Shown piece after piece: positions 1 through 64,000 of a DNA stretch of 64,000 bases. Position 1 is the stretch's first letter. The number at the start of each line of letters is the position of its first letter. The position numbers and the translations under genes were made by a program. This stretch comes from an uncultured Opitutaceae bacterium. GTDB lineage: Bacteria > Verrucomicrobiota > Verrucomicrobiia > Opitutales > Opitutaceae. The notes under the pieces were generated by a model. The model was given only the letters and a program-made list of their open reading frames with translations, did no database searches and was not told the origin of the DNA. The DNA lies in the NCBI GenBank assembly GCA_903890485.1, contig CAITBM010000063.1:1-64000 (forward strand), in the 5' to 3' direction.

Positions 1-1
1 C

Positions 2-2557
<2,556 letters not shown>

Positions 2558-2607
2558 GCCGGACGTAACCCATCACGGAAATTAGAGAATCAGGGACACC
2601 AAAAGCC

Positions 2608-6744
<4,137 letters not shown>

Positions 6745-6768
6745 TTTAAGCGGACTTTATGGCAGGGT

Positions 6769-6835
6769 GGGGGCCCCCTTCTGGGGGTCTTCCCCCTCCC
6801 AAAAAGACCCCTGGGGAGGACCCTTTCTCCCCCAG
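6769..6835 (+). repeat. Cluster of G/C-tract inverted repeats
   Basis: Three nested or adjacent inverted repeats lie just after rpoC. They are a GGGGG/CCCCC palindrome (6769-6778), GGGGTCTT (6784-6791) pairing with AAGACCCC (6804-6811), and CTGGGGAG (6811-6818) pairing with CTCCCCCAG (6827-6835) with one bulge. They precede a classical terminator and could fold into alternative hairpins in the rpoC 3' end. No function can be assigned from sequence. Confidence 0.6.
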
Positions 6836-6841
6836 AATTCA

Positions 6842-6873
6842 CGCCCGACCCACAAGGTCGGGCGTTTATTCTT
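6842..6873 (+). terminator. Rho-independent terminator after rpoBC
   Basis: A perfect 9-bp stem CGCCCGACC/GGTCGGGCG with a 5-nt loop (cacaa) is followed directly by a U-rich tail (tttattctt). It closes the rpoBC unit and separates it from the rpsL operon. Confidence 0.9.
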
Positions 6874-7019
6874 GTGTGTGCCGTTCCTAGGAGGGATTTT
6901 GACCACCCTTTTCCTCAGTTTTAACGCGTGGCCGGATCCTTCCGGTGTGCGCTTTACCTCGCGGGCCTGGCCCAAATCCCGGATTCCGCGAACTCAGATC
7001 CCTTTTCGCCAAAAAGTTC

Positions 7020-7047
7020 TTGCCGACATTTTGGCACAGCGTAGTTT
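7020..7047 (+). promoter_or_regulatory. Candidate promoter of the rpsL operon
   Basis: TTGCCG, a 16-nt spacer and TAGTTT lie about 40 bp upstream of the rpsL ATG, downstream of the rpoC terminator. Both boxes are imperfect. A second weaker candidate (TTGACC, 16 nt, TTAACG) sits at 6899-6926. The 342-bp gap between rpoC and rpsL otherwise holds only the hairpins and terminator listed separately. Confidence 0.4.
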
Positions 7048-7086
7048 CAGCCTCTTTTCCCAATTTCTCACTCCTAACCGCCACGT

Positions 7087-7470
7087 ATGCCCACCATCAA
7101 CCAGCTTGTTCGCAAAGGCCGGCGCAAAATGCGCATCAAGTCCAAGTCCCCGGCCTTGGAAGGTAACCCCTTTCGCCGCGGCGTGTGCGTGCAGGTCATG
7201 ACCCGCACCCCCAAGAAGCCGAATTCGGCCATCCGTAAGGTCGCCAAGGTCAGGCTCACGAACGGCAACGAGGTCATTTCCTACATCCCTGACGAGGGCC
7301 ACAACCTCCAGGAGCATTCGATCGTCCTGGTGCGCGGGGGACGCGTTAAGGATCTCCCCGGCGTCCGCTACCACATCGTGCGCGGCACGCTGGATGCGAC
7401 GGGTGTCGAGAAACGCCGCCGCAGCAGGTCCAAGTACGGCGTCAAGCGCCCGAAAGAGGCCAAGAAGTGA
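7087..7470 (+). CDS. rpsL: 30S ribosomal protein S12
   Basis: 127-residue S12, a decoding-centre protein. It opens with [11 protein letters not shown] and contains [12 protein letters not shown] and [14 protein letters not shown], the two loops that carry streptomycin-resistance positions; both key lysines are wild type. The ATG follows a 217-nt untranslated stretch after the rpoC terminator, so this is the first gene of the long ribosomal operon. rpsG follows after 21 bp. Confidence 0.98.
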
Positions 7471-7491
7471 TCGGATAAAGAACTCTAGACC

Positions 7492-7965
7492 ATGTCACGC
7501 CGCCACAGAGCAGAGAAACGCAACGTCACCCCCGACATCCGGTATAACAGCCCGCTTGTCGCCCACCTGGTGAATGTCATCATGAAGAGCGGCAAGAAGA
7601 ACCTTGCGCAGCGAATCGTGTACGGAGCCTTCGAGAAGGTCTCCGAGAAGCTCGAGAAGGGCGATCCCGTGGATCTCCTCCTGGGCGCCCTCGAGAACGC
7701 CCGCCCCCGCCTTGAAGTGAAGAGCCGGCGCGTTGGCGGAGCGACCTACCAGGTCCCGATCGAGATTTCGTTCGAGCGCCAGGAGAGCCTCGCGATCCGC
7801 TGGATCGTCGACGCTGCCGGTTCGCGCAAGGGTGTCACGATGAAGGACGCCCTGGCCGCGGAGATCATCGATGCCTACAACAACACGGGCACGGTGGTGA
7901 AGAAGAAGGAAGACACGCATAAGATGGCCCAGGCGAATCGCGCCTTCGCCCATCTTCGCTGGTAA
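7492..7965 (+). CDS. rpsG: 30S ribosomal protein S7
   Basis: 157-residue S7, which nucleates assembly of the 30S head and contacts tRNA at the E site. The N-terminal SRRHRAEKR start and the internal [20 protein letters not shown] block are diagnostic, and the C-terminus [14 protein letters not shown] is canonical. It lies 21 bp after rpsL and 18 bp before fusA, the normal str order. Confidence 0.98.
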
Positions 7966-7983
7966 CTCCAACACCTGTCTCCT

Positions 7984-10176
<2,193 letters not shown>

Positions 10177-10196
10177 ACCTCCGTTCTTTTTACGCC

Positions 10197-10505
10197 ATGA
10201 AAGGCCAACGCATTCGCATCAAACTCCAGGGCTTCGACTACCGAGTAATCGACCAGTCGGCCCAGGACATCGTCGAGACGGCGAAGCGCTCGGGCGCCCG
10301 CGTTTCCGGCCCGATCCCGCTGCCCACCCGCATCGAGAAGCTCTCGGTCAACCGCTCGCCGCACGTCGACAAGAAGTCGATGGAGCAGTTCGAGACCCGC
10401 ACCCACAAGCGCCTTATCGACATCATTGAGCCCACTGCACAGACGGTGGACGAGCTCAAGAAACTCAACCTGCCTTCCGGCGTCGACATCACAATTAACG
10501 TCTAA
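10197..10505 (+). CDS. rpsJ: 30S ribosomal protein S10
   Basis: 102-residue S10, a 30S head protein that also binds NusB in antitermination complexes. Motifs [20 protein letters not shown] and [11 protein letters not shown] are typical. It follows fusA by 20 bp. A 101-bp gap separates it from rplC; that gap holds a possible weak hairpin (gtgtgc/gtgcac) but no clear promoter or terminator. Confidence 0.98.
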
Positions 10506-10606
10506 AGTCCACAGTTAGCAGTTCCCCCGTGTGCTCCCCCTGGGTGCACCTCCGGGTCCTTCTAATGTAGGTCCAAAACGGAAACTCTCCACCTACCGCT
10601 TAGCCC

Positions 10607-11254
10607 ATGATCTCCTCCTTACTCGGCAAAAAAATCGGCATGACGCAGGTCTACGACGCTCAAAACGTCCTAGTCCCGGTCACCGTAGTTGAAGCCGGCC
10701 CCTGCGCCGTAGTGCAGGTGAAGACCGTCGAGACCGACGGTTACAACGCCGTCCAGATCGGCTTCGCAGCCAAGAAGTCCAAGAATTCCAGCAAGGCCGA
10801 ACTGGCCCATGCTAAGAAGGGTGGGGTGGACCACGCCCCCCGCGTCCTCTCCGAGGTCCGCCTCGAGGGCTCGCCCACGCTGAAGGTCGGCGACATCGTC
10901 ACGGTTGCCGCCTTCCAGGAAGGCCAGCTCGTCGACGTGATCGGCATCACCAAGGGCAAGGGCTTCCAGGGTGTCGTGAAGCGCTGGCGCGTCGGCGGCG
11001 GTCCCGCCGCCCACGGCTCCATGTTCCACCGCCGCATCGGCTCGATCGGCATGCGCCAGACCCCCGGCCGCACCTGGAAGAACCAGTCGATGCCCGGCCA
11101 CATGGGCAGCGAGCGCCGCACCGTCCAGAACCTTCGCGTCGTGAAGATCGTTGCTGAGAAGAACCTGATCCTCGTGAAGGGGGCCATCCCCGGCGCCAAT
11201 GGCGACGACGTCATCGTCCGCCTCGCGATCAAGGGGCAGCAGAAATCAGCCTAA
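10607..11254 (+). CDS. rplC: 50S ribosomal protein L3
   Basis: 215-residue L3, which reaches towards the peptidyl-transferase centre. The start ISSLLGKKIGMTQVYD and the central GKGFQGVVKRW plus RIGSIGMRQTPGRTWK loop are canonical. It begins the block rplC-rplD-rplW-rplB of the S10 operon, 20 bp before rplD. Confidence 0.98.
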   Translation: MISSLLGKKIGMTQVYDAQNVLVPVTVVEAGPCAVVQVKTVETDGYNAVQIGFAAKKSKNSSKAELAHAKKGGVDHAPRVLSEVRLEGSPTLKVGDIVTVAAFQEGQLVDVIGITKGKGFQGVVKRWRVGGGPAAHGSMFHRRIGSIGMRQTPGRTWKNQSMPGHMGSERRTVQNLRVVKIVAEKNLILVKGAIPGANGDDVIVRLAIKGQQKSA

Positions 11255-11274
11255 CCCACACGGAGACCACTGAG

Positions 11275-11910
11275 ATGAAATTCACCGTTTTTAGCCCGGA
11301 TGGCACCACAAGCCGCGAACAGGATTTCGCGGGAGTCCCGACCTTCGAGGGCGACAAGGGCCTGCAGGCCGTCAAGGAAGTGATCGTCGCCATCAACGCG
11401 AACAACCGCCTCGGCACCCACTCGACCAAGACGCGCGGCGAGGTCCGCGGCGGCGGTCGCAAGCCCTGGCGCCAGAAGGGCACCGGCCGCGCTCGCGCCG
11501 GCTCCACCCGTTCCCCCCTCTGGTCCGGCGGCGGCGTCGTGTTCGGCCCGAAGCCGCGCGACTACGACAAGAAGATCAACGGCAAGGTGAAGGCGCTCGC
11601 CTTCAGCCGCGCCCTCTTCGACCGCGCCGTTGCCGGCGAGATCGCCGTCATCGAGGACTTCAGCCACACCGTCACCAAGACCAAGGTCGTGAACAAGGTC
11701 GTGGGTCTCATCGCCCCCAAGGGCAAGGTGCTCCTGGTGGACGCCCCGTTCGCGCCGGCTGCAAAGCTGGGCGCCCGCAACATTGAGCGCGTCACGCTCC
11801 AGGAGGCGGCCAAGCTCAACACGCTCGATCTTTCCCAGTACAAGAAAATCATCGTCAGCACAAAGGCGCTTGAGGCCATCATCGCCCGCGTCGCAGGAGA
11901 AAAGAACTGA
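11275..11910 (+). CDS. rplD: 50S ribosomal protein L4
   Basis: 211-residue L4, which lines the peptide exit tunnel and in enterobacteria autoregulates the S10 operon. The tunnel loop is visible as TKTRGEVRGGGRKPWRQKG followed by RAGSTRSPLWSGGGVVFGP. Its TGA overlaps the rplW ATG by one base, implying translational coupling. Confidence 0.98.
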   Translation: MKFTVFSPDGTTSREQDFAGVPTFEGDKGLQAVKEVIVAINANNRLGTHSTKTRGEVRGGGRKPWRQKGTGRARAGSTRSPLWSGGGVVFGPKPRDYDKKINGKVKALAFSRALFDRAVAGEIAVIEDFSHTVTKTKVVNKVVGLIAPKGKVLLVDAPFAPAAKLGARNIERVTLQEAAKLNTLDLSQYKKIIVSTKALEAIIARVAGEKN

Positions 11911-12191
11911 TGAACGCCGACAAGGTACTCAAGGGCATGCTCCTCACGGAGAAGGCCAACAAACAATCCGCTGAGCTCGGCCAGTACACCTTCGAGGTGT
12001 TCAAGGGCGCGAACAAGCACGCCATCGCCGAGGCCGTAGAGGCGACCTTCAAGGTCACCGTGCGCCGGGTGAACACCCAGAACTACCGCGGCAAGAACAA
12101 GCGCGGCCGCGCGGGCCAGCCGAGCATGACCTCCGACTACAAGAAGGCCATCGTTACGCTGAAGGCCGGCGACAAGATCGAGCTGGTCTAA
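11910..12191 (+). CDS. rplW: 50S ribosomal protein L23
   Basis: 93-residue L23, at the tunnel exit where trigger factor and SRP dock. MNADKVLKGMLLTEKAN and the FEVFKGANKHAIAEAVEA segment fit the family, and a basic loop KNKRGRAGQPS precedes the C-terminus. It overlaps rplD by one base and is followed by rplB after 32 bp. Confidence 0.97.
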   Translation: MNADKVLKGMLLTEKANKQSAELGQYTFEVFKGANKHAIAEAVEATFKVTVRRVNTQNYRGKNKRGRAGQPSMTSDYKKAIVTLKAGDKIELV

Positions 12192-12223
12192 AGCCACCGA
12201 CCTAAAAACAAGGATCACCAGCC

Positions 12224-13090
12224 ATGCCTATCAAACATTTCCGCCCGCTCACGCCGTCCCAGCGCTTCACCTCGCTGAACAAGCCGGTGGGCCTTTCCAA
12301 GGAGCGCCCCGTGCGCGCCCTGACCGAGAACAAGAACCGTTCCGGCGGGCGCAACGTCTACGGACGCGTGACCAGCCGCCGCATCGGCGGGGGCCACAAG
12401 CAGCTCTACCGCATCATCGACTTCAAGCGCGACATCATCGACATCCCGGCCAAGGTCGCGGCGATCGAGTATGACCCGAACCGCACCGCGCATATCGCGC
12501 TGCTGTACTACACGAACGGCGTGAAGCGCTACATCCCGGCCCCCGAGGGCCTGAAGGTGGGCGACAAGATCGTGGCCTCGAACGTCGCCACGACGAACGA
12601 CTTCACGGTCGGCAACAACTTTCCCCTCTCGCTGATCCCGCCGTCGACCCGGCTGCACTGCGTCGAGATGGTACCCGGTAAGGGCGCCCAGATGGGCCGT
12701 TCCGCCGGAACCAGCATCGAGCTCGTCTCGGTCGAGCACGGCAACGCGCACCTGAAGATGCCCTCCGGGGAAATCCGCATGGTGAACGCCAAGTGCCGCG
12801 CCACGATCGGGATCGTCGGCAACGGCGACCAGGTCAACCGCTCGCTCGGCAAGGCCGGGCGCAAGCGCTGGATGGGCCGCCGCCCGGTCACCCGCGGCGT
12901 CGCGATGAACCCGGTCGACCACCCGAACGGTGGCGGACAGGGCAAGAGCAAGGGCGGCGGTGGCCGCCAGCAGATCGTCTCCCCGTGGGGCCAGCTCGCC
13001 AAGGGCTTCCCGACCCGCAGGCGCACCCGCATCTCAAGCAGCATGATCCTCGTCCGCAAAAATGGCCGCCCGCCGCGCGGCAAGAAGTAA
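12224..13090 (+). CDS. rplB: 50S ribosomal protein L2
   Basis: 288-residue L2, needed for subunit association and peptidyl-transferase activity. SGGRNVYGRVTSRRIGGGHK and AGRKRWMGRRPVTRGVAMN are typical. The normally near-invariant loop DHPHGGGEG reads DHPNGGGQG here. The histidine equivalent to E. coli H229 (mature numbering) is kept, the second histidine is Asn and the glutamate is Gln. A glycine-rich KSKGGGGRQQ insert follows. Expected position in the S10 operon. Confidence 0.97.
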   Translation: MPIKHFRPLTPSQRFTSLNKPVGLSKERPVRALTENKNRSGGRNVYGRVTSRRIGGGHKQLYRIIDFKRDIIDIPAKVAAIEYDPNRTAHIALLYYTNGVKRYIPAPEGLKVGDKIVASNVATTNDFTVGNNFPLSLIPPSTRLHCVEMVPGKGAQMGRSAGTSIELVSVEHGNAHLKMPSGEIRMVNAKCRATIGIVGNGDQVNRSLGKAGRKRWMGRRPVTRGVAMNPVDHPNGGGQGKSKGGGGRQQIVSPWGQLAKGFPTRRRTRISSSMILVRKNGRPPRGKK

Positions 13091-13108
13091 CCCGACCCCG
13101 ACCGCACC

Positions 13109-13384
13109 ATGGCACGTTCCATCAAGAAAGGCTTTTTCGTCGATTACCACCTGCTCGAGAAAATCGAGAAGGCGGGCAAGTCCGGCGCGCGCAAACCGAT
13201 CCAGACCTGGTCGCGCCGCTCCACCATCACGCCCGATTTCATCGGCCACACCTTCAACGTCCACAACGGCAAGGCATTCGTCGCCGTCTACGTCACGGAG
13301 AACATGGTCGGCCACAAGCTCGGCGAGTTCGCCCTTACCCGCATTTTCAAGGCCCACGGCGGAATGACCCGCAAGGAAATTTAA
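13109..13384 (+). CDS. rpsS: 30S ribosomal protein S19
   Basis: 91-residue S19 of the 30S head. [18 protein letters not shown] and [20 protein letters not shown] are diagnostic, and [12 protein letters not shown] ends the protein; the family's usual last residues GHK... tail varies. It sits between rplB (18 bp) and rplV (13 bp). Confidence 0.97.
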
Positions 13385-13397
13385 GGATACCCGCACC

Positions 13398-13745
13398 ATG
13401 GAAGTTCAAGCACTCACACGCAACGCCCGCATGTCGCCGAAGAAGGTGCGCGAGGTCGCCCGCACGATCCAGGGCCGCTCGGCCAACGACGCCGTGGAAT
13501 ACCTCACGCTCATCCCGCGCAAGTCCGCGCGCATGATCGTGAAGACGCTCAAGAGCGCCATCGCGAACGCCGAGCACAACAACAACGTCTCCTCCGACTC
13601 CCTCAAGGTGAAGAGCGCGATCATCGAGAACGGCCCCGTGCTGAAGCGTTTCAAGGCCGGCGCCAAGGGCAGCGCGATGCCCCGCCGCAAGAAGATGTCC
13701 CACATTCGCATCGTCCTGTCGGACGGGAACCCCAACCAAGCTTAA
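13398..13745 (+). CDS. rplV: 50S ribosomal protein L22
   Basis: 115-residue L22, whose beta hairpin lines the exit tunnel near the macrolide site. It opens with [20 protein letters not shown], and the hairpin region reads [19 protein letters not shown]. rpsC begins two bases after its stop, a tightly coupled junction. Confidence 0.97.
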
Positions 13746-13747
13746 TC

Positions 13748-14380
13748 ATGGGCCAAAAAACCAATCCTATCGGTTTCCGCCTCGCCGTCCGCCGTGACTG
13801 GCAGTCCCGCTGGTTCGCCAGCAAGAAGGAATTCCCGAAGCTCCTCCTTGAGGACCAGCTGATCCGCTCCACCCTCATGGAGAAGCTGAAGCAGGCCTCC
13901 GTGCCGCGCATCTTCATCGAGCGCGCCTCAAGCCGCGTCCGCGTCAAGATCTACACCGCCCGCCCGGGCATCGTCATCGGCCGCAAGGGCCAGGAGGTCG
14001 AGAACATCAAGGCCCACCTGATGAAGCTCACCGGCAAGGAGATCCTCCTCGACATCCAGGAGGTCAAGAAGCCCGAGATCGAGGCCCAGCTCGTGGCCGA
14101 GAACGTGGCCCTCCAGCTTGAGCGCCGCATCACCTTCCGCCGCGCCATGAAGAAGGCCGTCGAGATGGCCATGGCGCTCGGCGCCGAGGGCATCAAGATC
14201 CAGTGCTCGGGCCGCCTTGGCGGCGCCGACATCGCCCGCCGTGAATGGCAGCGCAAGGGCCGGGTTCCCCTCCACACCCTCCGCGAGAACATTGACTACG
14301 GCTTCTCCGAGGCTCTCACCGTTTACGGCAAGATCGGCGTCAAATGCTGGATCTGCAAAAAGGAGGCCGACGCCGCCTAA
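13748..14380 (+). CDS. rpsC: 30S ribosomal protein S3
   Basis: 210-residue S3 at the mRNA entry channel. [18 protein letters not shown] starts the protein, and the KH-domain signature [15 protein letters not shown] lies around residues 75-90. The C-terminal domain ends with [16 protein letters not shown], containing a CWIC pair not usual in the family. It begins directly after rplV. Confidence 0.98.
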
Positions 14381-14424
14381 GGGCAACGTCGCCGACACAC
14401 ACCGACATTTAGAAGACACGTCCC

Positions 14425-14847
<423 letters not shown>

Positions 14848-14870
14848 CCCGTCCCCAAGGAACCCGCACC

Positions 14871-15077
14871 ATGACCTCCAAGGAAATCAGAGACCTTTCA
14901 CCCGCTGAGATCGCGACCAAGATCCGCGAGACCCGCGAAACCCTTCTCCAGGCCCGCATGCGCAAGCAGACCGGCCAGGTCGAGAAGACCCACGAGCTGC
15001 GCTCGCTCCGCAAGGACATCGCCCGCCTCGAGACCATACTAAGCCAGAAGAACAAGCCGGCGCCCGTCGCCGCCTGA
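14871..15077 (+). CDS. rpmC: 50S ribosomal protein L29
   Basis: 68-residue L29, near the tunnel exit. [20 protein letters not shown] and [20 protein letters not shown] fit the two-helix family, with a short Ala/Pro tail. The ATG at 14871 is chosen for the conserved N-terminus; the same frame stays open far upstream inside rplP, which is not meaningful. Order rplP-rpmC-rpsQ is standard. Confidence 0.96.
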
Positions 15078-15095
15078 GCCAGGAGCCCATAAGCC

Positions 15096-15461
15096 ATGTC
15101 TACAGCCACGCCCAATTCCCGCAACACGCGCAAGACCATCATCGGCTTCGTCACGAGCCGCTCCGGCGCGAAGTCGATCAAGGTCACGATCCCGTACAAG
15201 ACGCCGCACCCCCTCTACCACAAGGTCATCAACCGCAAGACGGTCGTTCACGTCCACGACGAGAAGAACGAGACCAAGGTGGGGGACAAGGTTGAGATCA
15301 TGGAGACCCGCCCGATCAGCCGCCTGAAGCGCTGGCGGGTCGTCTCGATCGTGCACAGCGCGGTCGGCTCGACAGCCCAGGTGATCACCGAGGCCGACGT
15401 GGCCGCATTAGTTCCCACGAAGACCACGAAGAGCGGTGCGGCCCAGGCCGCCACCTCCTAA
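15096..15461 (+). CDS. rpsQ: 30S ribosomal protein S17 with C-terminal extension
   Basis: 121-residue S17, a 16S rRNA-binding OB-fold protein (usual length 80-90). The core is clear: GFVTSRSGAKSIKVTI, HPLYHKVINRKTVVHVHDE and ETRPISRLKRWRVVSIV. About 35 extra residues rich in Ala/Thr/Val follow, ending in TKSGAAQAATS. It lies between rpmC and rplN. Confidence 0.95.
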   Translation: MSTATPNSRNTRKTIIGFVTSRSGAKSIKVTIPYKTPHPLYHKVINRKTVVHVHDEKNETKVGDKVEIMETRPISRLKRWRVVSIVHSAVGSTAQVITEADVAALVPTKTTKSGAAQAATS

Positions 15462-15504
15462 CGGAATCCCGCATAGACTTTAAAACAACCAACCCAGGCC
15501 CGCC

Positions 15505-15870
15505 ATGATCCAACTGCGATCCATACTCGAAGTCGCCGACAACACCGGCGCCCGCCGTGCCGCCATGATTAGCAAGAAGGGGCAGAACACGGACACCGCC
15601 GCGGTCGGGGACATCGTCACCGTCCACATCAAGGAGAGCACGACTGACGCCACCGTGAAGAAGGGCGAGGTCGCGAAGGCCGTCGTCATCCGCACGAAGG
15701 CCCCCGTCCGCCGCTCCGACGGCAGCTACCTGCGCTTTGACAGCAACGCCATTGTCATCCTTGGCCCCGACGGCAACCCGAAGGGCACACGCATCTTCGG
15801 GCCGGTCGCTCGCGAGCTCCGGGCCAAGAACTTCATGAAGATCATTTCGCTCGCGCCGGAGGTTCTCTGA
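15505..15870 (+). CDS. rplN: 50S ribosomal protein L14
   Basis: 121-residue L14 at the subunit interface (bridge B8). [19 protein letters not shown], the [17 protein letters not shown] segment and the end [12 protein letters not shown] are canonical. Its stop is two bases from the rplX start. Confidence 0.98.
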
Positions 15871-15872
15871 CC

Positions 15873-16133
15873 ATGCAACGATACCACGTAAAACGAGGCG
15901 ACCCCGTCGTCGTCATCTCGGGCTCCCACAAGGGCAAGGAGGGCAAGATCCTCGAGGTCCTGCCCGCCAAGGACCGCGCCCGCATTGAGGGCGTCGCCAT
16001 GGTGAAGCGCCACACGAAGAAGTCCCAGGAGCATCCCCAGGGCGCCATCGTCGAGCGCGAGGGATCCATCCACATCTCCAACCTGATGCTCAAGTCGGTC
16101 TTCGACTCGAGCAAGCGCAAGAAGGCGGTTTAA
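15873..16133 (+). CDS. rplX: 50S ribosomal protein L24
   Basis: 86-residue L24, an assembly-initiating 50S protein with a KOW motif (GDPVVVISGSHKGKEGKILE). KRHTKKSQEHPQGAIVEREG matches the second half. Somewhat shorter than E. coli L24. It is flanked at 1-2 bp by rplN and rplE. Confidence 0.96.
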   Translation: MQRYHVKRGDPVVVISGSHKGKEGKILEVLPAKDRARIEGVAMVKRHTKKSQEHPQGAIVEREGSIHISNLMLKSVFDSSKRKKAV

Positions 16134-16134
16134 C

Positions 16135-16704
16135 ATGAGCACTGCCCCCGCACTCAAGAAGCACTACATCGACTTCGTCTACCCGGAGCTTATGAAGCTC
16201 CGCGGCTACAAGAACAAGCACCAGGTCCCGAAGATCGTTAAGGTGAGCCTTAACTCGGGCATCGATGCCGAGGCCGACAAGAACCAGATCGCCGACGTGC
16301 AGCGCGACCTGGGGCTGATCGCCGGACAGAAGCCGATCCTTAGCCGCACCCGCAAGGCCATCTCCAACTTCAAGCTGAAGGAGAACCAGGTCGTCGGCTG
16401 CCACGTGACCCTTCGCGGCGACGCGATGTGGGACTTCCTCTACCGCCTCCTGGCGGTGTCGCTCCCGACGATCCGCGACTTCCGCGGCGTCTCCCCGAAG
16501 CTCGACGGCCAGGGCAATTACAACCTGGGCATCACCGACTTCACGATCTTCCCGGAAATCACGGTTGAGAACGTCAAGAAGAGCATGGGCCTCGACATCA
16601 CCATCGTCACCACGGCTGACACCGACGACGACGGCCGCGAGCTCCTGCGCCTCCTTGGAATGCCGTTCCGCCGCACCGAAACCAAGACGGCCTCCGCCGC
16701 CTGA
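16135..16704 (+). CDS. rplE: 50S ribosomal protein L5
   Basis: 189-residue L5, which binds 5S rRNA and contacts the P-site t[36 protein letters not shown] and the [20 protein letters not shown] region are diagnostic. Its ATG starts one base after the rplX stop. Confidence 0.98.
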
Positions 16705-16714
16705 TAACGCCACC

Positions 16715-17020
16715 ATGCCGAAGACATCAGCCATCCAGAAGAACGAGAAGCGCAAGCGGCTCGTCGAGAAGTATGCCAAGGTGCGCGCCGAGCTAAAGGC
16801 CGTGCTCGCGAACCCCGCCACGACCGACGAGCAGTTCTTCGCCGCCCAGACGAAGCTCCAGAAGCTACCGAAGAATTCCTCCAAGGCCCGCATCCGCAAC
16901 CGCTGCTCCATGAGCGGCCGCCCCCGCGGCTACAAGCGCAAGTACGGCGTATCCCGCATCCAGTTCCGCGAGCTCGCCCTCGCCGGCAAGATCCCCGGCG
17001 TCATCAAATCATCCTGGTAA
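16715..17020 (+). CDS. rpsN: 30S ribosomal protein S14, zinc-free long type
   Basis: 101-residue S14 of the 30S head. Only one cysteine is present ([20 protein letters not shown]), so this is the long C-minus form that does not bind zinc, not the short four-cysteine form. The ATG at 16715 follows rplE by 10 bp. The C-terminus [11 protein letters not shown] is typical. rpsH follows after 63 bp. Confidence 0.96.
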
Positions 17021-17083
17021 ACACCACGGCACACGGGGGTCGGATATGACCCGCGCTGCCATCACAATCTCAGAACATCCAAC

Positions 17084-17476
17084 ATGACCGATCCGATCAG
17101 CGATTTCCTAACGCGCCTGCGCAACGCCAGCAAAGCACGCCTCGAGGTGTGCAAGGCCCCGCACTCGAACCTCAAGGCCGGCATCGCCGCCATCCTCAAG
17201 GCCGAGGGCTACATCTCGGGCTACAACGACGGCGTTGACGAGCAGGGGCACAAGCAGCTCCTGATCACGATGAAGTATGTCGACGGGACACCCGCCATCA
17301 GCGGCCTCACCCGCGCTTCGACCCCGGGCCGCCGGCTCTACTTCAGCTACACCGACATCCCGCGCGTCCTGAACGGACTCGGGATCAGCATCATCTCGAC
17401 CTCCAAGGGCCTGATGAAGGACGCCGACTGCCGCCGCAACAAGGCCGGCGGGGAGCTCATCTGCAACGTTTGGTAA
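17084..17476 (+). CDS. rpsH: 30S ribosomal protein S8
   Basis: 130-residue S8, a 16S rRNA central-domain binder and, in E. coli, the spc-operon autoregulator. It starts MTDPISDFLTRLRNASKA, contains LKAEGYISGYN, and ends with GISIISTSKGLMKDADCRRN plus GGELICNVW, matching the conserved GGE.L..VW end. Confidence 0.97.
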   Translation: MTDPISDFLTRLRNASKARLEVCKAPHSNLKAGIAAILKAEGYISGYNDGVDEQGHKQLLITMKYVDGTPAISGLTRASTPGRRLYFSYTDIPRVLNGLGISIISTSKGLMKDADCRRNKAGGELICNVW

Positions 17477-17489
17477 CCGCCCACCCACC

Positions 17490-18026
17490 ATGAGCCGCAT
17501 CGGCAAACAACCCGTTCCCATTCCCGACAAGGTCACCGTCGACATCAAGGACACGACCGTCCACGTCTCGGGCCCCAAGGGCAAGGTCCACAAGACTTTC
17601 GCACCCGTCGTCACCATCAAGGTCACCGACAAGAAGGTCATCGTGGCCCCGATCGGGGAGACCCGCTTCGCGAACGCCATGTACGGCACCGCCCGCTCCA
17701 TCATCGCCGGCATGGTGAAGGGCGTCACCCTGGGCTTCTCCAAGGACCTCGAGATCCAGGGCGTCGGCTTCAAGGCCAACCTGAAGGGCAAGCAGCTGGA
17801 CCTCGCGCTTGGCTACTCGCACCCGATCGTCATGGACATCCCCGAGGGCATCAAGATCACGGTGGTCGAGGGCACGAAGGTGAAGGTCGAGGGCTGCGAC
17901 AAGCAGCTCGTCGGAGCCGTCACCGCTGAAATCCGCAGCTACTACCCGCCGGAACCCTACAAGGGCAAGGGCGTGCGCATCGTCGGCGAGCGCGTCCGCC
18001 GCAAGGAAGGCAAAACCGTCGCCTAA
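17490..18026 (+). CDS. rplF: 50S ribosomal protein L6
   Basis: 178-residue L6 near the factor-binding site. MSRIGKQPVPIPDKVTVDI and the second-domain signature PPEPYKGKGVRIVGERVRRK are clear. It lies 13 bp after rpsH and 5 bp before rplR. Confidence 0.98.
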   Translation: MSRIGKQPVPIPDKVTVDIKDTTVHVSGPKGKVHKTFAPVVTIKVTDKKVIVAPIGETRFANAMYGTARSIIAGMVKGVTLGFSKDLEIQGVGFKANLKGKQLDLALGYSHPIVMDIPEGIKITVVEGTKVKVEGCDKQLVGAVTAEIRSYYPPEPYKGKGVRIVGERVRRKEGKTVA

Positions 18027-18031
18027 CACCC

Positions 18032-18394
18032 ATGAACACCATTCACAAAGCCAAGCTTCTTCAAAAGCGCCGCTGGAGGATCCGCAAGAAGGTCACCGGC
18101 ACGGCGATCCGTCCCCGCCTGAGCGTCAAGTTCAGCTCGAAGAACATCTACGCCCAGGCCGTCAACGACGACCTCGGCACGACGATCGTATTCCTCTCCA
18201 GCCTGGATGCCGAGCTGCGCAAGCAGAAGCTGAAGGCCAACATCGCCGGGGCCAAGGTCCTCGGCGCTGCATTCGCCGAAAAGGCGAAAGCGGCGGGCAT
18301 CACTTCGGTCGTATTCGACCGCAACGGCGCCCGTTACCACGGCAAGGTCAAGGTCTTCGCGGATGCCGCCCGCGAGGCCGGCCTTGTATTCTGA
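18032..18394 (+). CDS. rplR: 50S ribosomal protein L18
   Basis: 120-residue L18, a 5S rRNA-binding protein. The basic N-terminus [18 protein letters not shown], the [15 protein letters not shown] stretch and the C-terminus [19 protein letters not shown] are diagnostic. It lies between rplF and rpsE as usual. Confidence 0.97.
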
Positions 18395-18404
18395 TCCCAC
18401 GCAC

Positions 18405-19046
18405 ATGAGCAACGAAAACGCACCCATTTCCGATCCGGCAGCCGTGGCAACCGCCCCGGCCGCAGCCGCTCCTTCCCCTTCGCCCGCACCCTACCAGAAC
18501 CGCCCGCAGCGCCGGGACGGCCACGGTGGCGGCCAGCGCGGCCCCCGCCGCGACAATCGCCGCGACCAGCCCCAGCAGACGGGCGACGGTCCCGCGATGA
18601 TCGAGAAGGTGGTCTTCATCAACCGCTGCGCGAAGGTCGTAAAGGGCGGCCGTCGGTTCAGCTTCGCTGCGCTCACGGTCGTCGGCGACCAGAAGGGCAA
18701 CATCGGCGTCGGCTACGGCAAGGCGAACGAGGTTCCCGACGCGATCAAGAAGAGCACCGAGCACGCCAAGAAGAAGCTCATGCACGTGAAGTTGAAGGGT
18801 GACACGATCCCCCACGACGTCACGGGCGAGTTCGACGGCGGCAAGGTGCTGCTCAAGCCGGCTTCCCCCGGCACCGGCCTGATCGCCGGCGGCGGCGTCC
18901 GCGCCGTCCTTGAGGCCGCGGGCATCAAGAACGTGCTCACCAAGTCGATGGGTTCCAAGAACCACATCGCGGTGGTGAATGCCACAGTGAACGCCCTGCT
19001 CCAACTGCGTCTCGCCGAGGACTTCACGAAGCTCCGCCAGGCCTAA
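18405..19046 (+). CDS. rpsE: 30S ribosomal protein S5 with N-terminal extension
   Basis: 213-residue S5, a translational-fidelity protein (E. coli 167). The core begins at about residue 64 ([20 protein letters not shown]) and includes [16 protein letters not shown] and [17 protein letters not shown]. The first 60 or so residues are a low-complexity Ala/Pro stretch followed by Arg/Gly/Gln-rich repeats ([18 protein letters not shown]). The ATG at 18405, 10 bp after rplR, is the first plausible start. rpmD does not follow. Confidence 0.95.
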
Positions 19047-19117
19047 GTCTCCTTTCACATAATCCGAGTTCCATCCCGCCAACATCCGCGGGGTGGGGCG
19101 CCTCCGAGGAAAAACAT

Positions 19118-19564
19118 ATGAAACTCCACGAACTTAAGAACGTCCCCGGTGCCATCCACCGCAAGAAGCGCGTCGGCTGCGGCGAAGGCGGCGGCCACGG
19201 CAAGACCAGCGGTCGCGGCGGCAAGGGCCAGACTGCCCGCTCCGGCTCGAGCATCCGCCCCGGTTTCGAGGGCGGCCAGATGCCCCTCTACCGCAAGCTC
19301 CCGCACCGCGGCTTCAACAACTACGAGTTCCGCACCGAGATCGCCGTCGTGAACCTGCGCGACCTGGCCGGCCTCGACGCCTCGGTGACCGAGGTGGACG
19401 CCGTGGCGCTTGCCAAGGCTGGCATCATCCGCTCCGGCGAAAAGACCGTGAAGGTCCTGGGCGACGGCGAGATCACGCGCGCCATCAGCATCACCGCCGC
19501 AAAGTTCTCCGAGTCAGCGAAAGCCAAGATCGAGAAAGCCGGGGGCAAGGCGATCGTCGGCTAA
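19118..19564 (+). CDS. rplO: 50S ribosomal protein L15
   Basis: 148-residue L15, a late 50S assembly protein. The start MKLHELKNVPGAIHRKKRVG, GGHGKTSGRGGKGQTARSG and FEGGQMPLYRKLPHRGFNN are canonical. It follows rpsE by 71 bp; the gap is too short for L30, so rpmD is missing from its usual place. secY follows after 17 bp. Confidence 0.98.
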   Translation: MKLHELKNVPGAIHRKKRVGCGEGGGHGKTSGRGGKGQTARSGSSIRPGFEGGQMPLYRKLPHRGFNNYEFRTEIAVVNLRDLAGLDASVTEVDAVALAKAGIIRSGEKTVKVLGDGEITRAISITAAKFSESAKAKIEKAGGKAIVG

Positions 19565-19581
19565 CGCTCTTCCCCCTAAGC

Positions 19582-21090
19582 ATGTTCTCCGCCTTCACGA
19601 ACTCGCTAAAAATCCCCGAGCTTCGCTCGCGGATATTCTACACCCTTGCGCTCCTCTTTGTGGCGCGGGTGGGCTGTGCGATCCCGCTCCCGGGAATCGA
19701 CCCGCATCCGCTGCAGGAGTTCTTCAAGCAGCAGTCGGGCGGCACCAGCGGGGCGATGATCGGCCTTTACAACATGTTCACCGGCGGCGCGCTCCTGAAG
19801 GGCGCTGTCTGCTCCCTGGGCATCATGCCCTACATCAGCGCCTCCATCATCTTCCAGCTGATGACCGCGGTGGTCCCGGCCCTGAGCCGCCTCCAGCAGG
19901 AGGGCGACGTCGGCCGCCAGAAGATCACGCAGTACACCCGCTACGCCACCGTGATGATCTGCCTTGTGCAGGGCACCCTCACGATCCTGGCCCTCGAGAA
20001 TCCGGCCAAACTCTTTCCCGGCTACGACGTCTCTCTCTACGGTAACATCGTGATCGTCGGGCAGGTGAGCTTCCTCATCACCTCGGTCATCTACCTGACT
20101 GCGGGCACGATGCTCATGATGTGGCTTGGCGAGCAGATCACCCAGCGCGGGATCGGCAACGGCGTCTCGCTCCTGATCACGGTCGGCATCCTTGCGACCC
20201 TTCCCGGCGCCGCGGCCCAGACCTACCAGTTCTTCTTTGGTCCCATCGGCACGAACACGGGCCACGGCACCCTGCTCGCGGTCTTCATGGTGGTCCTCTT
20301 CTTCCTGGTCACCATGGGGATCATCATGGTGGTCCAGGGTCAGCGGAAGATCCCGGTCCAGTACGCCAAGCGCGTCGTCGGCAACAAGGTGATGGGCGGC
20401 CAGAGCTCGTTCCTCCCCCTGAAGGTCAACTACTCGGGCGTCATGCCGGTTATCTTCGCCCAGGCCATCCTCCTCTTTCCCCAGCAGATCATGTCGCAGC
20501 TGGGAGCCGCGTTTAACCTCCGCTTCCTGAGCGAGTTCTCGCAGAACCTGCTCCGCGGGCACTGGACCTACTACACGGGCAACGCCCTCCTGATCCTCTT
20601 CTTCAGCTATTTCTGGGTGTCGGTCATGTTCAAGCCCATCCAGATTGCCGACGACCTGAAGAAGTACGGCGGCTACATCCCGGGGGTCCGCCCAGGCGAG
20701 CCCACGGCCCAGTTCCTGGACTTCATCATGACCCGGCTAACCCTTGCCGGCGCCATCTTCCTGACCGTGATCGCGGTCATGCCGGACATCCTTCTCTTTG
20801 AACTGAACGTTCCCGCCCGGGTCGCGTATTTCTTTGGCGGCACCGGCATGCTGATCACCGTCGGCGTCATCCTGGACACCATGCGCCAGATAGAGACTTT
20901 CCTGCTCCAGCGCCACTACGACGGATTCCTCAAAAAGGGCCGGATCCGGTCCCGGAGCACGAACACCCAGGCCGGCGCCATCGGCGATGCCCTGGACCTC
21001 AAGGCCGTGGGCAAGCTTTGCCTGGCCGTCGGTTCCATATTCGTCTTTGGCTTAGCGATTTGGGCAGCCCGCCGCTGGAGCGGAAGATGA
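19582..21090 (+). CDS. secY: Protein translocase channel subunit SecY
   Basis: 502-residue SecY, the inner-membrane protein-conducting channel; longer than the E. coli protein (443). Ten membrane segments are recognisable, with the pore/plug region GIMPYISASIIFQL, the cytosolic loop RKIPVQYAKR, and the conserved C-terminal loop NLKKYG-type motif seen as DDLKKYGGYIPGVRPG. It lies between rplO and the adk-like gene, the normal spc location. Confidence 0.98.
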   Translation: MFSAFTNSLKIPELRSRIFYTLALLFVARVGCAIPLPGIDPHPLQEFFKQQSGGTSGAMIGLYNMFTGGALLKGAVCSLGIMPYISASIIFQLMTAVVPALSRLQQEGDVGRQKITQYTRYATVMICLVQGTLTILALENPAKLFPGYDVSLYGNIVIVGQVSFLITSVIYLTAGTMLMMWLGEQITQRGIGNGVSLLITVGILATLPGAAAQTYQFFFGPIGTNTGHGTLLAVFMVVLFFLVTMGIIMVVQGQRKIPVQYAKRVVGNKVMGGQSSFLPLKVNYSGVMPVIFAQAILLFPQQIMSQLGAAFNLRFLSEFSQNLLRGHWTYYTGNALLILFFSYFWVSVMFKPIQIADDLKKYGGYIPGVRPGEPTAQFLDFIMTRLTLAGAIFLTVIAVMPDILLFELNVPARVAYFFGGTGMLITVGVILDTMRQIETFLLQRHYDGFLKKGRIRSRSTNTQAGAIGDALDLKAVGKLCLAVGSIFVFGLAIWAARRWSGR

Positions 21091-21118
21091 TAGCCGATTG
21101 GGCTTTACAAGGGTCCGG

Positions 21119-21547
21119 ATGGGCGCGATACTTGACCCCTTTTCCCATTTAGGCGCTCCCGCCCAAACGAAACTCCTTCTGCTCGGTTCGATCGATTTTC
21201 GCACGGAAGAACTCATGAACCGGGCCCGTTCTTTGCAGTTAGAGCACGTCTCTCCCGCCGGCCTCATGCGACGGGGGATTTCGCGGCCCTCCGGCCCTGC
21301 CGGTGGGCAAGAAGCCTCCATCCTGGCGCTCCTGCGCCGCTGGTACTTCGCGCGCAAACCTGATGCGGGATTTGTCCTCACGGACTTCCCGGCTACGCTG
21401 CTCCAAGCTAAAGTGTTCGATGAATGGCTCGACAGCCGCGACGAGGAACTCGACGCGGTTTACGCCGGCGAAAACGCTAACCTGCCCGTCATCGAGCACT
21501 ACCGCACCCTCGGCCTTCTCGTGGAGGAGGCCGGCGCCGCACGATGA
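21119..21547 (+). CDS. Degenerate adenylate-kinase-like protein
   Basis: 142-residue protein in the adk position between secY and map. It keeps the outline of an adenylate kinase. The first beta strand LLLLG (about 19-23) and the HVSPAGLMRRG segment (43-53) resemble the NMP-site ISTGDMLR. FVLTDFPATLLQA (85-97) resembles GFILDGFPRTxxQA, and PVIEHYRTLGLLVEEAG at the end resembles the Adk C-terminus. The P-loop GxxGxGK is replaced by GSIDFRTEE (23-31), and the whole LID region is absent. The ATG at 21119 is preceded by AAGGG; a TTG at 21098 is an alternative. Its TGA overlaps the map ATG (ATGA). It is unlikely to be a phosphotransferase; a non-catalytic role is inference. Confidence 0.8.
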   Translation: MGAILDPFSHLGAPAQTKLLLLGSIDFRTEELMNRARSLQLEHVSPAGLMRRGISRPSGPAGGQEASILALLRRWYFARKPDAGFVLTDFPATLLQAKVFDEWLDSRDEELDAVYAGENANLPVIEHYRTLGLLVEEAGAAR

Positions 21548-22329
21548 TCCCCGTCAAGGACAAGGAGGGGATCCTCAGGATGCGCGCCGCGTGCGCCATG
21601 GCCGCCAAGGTGCTTGATTCGCTCAAGCCCCTCGTCAGGCCTGGAATCACCACAATGGACTTGGAAGAAGCGGGCCGCGCGGAAATCGCGCGCCTGGGAG
21701 CGCGAAGCGCCTGTTTTGGATACCAGCACGGTTCGCGCCGCTACCCGGCGCACACCTGCATCTCGGTCAACGAGGAGGTCGTCCACGGAATCCCCTCGTT
21801 TAAACGTATCCTCCGGGAGGGCGACATCGTCTCCCTCGACATCGTACTCGAATTCAACGGCTACATTGGCGACAACGCCTACACCGTACCGGTACTCCCG
21901 GTCGCCCCGAAGGTTCAGAACCTCCTGCGGGTCACCCGCGAGGCCCTGGAGCTGGGAATTCGCGCAGCGCAGGTGGGCAACCGTATCGGCGACATCTCAA
22001 ACGCCATCCAGTCCCACTGCGAGGTCCACGGCTACGGGGTCGTCCGCGACATGGTCGGCCACGGGGTGGGGGTCTCGATGCACGAGCCTCCCGAAATCCC
22101 GAACTTCGGCCGGCGCGGATCCGGCGAGCGAATCAGGCCAGGGATGACCTTCGCGATCGAGCCGATGGTGAACCTGGGCGGATACGCCACCCGGACACTC
22201 GCCGACGGATGGACGGTCGTTTCCTCCGACAGATCGCCGTCAGCCCACTTTGAACACACCGTGCTCACGACAGAGAAAGGCCCCGAGATCCTGACGCTCC
22301 CCCCGAGCGCCCCGGTCGCAAAGGCCTAA
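21544..22329 (+). CDS. map: Methionine aminopeptidase, type I
   Basis: 261-residue metallopeptidase that removes N-terminal methionine from nascent proteins. All five metal ligands are identifiable: Asp in SLDIVLEFNG, Asp in YIGDNAYT, His in SMHEPPEIPN, Glu in FAIEPMV and Glu in HFEHTVLTTE. The substrate-site histidine is in YQHGSRRYPAHTCISVN. It overlaps the adk-like gene by 4 bp (ATGA) and is followed by rpsM after 60 bp, without infA or rpmJ. Confidence 0.97.
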   Translation: MIPVKDKEGILRMRAACAMAAKVLDSLKPLVRPGITTMDLEEAGRAEIARLGARSACFGYQHGSRRYPAHTCISVNEEVVHGIPSFKRILREGDIVSLDIVLEFNGYIGDNAYTVPVLPVAPKVQNLLRVTREALELGIRAAQVGNRIGDISNAIQSHCEVHGYGVVRDMVGHGVGVSMHEPPEIPNFGRRGSGERIRPGMTFAIEPMVNLGGYATRTLADGWTVVSSDRSPSAHFEHTVLTTEKGPEILTLPPSAPVAKA

Positions 22330-22389
22330 GCGAACAAACTTTTCCACAGCAGAATTTATCAACCACAACTCTCCCTAACCTAGAACACA

Positions 22390-22767
22390 ATGCCTCGTCT
22401 CCTTGGTGTAGAAATCCCAGCGAAGAAGAAAGTAGCCATCTCACTCCGTTACATCTACGGCGTGGGCCCGTCACGCGCCGACCAGGTCGTGAAGGAAGCC
22501 GGCCTGAAGCCCGACATGCGGGCGCAGGACCTGACCGAGGAGCAGCTCAACAAGATCCTCAACGTCATCACCGAACACAAGTGGGTCGTCGAGGGCGACC
22601 TTCGCCGCGACATCGCGGGCAATCTCAAGCGCCTCCAGGCGATCAACTGCTACCGCGGCGTCCGTCACCGGAAGAGCCTCCCCGTCCGCGGCCAGCGCAC
22701 CAGCACGAACGCCCGCACCCGCAAGGGCCCGCGCAAGACCATCGGCGTCACCAAAGCCAAAGAATAA
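22390..22767 (+). CDS. rpsM: 30S ribosomal protein S13
   Basis: 125-residue S13 in the 30S head, forming intersubunit bridges. [26 protein letters not shown]-type [29 protein letters not shown] and [13 protein letters not shown] are canonical. A 60-bp leader after map has no clear promoter. rpsK follows after 12 bp. Confidence 0.98.
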
Positions 22768-22779
22768 CACTTTAAATCC

Positions 22780-23376
22780 ATGGCCGACGAAAAGACAGCT
22801 CCCAAGAAGGAAAAGGCGCCCAAGGCCCCCAAGGCCGCCAAGCCCACTGACACGCCGGAGGGCACCGCCCCCGCCGCGGCTCCCGCCGCCGCAGCAGCCC
22901 CCGCAGCCCCCACCGCCGAGGCGAAGCCGACCGAGATGGTCGGTGGAGTCGCCAAGCAGCCGACCGCCGAGGACCTCCTCAAGGAGGAGCTGGGCGCAGT
23001 CAAGGTCCGCAAGGCCAAGGGTTCGAAGAACGTCACCAGCGGTTTCGCCAACGTCCTCGCCTCCTTCAACAACACGATCGTCTCGATCACCGACCCCAAG
23101 GGCCAGGTGATCGCGTGGTCGAGCGCCGGCAAGTGCAACTTCCGCGGCTCACGCAAGTCGACCGCCTACGCCGCCCAGATCGTCGCCCAGGACGCCGCCC
23201 GCAACGCGATGTCGCACGGGCTAAAGGACGTCGTCATCCGCGTCTCCGGTCCCGGCCTCGGCCGCGACAGCGCGATCCGCGCCCTCCAGGCCATCGGCCT
23301 TGAGATCACGTCGATCGTCGACGTCACCCCCATCCCGCACAACGGCTGCAGGCCGCGCAAGCGCCGCCGCGTCTAA
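22780..23376 (+). CDS. rpsK: 30S ribosomal protein S11 with N-terminal extension
   Basis: 198-residue S11 of the 30S platform (usual about 130). The core starts near residue 75 ([20 protein letters not shown]) and ends [10 protein letters not shown] as in all S11 proteins; [13 protein letters not shown] is also visible. The N-terminal 75 residues are Lys/Pro/Ala-rich ([14 protein letters not shown], then long Ala/Pro runs). The ATG at 22780 fits the 12-bp spacing from rpsM, so the extension appears genuinely translated. Confidence 0.95.
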
Positions 23377-23415
23377 AGTCACCCTCACCGGCTCAACCCT
23401 TTTCACCTTAAGACA

Positions 23416-24027
23416 ATGGCTCGTTACACAGGTCCCTCTACCCGCATCAGCCGTCGCTTCGGCGTTCTCCTGATCGGCTCAGGCAAGGCGCTCGAGCGCC
23501 GCAACTATCCTCCCGGCCAGCACGGCCCGAAATCCCGCCGCAAGACGTCGGAATACTCGGTCGGCCTGAACGAGAAGCAGAAGCTCCGCTACACATACGG
23601 TCTCCTCGAGCGGCAGTTCCGCCGCATGTTCGAGATGGCCAAGCGCGAGCGCGGCGTCACCGGCGAGCGCTTCCTGCAGCTCCTGGAGACCCGCCTCGAC
23701 AGCGTGATCTATCTCCTGGGCTTCGCCAAGAGCCGCGCCGCCGCCCGCCAGTTCGTCAACCACGGCCACGTGCGGGTGAACGGCCACAAGGTCGACATCG
23801 CCAGCTACAACGTGCGCGCCGGCGACGAGATCGACATCCGCAACGCCCCGGCCTCGCGCCAGATGGCGACCCGCAACCTCGAGGAGAACCGCATCCGGAC
23901 CGTCCCGGGCTGGCTCTCCCTCAACGCCGAGCAGTTCAAGGCCGGCGTCGTCCGCCTCCCCAAGAGGGACGAAATGGACCAGAACATCAATGAGCAGCTG
24001 ATCGTCGAGTTCTACTCGCGCTTCTAA
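23416..24027 (+). CDS. rpsD: 30S ribosomal protein S4, zinc-free type
   Basis: 203-residue S4, a primary 16S rRNA binder and fidelity protein. It starts ARYTGPSTRISRRFG without the N-terminal cysteines of zinc-binding S4 forms. YPPGQHGPKSRRKTSEY is conserved, and the S4 RNA-binding domain is seen in RLDSVIYLLGFAKSRAAARQ and VNHGHVRVNG. It lies between rpsK and rpoA. Confidence 0.97.
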   Translation: MARYTGPSTRISRRFGVLLIGSGKALERRNYPPGQHGPKSRRKTSEYSVGLNEKQKLRYTYGLLERQFRRMFEMAKRERGVTGERFLQLLETRLDSVIYLLGFAKSRAAARQFVNHGHVRVNGHKVDIASYNVRAGDEIDIRNAPASRQMATRNLEENRIRTVPGWLSLNAEQFKAGVVRLPKRDEMDQNINEQLIVEFYSRF

Positions 24028-24074
24028 GCCGCATCCAAAATTAACACTCCCAACTCAAACTAAGAGTTCACACC

Positions 24075-25076
24075 ATGCCAAAACGCCTCGGAAAATTCGA
24101 ACTCCCCTCCAAACTCACGAAGGTCGAGGACGGTGCTACGCCGACCTACGCCAAGTTCATCGCCGAGCCCTTTGAAGCGGGCTATGGCCACACCGTCGGT
24201 AACTCCCTGCGCCGCGTCCTGCTGAGCTCGATCGAGGGTGCAGCCATCTCCTCGATCAAGATCGACGGGGTGAACCACGAGTTCCAGAGCATCGACGGGG
24301 TCGTCGAGGACGTGACGGAGATCGTTCTCAACCTGAAGAAGGTCCTCATTGTCTCCCACAAGCGCGAGACGATCTCGCTCGCCATCAAGGTGAACAAGAT
24401 CGGCGCGGTAACGGCCGGGGACATCCAGGCCGACGCCAACATCCAGATCGTCAATCCCGACCAGGTCATTTGCACGCTCGACACCAAGCGCGCCTTCGAG
24501 GCCGAGATCGAGATCAAGACCGGCCGCGGCTACTGCCCCGGCGAGCAGAACAAGAAGGAGGAGCAGCCGATTGGTGTCATCCCGATCGACTCCCTCTTCT
24601 CGCCTGTCCGCCTCGTCAAGTACGCGGTCGAGAACACCCGTGTCGGCCAGATCACCGACTACGACAAGCTCATCCTCGAGGTCTGGACCGATGGCCGCAT
24701 CACGCCGGACGACGCCCTGAAGCAGGCCGCCTCCATCCTCAACCACCACCTCGACGTGTTCGACCGCGTGAGCGAGGAATCCTACGAGTTTGAGAGCCAG
24801 CAGAGCGAGGTCAGCGAGGAGCAGAACAAGCTCCGCAAGCTCCTCAACATGTCGGTCAACGAGATCGAGCTGTCGGTCCGCGCCGCAAACTGCCTCAACA
24901 ACGCGAACATCACCACGGTCGGCGAGCTCGCCATGAAGACCGAGCAGGAGATGCTCAAGTACCGCAACTTCGGCAAGAAGTCGCTGAACGAAATCAAGGA
25001 GAAGCTCGAGGCCCTCGGCCTTTCCCTTGGCATGAAGTTCGACGAGCGTCTGCTGGACGCCAAGAAGGAAGCCTGA
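24075..25076 (+). CDS. rpoA: RNA polymerase alpha subunit
   Basis: 333-residue alpha subunit that nucleates polymerase assembly. The N-terminal dimerisation domain shows EPFEAGYGHTVGNSLRRVLL. The C-terminal domain, which binds UP elements and activators, shows ELSVRAANCLNNANI and YRNFGKKSLNEIKEKL. The linker between them (around residues 235-260) is Glu/Gln/Ser-rich. rplQ begins 3 bp after the stop. Confidence 0.98.
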   Translation: MPKRLGKFELPSKLTKVEDGATPTYAKFIAEPFEAGYGHTVGNSLRRVLLSSIEGAAISSIKIDGVNHEFQSIDGVVEDVTEIVLNLKKVLIVSHKRETISLAIKVNKIGAVTAGDIQADANIQIVNPDQVICTLDTKRAFEAEIEIKTGRGYCPGEQNKKEEQPIGVIPIDSLFSPVRLVKYAVENTRVGQITDYDKLILEVWTDGRITPDDALKQAASILNHHLDVFDRVSEESYEFESQQSEVSEEQNKLRKLLNMSVNEIELSVRAANCLNNANITTVGELAMKTEQEMLKYRNFGKKSLNEIKEKLEALGLSLGMKFDERLLDAKKEA

Positions 25077-25079
25077 TCC

Positions 25080-25580
25080 ATGCGCCATAACAAACACCAC
25101 GCCTCCCTGGGCGTCACCCGTGAGCACCGCGAGTCGATGCTGTCGAACCTGGCGGCCGCGCTCATCACGCACGGCAGGATCCAGACGACGCTCAAGAAGG
25201 CTCGCGTCCTGCGCCCCTTCGTCGAAAAGCTGATCACGAAGGCCAAGCACGCCGCGGTTAAGACCGAGAAGAAGGACGCAGTCCATCTTCGCCGCCTGGT
25301 CCTCAAGGACCTGCGCGACGAGACGGCCGTCACGGCCCTCTTCAACGAGAAGTACAAGGATTTCGCCAACCGCGCAGGCGGCTACACGCGCATCTACAAG
25401 CTCGGTCCCCAGCGCATCGGCGACGCCGCCGAGATGGCGCTCATCGAGTTCGTGAAGGCGGACGACACCGGCTACAAGAAGGGCAAGGGCAAGAAGGCCT
25501 CCAAGGCCAAGAAACCCAAGGCCGCGGCACCCGCCGTGGAGGCCCCCGCGGCAGCCGAGGGCGAGGCCAAGACCTCCTAA
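25080..25580 (+). CDS. rplQ: 50S ribosomal protein L17 with C-terminal extension
   Basis: 166-residue L17 near the tunnel exit (usual 115-130). MRHNKHHASLGVTREHRESM, LITHGRIQTTLKKARVLRP and GGYTRIYKLGPQRIGDAAEM are canonical. A Lys/Ala/Pro-rich tail of about 40 residues (KGKGKKASKAKKPKAAAPA) follows the core. It is the last gene of the ribosomal run and is closed by a strong terminator 26 bp downstream. Confidence 0.96.
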   Translation: MRHNKHHASLGVTREHRESMLSNLAAALITHGRIQTTLKKARVLRPFVEKLITKAKHAAVKTEKKDAVHLRRLVLKDLRDETAVTALFNEKYKDFANRAGGYTRIYKLGPQRIGDAAEMALIEFVKADDTGYKKGKGKKASKAKKPKAAAPAVEAPAAAEGEAKTS

Positions 25581-25606
25581 GGGTCCCCGCCACCTAAAGA
25601 CATTCA

Positions 25607-25645
25607 AACGCGTCGAAGTTTACCTTCGACGCGTTTTTTGTTTTC
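25607..25645 (+). terminator. Rho-independent terminator after rplQ
   Basis: A perfect 12-bp stem AACGCGTCGAAG/CTTCGACGCGTT with a 5-nt loop is followed by ttttttgtttt. It closes the ribosomal operon. Confidence 0.95.
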
Positions 25646-25657
25646 CTGAGTTCGGCA

Positions 25658-25885
25658 ATGTTCGAGTTCCCCATAGCCGTCGTCATCTACTGCGTGCTGG
25701 TGGCCGCCGTTTTCCTGGGCCTTTGGCTCTTCTACGACCGCCGGGACCACATGCGCTTCGACCGCGAGCGCAGGAGGACCACGTTCCACTGCATCCGGTG
25801 CGACCGGCTGTATGCGGGAGCCGAGGGCGCCGAACTCTCCACCTGCCCGCGCTGCGGGCACCAGAACGCGAGGTTGAGGTTCTAA
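25658..25885 (+). CDS. Small membrane-anchored zinc-ribbon protein
   Basis: 75-residue protein. The first half is one hydrophobic segment (about 5-25, PIAVVIYCVLVAAVFLGLW) followed by a charged stretch RDHMRFDRERRR. The second half is a rubredoxin-like zinc ribbon with HCIRC (about 44-48) and CPRCGH (63-68). This suggests an N-out/C-in membrane anchor with a cytosolic metal site. It starts just downstream of the rplQ terminator and lies 53 bp before guaA. Function unknown; family not recognised. Confidence 0.75.
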   Translation: MFEFPIAVVIYCVLVAAVFLGLWLFYDRRDHMRFDRERRRTTFHCIRCDRLYAGAEGAELSTCPRCGHQNARLRF

Positions 25886-25938
25886 CTTGCCGTCGGTCCC
25901 CCTAAGGGGATTGTTCTCTCCCTTTCTTTCAACCGAAC

Positions 25939-27477
25939 ATGCCGCAAACCATAGCCGTCCTCGATTTCGGGTCCCAGTACACGCAGGTGATCGCGCGCAG
26001 GATCCGGGAGTGCCAGGTCTACTCGAAGATCTACCACTTCTCCACGCCCGCCGAGACCCTGCGCAAGGAGGGCGTGATCGGGATCGTGCTTTCCGGCGGA
26101 CCGAGCTCGGTTTTTTCGTCGAAGGCCCCGATTCCCGACCGGAAGATCTTTGAGCTGGGCGTCCCGGTCCTCGGCATTTGCTACGGGATCCAGCTGATGG
26201 GGCACCTCCTGGGCGGAAAGGTTGCCCGGGGCGAGAGGCGCGAGTACGGCAAGGGAACCCTGGAGATCCGCAAGAGCGGAAGGCTGTTCAAGGGCCTTCC
26301 GAAGAAGCTGCAGGTCTGGAACTCCCACGGGGACAAGCTGATGAAGCTGCCCCCGGGGTTCGCGGCCATCGGCAAGACCGAGAACTCCCCCTACGCGGTC
26401 ATCGAGGACCTGAAGCGCAACTTCTACGGGATCCAGTTTCACCCCGAGGTGTTCCACACCGAGCGGGGGATCGACGTCCTGAAGAATTTCCTGGCCGGGG
26501 TCTGCGGGGCGGCGCAGGACTGGACCACCAAGGACTTCATTGCCCACGCGGTGGACGAGATCCGCAGGACCGTCGGCAAGTCCCGGGTGATCCTGGGGCT
26601 CTCCGGGGGCGTCGACTCGTCCGTGGCGGCGGCCCTGATCCACACGGCTATAGGCCGGCAGCTCACCTGCGTCTTTGTCGACAACGGTCTCCTCAGGAAG
26701 GGCGAGCGCGAGACCGTGGAGAGCCTCTACAAGAGGAACTTCAAGATCGACCTGAGGGTTGTCGACGCGTCGGCCCTCTTCCTCAAGCTTTTGAAGGGCG
26801 TCGATGAGCCGGAGCGAAAGCGCAAGATCATCGGCAAGGCGTTTGTCGATGTCTTCGAGAAGAGCCTCAGGAAGATCGGGCATGCCGACTACCTGGCCCA
26901 GGGAACCCTCTACCCGGACATCATCGAGAGCGTCGCGATCGGCGACAACCCGGCCGCGCTCATCAAGAGCCACCACAACGTGGGCGGGCTTCCGGCCCGG
27001 ATGCGCCTGAAGCTCCTGGAGCCCCTGAAGGAACTCTTCAAGGACGAGGTGCGCCGCGTGGGCCTGGCCCTGGGCCTGCCCCGCGAGGTCGTCTGGCGCC
27101 AGCCCTTCCCGGGCCCGGGGCTCGGCGTCCGGGTCGTCGGCGCGATCACGGCTGAGTACCTCGAGGTCCTCCGGAACGCCGACTTTATCCTCCAGGAGGA
27201 GATGATGAAGAGCGGGTGGTACTGGAAGGTCTGGCAGTCCTTCTGCGTCTTTTTGCCCGTCAAATCGGTGGGGGTCGTGGGCGACGAGCGCAACTACGCC
27301 CACGTGATCGCGATCCGCACCGTCGAGAGCACGGACGCGATGACCGCCGACTGGACCCGGCTCCCCTACGACCTCCTCCAGAAGATCTCCAGCCGCATCA
27401 CCAACGAGGTCACCGGCGTCTCCCGCGTCGTCTACGACGTGAGCTCCAAGCCCCCGGCAACGATCGAGTGGGAGTGA
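25939..27477 (+). CDS. guaA: GMP synthase (glutamine-hydrolysing)
   Basis: 512-residue enzyme converting XMP to GMP using glutamine and ATP. The N-terminal class I amidotransferase has the catalytic Cys in [10 protein letters not shown] (about residue 80) and His/Glu in [12 protein letters not shown]. The ATP pyrophosphatase domain has the P-loop GLSGGVDSS (about 217-225), and the dimerisation domain ends with [14 protein letters not shown]. It begins about 290 bp after the ribosomal terminator and is followed by a LolA-like gene after 42 bp. Confidence 0.98.
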
Positions 27478-27519
27478 TTTTTCTTCGACCTCGCACGGGT
27501 TTTGGCTGTCACTAAGGGT

Positions 27520-28293
27520 ATGCCCAAGGCGTCTTTCCGGTTCCTCGCGCTCCTGTCCGCGCTCCTCGCACCCGTGTCCTTGCGTGCGGAGCCCGCGGCG
27601 ATCGCGCTGGCGCGCGCCTACCTGGGGCCCGAGTCCACCCTGGAGTCCATCACCTCGATCCACTACATGGGGACCCTGGAGCGCGTGGACCCGGATTCCA
27701 GCGACAAGACCCCCGGCCATGCCACCCTCGACCTGATCCTCGCAAAGCCCCTGCGCCAGCGACTCGTCGCCCGCTCCGAGAAGGTGACCATGACGACGGT
27801 CCTTGATGGCTATGACGCCTGGGACTTCCTGCAGGACAACGCGGTCCTGTCGCGGTTCCGGATGACGTGGCTGAAGGCCAGCGAGATCAAGAACTTGAGG
27901 GCGAACACCTGGGAGAACCTCTACTACTACCGGGCGCCCGAGGGCGGAACCGTGGTGGACAAGGGCCCGGCGACGATCGACGGCGTCGCCTGCGAGCGCA
28001 TCGACTTCACCCACAGCCCGGGACTGGTCTATGAGCGTTACTTTGACCGCGACACGGGTCGGCTTGTCCTCACCGTCCGGGGCCCGGAGTCCTTCCGTGA
28101 AATTGGCGAGATCCGCGTGGACGGGATCCGGTTCCCCAAGAAGATCGTGAGCACGGCCAAGACCGCGTCGGGCAAGGACCTCGTGACGACCGCAATCTTC
28201 GACAGCATCGTCCTGAACGAGCCCGTTGCCGCCTCGCTTTTCTCGGCTCCGAGCCCAACGCCTCAGAAGCCAGCCCCTGCGGGCGGCAAATAG
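27520..28293 (+). CDS. Secreted LolA-like (outer-membrane lipoprotein carrier fold) protein
   Basis: 257-residue exported protein. The ATG at 27520 gives a classical signal peptide (hydrophobic FRFLALLSALLAPVSLRA); a TTG six codons earlier is less likely. The mature part resembles LolA/LolB-type half-barrels: a repeated pattern of beta-strand segments, with TMTTVLDGYDAWDFLQDN and ERYFDRDTGRLVLTVRGPES resembling the usual D-G...W and Y.D..TG.L segments. It lies only 4 bp before hisD, so it appears cotranscribed with the his genes for no obvious reason. The specific role is not known. Confidence 0.65.
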   Translation: MPKASFRFLALLSALLAPVSLRAEPAAIALARAYLGPESTLESITSIHYMGTLERVDPDSSDKTPGHATLDLILAKPLRQRLVARSEKVTMTTVLDGYDAWDFLQDNAVLSRFRMTWLKASEIKNLRANTWENLYYYRAPEGGTVVDKGPATIDGVACERIDFTHSPGLVYERYFDRDTGRLVLTVRGPESFREIGEIRVDGIRFPKKIVSTAKTASGKDLVTTAIFDSIVLNEPVAASLFSAPSPTPQKPAPAGGK

Positions 28294-28297
28294 CCCC

Positions 28298-29602
28298 GTG
28301 CGCACCGTCTCCACTCGTTCGCGCCAGTTTGAATCCACGCTCGCGGCGTTCTGCCGCGGCGCCTCGGTGCCCGCCGAGGTCTCCCGCTCGGTGGCCGAGA
28401 TCCTCGCCGCGGTGAAGGCGAAGGGCGACCGTGCGGTCGCGGGCTACGCCCTGAAATTCGACGGCGCCAAGCTTAGGCCCCGGGACTTCCGTGTCCCGGT
28501 GCGCCAGATTGAGGCCGCCCTCCGGAGCCTGCCCGCCGCCCGCCGCAAGGCGCTCAACGCGGTCCACAGGGCCGTCGTCGGGTTCAACCGGAAGACCCTT
28601 CCCGAGGCGTGGTCCGCGAAGAACCTGCACGGCGCCTGGGTGGGGGAGAAGTTCGACCCCATCGGCCGGGTGGGGATCTACGTGCCGGGCGGGGAGGTTC
28701 CGCTCGTGTCGACGGTGCTCATGACGGCGACCCTGGCCCGGATCGCCGGTTGCCCGCAGATCGCGGCCTTCACCCCCTCCGGGCCCGGGGGCATCGTGGC
28801 GCCGGACCTCCTTGCAGCGCTCGGCCTTGTCGGGGTCACCGAGGTGTACCGCGTCGGCGGCGTCCACGCGGTTGGGGCCATGGCCTACGGCACGGAGTCG
28901 ATCCCCGCGGTCGACAAGATCTTTGGGCCGGGCAATGCCTACGTGTGCGAGGCCAAGCGCCAGGTCTACGGCTCGGTGGGCGTCGACCTGCTTCCCGGGC
29001 CCAGCGAGGTGATGGTGATCGCCGACGGGACCGCGCGCGCGGACTATGCCGCCGCCGATCTCCTGGCCCAGGCCGAGCACGGTTCGGGCCGCGAGAAGAT
29101 CTACCTGGTGACAACCTCTTCGGGTTTCGTGGGCCGCGTCGAGGCCCAGATCGCCGGTCAGCTCAAGACCCTCACCCGCTCCGAGAAGACCCAGAGGGTC
29201 CTCGACAAGGGATTCCTGGCGATCGTGGTCCGAAGCCTGGCGGAGGCGGCTCAAATCGCCAACCGCGTGGCCCCGGAGCACCTCGAACTGATGGTGGGGG
29301 ACGCGGCCGTTGAGGGCCTGGTTTCCGCCATCACGACGGCCGGCGCAATCATGGTGGGCAGTTCCACGCCGACGGTCCTCGGGGATTTTGCGGCCGGGCC
29401 AAGCCATGTGCTCCCGACCGGCGGGGCCGGCCGCTTCTCGAGCGGCCTCCAGCTGACGGATTTCCTGAGGCGGACGAGCGTCCTGCGCTACGGCCCCAAG
29501 AGCATCAAGCGGGCCCTGCCGACCGTCGTGGCCCTGTCCGCGATGGAGCGCCTGGACGGCCACGGCCGCTCGGCCACGATCCGCAGCGTCCGCTCCCGAT
29601 GA
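28298..29602 (+). CDS. hisD: Histidinol dehydrogenase
   Basis: 434-residue zinc enzyme that oxidises L-histidinol to histidine in two NAD-dependent steps. GGEVPLVSTVLMTATLARIA, the signature GPGNAYVCEAKRQVYGSVGV, and APEHLELM (the His and Glu region) are present. The GTG at 28298 is chosen because the conserved protein starts here; longer in-frame starts would overlap the preceding gene. Its TGA overlaps the hisC ATG. Confidence 0.95.
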   Translation: MRTVSTRSRQFESTLAAFCRGASVPAEVSRSVAEILAAVKAKGDRAVAGYALKFDGAKLRPRDFRVPVRQIEAALRSLPAARRKALNAVHRAVVGFNRKTLPEAWSAKNLHGAWVGEKFDPIGRVGIYVPGGEVPLVSTVLMTATLARIAGCPQIAAFTPSGPGGIVAPDLLAALGLVGVTEVYRVGGVHAVGAMAYGTESIPAVDKIFGPGNAYVCEAKRQVYGSVGVDLLPGPSEVMVIADGTARADYAAADLLAQAEHGSGREKIYLVTTSSGFVGRVEAQIAGQLKTLTRSEKTQRVLDKGFLAIVVRSLAEAAQIANRVAPEHLELMVGDAAVEGLVSAITTAGAIMVGSSTPTVLGDFAAGPSHVLPTGGAGRFSSGLQLTDFLRRTSVLRYGPKSIKRALPTVVALSAMERLDGHGRSATIRSVRSR

Positions 29603-30714
29603 GCGGAGCGGGCCCCCGGGACCTTTCGCTCGCCCATGTGGCGGGCCTCCACGCCTACACCCCCGGCCTCCAGCCCTCCGGCCCCGGCTGGGTGAAGCTC
29701 AACACGAACGAGTGCCCGTACCCCCCGAGCCCCCGGGTCGCCGAGGCCGTGGCCAGCGAGGTGGGCGGGGACGGGGCGTCGCTCAGGCTCTATCCCGATC
29801 CGACGAGTTCGGCGCTCCGGGCGGCGGTCGCGCGACTCCATGGCCTTGACGCGGTGCGGGTGTGCATCGGCAACGGGTCCGACGACATCCTGAACCTCCT
29901 TGTCCGCTGCTTCTGCGGGCCGGGCGCCCCCGCGGCCTTCACCCAGCCGAGCTACTCGCTCTACCCGGTCCTGGTCGGCATTCAGGACGGCGCCGTGACG
30001 CGCATCCCGCTTGACCGGGGCATGCGCCTTCCCGTCGAGAAGATCGCGGCCTCCGGGGCCCGGATATTCTTCCTTACCAGCCCGAACGCTCCGACCGGGG
30101 TGGCTTTCCCGAACACCGACATCCGCGCCCTCCTGGACGCGTTTCCGGGAATCCTGGTCGTGGACGAGGCCTACGCGCCGTTCGCCCGGGAAAATGCGGT
30201 TGGGCTCCTGGCCTCGCATCCGAACCTGGTCATTGTCCGCACGCTCTCGAAGGCCTATGCCCTCGCTGGGATCCGCGTGGGCTATGCCCTGGCCAACCCC
30301 GAAGTGATCGGGCTCCTGGACCGCGTGCGCGACAGCTACAACGTGAGCCGACTGTCCCAGACAGCGGCCATCGCCGCCCTTGGAGATCCCGGGTATTATG
30401 CCGGGATTGTCGCAAAGATATCTGCCACAAGAGATTATTATGCAGGGAGTTGGAGAGAGAAGAAGGGGTGGTTCACGTTTCCCTCCGAGGCCAATTTCAT
30501 CTGCACGGAGCCCCGGGACGGCGCGGGCCGCACGGGCCTTGCCGTTGCCCGATCGGCCTACGATTTCCTGTTCTCGCGCAAGGTGTTGGTGCGCCACTTC
30601 CCGAGCGACGCCTTGACCGCCTCGTTCCTGCGGATCAGCGTCGGCTCCGATGACGAGATGCTCGTCCTCGATGAATCCCTCGACGCATGGCTAAAGGAAC
30701 CTCCAAACGCATAG
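29599..30714 (+). CDS. hisC: Histidinol-phosphate aminotransferase
   Basis: 371-residue PLP enzyme converting imidazole-acetol phosphate to histidinol phosphate. It has [12 protein letters not shown] near the N-terminus, the NGSDDIL segment, [10 protein letters not shown], and the PLP lysine in [17 protein letters not shown] (about residue 217). It overlaps hisD by 4 bp and hisB by 28 bp, consistent with a tight operon. A tract around 30410-30470 is A/T-richer than the rest but stays in frame. Confidence 0.94.
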
Positions 30715-31292
30715 CAACCGTCTCGCGCAAGACGGCCGAAACCGACATTTCGATCACGCTCGGGGTGGACGGAACGGGCGTCTCCAAGATCGGCACCGGG
30801 GTCGCATTCTTCGACCACATGCTGACGCTGCTTGCCAAGCACGGCCTGTTTGACCTCACGATCAAGGCGAAGGGCGACGTCGAGGTCGACTACCACCACA
30901 CCGTGGAGGATGTCGGACTCGTGCTCGGCCAGGCCTTCAAGAAGGCGCTGGGCGAGAAAGTCGGCATCAAGCGCTACGGGTTTTTCATCCTGCCCATGGA
31001 CGAGTCGCTCGCCCGGGTTGTGGTCGATATTGGCGGAAGGCCGCACCTGGAGTACCGCGTCGACGCAAAGTCGGCCTTCGTGCGCGACTTCAATTTGGTC
31101 CTCGTGAAGGAATTCTGCCGCGCGTTCAGCAACGCCCTCGGCGCAAACCTGCACGTAGAGCTCATTTACGGGGAGGAACCGCACCACATTGCCGAGGCCA
31201 TCTTCAAGGGCCTCGGGCGTGCGCTCGACGCGGCCAGCCAGATCGAGCCCCGGGCCGCCCACCTCCTTCCCTCGACCAAGGGCAGCCTTTAG
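30687..31292 (+). CDS. hisB: Imidazoleglycerol-phosphate dehydratase
   Basis: 201-residue monofunctional HisB, which dehydrates imidazole glycerol phosphate. The manganese-binding histidine motifs are clear: [16 protein letters not shown] and [15 protein letters not shown], plus [13 protein letters not shown]. There is no N-terminal HAD phosphatase domain as in enterobacterial HisB. The ATG lies inside the end of hisC. Confidence 0.96.
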
Positions 31293-31302
31293 TTTTCGCA
31301 CG

Positions 31303-31947
31303 ATGAGCGCGCCCATCGCCGTCATCGACACCGGAATTTGCAACCTGCGCAGCGTCACGAAGGCGCTTGAGGCTGTGGGCGCTTTTCCTGTCGTCGTTCG
31401 CACCCCCGCCGAACTCGATGCCTCGGCGGCCGAGGGCCTAGTGCTCCCGGGGGTGGGTGCCCTAAGGGACTGCGTCTTCTCGCTCCGGTCCTCGGGGCTC
31501 GACGCCTCGGTCAAGGAGTGGATACGCCTGGACCGGCCGTTCCTGGGGGTGTGCCTGGGTATGCAGGCCCTGTTTGACGAATCGGAGGAGGGTGGGGTGA
31601 AGGGCCTCGGAGTGTTCGCCGGAAAGGTAATCCGGTTCCGGCTTCCCGCGCCCTACAAGGTGCCGCACATGGGCTGGAACACGGTCCGGTTCGACCAGGC
31701 CGACTCGCCCCTCCGGGAGGGCCTGGGTGACGACTCCGAGTCCTTCTACTTTGTCCACAGTTACCACTGCGTGCCGCAGGACACTTCCCTTGTCCTTGCC
31801 CGGTGCGACTACGGCCTCCCCTTTGTCGCGGCGATCGGTCGGAGCAGGGTCTTTGCGACCCAGTTTCACCCCGAGAAGAGCCAGGGGAAGGGCCTGCAGA
31901 TCTATCGCAATTTCGCTGCGTCAGCCCAAGCACCCCTAATCCGTTGA
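31303..31947 (+). CDS. hisH: Imidazole glycerol phosphate synthase subunit HisH
   Basis: 214-residue class I glutaminase that supplies ammonia to HisF. The catalytic Cys is in LGVCLGMQALFDES (about residue 84) and His/Glu are in TQFHPEKSQG near the C-terminus. The ATG at 31303 matches the family start (IAVIDTGICNLRSV). hisF and hisA do not follow; a terminator-like hairpin ends the unit 5 bp downstream. Confidence 0.95.
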   Translation: MSAPIAVIDTGICNLRSVTKALEAVGAFPVVVRTPAELDASAAEGLVLPGVGALRDCVFSLRSSGLDASVKEWIRLDRPFLGVCLGMQALFDESEEGGVKGLGVFAGKVIRFRLPAPYKVPHMGWNTVRFDQADSPLREGLGDDSESFYFVHSYHCVPQDTSLVLARCDYGLPFVAAIGRSRVFATQFHPEKSQGKGLQIYRNFAASAQAPLIR

Positions 31948-31951
31948 TTAG

Positions 31952-31972
31952 AAGCCCGATTTCATCGGGCTT
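31952..31972 (+). terminator. Hairpin terminator after hisH
   Basis: A perfect 9-bp stem AAGCCCGAT/ATCGGGCTT with a 3-nt loop begins 5 bp after hisH. The U tract is weak (a tttt run only about 8 nt later), so efficiency is uncertain, but it lies exactly between hisH and gltA. Confidence 0.65.
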
Positions 31973-32023
31973 GCCTCAACTTTTCTTTGCAAGCGGCCCG
32001 TTTCTAGCTTGGCTTTCCCCGGT

Positions 32024-33322
32024 ATGCCCCCCACCGCCTCCCTCAAGATTGATGATAAGGAATACCCCTTGCCGGTGCTGGTTGGCACCGAGGGCGAAAA
32101 GGCGATCGACACGCGAAAGCTGAGGGTCGACACCGGGTTCATCTGCTACGACCAGGGGTACGGCAACACGGGCTCCTGCGAGAGCGCGATCACCTTTCTG
32201 GACGGCGACAACGGCATCCTGCGCCACCGCGGGATTCCGATCGAGCAGCTGGCGAGCTCCAGCGACTTTGTCGAGACGGCCTACCTGGTGATCTACGGGG
32301 ATCTCCCCAACAAGGAGAAGCGCAAGGCCTTCGGGATGCTGCTCCGCAAGAACGCGGCCATCGAGACCCAGATGCAACGCATCTTCGAGGGTTTCCCCAA
32401 GGACGCCCCGCCGATGGCCATGCTCACCTCAATCGTGGCTTCGCTGGCGGCCTACTACCCGTCCCTGGCGACGAACAACTTTGAGAAGGACCTGGCAAAC
32501 TTCGATCTGGCGGCGGCAATGGCGATCTCCAAGGTCCGCACGATCGGGGCCATGATCTACCGCTACCAGAAGGGCCTGCCGTACATCTACCCGAAGCAGG
32601 ACCTTCCCTTCTGCGACAACTTCCTGCACATGATGCTCTCGGAGCCCTACCTCGACTACATTGCCGAGCCCGAGGTCGCGCGCGCCCTGAACCTGCTCTT
32701 CCTTCTCCACACCGACCACGAGCAGAACTGCTCAACATCGACCGTCCGCACGGTGGGCTCGAGCGCGGCGAACCTCTTCACGTCGCTCGCGGCCGGCATC
32801 TGCGCGCTTTCGGGCCCGCTCCATGGAGGGGCCAATGTTTCCGTGGTCCACATGCTCCAGGCGATCCACGATGACGGCGACGACGGCACGCGCTTCATCG
32901 AGGCCGCCAAGAACGGCTCCAAGGCGAACCGCCTGATGGGGTTTGGCCACGCCGTCTACAAGAACTTTGACCCCCGGGCCAAGATCATCGGCAAGGCCTG
33001 CGAGGAGGTCCTCAACAAGCTCGGCAAGGAGGACCCGCTCCTCAACATCGCCAAGAAGCTCGAGAGCGCGGCCCTGAAGGATGACTATTTCCTCTCGAGG
33101 AAGCTCTACCCGAACGTCGACTTCTACAGCGGGATCATCATGCGCGCTCTCGGCATCCCGAACAACATGTTCACGGTGATCTTCGCCATCGGCCGCACGC
33201 CCGGCTGGATCGCCAACTGGCGCGAGGTGGCCTCGAACCCGAAGGGCCGCATCTATCGGCCGAGGCAGGTCTACATGGGACCGGTGAAGCGGGACTACGT
33301 GCCGATGGCGCTTCGCACCTAG
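32024..33322 (+). CDS. gltA: Citrate synthase
   Basis: 432-residue type I citrate synthase, condensing acetyl-CoA with oxaloacetate. Catalytic residues are visible: His in [16 protein letters not shown], His in [18 protein letters not shown], and Asp in [15 protein letters not shown]. The ATG at 32024 is chosen over an in-frame TTG five codons upstream. It is preceded by the hisH terminator, so it probably has its own promoter in the 50 bp before it, though I see no convincing boxes. Confidence 0.97.
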
Positions 33323-33379
33323 TCGGCCCCCGACCCTCGGGTTGCAAGAGTCGCGGTTTCCGTGTTGGGTTTCAAGGTC

Positions 33380-33856
33380 ATGCCGCGGAAAACTCCTCCG
33401 TCCAGACCGCCAGCGAAGGGGCTCAAGATCCGGGCCGCAACCCTCGACGACGCGGAGGCCGTGGCCCGCCTCTCTCACGCCCTGGGCTACCCCGCCACCG
33501 TCGCCGAGACCCGGGAGCGCCTCCGCGGGCTGCTCGGCCGCGAGGACCAGCGGATCGTGGTGGCCGTGGACAGGGGGCGGACCCTCTGCGGCTGGCTCCA
33601 GGCCCACTCGAGCACGTCGCTTGAGACCGGCTTCCGCGTGGAGATCGTCGGGCTCATCGTCTCGGAGGCCATGCGCAGGAAGGGCATCGGCGGAAGCCTG
33701 GTGGCGCACGCCGAGACCTGGGCCAAGGAAATCGGTGCCGAGACCGTCGTTGTCCGCAGCAACGCCAAGCGCGTCGAAAGCAACGCGTTCTACCCCGCCC
33801 TCGGGTACCTTCCCCGCAAGACCCAGGTCGTCTACGTCAAGCGGGCCTCCATTTAG
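33380..33856 (+). CDS. GNAT-family N-acetyltransferase
   Basis: 158-residue acetyltransferase. The acetyl-CoA-binding motif A is seen as VEIVGLIVSEAMRRKGIGG (about residues 86-104), followed by LVAHAETWAKEIGAETVVV and the motif B tyrosine region SNAFYPALGYLPRKTQVVY. The ATG at 33380 gives a basic lead before KIRAATLDDAEAV; a GTG six codons upstream is possible. Substrate unknown. It lies between gltA and pdxJ. Confidence 0.85.
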   Translation: MPRKTPPSRPPAKGLKIRAATLDDAEAVARLSHALGYPATVAETRERLRGLLGREDQRIVVAVDRGRTLCGWLQAHSSTSLETGFRVEIVGLIVSEAMRRKGIGGSLVAHAETWAKEIGAETVVVRSNAKRVESNAFYPALGYLPRKTQVVYVKRASI

Positions 33857-33905
33857 GCTCTTTTGAAGGTTGGCCGTGGGGCCTAACTTTGCTTTGATCG
33901 GAGGC

Positions 33906-34640
33906 ATGATTCTCCTCGGGGTGAACATCGACCACTGTGCGACCCTGCGGCAGGCCCGCTACCGGGACGCCGTGGGCGGATTCGTGGAACCCGACCCGGT
34001 CGCGCTCGCCGAGCGCGCCGAGCGTGCTGGGGCCGATGGGATCACCGTTCACCTCCGGGAGGACCGCCGGCATATCCAGGACCGCGACGTTTGGCGGTTA
34101 AAGGAGACGTGTGCGACCCGGGTCAACCTGGAGATGGCCTGCACCCCGGCGATGACCGAACTTGCCCTCAAGCTCAAGCCCCACGCCGTGTGCATCGTCC
34201 CGGAGAACCGTTCCGAGGTAACGACCGAGGGGGGCCTGGACGTCGTCGCCGGCCGGGAGAAGGTGAGGGCCTGCGTCCTTGCCATGAACGCCGCGGGGAT
34301 CGAGGCGAGCCTCTTCATTGGACCCGATGAGGCGCAGATCGAGCTCGCCGCGGAGATTGGGGCGCCCGTCGTCGAGCTCCACACGGGCGCCTACGCGAAC
34401 GCCTACGCGGGGCCGTCCCGCGCTGCCGAGTTCCAGCGCCTCAGGATCGGTGCCGTGCGGGCCCACGACCTGGGCCTCAAGGTGAACGCCGGCCACGGGA
34501 TCAACTACGTGAATATTGCCGAGGTGCGGACCCTCCCGCACTTAAACGAGCTCAACATCGGCCACAGCATCCTCTCCCGGGCCCTGTTCACCGGCATCGA
34601 GGAGGCCGTCCGCGAGATGAAGGCGCGGATGAACCCGTGA
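33906..34640 (+). CDS. pdxJ: Pyridoxine 5'-phosphate synthase
   Basis: 244-residue TIM-barrel enzyme that makes pyridoxine phosphate from 1-deoxyxylulose 5-phosphate and aminoacetone phosphate in the DXP-dependent B6 pathway. LGVNIDHCATLRQARYRD, GADGITVHLREDRRHIQD, VCIVPENRSEVTTEGGLDV and NAGHGINYVNI are the family signatures. GGAGG sits just before the ATG at 33906. Its TGA overlaps the acpS GTG, as in many pdxJ-acpS pairs. Confidence 0.97.
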   Translation: MILLGVNIDHCATLRQARYRDAVGGFVEPDPVALAERAERAGADGITVHLREDRRHIQDRDVWRLKETCATRVNLEMACTPAMTELALKLKPHAVCIVPENRSEVTTEGGLDVVAGREKVRACVLAMNAAGIEASLFIGPDEAQIELAAEIGAPVVELHTGAYANAYAGPSRAAEFQRLRIGAVRAHDLGLKVNAGHGINYVNIAEVRTLPHLNELNIGHSILSRALFTGIEEAVREMKARMNP

Positions 34641-35041
34641 ACCTGGACCTTCCCAAGGGAGGACTGCTCCTGGGCCTCGGGGCCGACGTGATCGAGGTCG
34701 AGCGCATCCGCGGCGTCCTTGAACGCCAGGGGGACCGTTTTCTCGCCCGCGTGTTCACCGAAGAGGAGCGCGCCTACTGCTTCGGCATGAAGCACCCCCA
34801 CAAGCACCTTGCCGCCCGCTTTGCGGCCAAGGAGGCCGTTTCCAAGTGCTTCACGACCGGCATCGGGGCGGAGCTCGGCTGGAAGTCGGTCTCGGTGTAC
34901 CACGGCGAGCGGCACCAACCCCTGGTCCGCCTGGATGAGAAGGGCCTGGCGCTGCTCAAGGAGTGCGGCGCCACCGCGGTGCACCTCACGCTGTCCCACA
35001 CGGACACGGTGGCGATGGCCGTCGCGGCCCTCGTCCGCTAG
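34637..35041 (+). CDS. acpS: Holo-[acyl-carrier-protein] synthase
   Basis: 134-residue 4'-phosphopantetheinyl transferase that activates ACP. Motifs LGLGADVIEVERI (about 12-24) and HLAARFAAKEAVSKCF (about 56-71) carry the magnesium-binding Asp and Glu. LTLSHTDTVAMAVAA ends the fold. It starts with GTG overlapping pdxJ by 4 bp (GTGA). Confidence 0.95.
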   Translation: MNLDLPKGGLLLGLGADVIEVERIRGVLERQGDRFLARVFTEEERAYCFGMKHPHKHLAARFAAKEAVSKCFTTGIGAELGWKSVSVYHGERHQPLVRLDEKGLALLKECGATAVHLTLSHTDTVAMAVAALVR

Positions 35042-35074
35042 CAGGCTCTTCCCCCGGCCCACGAGAGTCACATC

Positions 35075-35611
35075 ATGGACGACGAAACGGACATCAAGGC
35101 CGCAAAGGAGAAACCCTCGCAGGTTCCGTCCTGGGTCACCCTCGGCTTTATGCTCGGTGCCCTCTTTGTCCTGGCGCTCCCTCGGCACAACCCGCCGCCG
35201 GAGGCCCCTGCAAGGCCCACTCAGCCGGAGCCGGCCGTCGCGGTGGCCAAGCCCGCGGCCAAGCGCCTGTCGACGATCGAGGCCGTCTTTGCGGCCTGGG
35301 ACCGCTACGCCGTCTGGAGTGGTGGCACCACGGAGGTGGCGCTTTGGAACCCCGACACGGGCTCCTTCTCGGACTGCTACGAGGTCATGAAGGCCGGCGA
35401 AAACTATTACTTCCGCTCGATCACCGGACTCACCCGGCGGGTCCTCACGCACGGCGTCGTGAGCGACAGCCCTCTCCAGTTCACGGAGACCGAGGTCCAG
35501 CGCCAGGAGTGGCTCCGGGAGGTCGATCGGGAGAACTTCAAGGCCATCTCCGCGGCGGCCAAGGAGGCATTCCCGGTGCCGGCGGCGTCCGAGTCCCAGA
35601 GCGGAAAGTAG
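35075..35611 (+). CDS. Single-pass membrane protein of unknown function
   Basis: 178-residue protein with a charged N-terminus, one membrane segment (about 20-36, WVTLGFMLGALFVLALP), a Pro/Ala-rich linker (about 37-65) and a C-terminal domain of about 110 residues beginning RLSTIEAVFAAWDRYAVW. That domain contains TTEVALWNPDTGSFSDCYEV and YYFRSITGLTRR. The layout suggests a periplasmic or membrane-associated domain. It lies 33 bp after acpS and 7 bp before nnr, so it is probably cotranscribed. No family recognised. Confidence 0.8.
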   Translation: MDDETDIKAAKEKPSQVPSWVTLGFMLGALFVLALPRHNPPPEAPARPTQPEPAVAVAKPAAKRLSTIEAVFAAWDRYAVWSGGTTEVALWNPDTGSFSDCYEVMKAGENYYFRSITGLTRRVLTHGVVSDSPLQFTETEVQRQEWLREVDRENFKAISAAAKEAFPVPAASESQSGK

Positions 35612-35618
35612 CCCCGCG

Positions 35619-37145
35619 ATGACCGCCGAAGCCTTCAGCCACCCGATTCTCTCCCTTGAGGATGCGCGGGACTTCGAGGCCGCGCTCTTTCAGGCGGACC
35701 CGGTCCTCGAGTGGGATGCGATGAACCGCGCCGGCCGGTCGATTGCGGCGGCGATCCGGCGGGATGCCGCCGAGATTGGCGGGCTCGGGTGTGCCCCTCG
35801 GATCCTGGTCCTTGCCGGAAAGGGTAACAACGCCGGCGACGCGCTCATCGCCGCGCAGGCGCTCCTGGAGTTGATTCCCGGCGCCTTGTGCGACGTCCTT
35901 TTTGTCTTCGGCCCGCGGGCGCTCAGGCCGCTTTCTCTTCGGGCCTGGCAGGAGATCTCGATCGCCCATCCCGGCAGGGTGCGGTCCTTGGACACGCGGG
36001 ATCTGGTCTCGTCCTTCGACCTGTGCATCGGGGGGATCTTTGGCTACCAGTTCCGGCCACCGCTCACCGACAGTGTCCGGGCGGCGATTGCCGCCGCCGC
36101 GGCCCTCACGATCCGGTTTCGCGTGGCCGTCGACCTGCCGAGCGGTATCGGAGAGCCCGGGGCGTTCCGGGCGGACTTCACCTACGCGACCGGCTCGGTC
36201 AAGGCGCCGAGCGTCGGATGCGCCAATTCCGGCCGGCTGCGTTACCTGGACCTGGGATTTTTTGGTAACCCGGCGGTGGCCAGGTTCGCCGCGGATGGGG
36301 AAGACCGGGTCATCCTACCCTGTGCGCTTGACCCCCTCCGTGGATTTAGGCCCGCCTCCTCCGACAAGCGAAGCCTGGGCCATCTGGCGATCATCGGGGG
36401 TTCGGCGCGGTATCCCGGGAGCGTCCTCATGGCCACGCTCGCCGCGCTGCGGAGCGGGGTGGGCCTGGTGACGTCCCTGGTTCCCGAGAGCCTGGTGCCG
36501 GCATTTGCTGCCCAGGCCCCGGAAGCCATGTGGATCGGACTCCCCGAGACCGCCGACGGCGACCTGGCGGCAGCCGGCCTCCCGCGGGTGCTTGCCGGGA
36601 CGGGGCGCGCCACTGCGATCACGGTGGGTCCCGGCCTCGGCAAGGGTGCCGAGACGCACGGCTTGGTGATGGAACTCGTTCGGGCGTCCGCGGTCCCCTT
36701 GGTGATCGATGCCGATGGCCTTCAGCCCGATGTGGTCCGCTCCGGTCGGGCCCCGCGGGTCCTCACGCCCCACGCCGGGGAATTGGAGCGCATTTCCGCA
36801 GGGCTGGACCTGGTTGCCCTGGCCCGGGACTTACCCCACGCGGTTGTGGTGGCCAAGGGCCCGGTGACCCGGGTGTGCTCCGGAGAGAGTGTCTACCACA
36901 GCCTGTGCGGGGGCCCGGTGCTCTCACGCGGCGGAAGTGGCGACCTCTTGGCGGGGATTGTGGGGGGGCTCCTGGCCCAGGCGCCGGGTGATCCGCTGGG
37001 CGCTGCCTGCCGGGCGGTCCTATGGCATGGCATGGCCGCGGACTGCCTTGCCAGGGCCCACGGCCAGGCGGCTGTGCGGACCACCGAGGTGCTCGACTTC
37101 CTGGCCCCCGCCCTGCGAGAGTCGGCGGTATGCCCGTCTTGCTGA
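35619..37145 (+). CDS. nnr: Bifunctional NAD(P)HX epimerase / ADP-dependent dehydratase
   Basis: 508-residue fusion that repairs hydrated NAD(P)H. The N-terminal YjeF epimerase domain (about 1-215) has LAGKGNNAGDALIAAQALL and RVAVDLPSGIG. In this domain the usual NNGGDG reads NNAGDA. The C-terminal ribokinase-like dehydratase domain has GGSARYPGSVLMATLAALRSG, IDADGLQ, TPHAGELERI and the signature SRGGSGDLLAGIVGGLLAQ. Its last 16 bp overlap dprA. Confidence 0.93.
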   Translation: MTAEAFSHPILSLEDARDFEAALFQADPVLEWDAMNRAGRSIAAAIRRDAAEIGGLGCAPRILVLAGKGNNAGDALIAAQALLELIPGALCDVLFVFGPRALRPLSLRAWQEISIAHPGRVRSLDTRDLVSSFDLCIGGIFGYQFRPPLTDSVRAAIAAAAALTIRFRVAVDLPSGIGEPGAFRADFTYATGSVKAPSVGCANSGRLRYLDLGFFGNPAVARFAADGEDRVILPCALDPLRGFRPASSDKRSLGHLAIIGGSARYPGSVLMATLAALRSGVGLVTSLVPESLVPAFAAQAPEAMWIGLPETADGDLAAAGLPRVLAGTGRATAITVGPGLGKGAETHGLVMELVRASAVPLVIDADGLQPDVVRSGRAPRVLTPHAGELERISAGLDLVALARDLPHAVVVAKGPVTRVCSGESVYHSLCGGPVLSRGGSGDLLAGIVGGLLAQAPGDPLGAACRAVLWHGMAADCLARAHGQAAVRTTEVLDFLAPALRESAVCPSC

Positions 37146-38080
37146 CTGAGAAGCAGGCGTTCCTTGCCCTGAACGCTCTTCCCGGGGTCGGGCCCCTTGG
37201 CCTAAACCGCCTCCTCCAGGGGTTTCAGGGTGATCCCTGCGCGGTTTTCAGGGCCGACAAGCGCAAGCTCGAGTCGATCATCGGGGATCGTCCGGGCGCC
37301 GTGGCCGCGGTCTTGGACTGGCACACCCACGTCGACCCAGCAAAGGAAGATGACAGGCTCCTTCGCGGCGGCATCGATTTCCTGACGCCCGGCGAGCCGG
37401 GCTATCCAGTCCTGCTCCGGGAGATCGAGGATCCGCCGATCGGCCTCTACCGAAAGGGAAACTACGGCTTCATAAACCCCTGCATCGGTGTCGTGGGGAG
37501 CCGCCGGGCGACCGCCTACGGCCAGAGCGTGGCGACCCGCCTCGGAGCCCAGCTCGCCGTACTCGGCTTCTGCGTCGTGAGCGGGCTGTCCCGCGGGATC
37601 GACACGGCGGCGCATGAGGGGGCCCTCTCCGTGGGCGGGCGGACGGCCGCCGTCCTGGGCACCGGGATCGACATCGTCTTTCCTCCCGAGAACCTCGCCC
37701 TCTACCGAAGGATTTCGGAAACAGGGGCCGTTCTCTCGGAGTTTCCCCTGGGGCACCCGGCCGAGCCCGACTCGCTTGCGATGCGCAGCCGCGTGATCTC
37801 CGGAATCTGTGAAGCAGTGATCGTTGTCGAGAGCGACCTCCGGGGCGGGGCGATGACGACCGCCCGTTTCGCGGGCGAGCACGGGAGGCTCCTGTTTGCC
37901 GTCCCCGGGCGAATCGACCAGTCCAGCAGCAGCGGCTGCAACCAGTTGATCCGGGACGGCGCGGCGCTCCTGACGCGCGTCGAGGATGTGCTTAACGAGA
38001 TCCAGTACCTGGGGGGCCTTAAGCCGGCCCCGATCCGGCCCGCGAAACCCGCCCCGGAAGGGACCGCCGGCCCGGCCTAG
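37130..38080 (+). CDS. dprA: DNA processing protein DprA
   Basis: 316-residue DprA/Smf, which loads RecA on incoming single-stranded DNA during transformation. N-terminal helix-hairpin-helix-like segment ALNALPGVGPLGLNRLLQG; Rossmann core with GSRRATAYGQ, VVSGLSRGIDTAAHEGAL, VLGTGIDIVFPPEN and GGAMTTARFAGEHGR plus CNQLIRDGAALL. No C-terminal winged helix is evident. It overlaps nnr by 16 bp and the convergent HIT gene by 4 bp. Confidence 0.96.
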   Translation: MPVLLTEKQAFLALNALPGVGPLGLNRLLQGFQGDPCAVFRADKRKLESIIGDRPGAVAAVLDWHTHVDPAKEDDRLLRGGIDFLTPGEPGYPVLLREIEDPPIGLYRKGNYGFINPCIGVVGSRRATAYGQSVATRLGAQLAVLGFCVVSGLSRGIDTAAHEGALSVGGRTAAVLGTGIDIVFPPENLALYRRISETGAVLSEFPLGHPAEPDSLAMRSRVISGICEAVIVVESDLRGGAMTTARFAGEHGRLLFAVPGRIDQSSSSGCNQLIRDGAALLTRVEDVLNEIQYLGGLKPAPIRPAKPAPEGTAGPA

Positions 38081-38418
38081 CCCGGGGGCCAGTCCATCTT
38101 GCGCTTCGCGAGCAGATGAAGGTGAATGTGGGGCACGCTTTCGCCGGCGTCGGGCCCGCTGTTGACGACGACCCGGAATCCCTGGTCCAGATTGAGCTTC
38201 CCGGCAAGCATCCCGGCGACCCAGAGGAGATGGCCCAGGAGCGGCTCGTCGGCCGCCTCCGCGGCACCCAGGCGAGCGATCACCTTCTTTGGGATGATCA
38301 GCAGGTGGACGGGCGCCTTGGGGTCGTTGTCATGGATCACGATGCAGCGATCATCCTCGAACTCGACCTTGGCGGGAATCTCCCGGGCTATGATGCGCTC
38401 AAACAGGGTCTTGGTCAT
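38077..38418 (-). CDS. HIT family nucleotide hydrolase
   Basis: 113-residue histidine-triad protein of the HinT type, hydrolysing purine phosphoramidates. IIAREIPAKVEFEDDRCI and the triad HIHLHLL (about 97-103) are diagnostic, along with FRVVVNSGPDAGESVPHI. It overlaps dprA tail-to-tail by 4 bp. The upstream 51 bp to the next minus-strand gene contains no obvious promoter. Confidence 0.95.
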   Translation of the reverse strand: MTKTLFERIIAREIPAKVEFEDDRCIVIHDNDPKAPVHLLIIPKKVIARLGAAEAADEPLLGHLLWVAGMLAGKLNLDQGFRVVVNSGPDAGESVPHIHLHLLAKRKMDWPPG

Positions 38419-38469
38419 GGCGGCAAAGAGGGGTCGGCTTCGGGGCAGGGTTGCCCGAAAGGGCTCCGG

Positions 38470-38973
38470 TCACAAGAACAAGAGCGTGAGGTCGGAGTCG
38501 GAGGCGGACCGCGCCGCGGTGAGCTCCCTGAGGAACACGAGCAGATCCTCGTACTCGCGGCGCCGCTTCGGCGTTTCGCGGCGCTCCGGCGGAAGCACCG
38601 CCGGGCGCAGGTTCGTGATCAGGAGCGTCGAGTTCCTGAAGGGCGCCAGCTGCTTGAGTCCGTTCATCACCTCGGCGCGGGCAAAGAGCTGCGTGCCCGA
38701 CTGGATCGTCCGCGACGCGTCCCAGTGAAAGAAGCCATGGCGCGGGAGCTGAGAGTGGAGCTTGGCGAGGAGCGTTGCCGCCGCGGCGTTAAACGCCTCG
38801 TTGTAGGTTGTCGCCAGGCCGGGGTCGGCCGCGGTCTGCGCCTCGAGTTCGGAGAGGGAGAAGCTGATCGCCGACTTGATCTGGTTCGCGAGGAAGAGGT
38901 CCTGTCCGGTCACGTGCGCGAACAGCGCGTTGATGTAGTGCAGGCGACGAAGGTCGTCGCGTTCCATCGTCAT
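38470..38973 (-). CDS. Protein of unknown function coupled to nrdR
   Basis: 167-residue soluble protein; no signal peptide or membrane segment. The N-terminal half is helical (RDDLRRLHYINALFAHVTG, a Gln/Ala/Glu-rich stretch), and an internal segment FHWDASRTIQSGTQLFARAE and the basic PPERRETPKRRREYEDL are notable. Its ATG overlaps the nrdR TGA (ATGA), so translation is probably coupled. No family recognised. Confidence 0.8.
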   Translation of the reverse strand: MTMERDDLRRLHYINALFAHVTGQDLFLANQIKSAISFSLSELEAQTAADPGLATTYNEAFNAAAATLLAKLHSQLPRHGFFHWDASRTIQSGTQLFARAEVMNGLKQLAPFRNSTLLITNLRPAVLPPERRETPKRRREYEDLLVFLRELTAARSASDSDLTLLFL

Positions 38974-39428
38974 TTTTTGCTCTTACTGAGGGAGCTGATC
39001 TCGTGCATGAACTCGGAGACGTCCCGGAATTCCTTGTAGACGCTCGCGTAGCGCACGTAGGCGACCTGGTCCACGGTCCTGAGGCGCTGCATGACGCCCT
39101 CGCCGATCGCCTGGGAGGGGATTTCATTCTCGAAGCGGGCCTCGATCGCGTCGATCACGTCTTCGACCAGCATCGTGATCTGCTCGATGTCGACGGGCCG
39201 CTTGTGGCAGGCCGCGCGGACGGCATGCACCAGTTTCTCGCGGTCGAACTCCTCGCGGCGCCCGTCGCGCTTGATGACGACCATCCCGTCCAGGACGAAG
39301 GTCTCGGTCGTCGTGAACCGGTGCCCGCATTCCAGGCATTCGCGCCTTCGGCGGATCGTGTTTCCCTCCTTGCTGATGCGGGAGTCGATCACCTTGTCCT
39401 CTATGGATGTGCACTTGGGGCAGCGCAT
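38970..39428 (-). CDS. nrdR: Transcriptional repressor NrdR
   Basis: 152-residue zinc-ribbon/ATP-cone repressor of ribonucleotide reductase genes. Zinc ribbon: CPKC (3-6) and CLECGHRFTTTET (31-43). The ATP cone begins VIKRDGRREEFDREKL. ATG at 39428; longer in-frame starts run into the upstream amidotransferase gene and lack the family N-terminus. Located between pabA/trpG (11 bp) and a coupled unknown gene. Confidence 0.97.
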   Translation of the reverse strand: MRCPKCTSIEDKVIDSRISKEGNTIRRRRECLECGHRFTTTETFVLDGMVVIKRDGRREEFDREKLVHAVRAACHKRPVDIEQITMLVEDVIDAIEARFENEIPSQAIGEGVMQRLRTVDQVAYVRYASVYKEFRDVSEFMHEISSLSKSKK

Positions 39429-39439
39429 GGGGGTGGGGG

Positions 39440-40006
39440 CTAGTTCAGCTCTAGGAAGTTCTGGAGGATCCTCATTCCCCCTGCCGTGGCGATCGATTCC
39501 GGGTGAAACTGGACGCCCCAGATAGGAAGGGTCCTGTGGCGAAGCCCCATGACCTCGCCCTCGGCGGTCTCCGCCGTGACTTCCAGGTCCTTCGGGAAAG
39601 TGGCTCGGTCGACGAGAAGCGAGTGGTAGCGGGTTGCCTCGAAGCCCTGGGGCATGCCCTTGAAGAGTTCGGTCCCCTTGTGGTTGATGGGCGAGGTCTT
39701 CCCGTGCATCAGGCGCCCCGCCCGGACGACGTTGCCCCCGTAGAAATGGCCCACCGCCTGGTGGCCCAGGCACACACCAAAGATCGGCTTACGCCCCTCG
39801 AAGGCCCGGATGATCTCGAGCGTGACCCCGGCTTCCCTGGGTGAGCACGGGCCCGGCGACAGGAGGACCCGGTCGGGGTTTAGGGCAACGGCCTCCTTTG
39901 GCGTGATCTCATTGTTCCTAAAAATGCGCTGCTCCACCCCGAGCTGGCCGTAGTATTGGACCAGGTTGTAGGTGAAGGAATCGAAGTTATCGATGACGAG
40001 AAGCAC
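39440..40006 (-). CDS. Anthranilate/aminodeoxychorismate synthase glutaminase
   Basis: 188-residue class I amidotransferase, the ammonia-supplying partner of TrpE or Pab[32 protein letters not shown], the nucleophile in [15 protein letters not shown] (about residue 79), and [13 protein letters not shown] are typical. It cannot be split between TrpG and PabA by sequence alone, because no trpE/pabB is nearby. It starts with GTG at 40006 and diverges from tgt. Confidence 0.93.
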
Positions 40007-40070
40007 CGTCGTATACTTGACCTGCGATTGACAAGGGGGTCAAGGGTGCGGTGGGGTGTGGTCCGCACAT

Positions 40071-41231
40071 ATGGCAAGTCACTTTCAGCTATTGGGTAAG
40101 GATGCCGCGACACAAGCGCGCCGCGGGCGCCTGTCCACGCTCCACGGGTCGGTCGAGACACCGATCTTCATGCCCGTTGGCACCCAGGGGACCGTGAAGG
40201 CGGTGACGCCCGTGCACCTGAAGGAGATCGGGGCGCAAATCATCCTCGGGAACACCTACCATTTGAACCTCCGTCCGGGCAGCGAGCTCGTCCGCGAGCT
40301 CGGGGGACTGCACACCTTCATGGGCTGGGATGGCCCCATCCTCACGGACAGCGGCGGCTTCCAGGTCTTTAGTCTCTCGAAGCTTCGCGAGATCACGGAT
40401 GACGGTGTGTCCTTCCAGTCCCACCTTGACGGTGCCAAGCTCTTCCTCGGTCCCAGGGAGGTCATGGGGATCCAGGCCAACCTGGGCTCTGACATCGCTA
40501 TGGTCCTGGATGAGTGCCCGCCCTGGCCCGTCGACCGGGACGCCTGCGCGGAGGCTTGCAGGCGGAGCCTGGCCTGGGCTGGCCGCTGCAAGGCGATCGC
40601 CGAGGATAGCGGCTTCCTCGCTTCCGGCCATCACGTCTTCGCCATCGCCCAGGGCTCGACCTTCGACGATCTGCGCCGCGAGGCGGCCGAGGGCCTCTCG
40701 GCCCTCGGGTTCTCGGGATACGCGGTCGGGGGTGTGAGCGTCGGGGAACCCGAACCGGAGATGCTCAAGCAGGTTGCCGCCACGACCCCCCACCTTCCGG
40801 CGGACAAGCCCCGCTACACGATGGGGCTTGGGACCCCGCCGCAGATCCTCAAGATGGTGGCCCTTGGCGTCGACATGTTCGACTGTGTCCTTCCGACCCG
40901 CGTCGCCCGCAACGGGCTCGCGTTCACCCCCGACGGACCCATCAACCTGCGAAACGAGAGATTCCGGTCGGATCCGGCACCGATCGTCGAGGGTCTGGAC
41001 AACTACACCTGCCGCAACTTCTCGAGGGCGTATCTCAGGCACCTGATTGCCTCAGGTGAGATGCTCGGGGGGACACTGGTCACGATCCACAATCTCCACT
41101 TCTTCCTGAACCTGATGGCCCAGGTGCGCGCCCACATCGAGGCCGGGGACTTTGGCTCCTGGCATACGGCCTGGATCAAGCGCTACGAGGACGGGTCGGC
41201 TGCGCAACGTCCCTCCCGGCCGGGCCCTTAA
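40071..41231 (+). CDS. tgt: Queuine tRNA-ribosyltransferase with altered zinc site
   Basis: 386-residue tRNA-guanine transglycosylase, which swaps G34 for preQ1 in tRNAs for Tyr, His, Asp and Asn. Catalytic aspartates are in [13 protein letters not shown] (about residue 94) and [26 protein letters not shown] and [10 protein letters not shown] are conserved. The zinc motif CxCxxC reads LDNYTC here, so two of three cysteines are missing; the last Cys and the later His (VTIHNLHF) remain. The ATG at 40071 is chosen over one five codons earlier. Confidence 0.93.
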
Positions 41232-41272
41232 GCGCTCGCCAACCCAGGGATTTCCGGCACGATCACCCCTGT

Positions 41273-42202
41273 ATGCGCATTCTTGTCACTGGGGGTGCGG
41301 GCTTCCTGGGCTCCCACCTTTGCGAAAGGCTCCTTGCTGACGGCAACGACGTCATCTGCCTGGATAATTTTTTCACGGGCAGGAAGCTCAACATCGAGTC
41401 CTTCGCCGCGGACCCCAAGTTTGAGCTCGTACGGCATGACGTGATCGACCCGTTCAAGTACGAGGTTGACCAGATCTACAACCTGGCGTGCCCGGCCTCG
41501 CCGCCGCATTACCAGTACAACCCGATCAAGACCATCAAGACCTCGGTGATGGGCTCGATCAACTGCCTGGGCCTGGCCAAGCGGCTCCGCGCCAGGGTCT
41601 TCCAGGCCTCAACTTCCGAGGTCTACGGCGACCCCCAGGTGCACCCGCAGCCCGAGAGCTATTGGGGCAACGTTAATCCGATCGGCAAGCGCTCGTGCTA
41701 TGACGAGGGCAAGCGCTGCGCGGAGACCCTCTTCTTCGACTACCACCGCGAGAACAAGGTCGATATCCGGGTGGTCCGGATCTTCAACACGTACGGCCCC
41801 CGCATGCACGAGTCGGACGGCCGCGTGGTGTCCAACTTCATTGTCCAGGCCCTCAGGGGCGAGGACATCACGGTCTATGGCGACGGCTCCCAGACCCGCT
41901 CCTTCTGCTACGTGGACGACCTGATCGAGGGATTCGTTCGCATGATGGCCCAGACGGAAACCCCCGGCCCCGTGAACCTGGGTAACCCCGGGGAGTTCAC
42001 CATGATGGAACTAGCTGAGCTCACCCTTAAGCTTGTCGGCGGCAAGTCGAAGATCGTGCACAAGCGCCTGCCTGCCGACGACCCGAAGCAGCGCCGGCCG
42101 GACATTTCGCTCGCGCAAAAGGTCCTCAACAAGTGGGAACCCAAGGTTCCCCTGGAGGACGGGCTCAAGCGCACCATCGCCTACTTCAAAAAGCGCCTCT
42201 GA
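41273..42202 (+). CDS. UDP-glucuronate decarboxylase (UDP-xylose synthase) type SDR
   Basis: 309-residue extended short-chain dehydrogenase. NAD-binding [10 protein letters not shown] (7-16), catalytic Thr/Ser in [10 protein letters not shown] (about 116-125), and Tyr/Lys in CYDEGKR (about 146-152) are visible. The segments [39 protein letters not shown] and [20 protein letters not shown] match UDP-xylose synthases well. It is short, lacking any N-terminal membrane anchor. It lies alone between tgt and secA. Confidence 0.92.
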
Positions 42203-42233
42203 CCGACCCCTCCGGGCCGAGGCATTTTGTCAT

Positions 42234-42261
42234 TTGCCAACGCCGGCAGGCGGTCTATTGT
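42234..42261 (+). promoter_or_regulatory. Candidate sigma-70-type promoter of secA
   Basis: TTGCCA (42234-42239), a 16-nt spacer and TATTGT (42256-42261) lie just before the secA ATG at 42272. Both boxes differ at one or two positions from consensus. The very short leader predicted (about 4 nt) is a weakness, so the start of transcription could be further upstream. Confidence 0.4.
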
Positions 42262-42271
42262 TTACCCCTTA

Positions 42272-45226
42272 ATGCTGTCGTTTCTGCTCAAACCCTTCGT
42301 AGGAAGGCACTACAAGAAGTTCCTCGAAAAAGCCCGCCCCATCGTTGTAAAGATCAACGAGTTGGATCGTTCCTTTACGTCCCTTACGGACGAGCAGCTC
42401 CGGGCGAAGACCGAGGAATTCAGGGCTAGGGTGACGGCCGGCGAAACCCTCGACCAGATCCTGCCCGAGGCGTTTGCCGTGGTGAAGAATGCGGCCCGCC
42501 GGCTGGTCGGCACCAAGGCGTTGGTGTGCGAGCATGAGCTTACCTGGGACATGGTCCACTTTGACGTCCAGTTGATCGGCGGCATCGCCCTTCATGAGGG
42601 ACGGATCGCCGAGATGGCGACGGGCGAGGGCAAGACGCTCGTGGCGACCCTGCCTCTTTACCTGAACTCGTTGAACGGCAGGAATGCCCAGCTGGTCACG
42701 GTGAACGACTACCTTGCCCGGCGCGACTCGGAGTGGATGGGCCAGCTTTACACCTTCCTGGGGGTCACCGTGGGCTGCATCCAGCAGCAGATGTCCCCGG
42801 ACCTCCGCCGCGAGATGTACGGCCGCAACATCACCTACGGCACCGCGAGCGAGTTCGGATTCGACTACCTCCGCGACAACGGCATGGCGACCCGCAAGGA
42901 GGACCAGGTCCAGCGCGACCACTGGTACTGCATCGTGGACGAGATCGACTCGATCCTGGTCGACGAGGCCCGCACCCCCCTGATCATCTCCGGGCCGGCG
43001 CCGATCGAGCGGGAGCAGCCCTTCACGCGCCTTAGGCCCGGCGTCGACCGCCTGGTGAACGACCAGACCCGCCTCTGCAACCGCCTTGTCGGGGAGGCCA
43101 AGGAGATCCTGGACAACAAGGACCGCACGATCGAGCAGCGCGACCTGGCGATACGAAAGCTTGTGCAGGTGAAGATGGGCAACCCGAAGAACAAGCTGCT
43201 CCTCCGGCTCATGGAAAACCCGGAGTGGCGGAAGCTCCTCGATCGGGTGGAGACCGAGCTGAACAGCGACCTCAACAAGGATGAGCTCTACCACCTGAAG
43301 GAAAACCTCCTCTACGTGATCGACGAGCGCCAGCACCAGGCCGACCTGACCGAGATCGGCCGCAAGCACCTGCGGCCCGACAATCCCGACGCCTTCATGA
43401 TGCCGGACCTGGCGACCGAGTTCTCGGACCTGGAGCGGGACACGGCGATCCCCCCGGAGAAGCGCGAGGAGCTCAAGCTAGCCGCCCACCAGCGCTACGC
43501 CGTCATTTCCGAGGAGATCCACGCCATCTCCCAGTTGCTGCGGGCCTATTCCCTCTACGAGCGGGACATCGAGTACGTCGTGCAGGACGGCAAGGTGATG
43601 ATCGTCGACGAGAACACCGGCCGAGTCATGACCGGCCGCCGCTGGTCCGACGGCCTCCACCAGGCGGTCGAGGCAAAGGAAGGGGTCATGATCGAGCGCG
43701 AGACGCGCACGTACGCGACGATCACCATCCAGAACTACTTCAGGATGTACGAGAAGCTCTCCGGCATGACCGGCACGGCGGAGACCGAGGCCACGGAGTT
43801 CAGCGACATCTACCGCCTTTCGGTCCAGGTGATCCCGACCAACAAGCCCTGCATCCGGATCGACAAGAACGACGTCATCTTCAAGACCCGCCGCGACAAG
43901 TACAACGCGGTCCTGCGCGAGATCGAGAGCGCCAACAAGAGGGGACAGCCGGTGCTGGTCGGCACTACGAGCGTCGAGGCGAGCGAGGTGCTCTCCCGGA
44001 TGCTCAAGCGTGCCGGGGTGATCCACACCGTCCTAAATGCGAAGTTCCACCAGCAGGAGGCCGAGATCGTGAGCCGGGCGGGCCTGAAGGGCGCCGTCAC
44101 GATCGCGACCAACATGGCCGGCCGCGGAACCGACATCAAGCTGGGCGAAGGCGTCCGCGAGCAGGGCGGCCTCTACGTGATCGGCACCGAGCGCCACGAA
44201 TCCCGGCGCATCGACCGCCAGCTGCGCGGCCGCTGCTCCCGCCAGGGAGACCCCGGACTCACCAAGTTCTTCCTCTCGCTCGAGGATGACCTCATGCGCC
44301 TGTTCCTGCAGGGCAACCTCGCGTCCCGCCTGATGGAGGGATCGATGCAGGAGGGCGAGGAATTGGAGCACCCGCTTCTCAATCGCTCCATCGAATCCGC
44401 GCAGAAGAAGGTCGAGCAGCAGAATTACGCGATTCGCAAGCGCCTGCTCCAGTACGACGATGTCCTCAACCAGCAGCGCGAGGTAGTCTACGGGATCCGA
44501 AACGCCGCGATCCACGCCCCGCGCTCCAAGGAGATCATCTTTGAGCAGGTCGAGGAGGAGGTCGAGAGCCGCCTGGTGATCGCGGGATTCGGGCAGACCG
44601 GGGGCTCAAACCCGTCGGCGATCGAGAGCTTCGTGGGATGGGTGAACACGCATTTCCCGGTGGGGCTGAGGGTCGACGAGCTCTCCGGAACGGAGCTCGA
44701 ACCGCTAAAGGCCCTGGTCATGGAGAGGATTGGGAAGGCATACGCCATGAAGGAGTCGGCCGAGATTCCCGAGGCGATCGGCGGGCTCGAACGCTATGTG
44801 GTCATCAATGCGATCGACCACCATTGGCAGGAACACCTGACCGAGATGGAGGAACTCCGCCGCTCGATCGGGCTGCGCAGCTACGGCCAGAAGGATCCCC
44901 TGGTGGAATACAAGGGCGAGGCCTACCACTTCTTCGAGGAATTGATGACGAATGTGCGCCTGCAGATTTGCACGGGCCTTTTCCGGAGCGCCTCGAACCT
45001 CTCGTCCTTTGAGAACATGCTCTCAATCCTCGCGCGGAGCGCGAAGACGCAGGGGCCCGAGACGGCGCCTCCCGCCGCCCTCCAGGCCCCGTCTGCGCCG
45101 GCCGCAGCCGAGCCCGAGGTCCAGCTCCCGAAGGTTGTCGTCCGCAGGGAGGCCCCGAAGGTGGGCCGCAACGACCCCTGCCCGTGCGGCAGTGGGAAAA
45201 AGTACAAGCACTGCCACGGCGCGTAA
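42272..45226 (+). CDS. secA: Preprotein translocase ATPase SecA
   Basis: 984-residue SecA, the motor for SecYEG export. Walker A is in [14 protein letters not shown] (about 102-115), the DEAD-like box in [18 protein letters not shown], and [14 protein letters not shown] is conserved. The Walker B-flanking region holds an expanded segment (about 260-430), as in SecAs of some Bacteroidota and Verrucomicrobiota. The C-terminus has an Ala/Pro-rich linker, then the SEC-C zinc motif [18 protein letters not shown] at 42272; an in-frame ATG at 42227 overlaps likely promoter sequence. Confidence 0.98.
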
Positions 45227-45238
45227 CAGGAGCCCGCC

Positions 45239-46921
45239 GTGAGCCCTGACCCGTACGAGCCCGTTGCCGCGCCCTGGGAGCGGCATTCCCGGTGGGTTGC
45301 CCCGGCGGTCGTGGGCTTCCTCACCGTCGTTCTCCTGGTCGTCTCGTTTCCTCCGCTCCACACCCCGGAGTTTGCCTACGCCTGCATGGTCCCAGGGCTT
45401 TTCTGGGCGTACCTAAGGCCAAACCTCAGGGTCTACGCGTGGACACTCCTCGTGGCGCAGGCCATAGGCTGGACGATCGCGCTATCCTGGCTTCATCCCG
45501 TCACCTGGGTGGGCCTCTTTCTCCTGGGCCCGATCGTGGGCGCTTGGACGGGAACGTGGTACCTGGCGGCGTGGTGGACCATGCCGCGCATGGTCGGCCG
45601 CCGCACTTCGGTGCGCCTGCTTGCGATGCTCGGGCTTGCCGGCGCCTGGGTCGTGATCGAGTGGTCCCGCACCTGGCTCCTCGGGGGATTTCCTTGGATG
45701 CCCCTGGCCGCGACGCAGTGGGAGCGGCTGAGCGTCCTGCAGGTGGCCGCCTACACGGGCGCCGGGGGCGTGTCGTTTGTGATTGTAGCCACCAATGTGG
45801 CCTTTGCCGCCTATGCCCACCGGCTGCTCCGGGAGGGTGGGGTGGGATTGGGAAGGCGCAGCCAGGAGTTTCTCCTCGCGATGTTCCTGCTCCTTGTGTG
45901 CCTCTCCCTGATGATCCAGGAGACGACCCACCGCGCCCGCTACACGGTTCCCTTCGCGAATGTCGCCTTTGTCCAACCGGACATCCCGGCTACGGTGAAG
46001 TGGGACCCGGCGAAGGCGCCCGAGATCTTCCAGGCGCTCATCAAGACAACGGAGGCCGCCGGGAAGCTCGGCCCCGATGTGATCCTCTGGCCCGAGTCGA
46101 CCACCCCGTACCCGCTCCTGGGAGGAGACCCGTCGATGGCGCGCTTCGTGGAGCAGCTCTCGGCAAAGACCAAGGCGCCAATGCTCGTCGGCGCCGACGC
46201 GATCGAGCGCCCATCGGCCGGCAAGGAGAACTACTTCAACGCGGCTTTTGTCGTGGACCCGCAGCTCGGGGTCCAGACGGCGTACTACGCCAAGCGCAGG
46301 CTGGTTCAGTTCGGGGAGTACATTCCCCTTCGCCCGCTCCTGGGCTGGATCGGAAAGTTCGTTCCGCTGGGCGATGATTTCACCCCGGGCGACGACTCCA
46401 TGCCGCTGATCGTCCCCATGAGCCGGGGTGCCGCCGCCTTCGGCGTCCTCATTTGCTACGAGGATCTCTTCCCCAAGCTCGCCCGCGAGGAGGTGCTCTC
46501 GGGAGCCGATGCCCTCGTCGTGGTCACGAACGACGCCTGGTACGGCGAGGGCGCCGCGGCCTACCAGCATGCGGCGCATTCGGTTCTCCGGGCGGTGGAA
46601 ACCCGGCGGCCGGTCCTGCGCTGCGGCAACGCAGGCTGGAGCGGCTGGATCGATGAATTTGGAAGCATCCGCTGGGTCCAGAAGGACGAGAGTGGAAGCG
46701 TGTACTTTCGCGGGGCCTCCCTTGCGCGCGTGACCCGCGACCAGCGCTGGATCGGCAGGAACAGTTTCTACGTGGACCACGGGGACTGGTTCGTCGCGGT
46801 TTCGGCGGCCCTCGCCGCCCTGGGAGCCATGCTTCTTGGAACCGAGCCCCCGAAGGAGTTGGAATCCGCAAAGGAGACTGATGAAATCCCGCAAATTGGC
46901 CCTCTTAGGGGACTATTCTGA
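45239..46921 (+). CDS. lnt: Apolipoprotein N-acyltransferase
   Basis: 560-residue inner-membrane enzyme that adds the third acyl chain to lipoproteins. About seven hydrophobic segments occupy residues 20-240. The periplasmic nitrilase domain carries the triad Glu (ILWPESTTPYP), Lys (KRRLVQFGEYIPL) and Cys (GVLICYEDLFPKLAREE). The GTG start at 45239 is preceded by CAGGAG. It lies 12 bp after secA, and its last 41 bp overlap the next gene. Confidence 0.95.
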   Translation: MSPDPYEPVAAPWERHSRWVAPAVVGFLTVVLLVVSFPPLHTPEFAYACMVPGLFWAYLRPNLRVYAWTLLVAQAIGWTIALSWLHPVTWVGLFLLGPIVGAWTGTWYLAAWWTMPRMVGRRTSVRLLAMLGLAGAWVVIEWSRTWLLGGFPWMPLAATQWERLSVLQVAAYTGAGGVSFVIVATNVAFAAYAHRLLREGGVGLGRRSQEFLLAMFLLLVCLSLMIQETTHRARYTVPFANVAFVQPDIPATVKWDPAKAPEIFQALIKTTEAAGKLGPDVILWPESTTPYPLLGGDPSMARFVEQLSAKTKAPMLVGADAIERPSAGKENYFNAAFVVDPQLGVQTAYYAKRRLVQFGEYIPLRPLLGWIGKFVPLGDDFTPGDDSMPLIVPMSRGAAAFGVLICYEDLFPKLAREEVLSGADALVVVTNDAWYGEGAAAYQHAAHSVLRAVETRRPVLRCGNAGWSGWIDEFGSIRWVQKDESGSVYFRGASLARVTRDQRWIGRNSFYVDHGDWFVAVSAALAALGAMLLGTEPPKELESAKETDEIPQIGPLRGLF

Positions 46922-47579
46922 GGCCGTAGTCGCCCACCGGGCGATTCCCAGAGCGCTCGAACTCGCGCGGGCCAAGGTTGGCGTCGATATATCATGGGAG
47001 TGGATAAGGACTAGGGATCTGGAGGACCTGAAGACTGACCTTGCCGGCTATGGCGGACTTTGGGTTGTACCTGCAAGCCCGTACGAGAATACCCGTGGAG
47101 TCCTGGATGCGATTCGTTGGGCCCGCGAGAATGGAGTCCCCTTCCTAGGGACATGCGGCGGGTTTCAACATGCGCTGATCGAGTTCGCCCGAAACGTTGC
47201 CGGCATAGCCGATGCAGATCATGCCGAGACCAACCCGGACGCGGCGACAACCCTTATTGGCCCCCTAACGTGCTCTCTCGTGGAGAAATCTGGGGTGATC
47301 CATTTTTCGGAGGGCAGTCGCCTTGCTGCCGCCTACGGCACTTATACCGCCGTTGAAGGCTATCACTGCAACTACGGTTTCAATTCCACTTATCGACAGG
47401 GCCTTGAGAGAGCAGGGCTCAAGTTCACGGCATGGGATGAGGTTGGAGAGATAAGAGGCGCAGAAATCCCGACACTTCCTTTTTTTGTAGGCACCTTGTT
47501 CCAGCCCGAACGCGCAGCTTTGAAGGGTCAGGCACCTGCAGTGGCAGTTGCCTTGCTTGAGGCCATCGCGCGTCGGTGA
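46881..47579 (+). CDS. CTP-synthase C-terminal-like amidotransferase, altered triad
   Basis: 232-residue protein resembling only the glutaminase domain of CTP synthase. KLALLGDYSEAVVAHRAIP matches the start of that domain, and the nucleophile loop is FLGTCGGFQHALIEF (Cys92). At the C-terminal end, where class I amidotransferases have HPE, it reads TLFQPERAA: Gln208 replaces the catalytic histidine while the glutamate is kept. I recall a stand-alone family described as CTP synthase C-terminal region-related (seleno)protein, to which this probably belongs. AAGGAG precedes the ATG at 46881, inside the end of lnt. Activity unknown. Confidence 0.8.
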   Translation: MKSRKLALLGDYSEAVVAHRAIPRALELARAKVGVDISWEWIRTRDLEDLKTDLAGYGGLWVVPASPYENTRGVLDAIRWARENGVPFLGTCGGFQHALIEFARNVAGIADADHAETNPDAATTLIGPLTCSLVEKSGVIHFSEGSRLAAAYGTYTAVEGYHCNYGFNSTYRQGLERAGLKFTAWDEVGEIRGAEIPTLPFFVGTLFQPERAALKGQAPAVAVALLEAIARR

Positions 47580-47900
47580 CTTCTCTATCGGTGTCGTAAA
47601 TCGACGCAAAAACGATCGTTGCTGTGCCCGCAGCCTTTACGGTTTCTCCCGTGTCAAATACCTGTGGACATGCGGTATCTTTATTTTTCTAAAACCTACT
47701 AATCGGCAATCCATTAACGGATAGCGGTTAAAGAATTTCATAATATACCGCGGTCGACCGCATAGACTAAACTCGAAACCCGGTAGGTGTTTTAAGATTG
47801 GTCGAATTCACCGAAGCCGTTTTGATATAGGTAATTGCTAAATTGATTGAACCGCTGCCTGCGGTATAAACTACTTTAGACAAGTACCCCTCCATTTTAT
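47580..47900 (+). other. A+T-rich intergenic region
   Basis: 321 bp without a convincing gene, clearly A+T-richer than its surroundings. It contains a perfect 12-bp palindrome GCGGTCGACCGC (47750-47761), overlapping TACCGCGGT, several short inverted stretches such as ttaacggatagcggttaa, and a good promoter at its end. No tRNA, insertion sequence or repeat array is seen. Confidence 0.6.
47843..47870 (+). promoter_or_regulatory. Promoter upstream of the 47901 gene
   Basis: TTGATT (47843-47848), a 16-nt spacer and TATAAA (47865-47870) form a near-consensus sigma-70 promoter about 30 bp before the next ATG. Confidence 0.6.
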
Positions 47901-48464
47901 ATGAGCGTTAAACCCGACAAAGACGACGCCAAGTTCAACTCCATGTGGCTCGCTGTGGGTGTCGGGGCGGGAACGGCAATTGGCGTCGCTATAGGAAATG
48001 TCGCCATGGGCGTAACCATGACCCATTCCCACAAGAGATTCCGCCTCGCTTCCGTGCGGTCCCTCATTTGCGCCGTGATGTTCATCTTCCTGTGGGGATG
48101 CGGTGACTATCGAAGCCCATGGCACGAGGAGAGATTGCCCTCGGGAAAGGCCATCAAGGTGACGTCGTTCAATTTGGTCTGGGGAGCCGAACACGATGAT
48201 CACGCCCTGGGTGGCGACTGCTTTTCTTTGGAGTATGTGACGGCGAATCCGGATGCGGACCCCCAGACGCGCGGGCAGGAGGCCGTGGAGGTGTTTGAGT
48301 TGATTCGTCCGGTTTCGGAGCTCTGGGGCTTCAAGAGCGCCCAATTGGCAGGTTTTCCGACTGTCGACCGAAAGGGCCGTTACGATTTTTACATCTTCGT
48401 CCGTGACGCGAACGGGAAATGGTCGTTCACGTCAGAAAAGAGGAAGGTTTTTGCGAGTGACTGA
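47901..48464 (+). CDS. Apparent chimera of glycine-zipper and lipoprotein sequences
   Basis: 187-residue frame in two unlike parts. Residues 1-40 look like a small hydrophilic-plus-glycine-zipper protein (DDAKFNSMWLAVGVGAG, then AIGVAIGNVAMGV). Around residue 55-70 a second hydrophobic segment ends in a lipobox-like LWGCG, as in a lipoprotein signal peptide (starting perhaps at the internal ATG at 48078). A soluble domain follows, ending GRYDFYIFVRDANGKWSF. Either the two parts are one odd protein, or a deletion joined two genes. No family recognised for the C-terminal part. Confidence 0.55.
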   Translation: MSVKPDKDDAKFNSMWLAVGVGAGTAIGVAIGNVAMGVTMTHSHKRFRLASVRSLICAVMFIFLWGCGDYRSPWHEERLPSGKAIKVTSFNLVWGAEHDDHALGGDCFSLEYVTANPDADPQTRGQEAVEVFELIRPVSELWGFKSAQLAGFPTVDRKGRYDFYIFVRDANGKWSFTSEKRKVFASD

Positions 48465-48626
48465 CTGCACCGGGAGTCCGTTTTCCCGGATCGGGTCCGA
48501 TGACCTGCTGACTTCTCACGATGAACGGCAACCTTTCCCGTGCCGATCTCGCCCCCGGCGACGCAGACCTAAACACCCAAAAGACCGTGACAGGGGTCCT
48601 TCGGTCGGCTCCTAATCGTAAGATCC

Positions 48627-49094
48627 ATGGAGAACGCTGAAATGCCAGTTCCCGGCGTCCTCTCGAAGGCCCTCGTCGGGACCTGGAAGCTCCTGTCCCG
48701 GGAAGACTATAATTCCAAGGGAGAGCGCCGGATAGACCCGGGGCTCGGTGCGGATCCGGTGGCGATCCTTTTCTTTGACGGGAAGGGCAATTTTGGGGCC
48801 CAGTTCATGAAACGAAACCGCGGATCCTCCCGGGAGCCCGAGGCGGCGATCCTGGCGCCAAACAACAGCCGGGCCAGGGGAGGCTACGACGCGTATTTCG
48901 GGACCTACACGGTCGACGAGGCCACGGGCACGGTGACGACCCGGCTGGAAGGGGCGCTCTCCCAGGAGAACGTCGGGCAGGTCTACCAGCGCCGGATGAG
49001 GATCGAGGGCGGGGCCCTTGTGATCGTACTCGACACGGCGACCCCGGAGGGCGAGCCCATTGTCCGCACGCTGCGGTGGCGGCGGGAGGCCTAG
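48627..49094 (+). CDS. Lipocalin-like domain protein
   Basis: 155-residue soluble protein. LVGTWKLLSREDYNSKGER and FFDGKGNFGAQFMKRNR match the start of the lipocalin-like family. The later GTYTVDEATGTVTTRLEGAL and RRMRIEGGALVIVLDT fit its beta-barrel pattern. No signal peptide. It ends 4 bp inside the convergent EamA gene. The 162 bp before it (48465-48626) hold no recognisable element. Function unknown. Confidence 0.75.
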   Translation: MENAEMPVPGVLSKALVGTWKLLSREDYNSKGERRIDPGLGADPVAILFFDGKGNFGAQFMKRNRGSSREPEAAILAPNNSRARGGYDAYFGTYTVDEATGTVTTRLEGALSQENVGQVYQRRMRIEGGALVIVLDTATPEGEPIVRTLRWRREA

Positions 49095-49963
49095 GTCCCC
49101 GGCTCCGGGGGCATCGCGGTAACGACGATGGCGACCCCGGCGACCACGATCGCGCTCGCTAGGTAGAAAAGCCCGCGGGGAACCTCGCCGAAGAGGAGGA
49201 AACCCAAGGAGCCGGCAAAGACGAACTGGCTCACGTTGCACAGGCTGACGATCTGCCCGCGTATCCGGCGCATGGCGGCGTTCAGGAGTGAGTGGCCGCA
49301 GACCGTGGGCACGAGGGCGAGCGCCGCCATGAGCGCCCATTCCCGGGCCGAGCCGAACGCAAAGGAGCTCACCCGCGGGAGCGCGACCACCAGGCAGATG
49401 ACCGAAGCCTGGGCGTAGACGGGGATCACATAGAGCCAGATGGAGGGAAAATCCCGGTTGCGCCGCCCGAGCGCCAGGTAGAGTGCAAAGAGGAGCATGG
49501 AGATTAGGCAGATGGCGTCACCGGCCAGGGAGCCCCCGCCCTGGAGGACATCCTTGACCGAAAGGGTGGCCAGTCCCACGAGCGCCAGGAGCGTCCCGAG
49601 GACCTCCGTCCGGTTGATGTGCTCGCGAACCAGCCAGAAGAGGAAGAAGGGAAGGGCGATCGGCACCAGGTTGACGATCAGGGTGGCCTGGGCCACCGCG
49701 GTCATGCGCGCGCCGAGGGTCCAGGAGGTCAGGTGGGCGGCCAGGACGAGCGCGGGAAGCCGCGTCCGCTTCAGGTGGCCCGCCGTGAACGCGGCGCCGT
49801 GAAGGCGCAGCTGGAAAAAATACACCGGGGCAAGAACAAGCGAGGCCAGGACCAAGCGGAAGGCCGTGAGCACCAGGGGGTCCGTCGTGCTTTCCCGGAT
49901 GAAGACGGCGGAGGTGGAGCAGGCCAGGACGCCGAGGAAGAGCAGGAGGTACCTGAGGAACAT
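49091..49963 (-). CDS. EamA (DMT) family transporter
   Basis: 290-residue inner-membrane protein with about ten hydrophobic segments arranged as two EamA repeats. The first runs from LLFLGVLACSTSAVFIRES to LATLSVKDVLQGG; the second runs from DAICLISMLLFALYLALGRR to the C-terminal VVAGVAIVVTAMPPE. Substrate unknown; family members export amino acids or other metabolites. It diverges from the secreted glycosidase-like gene with 116 bp between. Confidence 0.88.
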   Translation of the reverse strand: MFLRYLLLFLGVLACSTSAVFIRESTTDPLVLTAFRLVLASLVLAPVYFFQLRLHGAAFTAGHLKRTRLPALVLAAHLTSWTLGARMTAVAQATLIVNLVPIALPFFLFWLVREHINRTEVLGTLLALVGLATLSVKDVLQGGGSLAGDAICLISMLLFALYLALGRRNRDFPSIWLYVIPVYAQASVICLVVALPRVSSFAFGSAREWALMAALALVPTVCGHSLLNAAMRRIRGQIVSLCNVSQFVFAGSLGFLLFGEVPRGLFYLASAIVVAGVAIVVTAMPPEPGT

Positions 49964-50079
49964 CGGGGAGCACGGTTAGCGGACTGCGCACGCCTAGGCA
50001 AACGAACGTTGGCAAGGGACGGTGAAGATTTCGGCTTGTGGCGGCCGGATTTGCGGACTTCCCTGTGATACCCCAACCC

Positions 50080-51981
50080 ATGAAGAAATTACTCTGCCTC
50101 CTTGCCTGCATGGTGGCGCTCACGGGAGCGCGAGCCGGCAACTACCAAAATTTCAAGGTTTGCGTTTACATCACGGTTCGCGAGGTGAACAGCTTCGCCG
50201 ACCCGAAGGTCCTGCAGGCGCAGTGGGACCTGATCAACAGCCAGGTGAAGGTCGACAAGGTCTACATCGAGGTGCACCGGGACCGCCTCCTTGCCGACGA
50301 CAAGCTCCTGGAGGATGTTAAGAAGTTCTTCGTGGATCACGGGGTCCAGGTGGCCGCCGGAAGCGCCTTCACCGACAGCGAGGCGAACCTGTTCGCGACC
50401 TACTGCTACACGAACCCCGAGGACCGGGACTTCGTGAAGAAGGTCGCCGAGCGTGCGGCGCGTCACTTCGATGAGTTCATCCTGGACGACTTCTTCTTCG
50501 TGAACACGAAGACCGACTCCGACATCGCGGCCAAGGGCACGCGGTCGTGGACCGACTTCCGGCTCGATTTGATGGACGGCGCCGGTCGGGACCTGATCCT
50601 CAAGGGAGCCAAGGCCGTGAACCCGAAGATCAAGGTCGTGATCAAGTACCCCAACTGGTACGAGCACTTCCAGGGCATGGGCTTCGACCTGGACAAGGGG
50701 CCGAAGATGTTCGACGGGATCTACACGGGCACCGAGACCCGGGACCCGGTGGCGACCGACCAGTTCCTCCAGCAGTACGAGAGCTACCAGATCATCCGCT
50801 ACTTCGAGAACATCAAGCCGGGCGGCAATGGCGGCGGGTGGGTGGACACCTACGGCTCCCTCTACGTGGACCGCTACGCCGAGCAGCTCTGGGACACGGT
50901 GTTTGCGAAGGCGCGCGAGATGACGCTCTTCAACTGGGAGCTCTTGACCCTCGAGGCGCAGGCGGGAACCCGGCAGGCGTGGCAGGACATGCCGGTCAGC
51001 TTCGACTGGAAGAGCATCGCCTCCTCGTACCACCCGACCGGCGAGAATGCCCCCAAGTCGGCCCCCTGGGCGACGGCGGCTGGGGCGGCGCTCCGCCAGG
51101 CCGACCAGGTTCTCGGCAAACTCGGCAACCCCATCGGGATCGAGTGCTACAAGCCCTACCAGTCAATCGGGGAGGATTTCCTCCACAACTACATTGGCAT
51201 GATCGGCATCCCCGTGGACCTGCACCCGGATTTCCCCAAGGACGCGAAGCTCGTCCTGCTGACGGAGTCGGCGAAGTTCGACCCGGATATCGTGGCGAAG
51301 ATCAAGGGGCAGCTTGAGGCCGGAAAATCGGTCGTCATCACCTCTGGCCTCCTCAGGGAGCTGAAGGGCAGGGGGATCGAGGGGATCTGCGAGGCCTACG
51401 TCACCCCGAACAAGGTGCTTGCCCGCGACTTCAGGGCGGGCTGGGGCCCGGGTTCGAGCCTCGCATCCGATGAGCACTCCTCGGGTATCCTCTTCCCCGA
51501 GATCCGTTTCATCACCAACGACGCATGGGGCCTGGTGACGGCCGTCGAGAACGGCAACGGCTACCCCATCCTCCTGATGGACAAGTATTCCAAGGGCACC
51601 CTCTACGTCTGGACGATCCCGGACAACTTCCGCAACCTCTACGCCCTGCCCGAGGACGTGACGGCGGCGATCCGCAACATCGTGATGAAGGACTTCTTTG
51701 TCCGGGTTGACGGACCGAGCCAGGTCGCGCTCTTCGCCTACGACAACGGGACCTTTGTGGTGGAGTCCTACCTACCGACCCCCGCCGCGACCACGGTCAC
51801 GGTCCAGGGTGCGTTCACGAAGCTCAAGAACCTGGCGACCGGGGAGGAGATCTCCTCGTTCGTCCCGGAGGAGCCCAAGTCCCCGTTCCTGCGCCGTAGG
51901 CGTGCCGACGCGCCCGTCCTCTCGCACTTCAAGGTCACGGTCGCGCCGCACAGCTTTGCGGCGTTTTCACCCGAGAAATAG
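50080..51981 (+). CDS. Secreted TIM-barrel glycosidase-like protein
   Basis: 633-residue exported protein. Signal peptide KKLLCLLACMVALTGARA. The first 350 residues look like a glycoside-hydrolase TIM barrel: KVCVYITVREVNSF, KVDKVYIEVHRDRLL, the acidic strand end DEFILDDFFFVNT (about 138-150), VVIKYPNWYEHFQGMGFDLD and FDGIYTGTETRDP. A middle domain (about 370-480) has GKSVVITSGLLRELKGRG and resembles the class I amidotransferase/beta-galactosidase trimerisation fold. A beta-rich C-terminus follows. Substrate and family number cannot be named. Confidence 0.7.
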   Translation: MKKLLCLLACMVALTGARAGNYQNFKVCVYITVREVNSFADPKVLQAQWDLINSQVKVDKVYIEVHRDRLLADDKLLEDVKKFFVDHGVQVAAGSAFTDSEANLFATYCYTNPEDRDFVKKVAERAARHFDEFILDDFFFVNTKTDSDIAAKGTRSWTDFRLDLMDGAGRDLILKGAKAVNPKIKVVIKYPNWYEHFQGMGFDLDKGPKMFDGIYTGTETRDPVATDQFLQQYESYQIIRYFENIKPGGNGGGWVDTYGSLYVDRYAEQLWDTVFAKAREMTLFNWELLTLEAQAGTRQAWQDMPVSFDWKSIASSYHPTGENAPKSAPWATAAGAALRQADQVLGKLGNPIGIECYKPYQSIGEDFLHNYIGMIGIPVDLHPDFPKDAKLVLLTESAKFDPDIVAKIKGQLEAGKSVVITSGLLRELKGRGIEGICEAYVTPNKVLARDFRAGWGPGSSLASDEHSSGILFPEIRFITNDAWGLVTAVENGNGYPILLMDKYSKGTLYVWTIPDNFRNLYALPEDVTAAIRNIVMKDFFVRVDGPSQVALFAYDNGTFVVESYLPTPAATTVTVQGAFTKLKNLATGEEISSFVPEEPKSPFLRRRRADAPVLSHFKVTVAPHSFAAFSPEK

Positions 51982-51990
51982 CCCGCCCGA

Positions 51991-52653
51991 CTACCAGGAG
52001 GCGGGATAGGGCGGCCCTTCGTACACGGGTGCGAAGGGCCCGTAGGGTCTGCAGAGCTCCAGGAGGCCCTTGCCCCTAAACTCCGAGAACCCGACACCGA
52101 CCGCAAACCCGTGCTTGGGGTCCACGACGTAGGCGTCGGCGGAAGTGCCGTAGAAGCTCCGTCCGTGGCCACCTCCCCCGATCGTGAACGACACGTCGCC
52201 GTGGACCTGAAGCTTGGCCGGGATGTCGACCTCGGTTTCCGTGGCGGCTGGCTTGGGGGCGGGCGCAGGCGGGGCGTAGCGGAAGCCCTCGACCGGAGGG
52301 GGCCCGAGGGCGATTGCGCTTGCGACGAGCCTGTTGAGAGTGCGGCTCTCGGTGGGGCTCAAGGTGTCGATCCCTGCAAGAACCCTCTCCTTCAGGGGGT
52401 GGCGCTCCAGAAACTCCTGGGAGAACCCGGTGACCCCGCCTTCATGGGCGAGCTTCACGTCGCGCGCCACCAGTGCGTCCAGGGCCTCGGCCTTGGCCGC
52501 GGAAAGCGAGGAAATGCCGGCCTGGGCTCGCTCCCCCGAGGAGAGTCCCGCGGTAAACCCCGAATCCGCAGCGCGGGCGACGACCGCGGCCAGGAGCGAG
52601 GCGACCACCAGGCTTAGGTGCGCCCAGCGGAGCTTAGAGAGGGAGAGGGTCAT
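51991..52653 (-). CDS. Secreted protein of unknown function
   Basis: 220-residue protein with a signal peptide (LRWAHLSLVVASLLAAVVARA), a helical segment rich in Ala/Leu/Ser (about 30-105), a Pro/Ala linker (YAPPAPAPKPAATETEVD) and a Gly/Tyr-rich C-terminal domain with VSFTIGGGGHGRSFYGTSAD. It ends in Pro/Tyr-rich sequence (YGPFAPVYEGPPYPASW). It lies 45 bp after metH on the same strand and faces the glycosidase-like gene. No family recognised. Confidence 0.7.
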   Translation of the reverse strand: MTLSLSKLRWAHLSLVVASLLAAVVARAADSGFTAGLSSGERAQAGISSLSAAKAEALDALVARDVKLAHEGGVTGFSQEFLERHPLKERVLAGIDTLSPTESRTLNRLVASAIALGPPPVEGFRYAPPAPAPKPAATETEVDIPAKLQVHGDVSFTIGGGGHGRSFYGTSADAYVVDPKHGFAVGVGFSEFRGKGLLELCRPYGPFAPVYEGPPYPASW

Positions 52654-52698
52654 GTGAGGGGTTGAGACGCCCGCGGGCGGGGCAATGTTCCGGCCACC

Positions 52699-55383
52699 CT
52701 AGGCTTTGTCGTAGTCGAGGTACGGCCCCAGCCACTTCTCGGCGGTGGCGACCGTCCAGCCCTTGCGGCCTGCATACTCCTCGACCTGGTCCCTGCCGAG
52801 CTTGCCGACGCCGAAGTACTTGGAGTCCGGGTGATTGAGGTACCAGCCGCTCACGCTGCTTGCCGGGGCCATGGCGCAGCTTTCCGTGAGCGTGATCCCT
52901 GTGGCGGCCTCGGCCCCGAGGAGCCCAAAGAGGATGGGTTTCTCGGTGTGGTCGGGGCAGGCCGGGTAGCCAGGGGCCGGGCGGATGCCGCGGTATTTTT
53001 CCCGGATCAGGTCGGCGTAGCCCAGGTTCTCGGTCTTCCCGAACCCGCAGGCCTCGCGGGCCCGCTTGTGGAGGAGTTCGGCCAGTGCCTCGGCCAGGCG
53101 GTCGCCCAGGGCCTGCGCCATGATCGCGCTGTAGTCGTCGGAAGCGGCCCGGAATTGCGCGGCAAAGGCCTCAACGCCGTGGCCGGCGGTTACGGCAAAG
53201 CCGCCCATGTAGTCGAGCCGCCCGCTAGAAACGGGGGCGATGAAGTCCGCCAGGCAATGGTTGAACTGGTCGTCGGGCTTCACCAGCTGCTGGCGGAGCA
53301 TGTGGAACGTGGCGGCAACCCCGGAGCGTGACTCGTCCGTGTAGACAAGGATGTCGTCCCCCGAGGCGTTGCAGGGCCAGAATCCCATGACGGCCTTTGC
53401 GGTGAAGCGCCTCTCGGTCACGATCCGGGAAAGGAGGCGCTGGGCGTCCTCGAAAAGCTTGGTTGCCTCGACACCCACAACGGGATCGGTGAGGATTTCC
53501 GGATACCTGCCGTGGAGCTCCCAGGCGCTGAAGAAGGGGCCCCAGTCGATGAACGGGACGATCTCCGCAAGGGGGACCTCCGGGTAGACTCGGGTGCCCA
53601 GGAACTCGGGCCTGGCGATGTCGGCCTTCGTCCAGTCGAACTCCTGCCGGCGGGCCCGCGCCGCCTGGATCGGGAGGAGGGGCTTCCTGGAGCGCCGGGC
53701 CGCGAAATCCTCGCGAAGCTCGTTCTGCTTGGAGAGGGCCCCGGCGAGGTAGGCCGGCTTGAGCTCTGGGGAGAGGAGGGAACTGACGACGTTAACGACG
53801 CGCGAGGCGTCGAGCACGTGGACCACGCCGTGCGCGTACTCCGGCGCGATCTTCACGGCCGTGTGCGCGGCGCTGGTCGTGGCCCCCCCGATGAGGAGGG
53901 GGACCGTCATCCCGGTCCGAGTCATCTCCTTGGCGACGTGGACCATCTCGTCCAGGGATGGGGTGATGAGTCCGGAGAGTCCGACCGCGTCGGCGTTGTT
54001 CTCCCGGGCGGCGGCCAGGATCTTCTCGCAGGGCACCAGGACCCCGAGGTCGATCACGTCGTAGTTGTTGCAGGCCAGGACCACGCCCACGATGTTCTTG
54101 CCGATGTCGTGGACGTCCCCCTTGACGGTCGCCATCACGATCCGTCCCTGGGTGCGCGCGACGCCCCCCGAGGCCACGAGGCGCTTCTTCTCCTCCTCCA
54201 TGAACGGCGTCAGGTAGGCGACGGACTTCTTCATCACGCGGGCCGACTTCACGACCTGGGGAAGGAACATCTTGCCGGCGCCGAAGAGGTCGCCGACGAC
54301 GCGCATGCCGTCCATCAGTGGGCCCTCGATGATGTTCAGGGGGCGGGGATACTTGGAGGTGTTTGCCCGCGCCTCCTCCGTGTCCTGCTCGATGAAGGCG
54401 TCGATGCCCTTGACCAGCGCGTGGGAAAGGCGGGCCTCGACCGGCGCCTCGCGCCAGGCCAGGTCCTCCTTGGACTCGATCTTGGAGGCGCCTCCGTGGG
54501 AGGCCTTGAGCTGGTCGGCGAGCGTCACCAGGCGCTCCGTCGCGTCGGGCCTGCGGTTCAGGATCACGTCCTCGACGCGCTCCAGCAGGTCCTTCGGGAT
54601 CTCCTCGTAGACGCCCAGCATCCCGGCGTTCAGGATGGCCATGTCCATGCCGGCGCGAATCGCGTGGTAGAGGAACACCGTGTGGATCGCCTCGCGGACC
54701 GGGTTGTTGCCCCGGAAGGAGAATGAAACGTTGGAGACGCCGCCCGAAACCTTGGCGTGGGGCAGCCGCTCCTTGATCACCTTCGTGGCCTCGAAGAAGT
54801 CGACCGCGTAGTTGTTGTGCTCCTCGATGCCCGTGGCGACCGTCAGGATGTTCGGGTCGAAGATGATGTCCTCGGCGGGGAAGCCCGCCTTTTCGGTCAG
54901 GATCCTGTAGGCGCGGGTGCAGATCCGGACTTTCTCGTCGCGGGTGGAGGCCTGGCCCTGCTCGTCAAAGGCCATGACGACCGCCGAGGCCCCGTAGCGT
55001 CGGACAAGCCGGGCCCTTCGGATGAACTCGCCCTCCCCGTCCTTCAGCGAGATCGAGTTCACGATGCTCTTTCCCTGGACGCACTTCAGGCCCGCCTCGA
55101 GCACCGACCACTTTGACGAGTCGATCATCACGGGCACGCGGGAGATCTCGGGCTCGGCCGCGATCAGGTTCAGGAACTTGACCATCGTCGGCTCGCCCTC
55201 GATCAGGGCCTCGTCGACGTTGATGTCGATCACGTTGGCGCCGCTCTCCACTTGCTGCCGCGCGATGGCCAGGCAGCTGTCCCAGTCGCCGGCCTTCAGA
55301 GCCTTGGCGAATTTCGGTGAACCGGTGATGTTCGTGCGCTCACCGATGACGATGAACTGGGAGGCCGAGGGAAGGGGGGGCAT
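52699..55383 (-). CDS. metH: Methionine synthase, folate/cobalamin/activation part of split MetH
   Basis: 894-residue protein equivalent to E. coli MetH from about residue 350 on. The pterin-binding TIM barrel comes first ([51 protein letters not shown]). The cap and cobalamin domain follows, with the base-off DxHxxG motif in [16 protein letters not shown] and [10 protein letters not shown]. The SAM-dependent activation domain is last ([21 protein letters not shown]). The homocysteine-binding domain is encoded by the upstream gene; the two frames are the same, separated by one TAA plus six codons. The ATG at 55383 has only a weak AGGG upstream. Confidence 0.95.
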
Positions 55384-55401
55384 CGTTTCGACCCTGGGGG
55401 C

Positions 55402-56472
55402 TTAGGCGACGGTGAGCTGCTCAAGGCCGCTCAGGCGCATCGCGACCGGCTGGCCCGACAGGCGGCGAGGGGGAATCTGCGCGACCGCCTTGGCGACCGC
55501 GGCGATGTGCGCCGGGGTGGAGCCGCAGCAGCCGCCCACCATGTTGAGCCACCCGTTCCGTGCGAAGTCCCCGAGGACAGCGGCCATGTCTTCGGGCGAC
55601 TCGTCGTAGCCGCCGAAGGCGTTCGGAAGCCCGGCGTTGGGGTAGCAGGTCACGTAGCAGTCGGCGATCGAGGCCAGCTCCTCCACATACGGCCTCATCT
55701 GCTTGCCCCCTAGGGCGCAGTTGATCCCGACCGAGAAGGGCTTCGCGTGGGCGATGCTCGTGTAGAAGGCGCTGATCGTCTGGCCGGAGAGCGTCCTTCC
55801 CGAGGCGTCCGTGATCGTGACCGAGATCATGACAGGCAGGCGCACTCCCGTCTCGTCGAAGAGGAGCTCGGTCGCAAAGAGCGCGGCCTTTGCGTTCAGG
55901 GTGTCGAAGATTGTCTCGATCAGGAGGGCGTCGACCCCGGCCTTGGCCAGCGCGCGCGCCTGCTCCAGGTAGGCACCCACGACCTGGTCCCACGTGACCG
56001 CGCGGTAGTCGGGCCGGTTCACATCGGGCGACATGGAGAGCGTGCGGTTCAGGGGGCCGATGGCGCCGGCGACGAACCGGGGGCGGGACGGGTCCTTGGC
56101 CTCCGCCTTTCGGGCAGCCCGTCTTGCCGCGGCCACCGCCGCCGCGTTCAGCTCGGGCACAAGCGCCTCCATCCCGTAGTCGGCCTGGGAGATGACGGTC
56201 GAATTAAAGGTGTTGGTCTCCACCAGGTCGGCTCCCGCGGCAAAATACTCGCCGTGGATTGCCTCGATCACGTCGGGCCGGGTGATCGAGAGGAGGTCGT
56301 TGTTGCCTTTCAGGTCCTTGGGGTGGGAGGCGAACCGCGAGCCCCGGAAATCGGCCTCCGTGAGCGAGTAACCCTGGATCATGGTCCCCATTGCCCCGTC
56401 CAGGACGGCGATTCGGGACTCGAAGAGGCGCCGCAGGGCGGCAAAGGAGGGGGACTCAGTCTGCGAGGACAT
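55402..56472 (-). CDS. metH: Homocysteine-binding part of split cobalamin-dependent MetH
   Basis: 356-residue protein equivalent to the N-terminal domain of Met[38 protein letters not shown] and the zinc cysteines in VGINCALGG and [11 protein letters not shown] are all present. It ends in [12 protein letters not shown], where E. coli MetH has CRLSGLEPLNIG and continues unbroken. A TAA stops it, and the next gene resumes in the same frame 18 nt later. The ATG at 56472 matches the family start; a longer in-frame frame to 56589 would use an unlikely hydrophobic lead. Confidence 0.93.
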
Positions 56473-56540
56473 GGGCGTTAGGGGGATGATCAGTGGCAGG
56501 AGGGGCCCAAATGCAATGCAATCAGGCGCCCTTGGCAAGC

Positions 56541-56549
56541 AACATATCA
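56541..56549 (-). promoter_or_regulatory. Extended -10 element for metH
   Basis: Reading the minus strand, TGATATGTT (an extended -10 of the TGnTATnnT type, imperfect) sits in one arm of the 30-bp palindrome, about 70 bp before the metH ATG. No good -35 was found. Confidence 0.4.
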
Positions 56550-56572
56550 ATAAATACGTATTTAATGATATG
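56543..56572 (+). promoter_or_regulatory. 30-bp palindrome shared by metH and btuB promoters
   Basis: A 30-bp near-perfect palindrome with arms CATATCA and TGATATG around a central TAAATACGTATTTA, with only one mismatched pair. It lies between divergent metH and btuB and covers both candidate -10 elements, so it is a probable operator. It is A+T-rich in an otherwise G+C-rich region. The regulator is unknown; an ArsR-type methionine regulator such as SahR is only a guess. Confidence 0.65.
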
Positions 56573-56574
56573 AT
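56566..56574 (+). promoter_or_regulatory. Extended -10 element for the btuB leader
   Basis: TGATATGAT is a close match to the extended -10 consensus TGnTATAAT. It would start transcription near 56581, some 15-20 nt before the first conserved element of the riboswitch. Confidence 0.55.
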
Positions 56575-56594
56575 TGTACTTGCCGTCATTGGGC

Positions 56595-56856
56595 CGTTAG
56601 GAATGGTCCTGAACGCCCGTAGTTCTTTTCAGTTCCACCGGGATCACAAGGGAAGGCCGTTAGAACCGGCCACAGTTGCGCTGCGGTATCGCATCACAGA
56701 CCCACACCGGGCTCCTTCCTAAAGGAGCCTGGGCAAAGCCAATCGGGGCACTCACCCCGGTGAAGGCCAGGGGCGAGGCAAAGCCAGTCGGGACGCCAGC
56801 CGGCCCGAACCCAGGAGACACATGCGGAGTCCGAATACCAGGCCCGGTATTCCTGT
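56595..56856 (+). promoter_or_regulatory. Cobalamin riboswitch upstream of btuB
   Basis: The leader has elements of the cobalamin riboswitch in order. GGTCC comes near the 5' end, followed by GGGAAGGCCGTTAGAACC, then CAGTTGCGCTGCGGTATCG (compare GCGCaaCGGUA). A B12-box-like AGCCAGTCGGGACGCCAGCC comes last. A possible closing stem pairs AGGAAT (56599-56604) with ATTCCT (56849-56854), and a variable-region hairpin GGCTCCTT/AAGGAGCC lies at 56710-56729. It is read by eye; borders are approximate. Confidence 0.8.
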
Positions 56857-56921
56857 TCGTCCGGTGCGATTGCGCGCGCCGGCTCCGACTCCTTCATCGC
56901 AATAGTGAAGAAAGTTCCCGA

Positions 56922-58793
56922 ATGCACACCCCGTCGCTGCGCCGCCTTGTTGCGGTGCATTGCCTGATCATCGGATTGGCCCTTTCGCCAGCCCAGCCTG
57001 CCTTTGCGCAGCTTGAACCGGACACCGCCCTGGACCCTGTCGTGGTCGTGGCGACCCGGACCCCCTCCGACATCCGAACGCTCGGCTCCGCCGTCGACCT
57101 CGAGACTCCCGAGGACCTTCTGCGACGGCAGCTGGCAACGCTCGCGGACGCCCTGGGTATCCTTCCGGGGGCTCCCTCCTTCGCGAACGGAGCCGCGGGT
57201 TCCGCCGACTCGGTCTTCATGCGAGGCGCCAATTCCGACCAAACCCTTTTCCTGGTTGACGGGATCCGGATGAACGATGACAACACCGACTACGCGGTCT
57301 TCCTGGGAGGCGCGCGCCTGGGCGCCTCCGACTCGGTTGAGGTGGCGCGAGGCCCGCAGAGCATCCTCTACGGGAGCGGTGCGGCGGGCGGAGTGGTCCT
57401 GGTCGAGGCCCAGAAAGGGGCCGGGGATCCGTCCGCAGAGGCCTGCGTGAACGCGGGAAGCTTCGGGACGTTCGGAGGCGGCCTCGACACGCAGGGAACC
57501 CGTGGGCCCTGGGCTTGGTCGTTCACGGCCTCGGGGTCGCACACGGACAATGAACGCGCGAACAACCGGTTCGACAGCGCCGACGTGGTGGTGAGGCTGG
57601 ACCGGGCTCTCACCAGCGCCGCTTCAGCGGGGGCCACGCTCCGCGGATTCCATGGCCGTTTTGGAGACCCGGGCGACCAATACACGAACGATGCCTACGC
57701 TCACGAGACCGAGGACAACTGGCTAGGGACGGCCTTTGTGGACCTGCGGCCGGCTCCCGGACTCTCCTTTCATGCGATCGCCGGTGGCCAGGATCGGCGT
57801 TTCGTGTCGTTTGACCAATTGCCGGGGGTGTTCACCAGCACAACCGTGGTCCAGGACCGTCGCGGGGTACTCGATGCGCAGGGGACCTACTCCGGCCTCG
57901 AGGCCCAGAGGATCAGCGTGGGGGCCTACGCCGAGAGCCAGACGACCCGGGACAATGGATTCGGATCCATCGACCGTCGCCAGGGCCTCCTCTCGGGCTT
58001 TGCCGAGGATGAATGGAGTCCGGTCTCCTCGGTGCATGTAACCGGAGGGCTCCGCTACGACGACTTTGACACGTTTGGCCACGCGTTCACGGGCCGGGCC
58101 ACCGCGGCGTGGATCTCGGGGGACCGTTCGGTCAAGCTCCGCGCCAGCTACGGGACAGGCTTCAACGCCCCGAGCTTCCTCGAACTCTATGGCGTCGCGA
58201 CGGGGTACCGCGGGAACCCGGGCCTTAGGCCCGAGAAGTCCCGGGGAGGCGATGTTGGGCTCGACCTATACCTGCCGGGCAACCGGGGAACGGTCAGTCT
58301 CTCCGCTTTCCGGAACGACTTCACCGACCTGATCTCCTACGATTTCAATTCGTATCCGGGCACGACAGCGAACGTGGGCAAGGCCAGGACCTCGGGTGTG
58401 GAGGTCGAGTCGAAGCTTTCCCTCTCCAAGGGCCTGGAGCTGCGCTTGGCCTACACGTACCTGGACGCCCGGGACCTGACCGGCAGCGTGCGGCTCCTGC
58501 GCCGTCCCCGGAACAGCCTGAGCGCCGACCTATGGAGGGACTGCGGCTCGGGGTTCTCCGCCGGGGCCGGAGTGGGCGTCGTCTCCGGGCGCCAGGACGT
58601 CGATGCCCTCACGTATGCCACAGTGAACGATCCCGACTATGCGGTGGCCCGCGTTTATGCCCAGTGGAAGGCGACCCCGCGGCTCGGGCTAAAGGCCCGG
58701 GTTGAAAACCTCCTGGACCGGAGCTATCAGCCCGTTAACGGCTATCCCGCGCTCGGCCGGGGAATCTACGGCGAGTTCGACTGGAGGCTCTAA
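56922..58793 (+). CDS. btuB: TonB-dependent outer-membrane receptor, BtuB type
   Basis: 623-residue receptor, probably for cobalamin. Signal peptide RRLVAVHCLIIGLALSPAQPAFA (about residue 7-29) is split by no lipobox. The TonB-box region DPVVVVATRTPSDIRTLGS begins the mature plug. The plug has FMRGANSDQTLFLVDGIRMND and VARGPQSILYGSGAAGGVV, and a 22-strand-type barrel ends in a terminal phenylalanine-containing strand (GRGIYGEFDWRL). The ATG at 56922 is preceded by GAAGAAAG. Cobalamin specificity is inferred from the riboswitch and neighbouring metH. Confidence 0.85.
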   Translation: MHTPSLRRLVAVHCLIIGLALSPAQPAFAQLEPDTALDPVVVVATRTPSDIRTLGSAVDLETPEDLLRRQLATLADALGILPGAPSFANGAAGSADSVFMRGANSDQTLFLVDGIRMNDDNTDYAVFLGGARLGASDSVEVARGPQSILYGSGAAGGVVLVEAQKGAGDPSAEACVNAGSFGTFGGGLDTQGTRGPWAWSFTASGSHTDNERANNRFDSADVVVRLDRALTSAASAGATLRGFHGRFGDPGDQYTNDAYAHETEDNWLGTAFVDLRPAPGLSFHAIAGGQDRRFVSFDQLPGVFTSTTVVQDRRGVLDAQGTYSGLEAQRISVGAYAESQTTRDNGFGSIDRRQGLLSGFAEDEWSPVSSVHVTGGLRYDDFDTFGHAFTGRATAAWISGDRSVKLRASYGTGFNAPSFLELYGVATGYRGNPGLRPEKSRGGDVGLDLYLPGNRGTVSLSAFRNDFTDLISYDFNSYPGTTANVGKARTSGVEVESKLSLSKGLELRLAYTYLDARDLTGSVRLLRRPRNSLSADLWRDCGSGFSAGAGVGVVSGRQDVDALTYATVNDPDYAVARVYAQWKATPRLGLKARVENLLDRSYQPVNGYPALGRGIYGEFDWRL

Positions 58794-58848
58794 GTCACCG
58801 GATTCCCCAGGGTTTGACCGCGGGGCCGGCCGGGTCTTGGCTGCGCGG

Positions 58849-60672
58849 ATGCAGACTTCCCGCCTCGCCCTTGCTGCGCTCGTACTGGCCGGACCCTTCG
58901 TAGGAAAAGCGGCTGACACGGCGTCGCCCGCCGCCCTCCGCCCAACTGAGGACTATGTCCCGGAGGCGCTATCCGGGATGGTGCGCCCCCGCTCGAGCGA
59001 GCTTCGCGAGCTCGTGGACCGTTTTGTCGCCGACCGGGACGAGCTCCTCCGTTTCTACACGGTCCAGGGCTCTAGGCTCCAGACCCGGCGCCTGCGCGAG
59101 TTCTACGCGGCGTGGCAGAAGCGGCTCGGGGTGATGGCCTACGAGGGCCTGGGCACCGAGGGCCGGATCGACTGGATCCTCCTCTCGCGCCAGATCACCT
59201 ACGAGAGGGGGCTCCTCGATCGCCAGGAAGCTCGCGCCGCGGAAATGGCCCCCCTGGTCCCCTTTGCCGAGGACATAGCGGGGCTCCAGGAGTCCCGCAG
59301 GCTCATGGAGCCTGTGGCCCCGGAAAAATCCGCCCGAACGCTCGACCAGATCGCCAAGCAGGTGGCCTCGATCCAGGAGGCGCTCGAGGCGGGCCTTAAG
59401 ACCGAGGGAGCCAAGGAGCCGGCGTCCGTAGCGCCCCTTAAGGTCACGCGCGTCGTTGCCTCCCGGGCGATCGCCTCGATCAGTGGACTCCGCGAGTCGC
59501 TTGAGGATTGGTACAAGTTCTACGACGGCTACGACCCGGCCTTTGGGTGGTGGGTGAGGGCCTCCCACGAGAAGTTGAACGAGAGCCTGGACGGATACGT
59601 TAAGCTCCTGAGGGAAAAAGTCGTGGGGATCCTCCCCGGCAAGGATGAGCCTGTCGTCGGCGACCCCGTGGGGCGGAAGGGGATCGAGGCCGAGCTGGCG
59701 CACGAATTGGTCGCCTACACCCCGGAGGAGCTCCTCGCGATCGCGACCCGCGAGCTCGCCTGGTGCGACCAGGAGCTGAAAAAGGCGTCGAGGGAGATGG
59801 GCTACGGCGACGACTGGAAGGCCGCCATGCAGAAGGTCAAGGAGGAGCACCTCGCCCCGGGCAGCCAGCCCGGCCTGGTGAGGGACCTTGAGCTTGAGGC
59901 CATCCGGTTTGTCGAGGACAGGAACCTCATAACGATCCCCCCCTTGGCGGCGGACATCTGGAGGATCGAGATGATGAGCCCGGAGCGCCAGAAGGTGGCG
60001 CCGTTCTTCCTCGGGGGCCCGAACATCCTGGTCGCGTTCCCGACCGACTCGATGGATTTTGACACGAAGGAGCAGAGCCTGAGGTCCAACAACGTCCACT
60101 TCGTTCGGGCCACCGTGTTCCACGAGCTGATTCCGGGGCACCACCTCCAGTACTACTACGAGGGCCGCTCAAATACCCACAGGGAACTCTTCTCAACCCC
60201 GTTCTGGGTCGAGGGATGGGCGGTGTGGTGGGAGTTCCAGTTCTGGGACTTGGGGTTCCCCAAGTCGCCGGAGGACCGGTTGGGCATGCTCTTCTGGCGC
60301 ACCCACCGGTGTGCCCGGATCATCTTCTCGCTCAACTTTCACCTGGGCAAGTGGACGCCCGAGCAGTGCATCGACTTCCTCGTCGAGCGGGTTGGGCACG
60401 AGCGGGCAAGCGCGACCGGCGAGGTTCGGCGCTCCTTCAACGGGTCCTACCCCCCGATGTACCAGGCGGGATACATGCTGGGGGCCCTCCAGCTGAGGGA
60501 GCTTCACCGCGAGCTGGTGGGCCCGAAGGGCATGACCGACCGCGCGTTCAATGATGCGATCCTCGAGGGCGGGCCGATGCCGATAGAGATGGTGCGCGCG
60601 CGCCTGAAGGGTGAGAAGCCCGCGAGGGACTTTGAACCCGCGTGGAAGTTTGCCGGGCCCCTGTCGCCCTAG
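58849..60672 (+). CDS. DUF885 family peptidase-like exported protein
   Basis: 607-residue protein with a signal peptide (SRLALAALVLAGPFVGKAA). The DUF885 signature FHELIPGHHLQ starts around residue 424 and contains an HExxxxHH arrangement expected to bind zinc. Further conserved blocks are DWILLSRQITYERGLLDRQ and FWVEGWAVWWEFQF, plus a C-terminal YPPMYQAGYMLGALQLREL. It begins 55 bp after btuB, probably cotranscribed, and overlaps the convergent EamA gene by 4 bp. Peptidase activity is known for few family members. Confidence 0.85.
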   Translation: MQTSRLALAALVLAGPFVGKAADTASPAALRPTEDYVPEALSGMVRPRSSELRELVDRFVADRDELLRFYTVQGSRLQTRRLREFYAAWQKRLGVMAYEGLGTEGRIDWILLSRQITYERGLLDRQEARAAEMAPLVPFAEDIAGLQESRRLMEPVAPEKSARTLDQIAKQVASIQEALEAGLKTEGAKEPASVAPLKVTRVVASRAIASISGLRESLEDWYKFYDGYDPAFGWWVRASHEKLNESLDGYVKLLREKVVGILPGKDEPVVGDPVGRKGIEAELAHELVAYTPEELLAIATRELAWCDQELKKASREMGYGDDWKAAMQKVKEEHLAPGSQPGLVRDLELEAIRFVEDRNLITIPPLAADIWRIEMMSPERQKVAPFFLGGPNILVAFPTDSMDFDTKEQSLRSNNVHFVRATVFHELIPGHHLQYYYEGRSNTHRELFSTPFWVEGWAVWWEFQFWDLGFPKSPEDRLGMLFWRTHRCARIIFSLNFHLGKWTPEQCIDFLVERVGHERASATGEVRRSFNGSYPPMYQAGYMLGALQLRELHRELVGPKGMTDRAFNDAILEGGPMPIEMVRARLKGEKPARDFEPAWKFAGPLSP

Positions 60673-61094
60673 CTCGGTTTCCAGGCCAGGACCAGGGAGC
60701 CGGCCACGATCAGCACGCCGCCCACCGCGTGCTGGAGCGTCAGCCGCTCCCTCAGGAATATCCCGGCAAGAAGGATCGCGAAGACCACGCTCAGCTTGTC
60801 CACGGGGGCGACCCTCGAGGCCTCCCCCAGCTGCAGCGCGCGGAAGTAGCACAACCACGACAGGCCGGTCGCGATCCCCGATAGGGTGAGGAAGAGGAGC
60901 GTCCTGCGGCTTGGGACAACAATCGACCCGGCGGGCATCGAGAAGAAGACGATCGCCCATGTGATCACGAGCACCACGGTCGTCCGGATCGCGGTTGCCA
61001 GGTTCGAGTTCACGCCCTCGACGCCCACCTTCGCCAGGACCGCGGTGATCCCGGCAAACGCGGCCGACAGCAGTGCCCAGAGGACCCAGGTCAT
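60669..61094 (-). CDS. Single-repeat EamA family membrane protein
   Basis: 141-residue protein with five hydrophobic segments, one EamA repeat instead of two. WVLWALLSAAFAGITAVLAK at the start, LSWLCYFRALQLGEASRVAP in the middle, and a C-terminal GGVLIVAGSLVLAWKPS match this half-size group, which probably works as a dimer. Substrate unknown. It lies on the same strand as the downstream-encoded esterase gene, 39 bp apart. Confidence 0.88.
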   Translation of the reverse strand: MTWVLWALLSAAFAGITAVLAKVGVEGVNSNLATAIRTTVVLVITWAIVFFSMPAGSIVVPSRRTLLFLTLSGIATGLSWLCYFRALQLGEASRVAPVDKLSVVFAILLAGIFLRERLTLQHAVGGVLIVAGSLVLAWKPS

Positions 61095-61133
61095 GGGGAA
61101 GGGCCGCGCGGCGCCCGGTGAAGTCGCCCGGGG

Positions 61134-62258
61134 CTAGCGCGCATCGGTGGGGAAGGGCTTCATGAACTCCTGATGTTTAAGCCACGCGTCGAGCTCCGCG
61201 GCAAGAGCCGCGTGATCCGCCACCCGCGGGTGATGGGAGGTCCAGTGCGTGAATTTAAAGTGGTGCATCCGCCCGTCGGAAGACTCCAGCCTCGACACGG
61301 CCTCGCTCCACTCCTTGCCCAGGGGGACACTCTGGGTTCCCGACTCCATGCCCCCGAGAAGCAGCACGATCTCCGCGCGGGGATAGGCCATTCGGAGCTT
61401 CCGGATCAGGTCCTCGTACCGATTGCCAAAGCCGGTGGGGAAGGGGAGCTTCTGGGCCTTGGGGTAGTCGGCGTCGTTGTCGCCGAGGTTCACGAAAACC
61501 ACGTCGGGGATCCACTGGGTCAAGTCGGCGACCGGGGAGCCGGGCTTGGGGTAGAGCCTGTCCCAGACCTCGCCCTCCACGAACGGGATCCATCCGGTCA
61601 CGATCCCGATGCCGCTCACCGAGAGATTGCGCCAGTCGGCGTGGTACGCGCGGCCGATGAGCGCCGCGTAGCTGAGTTCGGCGTTGTGGGTGCGGTGGGT
61701 GTCCCACTGGTCGGACTCGCCGTCCTCGGTGCAGGCTCCCGCGGTGATCGAGTCGCCGTAGAACTCCATCCTCGGGCCGGGGGGCACAGCTGCCGGGCGC
61801 GCCGCCTTCGACGGGTCGGCGAGCCCAATCCCCAGGAACTGGAGCGTGCCTGCGGACGCCTCCTGGCGCTTGCGGATCTCGAGGTGGTGGCGGCCCGGGG
61901 CGAGGGGCAGCGGGCAAATGAAGCGGGAACTGGCCGCCGAGGGCACCTGGGCCACCCAGCCGGCCTGGTCCACCCGGACATCGAGGAAATTGTCGCCTTC
62001 CGAGCGCCCGAACACGAGCTCAAGCCGGGTTCCCTCGAAGTCGATCGCGGCGCCACTGTCCTCCCATACGAGGACCGGCCCGGAGGGATCGCGCAGGTCG
62101 AGTCGCCCCTGGTAGAGGAACCGGGAGTCCTGGGCGCTTACGATTGCCGGGTCTCCGGGCTCGGCGCGGCCCGCACACCCGAGGGCCAGGAGGAGGACGA
62201 TGGAAAGGGGGCGCGTGCAGCGACTGATCCTTTGGGCAACCGGGCGCAGGGGGTTCAT
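61134..62258 (-). CDS. Lipoprotein SGNH esterase, CE2-like
   Basis: 374-residue protein. The ATG at 62258 gives a lipoprotein signal with lipobox LALGCAG. An N-terminal beta domain (about 30-140: FLYQGRLDLRDPSGPVLVWE, GAAIDFEGTRLELVF) precedes an SGNH hydrolase domain. The serine block is EFYGDSITAG and the Asn block VFVNLGDND; the C-terminal His is in HHPRVADHAAL. This two-domain layout is that of CE2 acetyl-xylan esterases. An in-frame extension further upstream is Arg/Pro-rich and probably not translated. It diverges from the TIGR03790 gene. Confidence 0.82.
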   Translation of the reverse strand: MNPLRPVAQRISRCTRPLSIVLLLALGCAGRAEPGDPAIVSAQDSRFLYQGRLDLRDPSGPVLVWEDSGAAIDFEGTRLELVFGRSEGDNFLDVRVDQAGWVAQVPSAASSRFICPLPLAPGRHHLEIRKRQEASAGTLQFLGIGLADPSKAARPAAVPPGPRMEFYGDSITAGACTEDGESDQWDTHRTHNAELSYAALIGRAYHADWRNLSVSGIGIVTGWIPFVEGEVWDRLYPKPGSPVADLTQWIPDVVFVNLGDNDADYPKAQKLPFPTGFGNRYEDLIRKLRMAYPRAEIVLLLGGMESGTQSVPLGKEWSEAVSRLESSDGRMHHFKFTHWTSHHPRVADHAALAAELDAWLKHQEFMKPFPTDAR

Positions 62259-62373
62259 GGGCCGGACCCTACCCGGGCGCCCCCGGGCTTTCGAGCCGCA
62301 ATCCGGGGAAGCCGGGCGCAGCGTCACGGAGCATTGCATCGGGCCGAAAACCGGGCTCAATGGCCCCGATATA

Positions 62374-64000
62374 ATGGCTATTGGCCGTTCGCTCTCGGGT
62401 GTGCTGGCGCTTCTCGCCCTGGGTCTGGCGGCGGGGTCCGTCGGCGCGTCCGGAGCCGGCCTCGCGGACAACGTGGTCGTTGTCGCCAACAGCGCCGCCC
62501 CGGACTCCGTGGCGATCGCCAGGCACTACGCCCAGGTTCGCGGAGTCCCGGCGGCCAACGTGATCGAGCTCAAGATGCCGGTCACGGAGACGATCTCGTG
62601 GAAGGAGTTTGTTGCGACCGTCTGGCAGCCGCTCCAGGACGAACTCGTGCGGAAGGGATGGATCGACGCCCTCGCGATGGACCTTTTCGACGCGGTGGGC
62701 CGGCGCAAGTACTCGATCTCGGGGCACCGGATCGCGGCCCTCGTGACCTGCCGGGGCGTTCCGCTGAAGGTCGCGAACGACCCCTCGCTCTACAGCGAGT
62801 TCAAGCCGTACACGGACAGCCCGCAGTTCCGGACGAACGGGGGCGCAGTGGACTCGGAACTGAGCCTACTGGCGCAGACCGACTACCCCATCAATGCCGG
62901 CATCCCCAACCCCTTCTTCGCCAATCTCCACCCTACGGGCTTTGCCTACGCCCAGGTGGTGAAGGTCTCCCGCCTCGACGGGCCCACGGCCGACCAAGCC
63001 TTCCACCTGGTGGACCTCGCCGTGGAGGCCGAACGGACGGGGCTCCTGGGGCGGGCCTATGTGGACATTGCCGGCCCCCATGAAAGCGGCGACCGGTGGC
63101 TTGCGGCTACGGCTTCTATCGTGGAGCGGCTGGGCCTTGACCTCACGGTCACGCGGGGCCCCGGGACCCTGCCTGGGAGCGCCCGGTTCGACGCCCCGGC
63201 CCTCTATTTCGGGTGGTATGCCGCGGATGTGAACGGGCCCTTCCTGCTCCCGGGATTCCGGTTCCCGCCCGGAGCGGTGGCGATGCACATCCACAGCTTC
63301 TCGGCGCATACCCTGAGGTCGTCCACGGAGGGCTGGTGCGGGCCCCTGATCGCCCGCGGCGCCACGGCCACCGTCGGCAATGTCGAGGAGCCCTACCTCG
63401 AATACACGCACCGCCCGGACCTGCTGCTGGACGCGCTCGCCCGGGGCGATGACCTCGTCGACGCCGCCTACTTCGCCCTCCCGCTTCTCAGCTGGCAGGG
63501 GATCGTGATCGGGGACCCGCTCTACCGGCCCTTTGCGATGCCGCTGGCCGACCAGCTTTCGCACCTCTCGTCCCTTCCGGCCGACCTCGCGGGCTACGCC
63601 GTCATCCAGCGGATGAACATCCTCCACCTTGCGGGAAAGCCCCTTGACGCGATCGCTGCCGGCAGGGACGGGATGAAGCATGCGCCCAACCTGGCACTGG
63701 CCCTCGCCCTGGCCCGGCGCCTTAGGGCCTCGGGCAACACCGACGAGCCCGTTTGGATCGTCAAGGGTGCGGCTGTGAGCGCCGATGCGGCCACGGGCAA
63801 CTGGGAGGTCCTGCGCGAGGCCGCCAGCTTCCTGGCTCAGGTCAAGCGCCCGGCAGAGGCGATCGATGTCTACCGGAAACTTTTCGCCATCGACATGATT
63901 CCCCTCCCGGTGAAGTCCCCGTGGCTCAACGAGGCCAGGCGGGTTGCGCTGGAATCCGGCGACGCGGGCCAGGCCGCGGAGTGGAACGAGGAGGCGGCGA
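62374..64000 (+). CDS. TIGR03790-family secreted protein (5' part)
   Basis: At least 542 codons; the frame is open to the end of the window. Signal peptide (LSGVLALLALGLAAGSVGA) is followed by ADNVVVVANSAAPDSVAIAR and YAQVRGVPAANVIELKMPV, the family's start. Conserved blocks VTCRGVPLKVAND, GRAYVDIAGPHESGDRWL and the C-terminal-domain GWCGPLIARGATATVGNVEEPYLEYTH-like segment (split here for length) follow, with GIVIGDPLYRPF. After that comes a helical, TPR-like region. The ATG at 62374 is 115 bp from the divergent esterase. Function of the family is unknown. Confidence 0.85.
   Translation, partial: MAIGRSLSGVLALLALGLAAGSVGASGAGLADNVVVVANSAAPDSVAIARHYAQVRGVPAANVIELKMPVTETISWKEFVATVWQPLQDELVRKGWIDALAMDLFDAVGRRKYSISGHRIAALVTCRGVPLKVANDPSLYSEFKPYTDSPQFRTNGGAVDSELSLLAQTDYPINAGIPNPFFANLHPTGFAYAQVVKVSRLDGPTADQAFHLVDLAVEAERTGLLGRAYVDIAGPHESGDRWLAATASIVERLGLDLTVTRGPGTLPGSARFDAPALYFGWYAADVNGPFLLPGFRFPPGAVAMHIHSFSAHTLRSSTEGWCGPLIARGATATVGNVEEPYLEYTHRPDLLLDALARGDDLVDAAYFALPLLSWQGIVIGDPLYRPFAMPLADQLSHLSSLPADLAGYAVIQRMNILHLAGKPLDAIAAGRDGMKHAPNLALALALARRLRASGNTDEPVWIVKGAAVSADAATGNWEVLREAASFLAQVKRPAEAIDVYRKLFAIDMIPLPVKSPWLNEARRVALESGDAGQAAEWNEEAA

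Follow-up and report, generated by a model that had tools for sequence, protein, structure and literature searches.

The middle of a degenerate adenylate kinase gene in Opitutaceae, at approximately 21228–21403 of the window (the 64,000-nt stretch of DNA analysed here), encodes a conserved structured RNA, and selection on nucleotides keeps this RNA with or without the protein; we hold this with very little doubt. The open reading frame (ORF) lies between secY and map, and the RNA starts with a boxA-like word. The features of the locus are as follows.

19582–21090, forward strand: secY, the gene directly upstream, with a SecY Pfam match
21103–21108, forward strand: CTTTAC element just 5′ of the ORF start, a possible promoter or leader signal
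21119–21547, forward strand: pseudo-adenylate-kinase ORF, 142 amino acids, P-loop and LID absent
21228–21235, forward strand: GTTCTTTG, boxA-like start of the RNA
21242–21249, forward strand: 5′ strand of P1, GAGCACGU, invariant in 75 of 75 alignment rows
21251–21260, forward strand: 5′ strand of P2
21269–21278, forward strand: 3′ strand of P2
21279–21285, forward strand: UUUCGCG, conserved, a possible P3 strand whose pairing covariation does not support
21350–21365, forward strand: GCGCGCAAACCTGATG, conserved block separating P2 from P4
21366–21391, forward strand: P4 hairpin, with outer pairs (21366–21369/21388–21391) invariant and inner pairs (21374–21376/21383–21385) covarying
21395–21403, forward strand: 3′ strand of P1, ACGCUGCUC
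21544–22329, forward strand: map, downstream of the ORF and the probable first target of the RNA

The initial annotation had placed a 142-codon gene between secY and map and coupled it to the latter by ATGA, and this arrangement was confirmed at 21119–21547, with the TGA of the ORF sharing its ATGA with the ATG of map. The genes 3′ of map are rpsM, rpsK, rpsD, rpoA and rplQ (identities read by eye from the translations), running to 25580. The good Shine–Dalgarno sequence described there corresponds to a Shine–Dalgarno-like AAGGG in the window; most relatives do not show it and have CTTTACTCnGGtCgcgATG or a similar sequence at that place. An alternative TTG start is possible at 21098, and is the sole start near there in one relative (L006).

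Homologues of the ORF were found in 19 of the 38 genomes of a relatives sample that included the host, all of the same family, in which they occur in 19 of 25 members sampled. secY and map flank the homologue in 18 of 19 cases, the other locus (L017) starting at a contig end. Among the six family members without the ORF, secY is missing from the assembly in four (G004, G007, G009 and G023), and in G020 and G024 secY is followed by rpsM, with neither ORF nor map. A larger set of 104 loci was composed of the best 80 of the 154 loci obtained when named genomes were scanned (most of them bearing the titles Opitutaceae, Opitutae, Opitutus or Verrucomicrobia) and of 24 loci from a class sample; some genomes are repeated and the window is one of the loci. 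secY lies upstream in 104/104 and map downstream in 103, the remaining locus ending with its contig. The expectation that the same gene would occupy the secY–map position in relatives was thus borne out in all 104 family loci examined. Wherever map is present (103/103), the distance between the ORF stop and the map match is −4 to +10 nt. In six family loci (L069, L079, L217, L218, L219 and L220), rpsM follows secY, map is gone, the RNA blocks are absent and CTTTAC is present.

An overlapping gene was considered and rejected. The other two forward frames contain on average 4.7 and 5.1 stops and are open in 0/104 loci, and the reverse frames average 2.1, 2.2 and 4.8 stops, with 7, 1 and 0 of the 104 loci open. 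In this count the main frame is free of stops by construction, being read to its first stop; the near-constant placing of that stop at map is the stronger evidence for it.

The adenylate kinase (Adk) landmarks reported earlier are real, though weak on the window sequence alone. The window protein scores 16.0 bits against Pfam ADK (PF00406; E of 0.013), short of the curated cut-off of 26.8, with an E of 3e-4 against NCBIfam adenylate kinase, far under the cut-off, and an E of 0.013 against PDB sequences. Some relatives exceed the Pfam cut-off (for example, G016 with 46.4 bits). The best matches of the window protein are the spc-operon adks of other orders in the class, where the six loci examined have an adk of approximately 220 residues at secY–map, with GPP[GA]SGK in 6/6. 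The AlphaFold model of the 142-residue protein (pLDDT of 76.3 and pTM of 0.70) has an Adk-core fold. The 50 Foldseek matches listed comprise 49 Adks and one UMP-CMP kinase (best E of 1.6e-5, with a modest TM of approximately 0.5), and the 50 VIA-align matches listed are all Adks (Z up to 11.9 and rmsd of 3.3–3.4 over 125–126 residues), so that the model counts as a structural match to solved Adks. On the basis of synteny, best matches and fold, it is virtually certain that the ORF derives from the spc-operon adenylate kinase and has been converted into an Adk-fold protein without kinase motifs. It shares with the spc-operon enzyme its position and the order of secondary structure, and longer members of the ORF family have the NMP-binding region; it differs in having neither P-loop nor LID and in an Arg-to-Ala replacement at the AMP site.

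The loss of P-loop and LID seen in the window was confirmed: GxxxxGK occurs in 0/104 family loci (L142 shows an isolated GKS), and no LID domain was found in the window protein or in A2. Of 18 homologues, 17 have Ala in place of the Arg of GFPRT, which we take to be the AMP-site Arg of adenylate kinase. A 244-residue version in G427 (one metagenome assembly) has no P-loop and has a LID-like segment that includes Cys pairs; this one intermediate suggests that the P-loop may have been lost before the LID. In 11 genomes from other families of the same order, adk is absent from the locus, where 15–228 nt separate the secY stop from the map match.

Substitution rates locate the constraint within the ORF. 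Fourteen pairs were taken for the most part from the low-dS end; in these the ORF has a smaller dS than map (14/14) and than secY (12 of the 12 pairs compared) and a larger dN than map (12/14); some ribosomal-protein genes have a dS as low or lower in the same pairs. When 428–430 pairs were instead selected on the dS of map, dS expressed relative to map had a median of 0.80 for codons 1–36, 0.46 for codons 37–96 and 0.99 for codons 97–134, with omega values of 0.50, 0.46 and 0.30, respectively, and 0.19 for map. The map-like dS of codons 97–134, together with their omega of 0.30, indicates some selection on the protein, which is hence not mere filler in most lineages; to this extent the dN/dS comparison across relatives agrees with a maintained protein. 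Among amino-acid-invariant degenerate codons of the ORF, 13 of 31 are also codon-invariant (81 sequences), compared with 0/238 in secY, 0/86 in map, 0/69 in uL15, 1/91 in uL6, 1/72 in uS13, 1/108 in uS4 and 12/230 in rpoA. The frozen codons include ones with 4–10% usage in the neighbouring genes, invariant in 81/81 rows. The strongest constraint on the ORF is therefore on nucleotides and not on the protein. The view that the ORF is maintained and not decaying holds in that most of the family keeps it, and needs amending in that its chief constraint is at the nucleotide level and the protein has been lost in two lineages.

At the start of the RNA, GTTCTTT is found in all 104 loci and GTTCTTTG in 101, the other 3 having GTTCTTTC; GTTCTTTGAA occurs in 75, and the window reads GTTCTTTGCA instead. 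The domain that follows is probably closed by P1 (GAGCACGU/ACGCUGCUC, invariant and predicted to pair) and holds the P2 and P4 hairpins. Conserved words across the 104 loci are CCCGGCTACG[CT]TGCTCCA (104/104), CG[CT]AAACC[CT]GATGCGGG (101/104), GAGCACGTC (104) and GATTTCGCG (95).

Covariation was evaluated in an alignment of 75 rows, selected from the 101 distinct sequences among the 104 with near-duplicates dropped. The proposed P1/P2/P4 structure is paired in 92.6% of cells, compared with 89.4% in shuffles, and has 71 two-sided changes, compared with 28.0 (0/500). Its covariation score is 0.130, compared with 0.083 in shuffles (0/500), and versions slid by 1–3 columns give at most 0.068; pairs with a two-sided change number 9, compared with 6.7 (6/500). 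P2 contributes the bulk of the signal, with both sides changed in 7 of 10 pairs and 83.9% of cells paired, although two of its pairs fail to form in 39 and 32 of the 75 rows. Inner P4 covaries as well. These comparative data indicate that P2 and inner P4 pair. P1 and outer P4 show no variation in the 75 rows, and pairing there is predicted. P3 is paired in 96.4% of cells, and no covariation was found for it.

Chimeric hairpins, with halves from different species, fold more weakly than natural ones, by 2.1 kcal/mol for P2 and 1.3 kcal/mol for P4, a loss that exceeds those of all 51 control windows of neighbouring genes (largest 0.87). In this test the minimum over control windows was used, the mean being distorted by degenerate windows, and since kinship inflates tests of this kind, the control windows weigh more than z-scores. 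Single sequences tell less: the P2 stretch of the window is not better folded than its shuffles (66/200 as good), nor is a 59-nt piece with P4, folded alone, better than its own. RNAalifold on the whole alignment gives a different and ambiguous structure because so much of it is invariant; this structure has P2 and P4 in common with the proposed one. Rfam 15 gave no gathering-score match in the window or in six related loci, and a relaxed scan of 20900–21700 gave five weak matches, the best with an E of 1.3.

A covariance model of the RNA has matches in 194 of 252 family genomes (E ≤ 0.001; 9 of the 194 weak), representing 42 of 49 genera. In those checked among the 58 family genomes without a match, either secY is not in the assembly or the ORF and map are absent. 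In the class sample, 25 of 26 matches fall within the family and the other is partial (E of 0.003), matches outside the family being just marginal.

Two lineages, each represented by one metagenome assembly, separate the RNA from the protein. In G497 the frame of the ORF is broken; in G230 the frame is open and still meets map, and Adk likeness is gone (no tblastn match). Compared with a congener, 68/77 and 70/77 positions of the RNA blocks are identical in G497 and G230 (88–91%), and identity outside the blocks, with gaps counted as differences, is 36% and 37%; in control pairs with an intact ORF, the blocks are 99% and 95% identical and the remainder 65% and 46%. The P2 hairpin is still possible through other pairs in both, and is better than its shuffles in G497 (1/200 as good) and not clearly so in G230 (27/200). 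The RNA thus appears to outlive the protein in these two lineages, and so appears to be what evolution keeps. A conserved pseudoenzyme can accordingly rest on RNA constraint, and the intermediates—P-loop lost and LID kept (G427), LID lost, protein lost (G230 and G497)—make this a natural case of a protein gene being turned into a vehicle for a conserved RNA. Such an element would escape any search for structured RNAs that looks at intergenic regions.

These observations bear on the role first suggested for the protein. The ORF product could be a pseudo-kinase with a structural or regulatory role and the main product of the gene, with nucleotide conservation as a by-product of codon choice; the Adk-core fold, the omega and map-like dS of codons 97–134, and the invariance of W75, W103, R107, Y128 and other residues fit that account. 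The invariance of little-used codons, the covariation of P2 and the RNA blocks that remain where the protein is gone run against it and make it quite improbable. Of the pseudo-kinase reading, what stands is a pseudoenzyme of Adk descent that most of the family retains; the protein as the main constraint does not stand; for the suggested link to secretion or methionine removal, nothing was found beyond gene position.

Nine divergent family members that were fully read (G335, G349, G350, G022, G452, G451, G480, G317 and G427) keep the Adk-like ORF and GTTCTTTG (9/9), and lack the full set of the other RNA blocks; a tenth (G424) is truncated at a contig end, and G359, with a better score, has GTTCTTTC. 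From its distribution, GTTCTTTG is older than the folded domain. The AMP-site Arg is retained in five of the nine (G022, G349, G350, G335 and G317), so that the Arg-to-Ala change may have accompanied the RNA block.

According to PMC5725501, boxA lies upstream of 16S and 23S in rRNA, has the gamma-proteobacterial consensus GYTCTTTAANA, and is also found upstream of suhB and rpsJ in gamma-proteobacteria. Compared with that consensus, the element is one base off in most loci (GTTCTTTGAA in 75/104); the window has GTTCTTTGCAG. Within the family, G014 has GCTCTTTGAAA before and GTTCTTTGAAA after its 16S gene, and the core word GYTCTTTR of these sites is matched by GTTCTTTG in 101/104 loci, a likeness of 8 nt. 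The comparison with rrn boxA uses G014 alone, as the 16S gene was found in one genome (not located by the Rfam model in 4/4 genomes, nor by a primer pattern in 5 of 6). GTTCTTTG is found in 2 of the 11 secY–map gaps of other families of the order (L067 and L221, at 34 and 35 nt beyond the end of secY and not within an adk) and in 0 of the six spc-adk loci of other orders.

To the best overall explanation, that the pseudo-kinase ORF carries a cis-acting, probably boxA/Nus-type RNA for map and the ribosomal genes, we give even credence. By analogy with rrn operons, and held a little more tentatively, the RNA may act in cis on the nascent map–rpsM–rpsK–rpsD–rpoA–rplQ transcript in an antitermination-like manner. 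NusB–S10 would bind the boxA-like GTTCTTTG, additional factors would be recruited by the folded domain, and elongation by RNA polymerase through the ribosomal segment would be sustained or regulated. The ORF would be kept open, and its coupling to map maintained, to let ribosomes from secY through to map, with the pseudo-Adk protein as a presumed secondary product. The identity as boxA, the binding of Nus factors, the sign of the effect and the promoter are each putative. Against this explanation counts the expectation that ribosomes would unfold a structured RNA inside a translated ORF.

The element resembles rrn boxA, the NusB–S10 site, in the GTTCTTTG core, in the word flanking 16S in one family genome and in its ribosomal operon; unlike rrn boxA, it is followed by a folded domain inside a coding frame, and NusB–S10 binding is proposed. 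Like the boxA sites of suhB and rpsJ in PMC5725501, it lies outside rRNA and would affect a protein gene; the suhB boxA described there is a short 5′ UTR element near the start codon, whereas the present element is longer, structured and inside an ORF. If boxA is confirmed, a ribosomal-protein operon comes under Nus control as well, and how this phylum coordinates the synthesis of rRNA with that of ribosomal proteins becomes testable. More tentatively still, boxA and the P1–P4 domain may constitute a new RNA class, antiterminating or regulatory, through which a ribosomal-protein operon is linked to the antitermination machinery of rRNA; it would have arisen inside a redundant enzyme gene, the dead gene being reshaped, amino acids included, as an RNA carrier. 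In a search lying mostly outside subscription journals, the element was not recognised in the literature on adk or ribosomal-protein leaders of Verrucomicrobia and Opitutaceae, on pseudokinase Adks, on boxA at ribosomal-protein operons or suhB, or on coding-region RNAs.

Ribosomal-protein leader RNAs are known from the S4/alpha operon and others, and other such leaders work as autogenous operators. S4, S13 or S11 could likewise bind the folded domain and repress map–rpsM–rpsK–rpsD–rpoA, with the boxA-like start incidental. The position upstream of rpsM–rpsK–rpsD, also shared with the known leaders, the conserved multi-helix fold and the missing folded domain in the six family genomes read where map left the locus are in keeping with an operator. 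It is rather unlikely, given that map intervenes between the RNA and the ribosomal genes, that GTTCTTTG predates the folded domain, and that 16S rRNA likeness does not rise above shuffles on either strand. A 16S rRNA mimic was itself rejected, no local alignment exceeding shuffles. The element further differs from the known leaders in matching no Rfam family and in overlapping a coding frame.

Just 5′ of the ORF start, CTTTAC is found in 97 of 103 related loci (with a different spacing in L158) and is also kept in 6/6 family genomes that have rpsM after secY and neither ORF nor map. Whether or not the ORF is there, its spacing from CCTTTTC stays the same in family genomes; CTGGAC takes its place in six loci, and a pyrimidine tract lies approximately 29 nt downstream of CTTTAC (21103–21108 in the window). 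CTTTAC and the tract are a possible promoter or leader signal; a plain sigma-70 promoter was rejected, as no clear −10 box was found. Such a promoter could produce a trans-acting small RNA, with the element as its 5′ part and its operon position incidental: CTTTAC and the tract are kept where the ORF is gone, and the long invariant stretches could pair with targets. That proposal is highly improbable, since the element is always between secY and map in the loci read, no well-scoring copy, whether additional or relocated, is among the matches listed in the genomes searched, and a clear −10 box is not apparent.

The suggestion that a functional adk would have to be elsewhere found candidates in the host genome: contig 36 carries a tandem double ADK, and contig 22 a P-loop ADK-like protein of 444 residues from stop to stop, or 409 from the first start. 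With other P-loop ADKs in the genomes, the spc copy is probably redundant. In the host double ADK (L001; contig 36, 12082–13371), as in L023–L026, a single open frame of approximately 460–500 residues holds both ADK domains; the host protein has GPSGVGKGT in its N-terminal half and GGPGSGKGT in its C-terminal half. In G016, G017 and G019, Pfam finds, the spc remnant aside where that scored, just one ADK match, in an open frame of 416–437 residues; members of this type that were inspected carry GxPGxGKGT. The contig 22 protein (L003) and its matches among the 38 relatives sampled are ADK-like, approximately 400–440 residues long, with a long C-terminal extension, and score far under the NCBIfam adk cut-offs. 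In several genomes a protein of the L003 type is the single ADK match besides the spc remnant, and, judged from sequence, this type may serve as the order's functional adenylate kinase.
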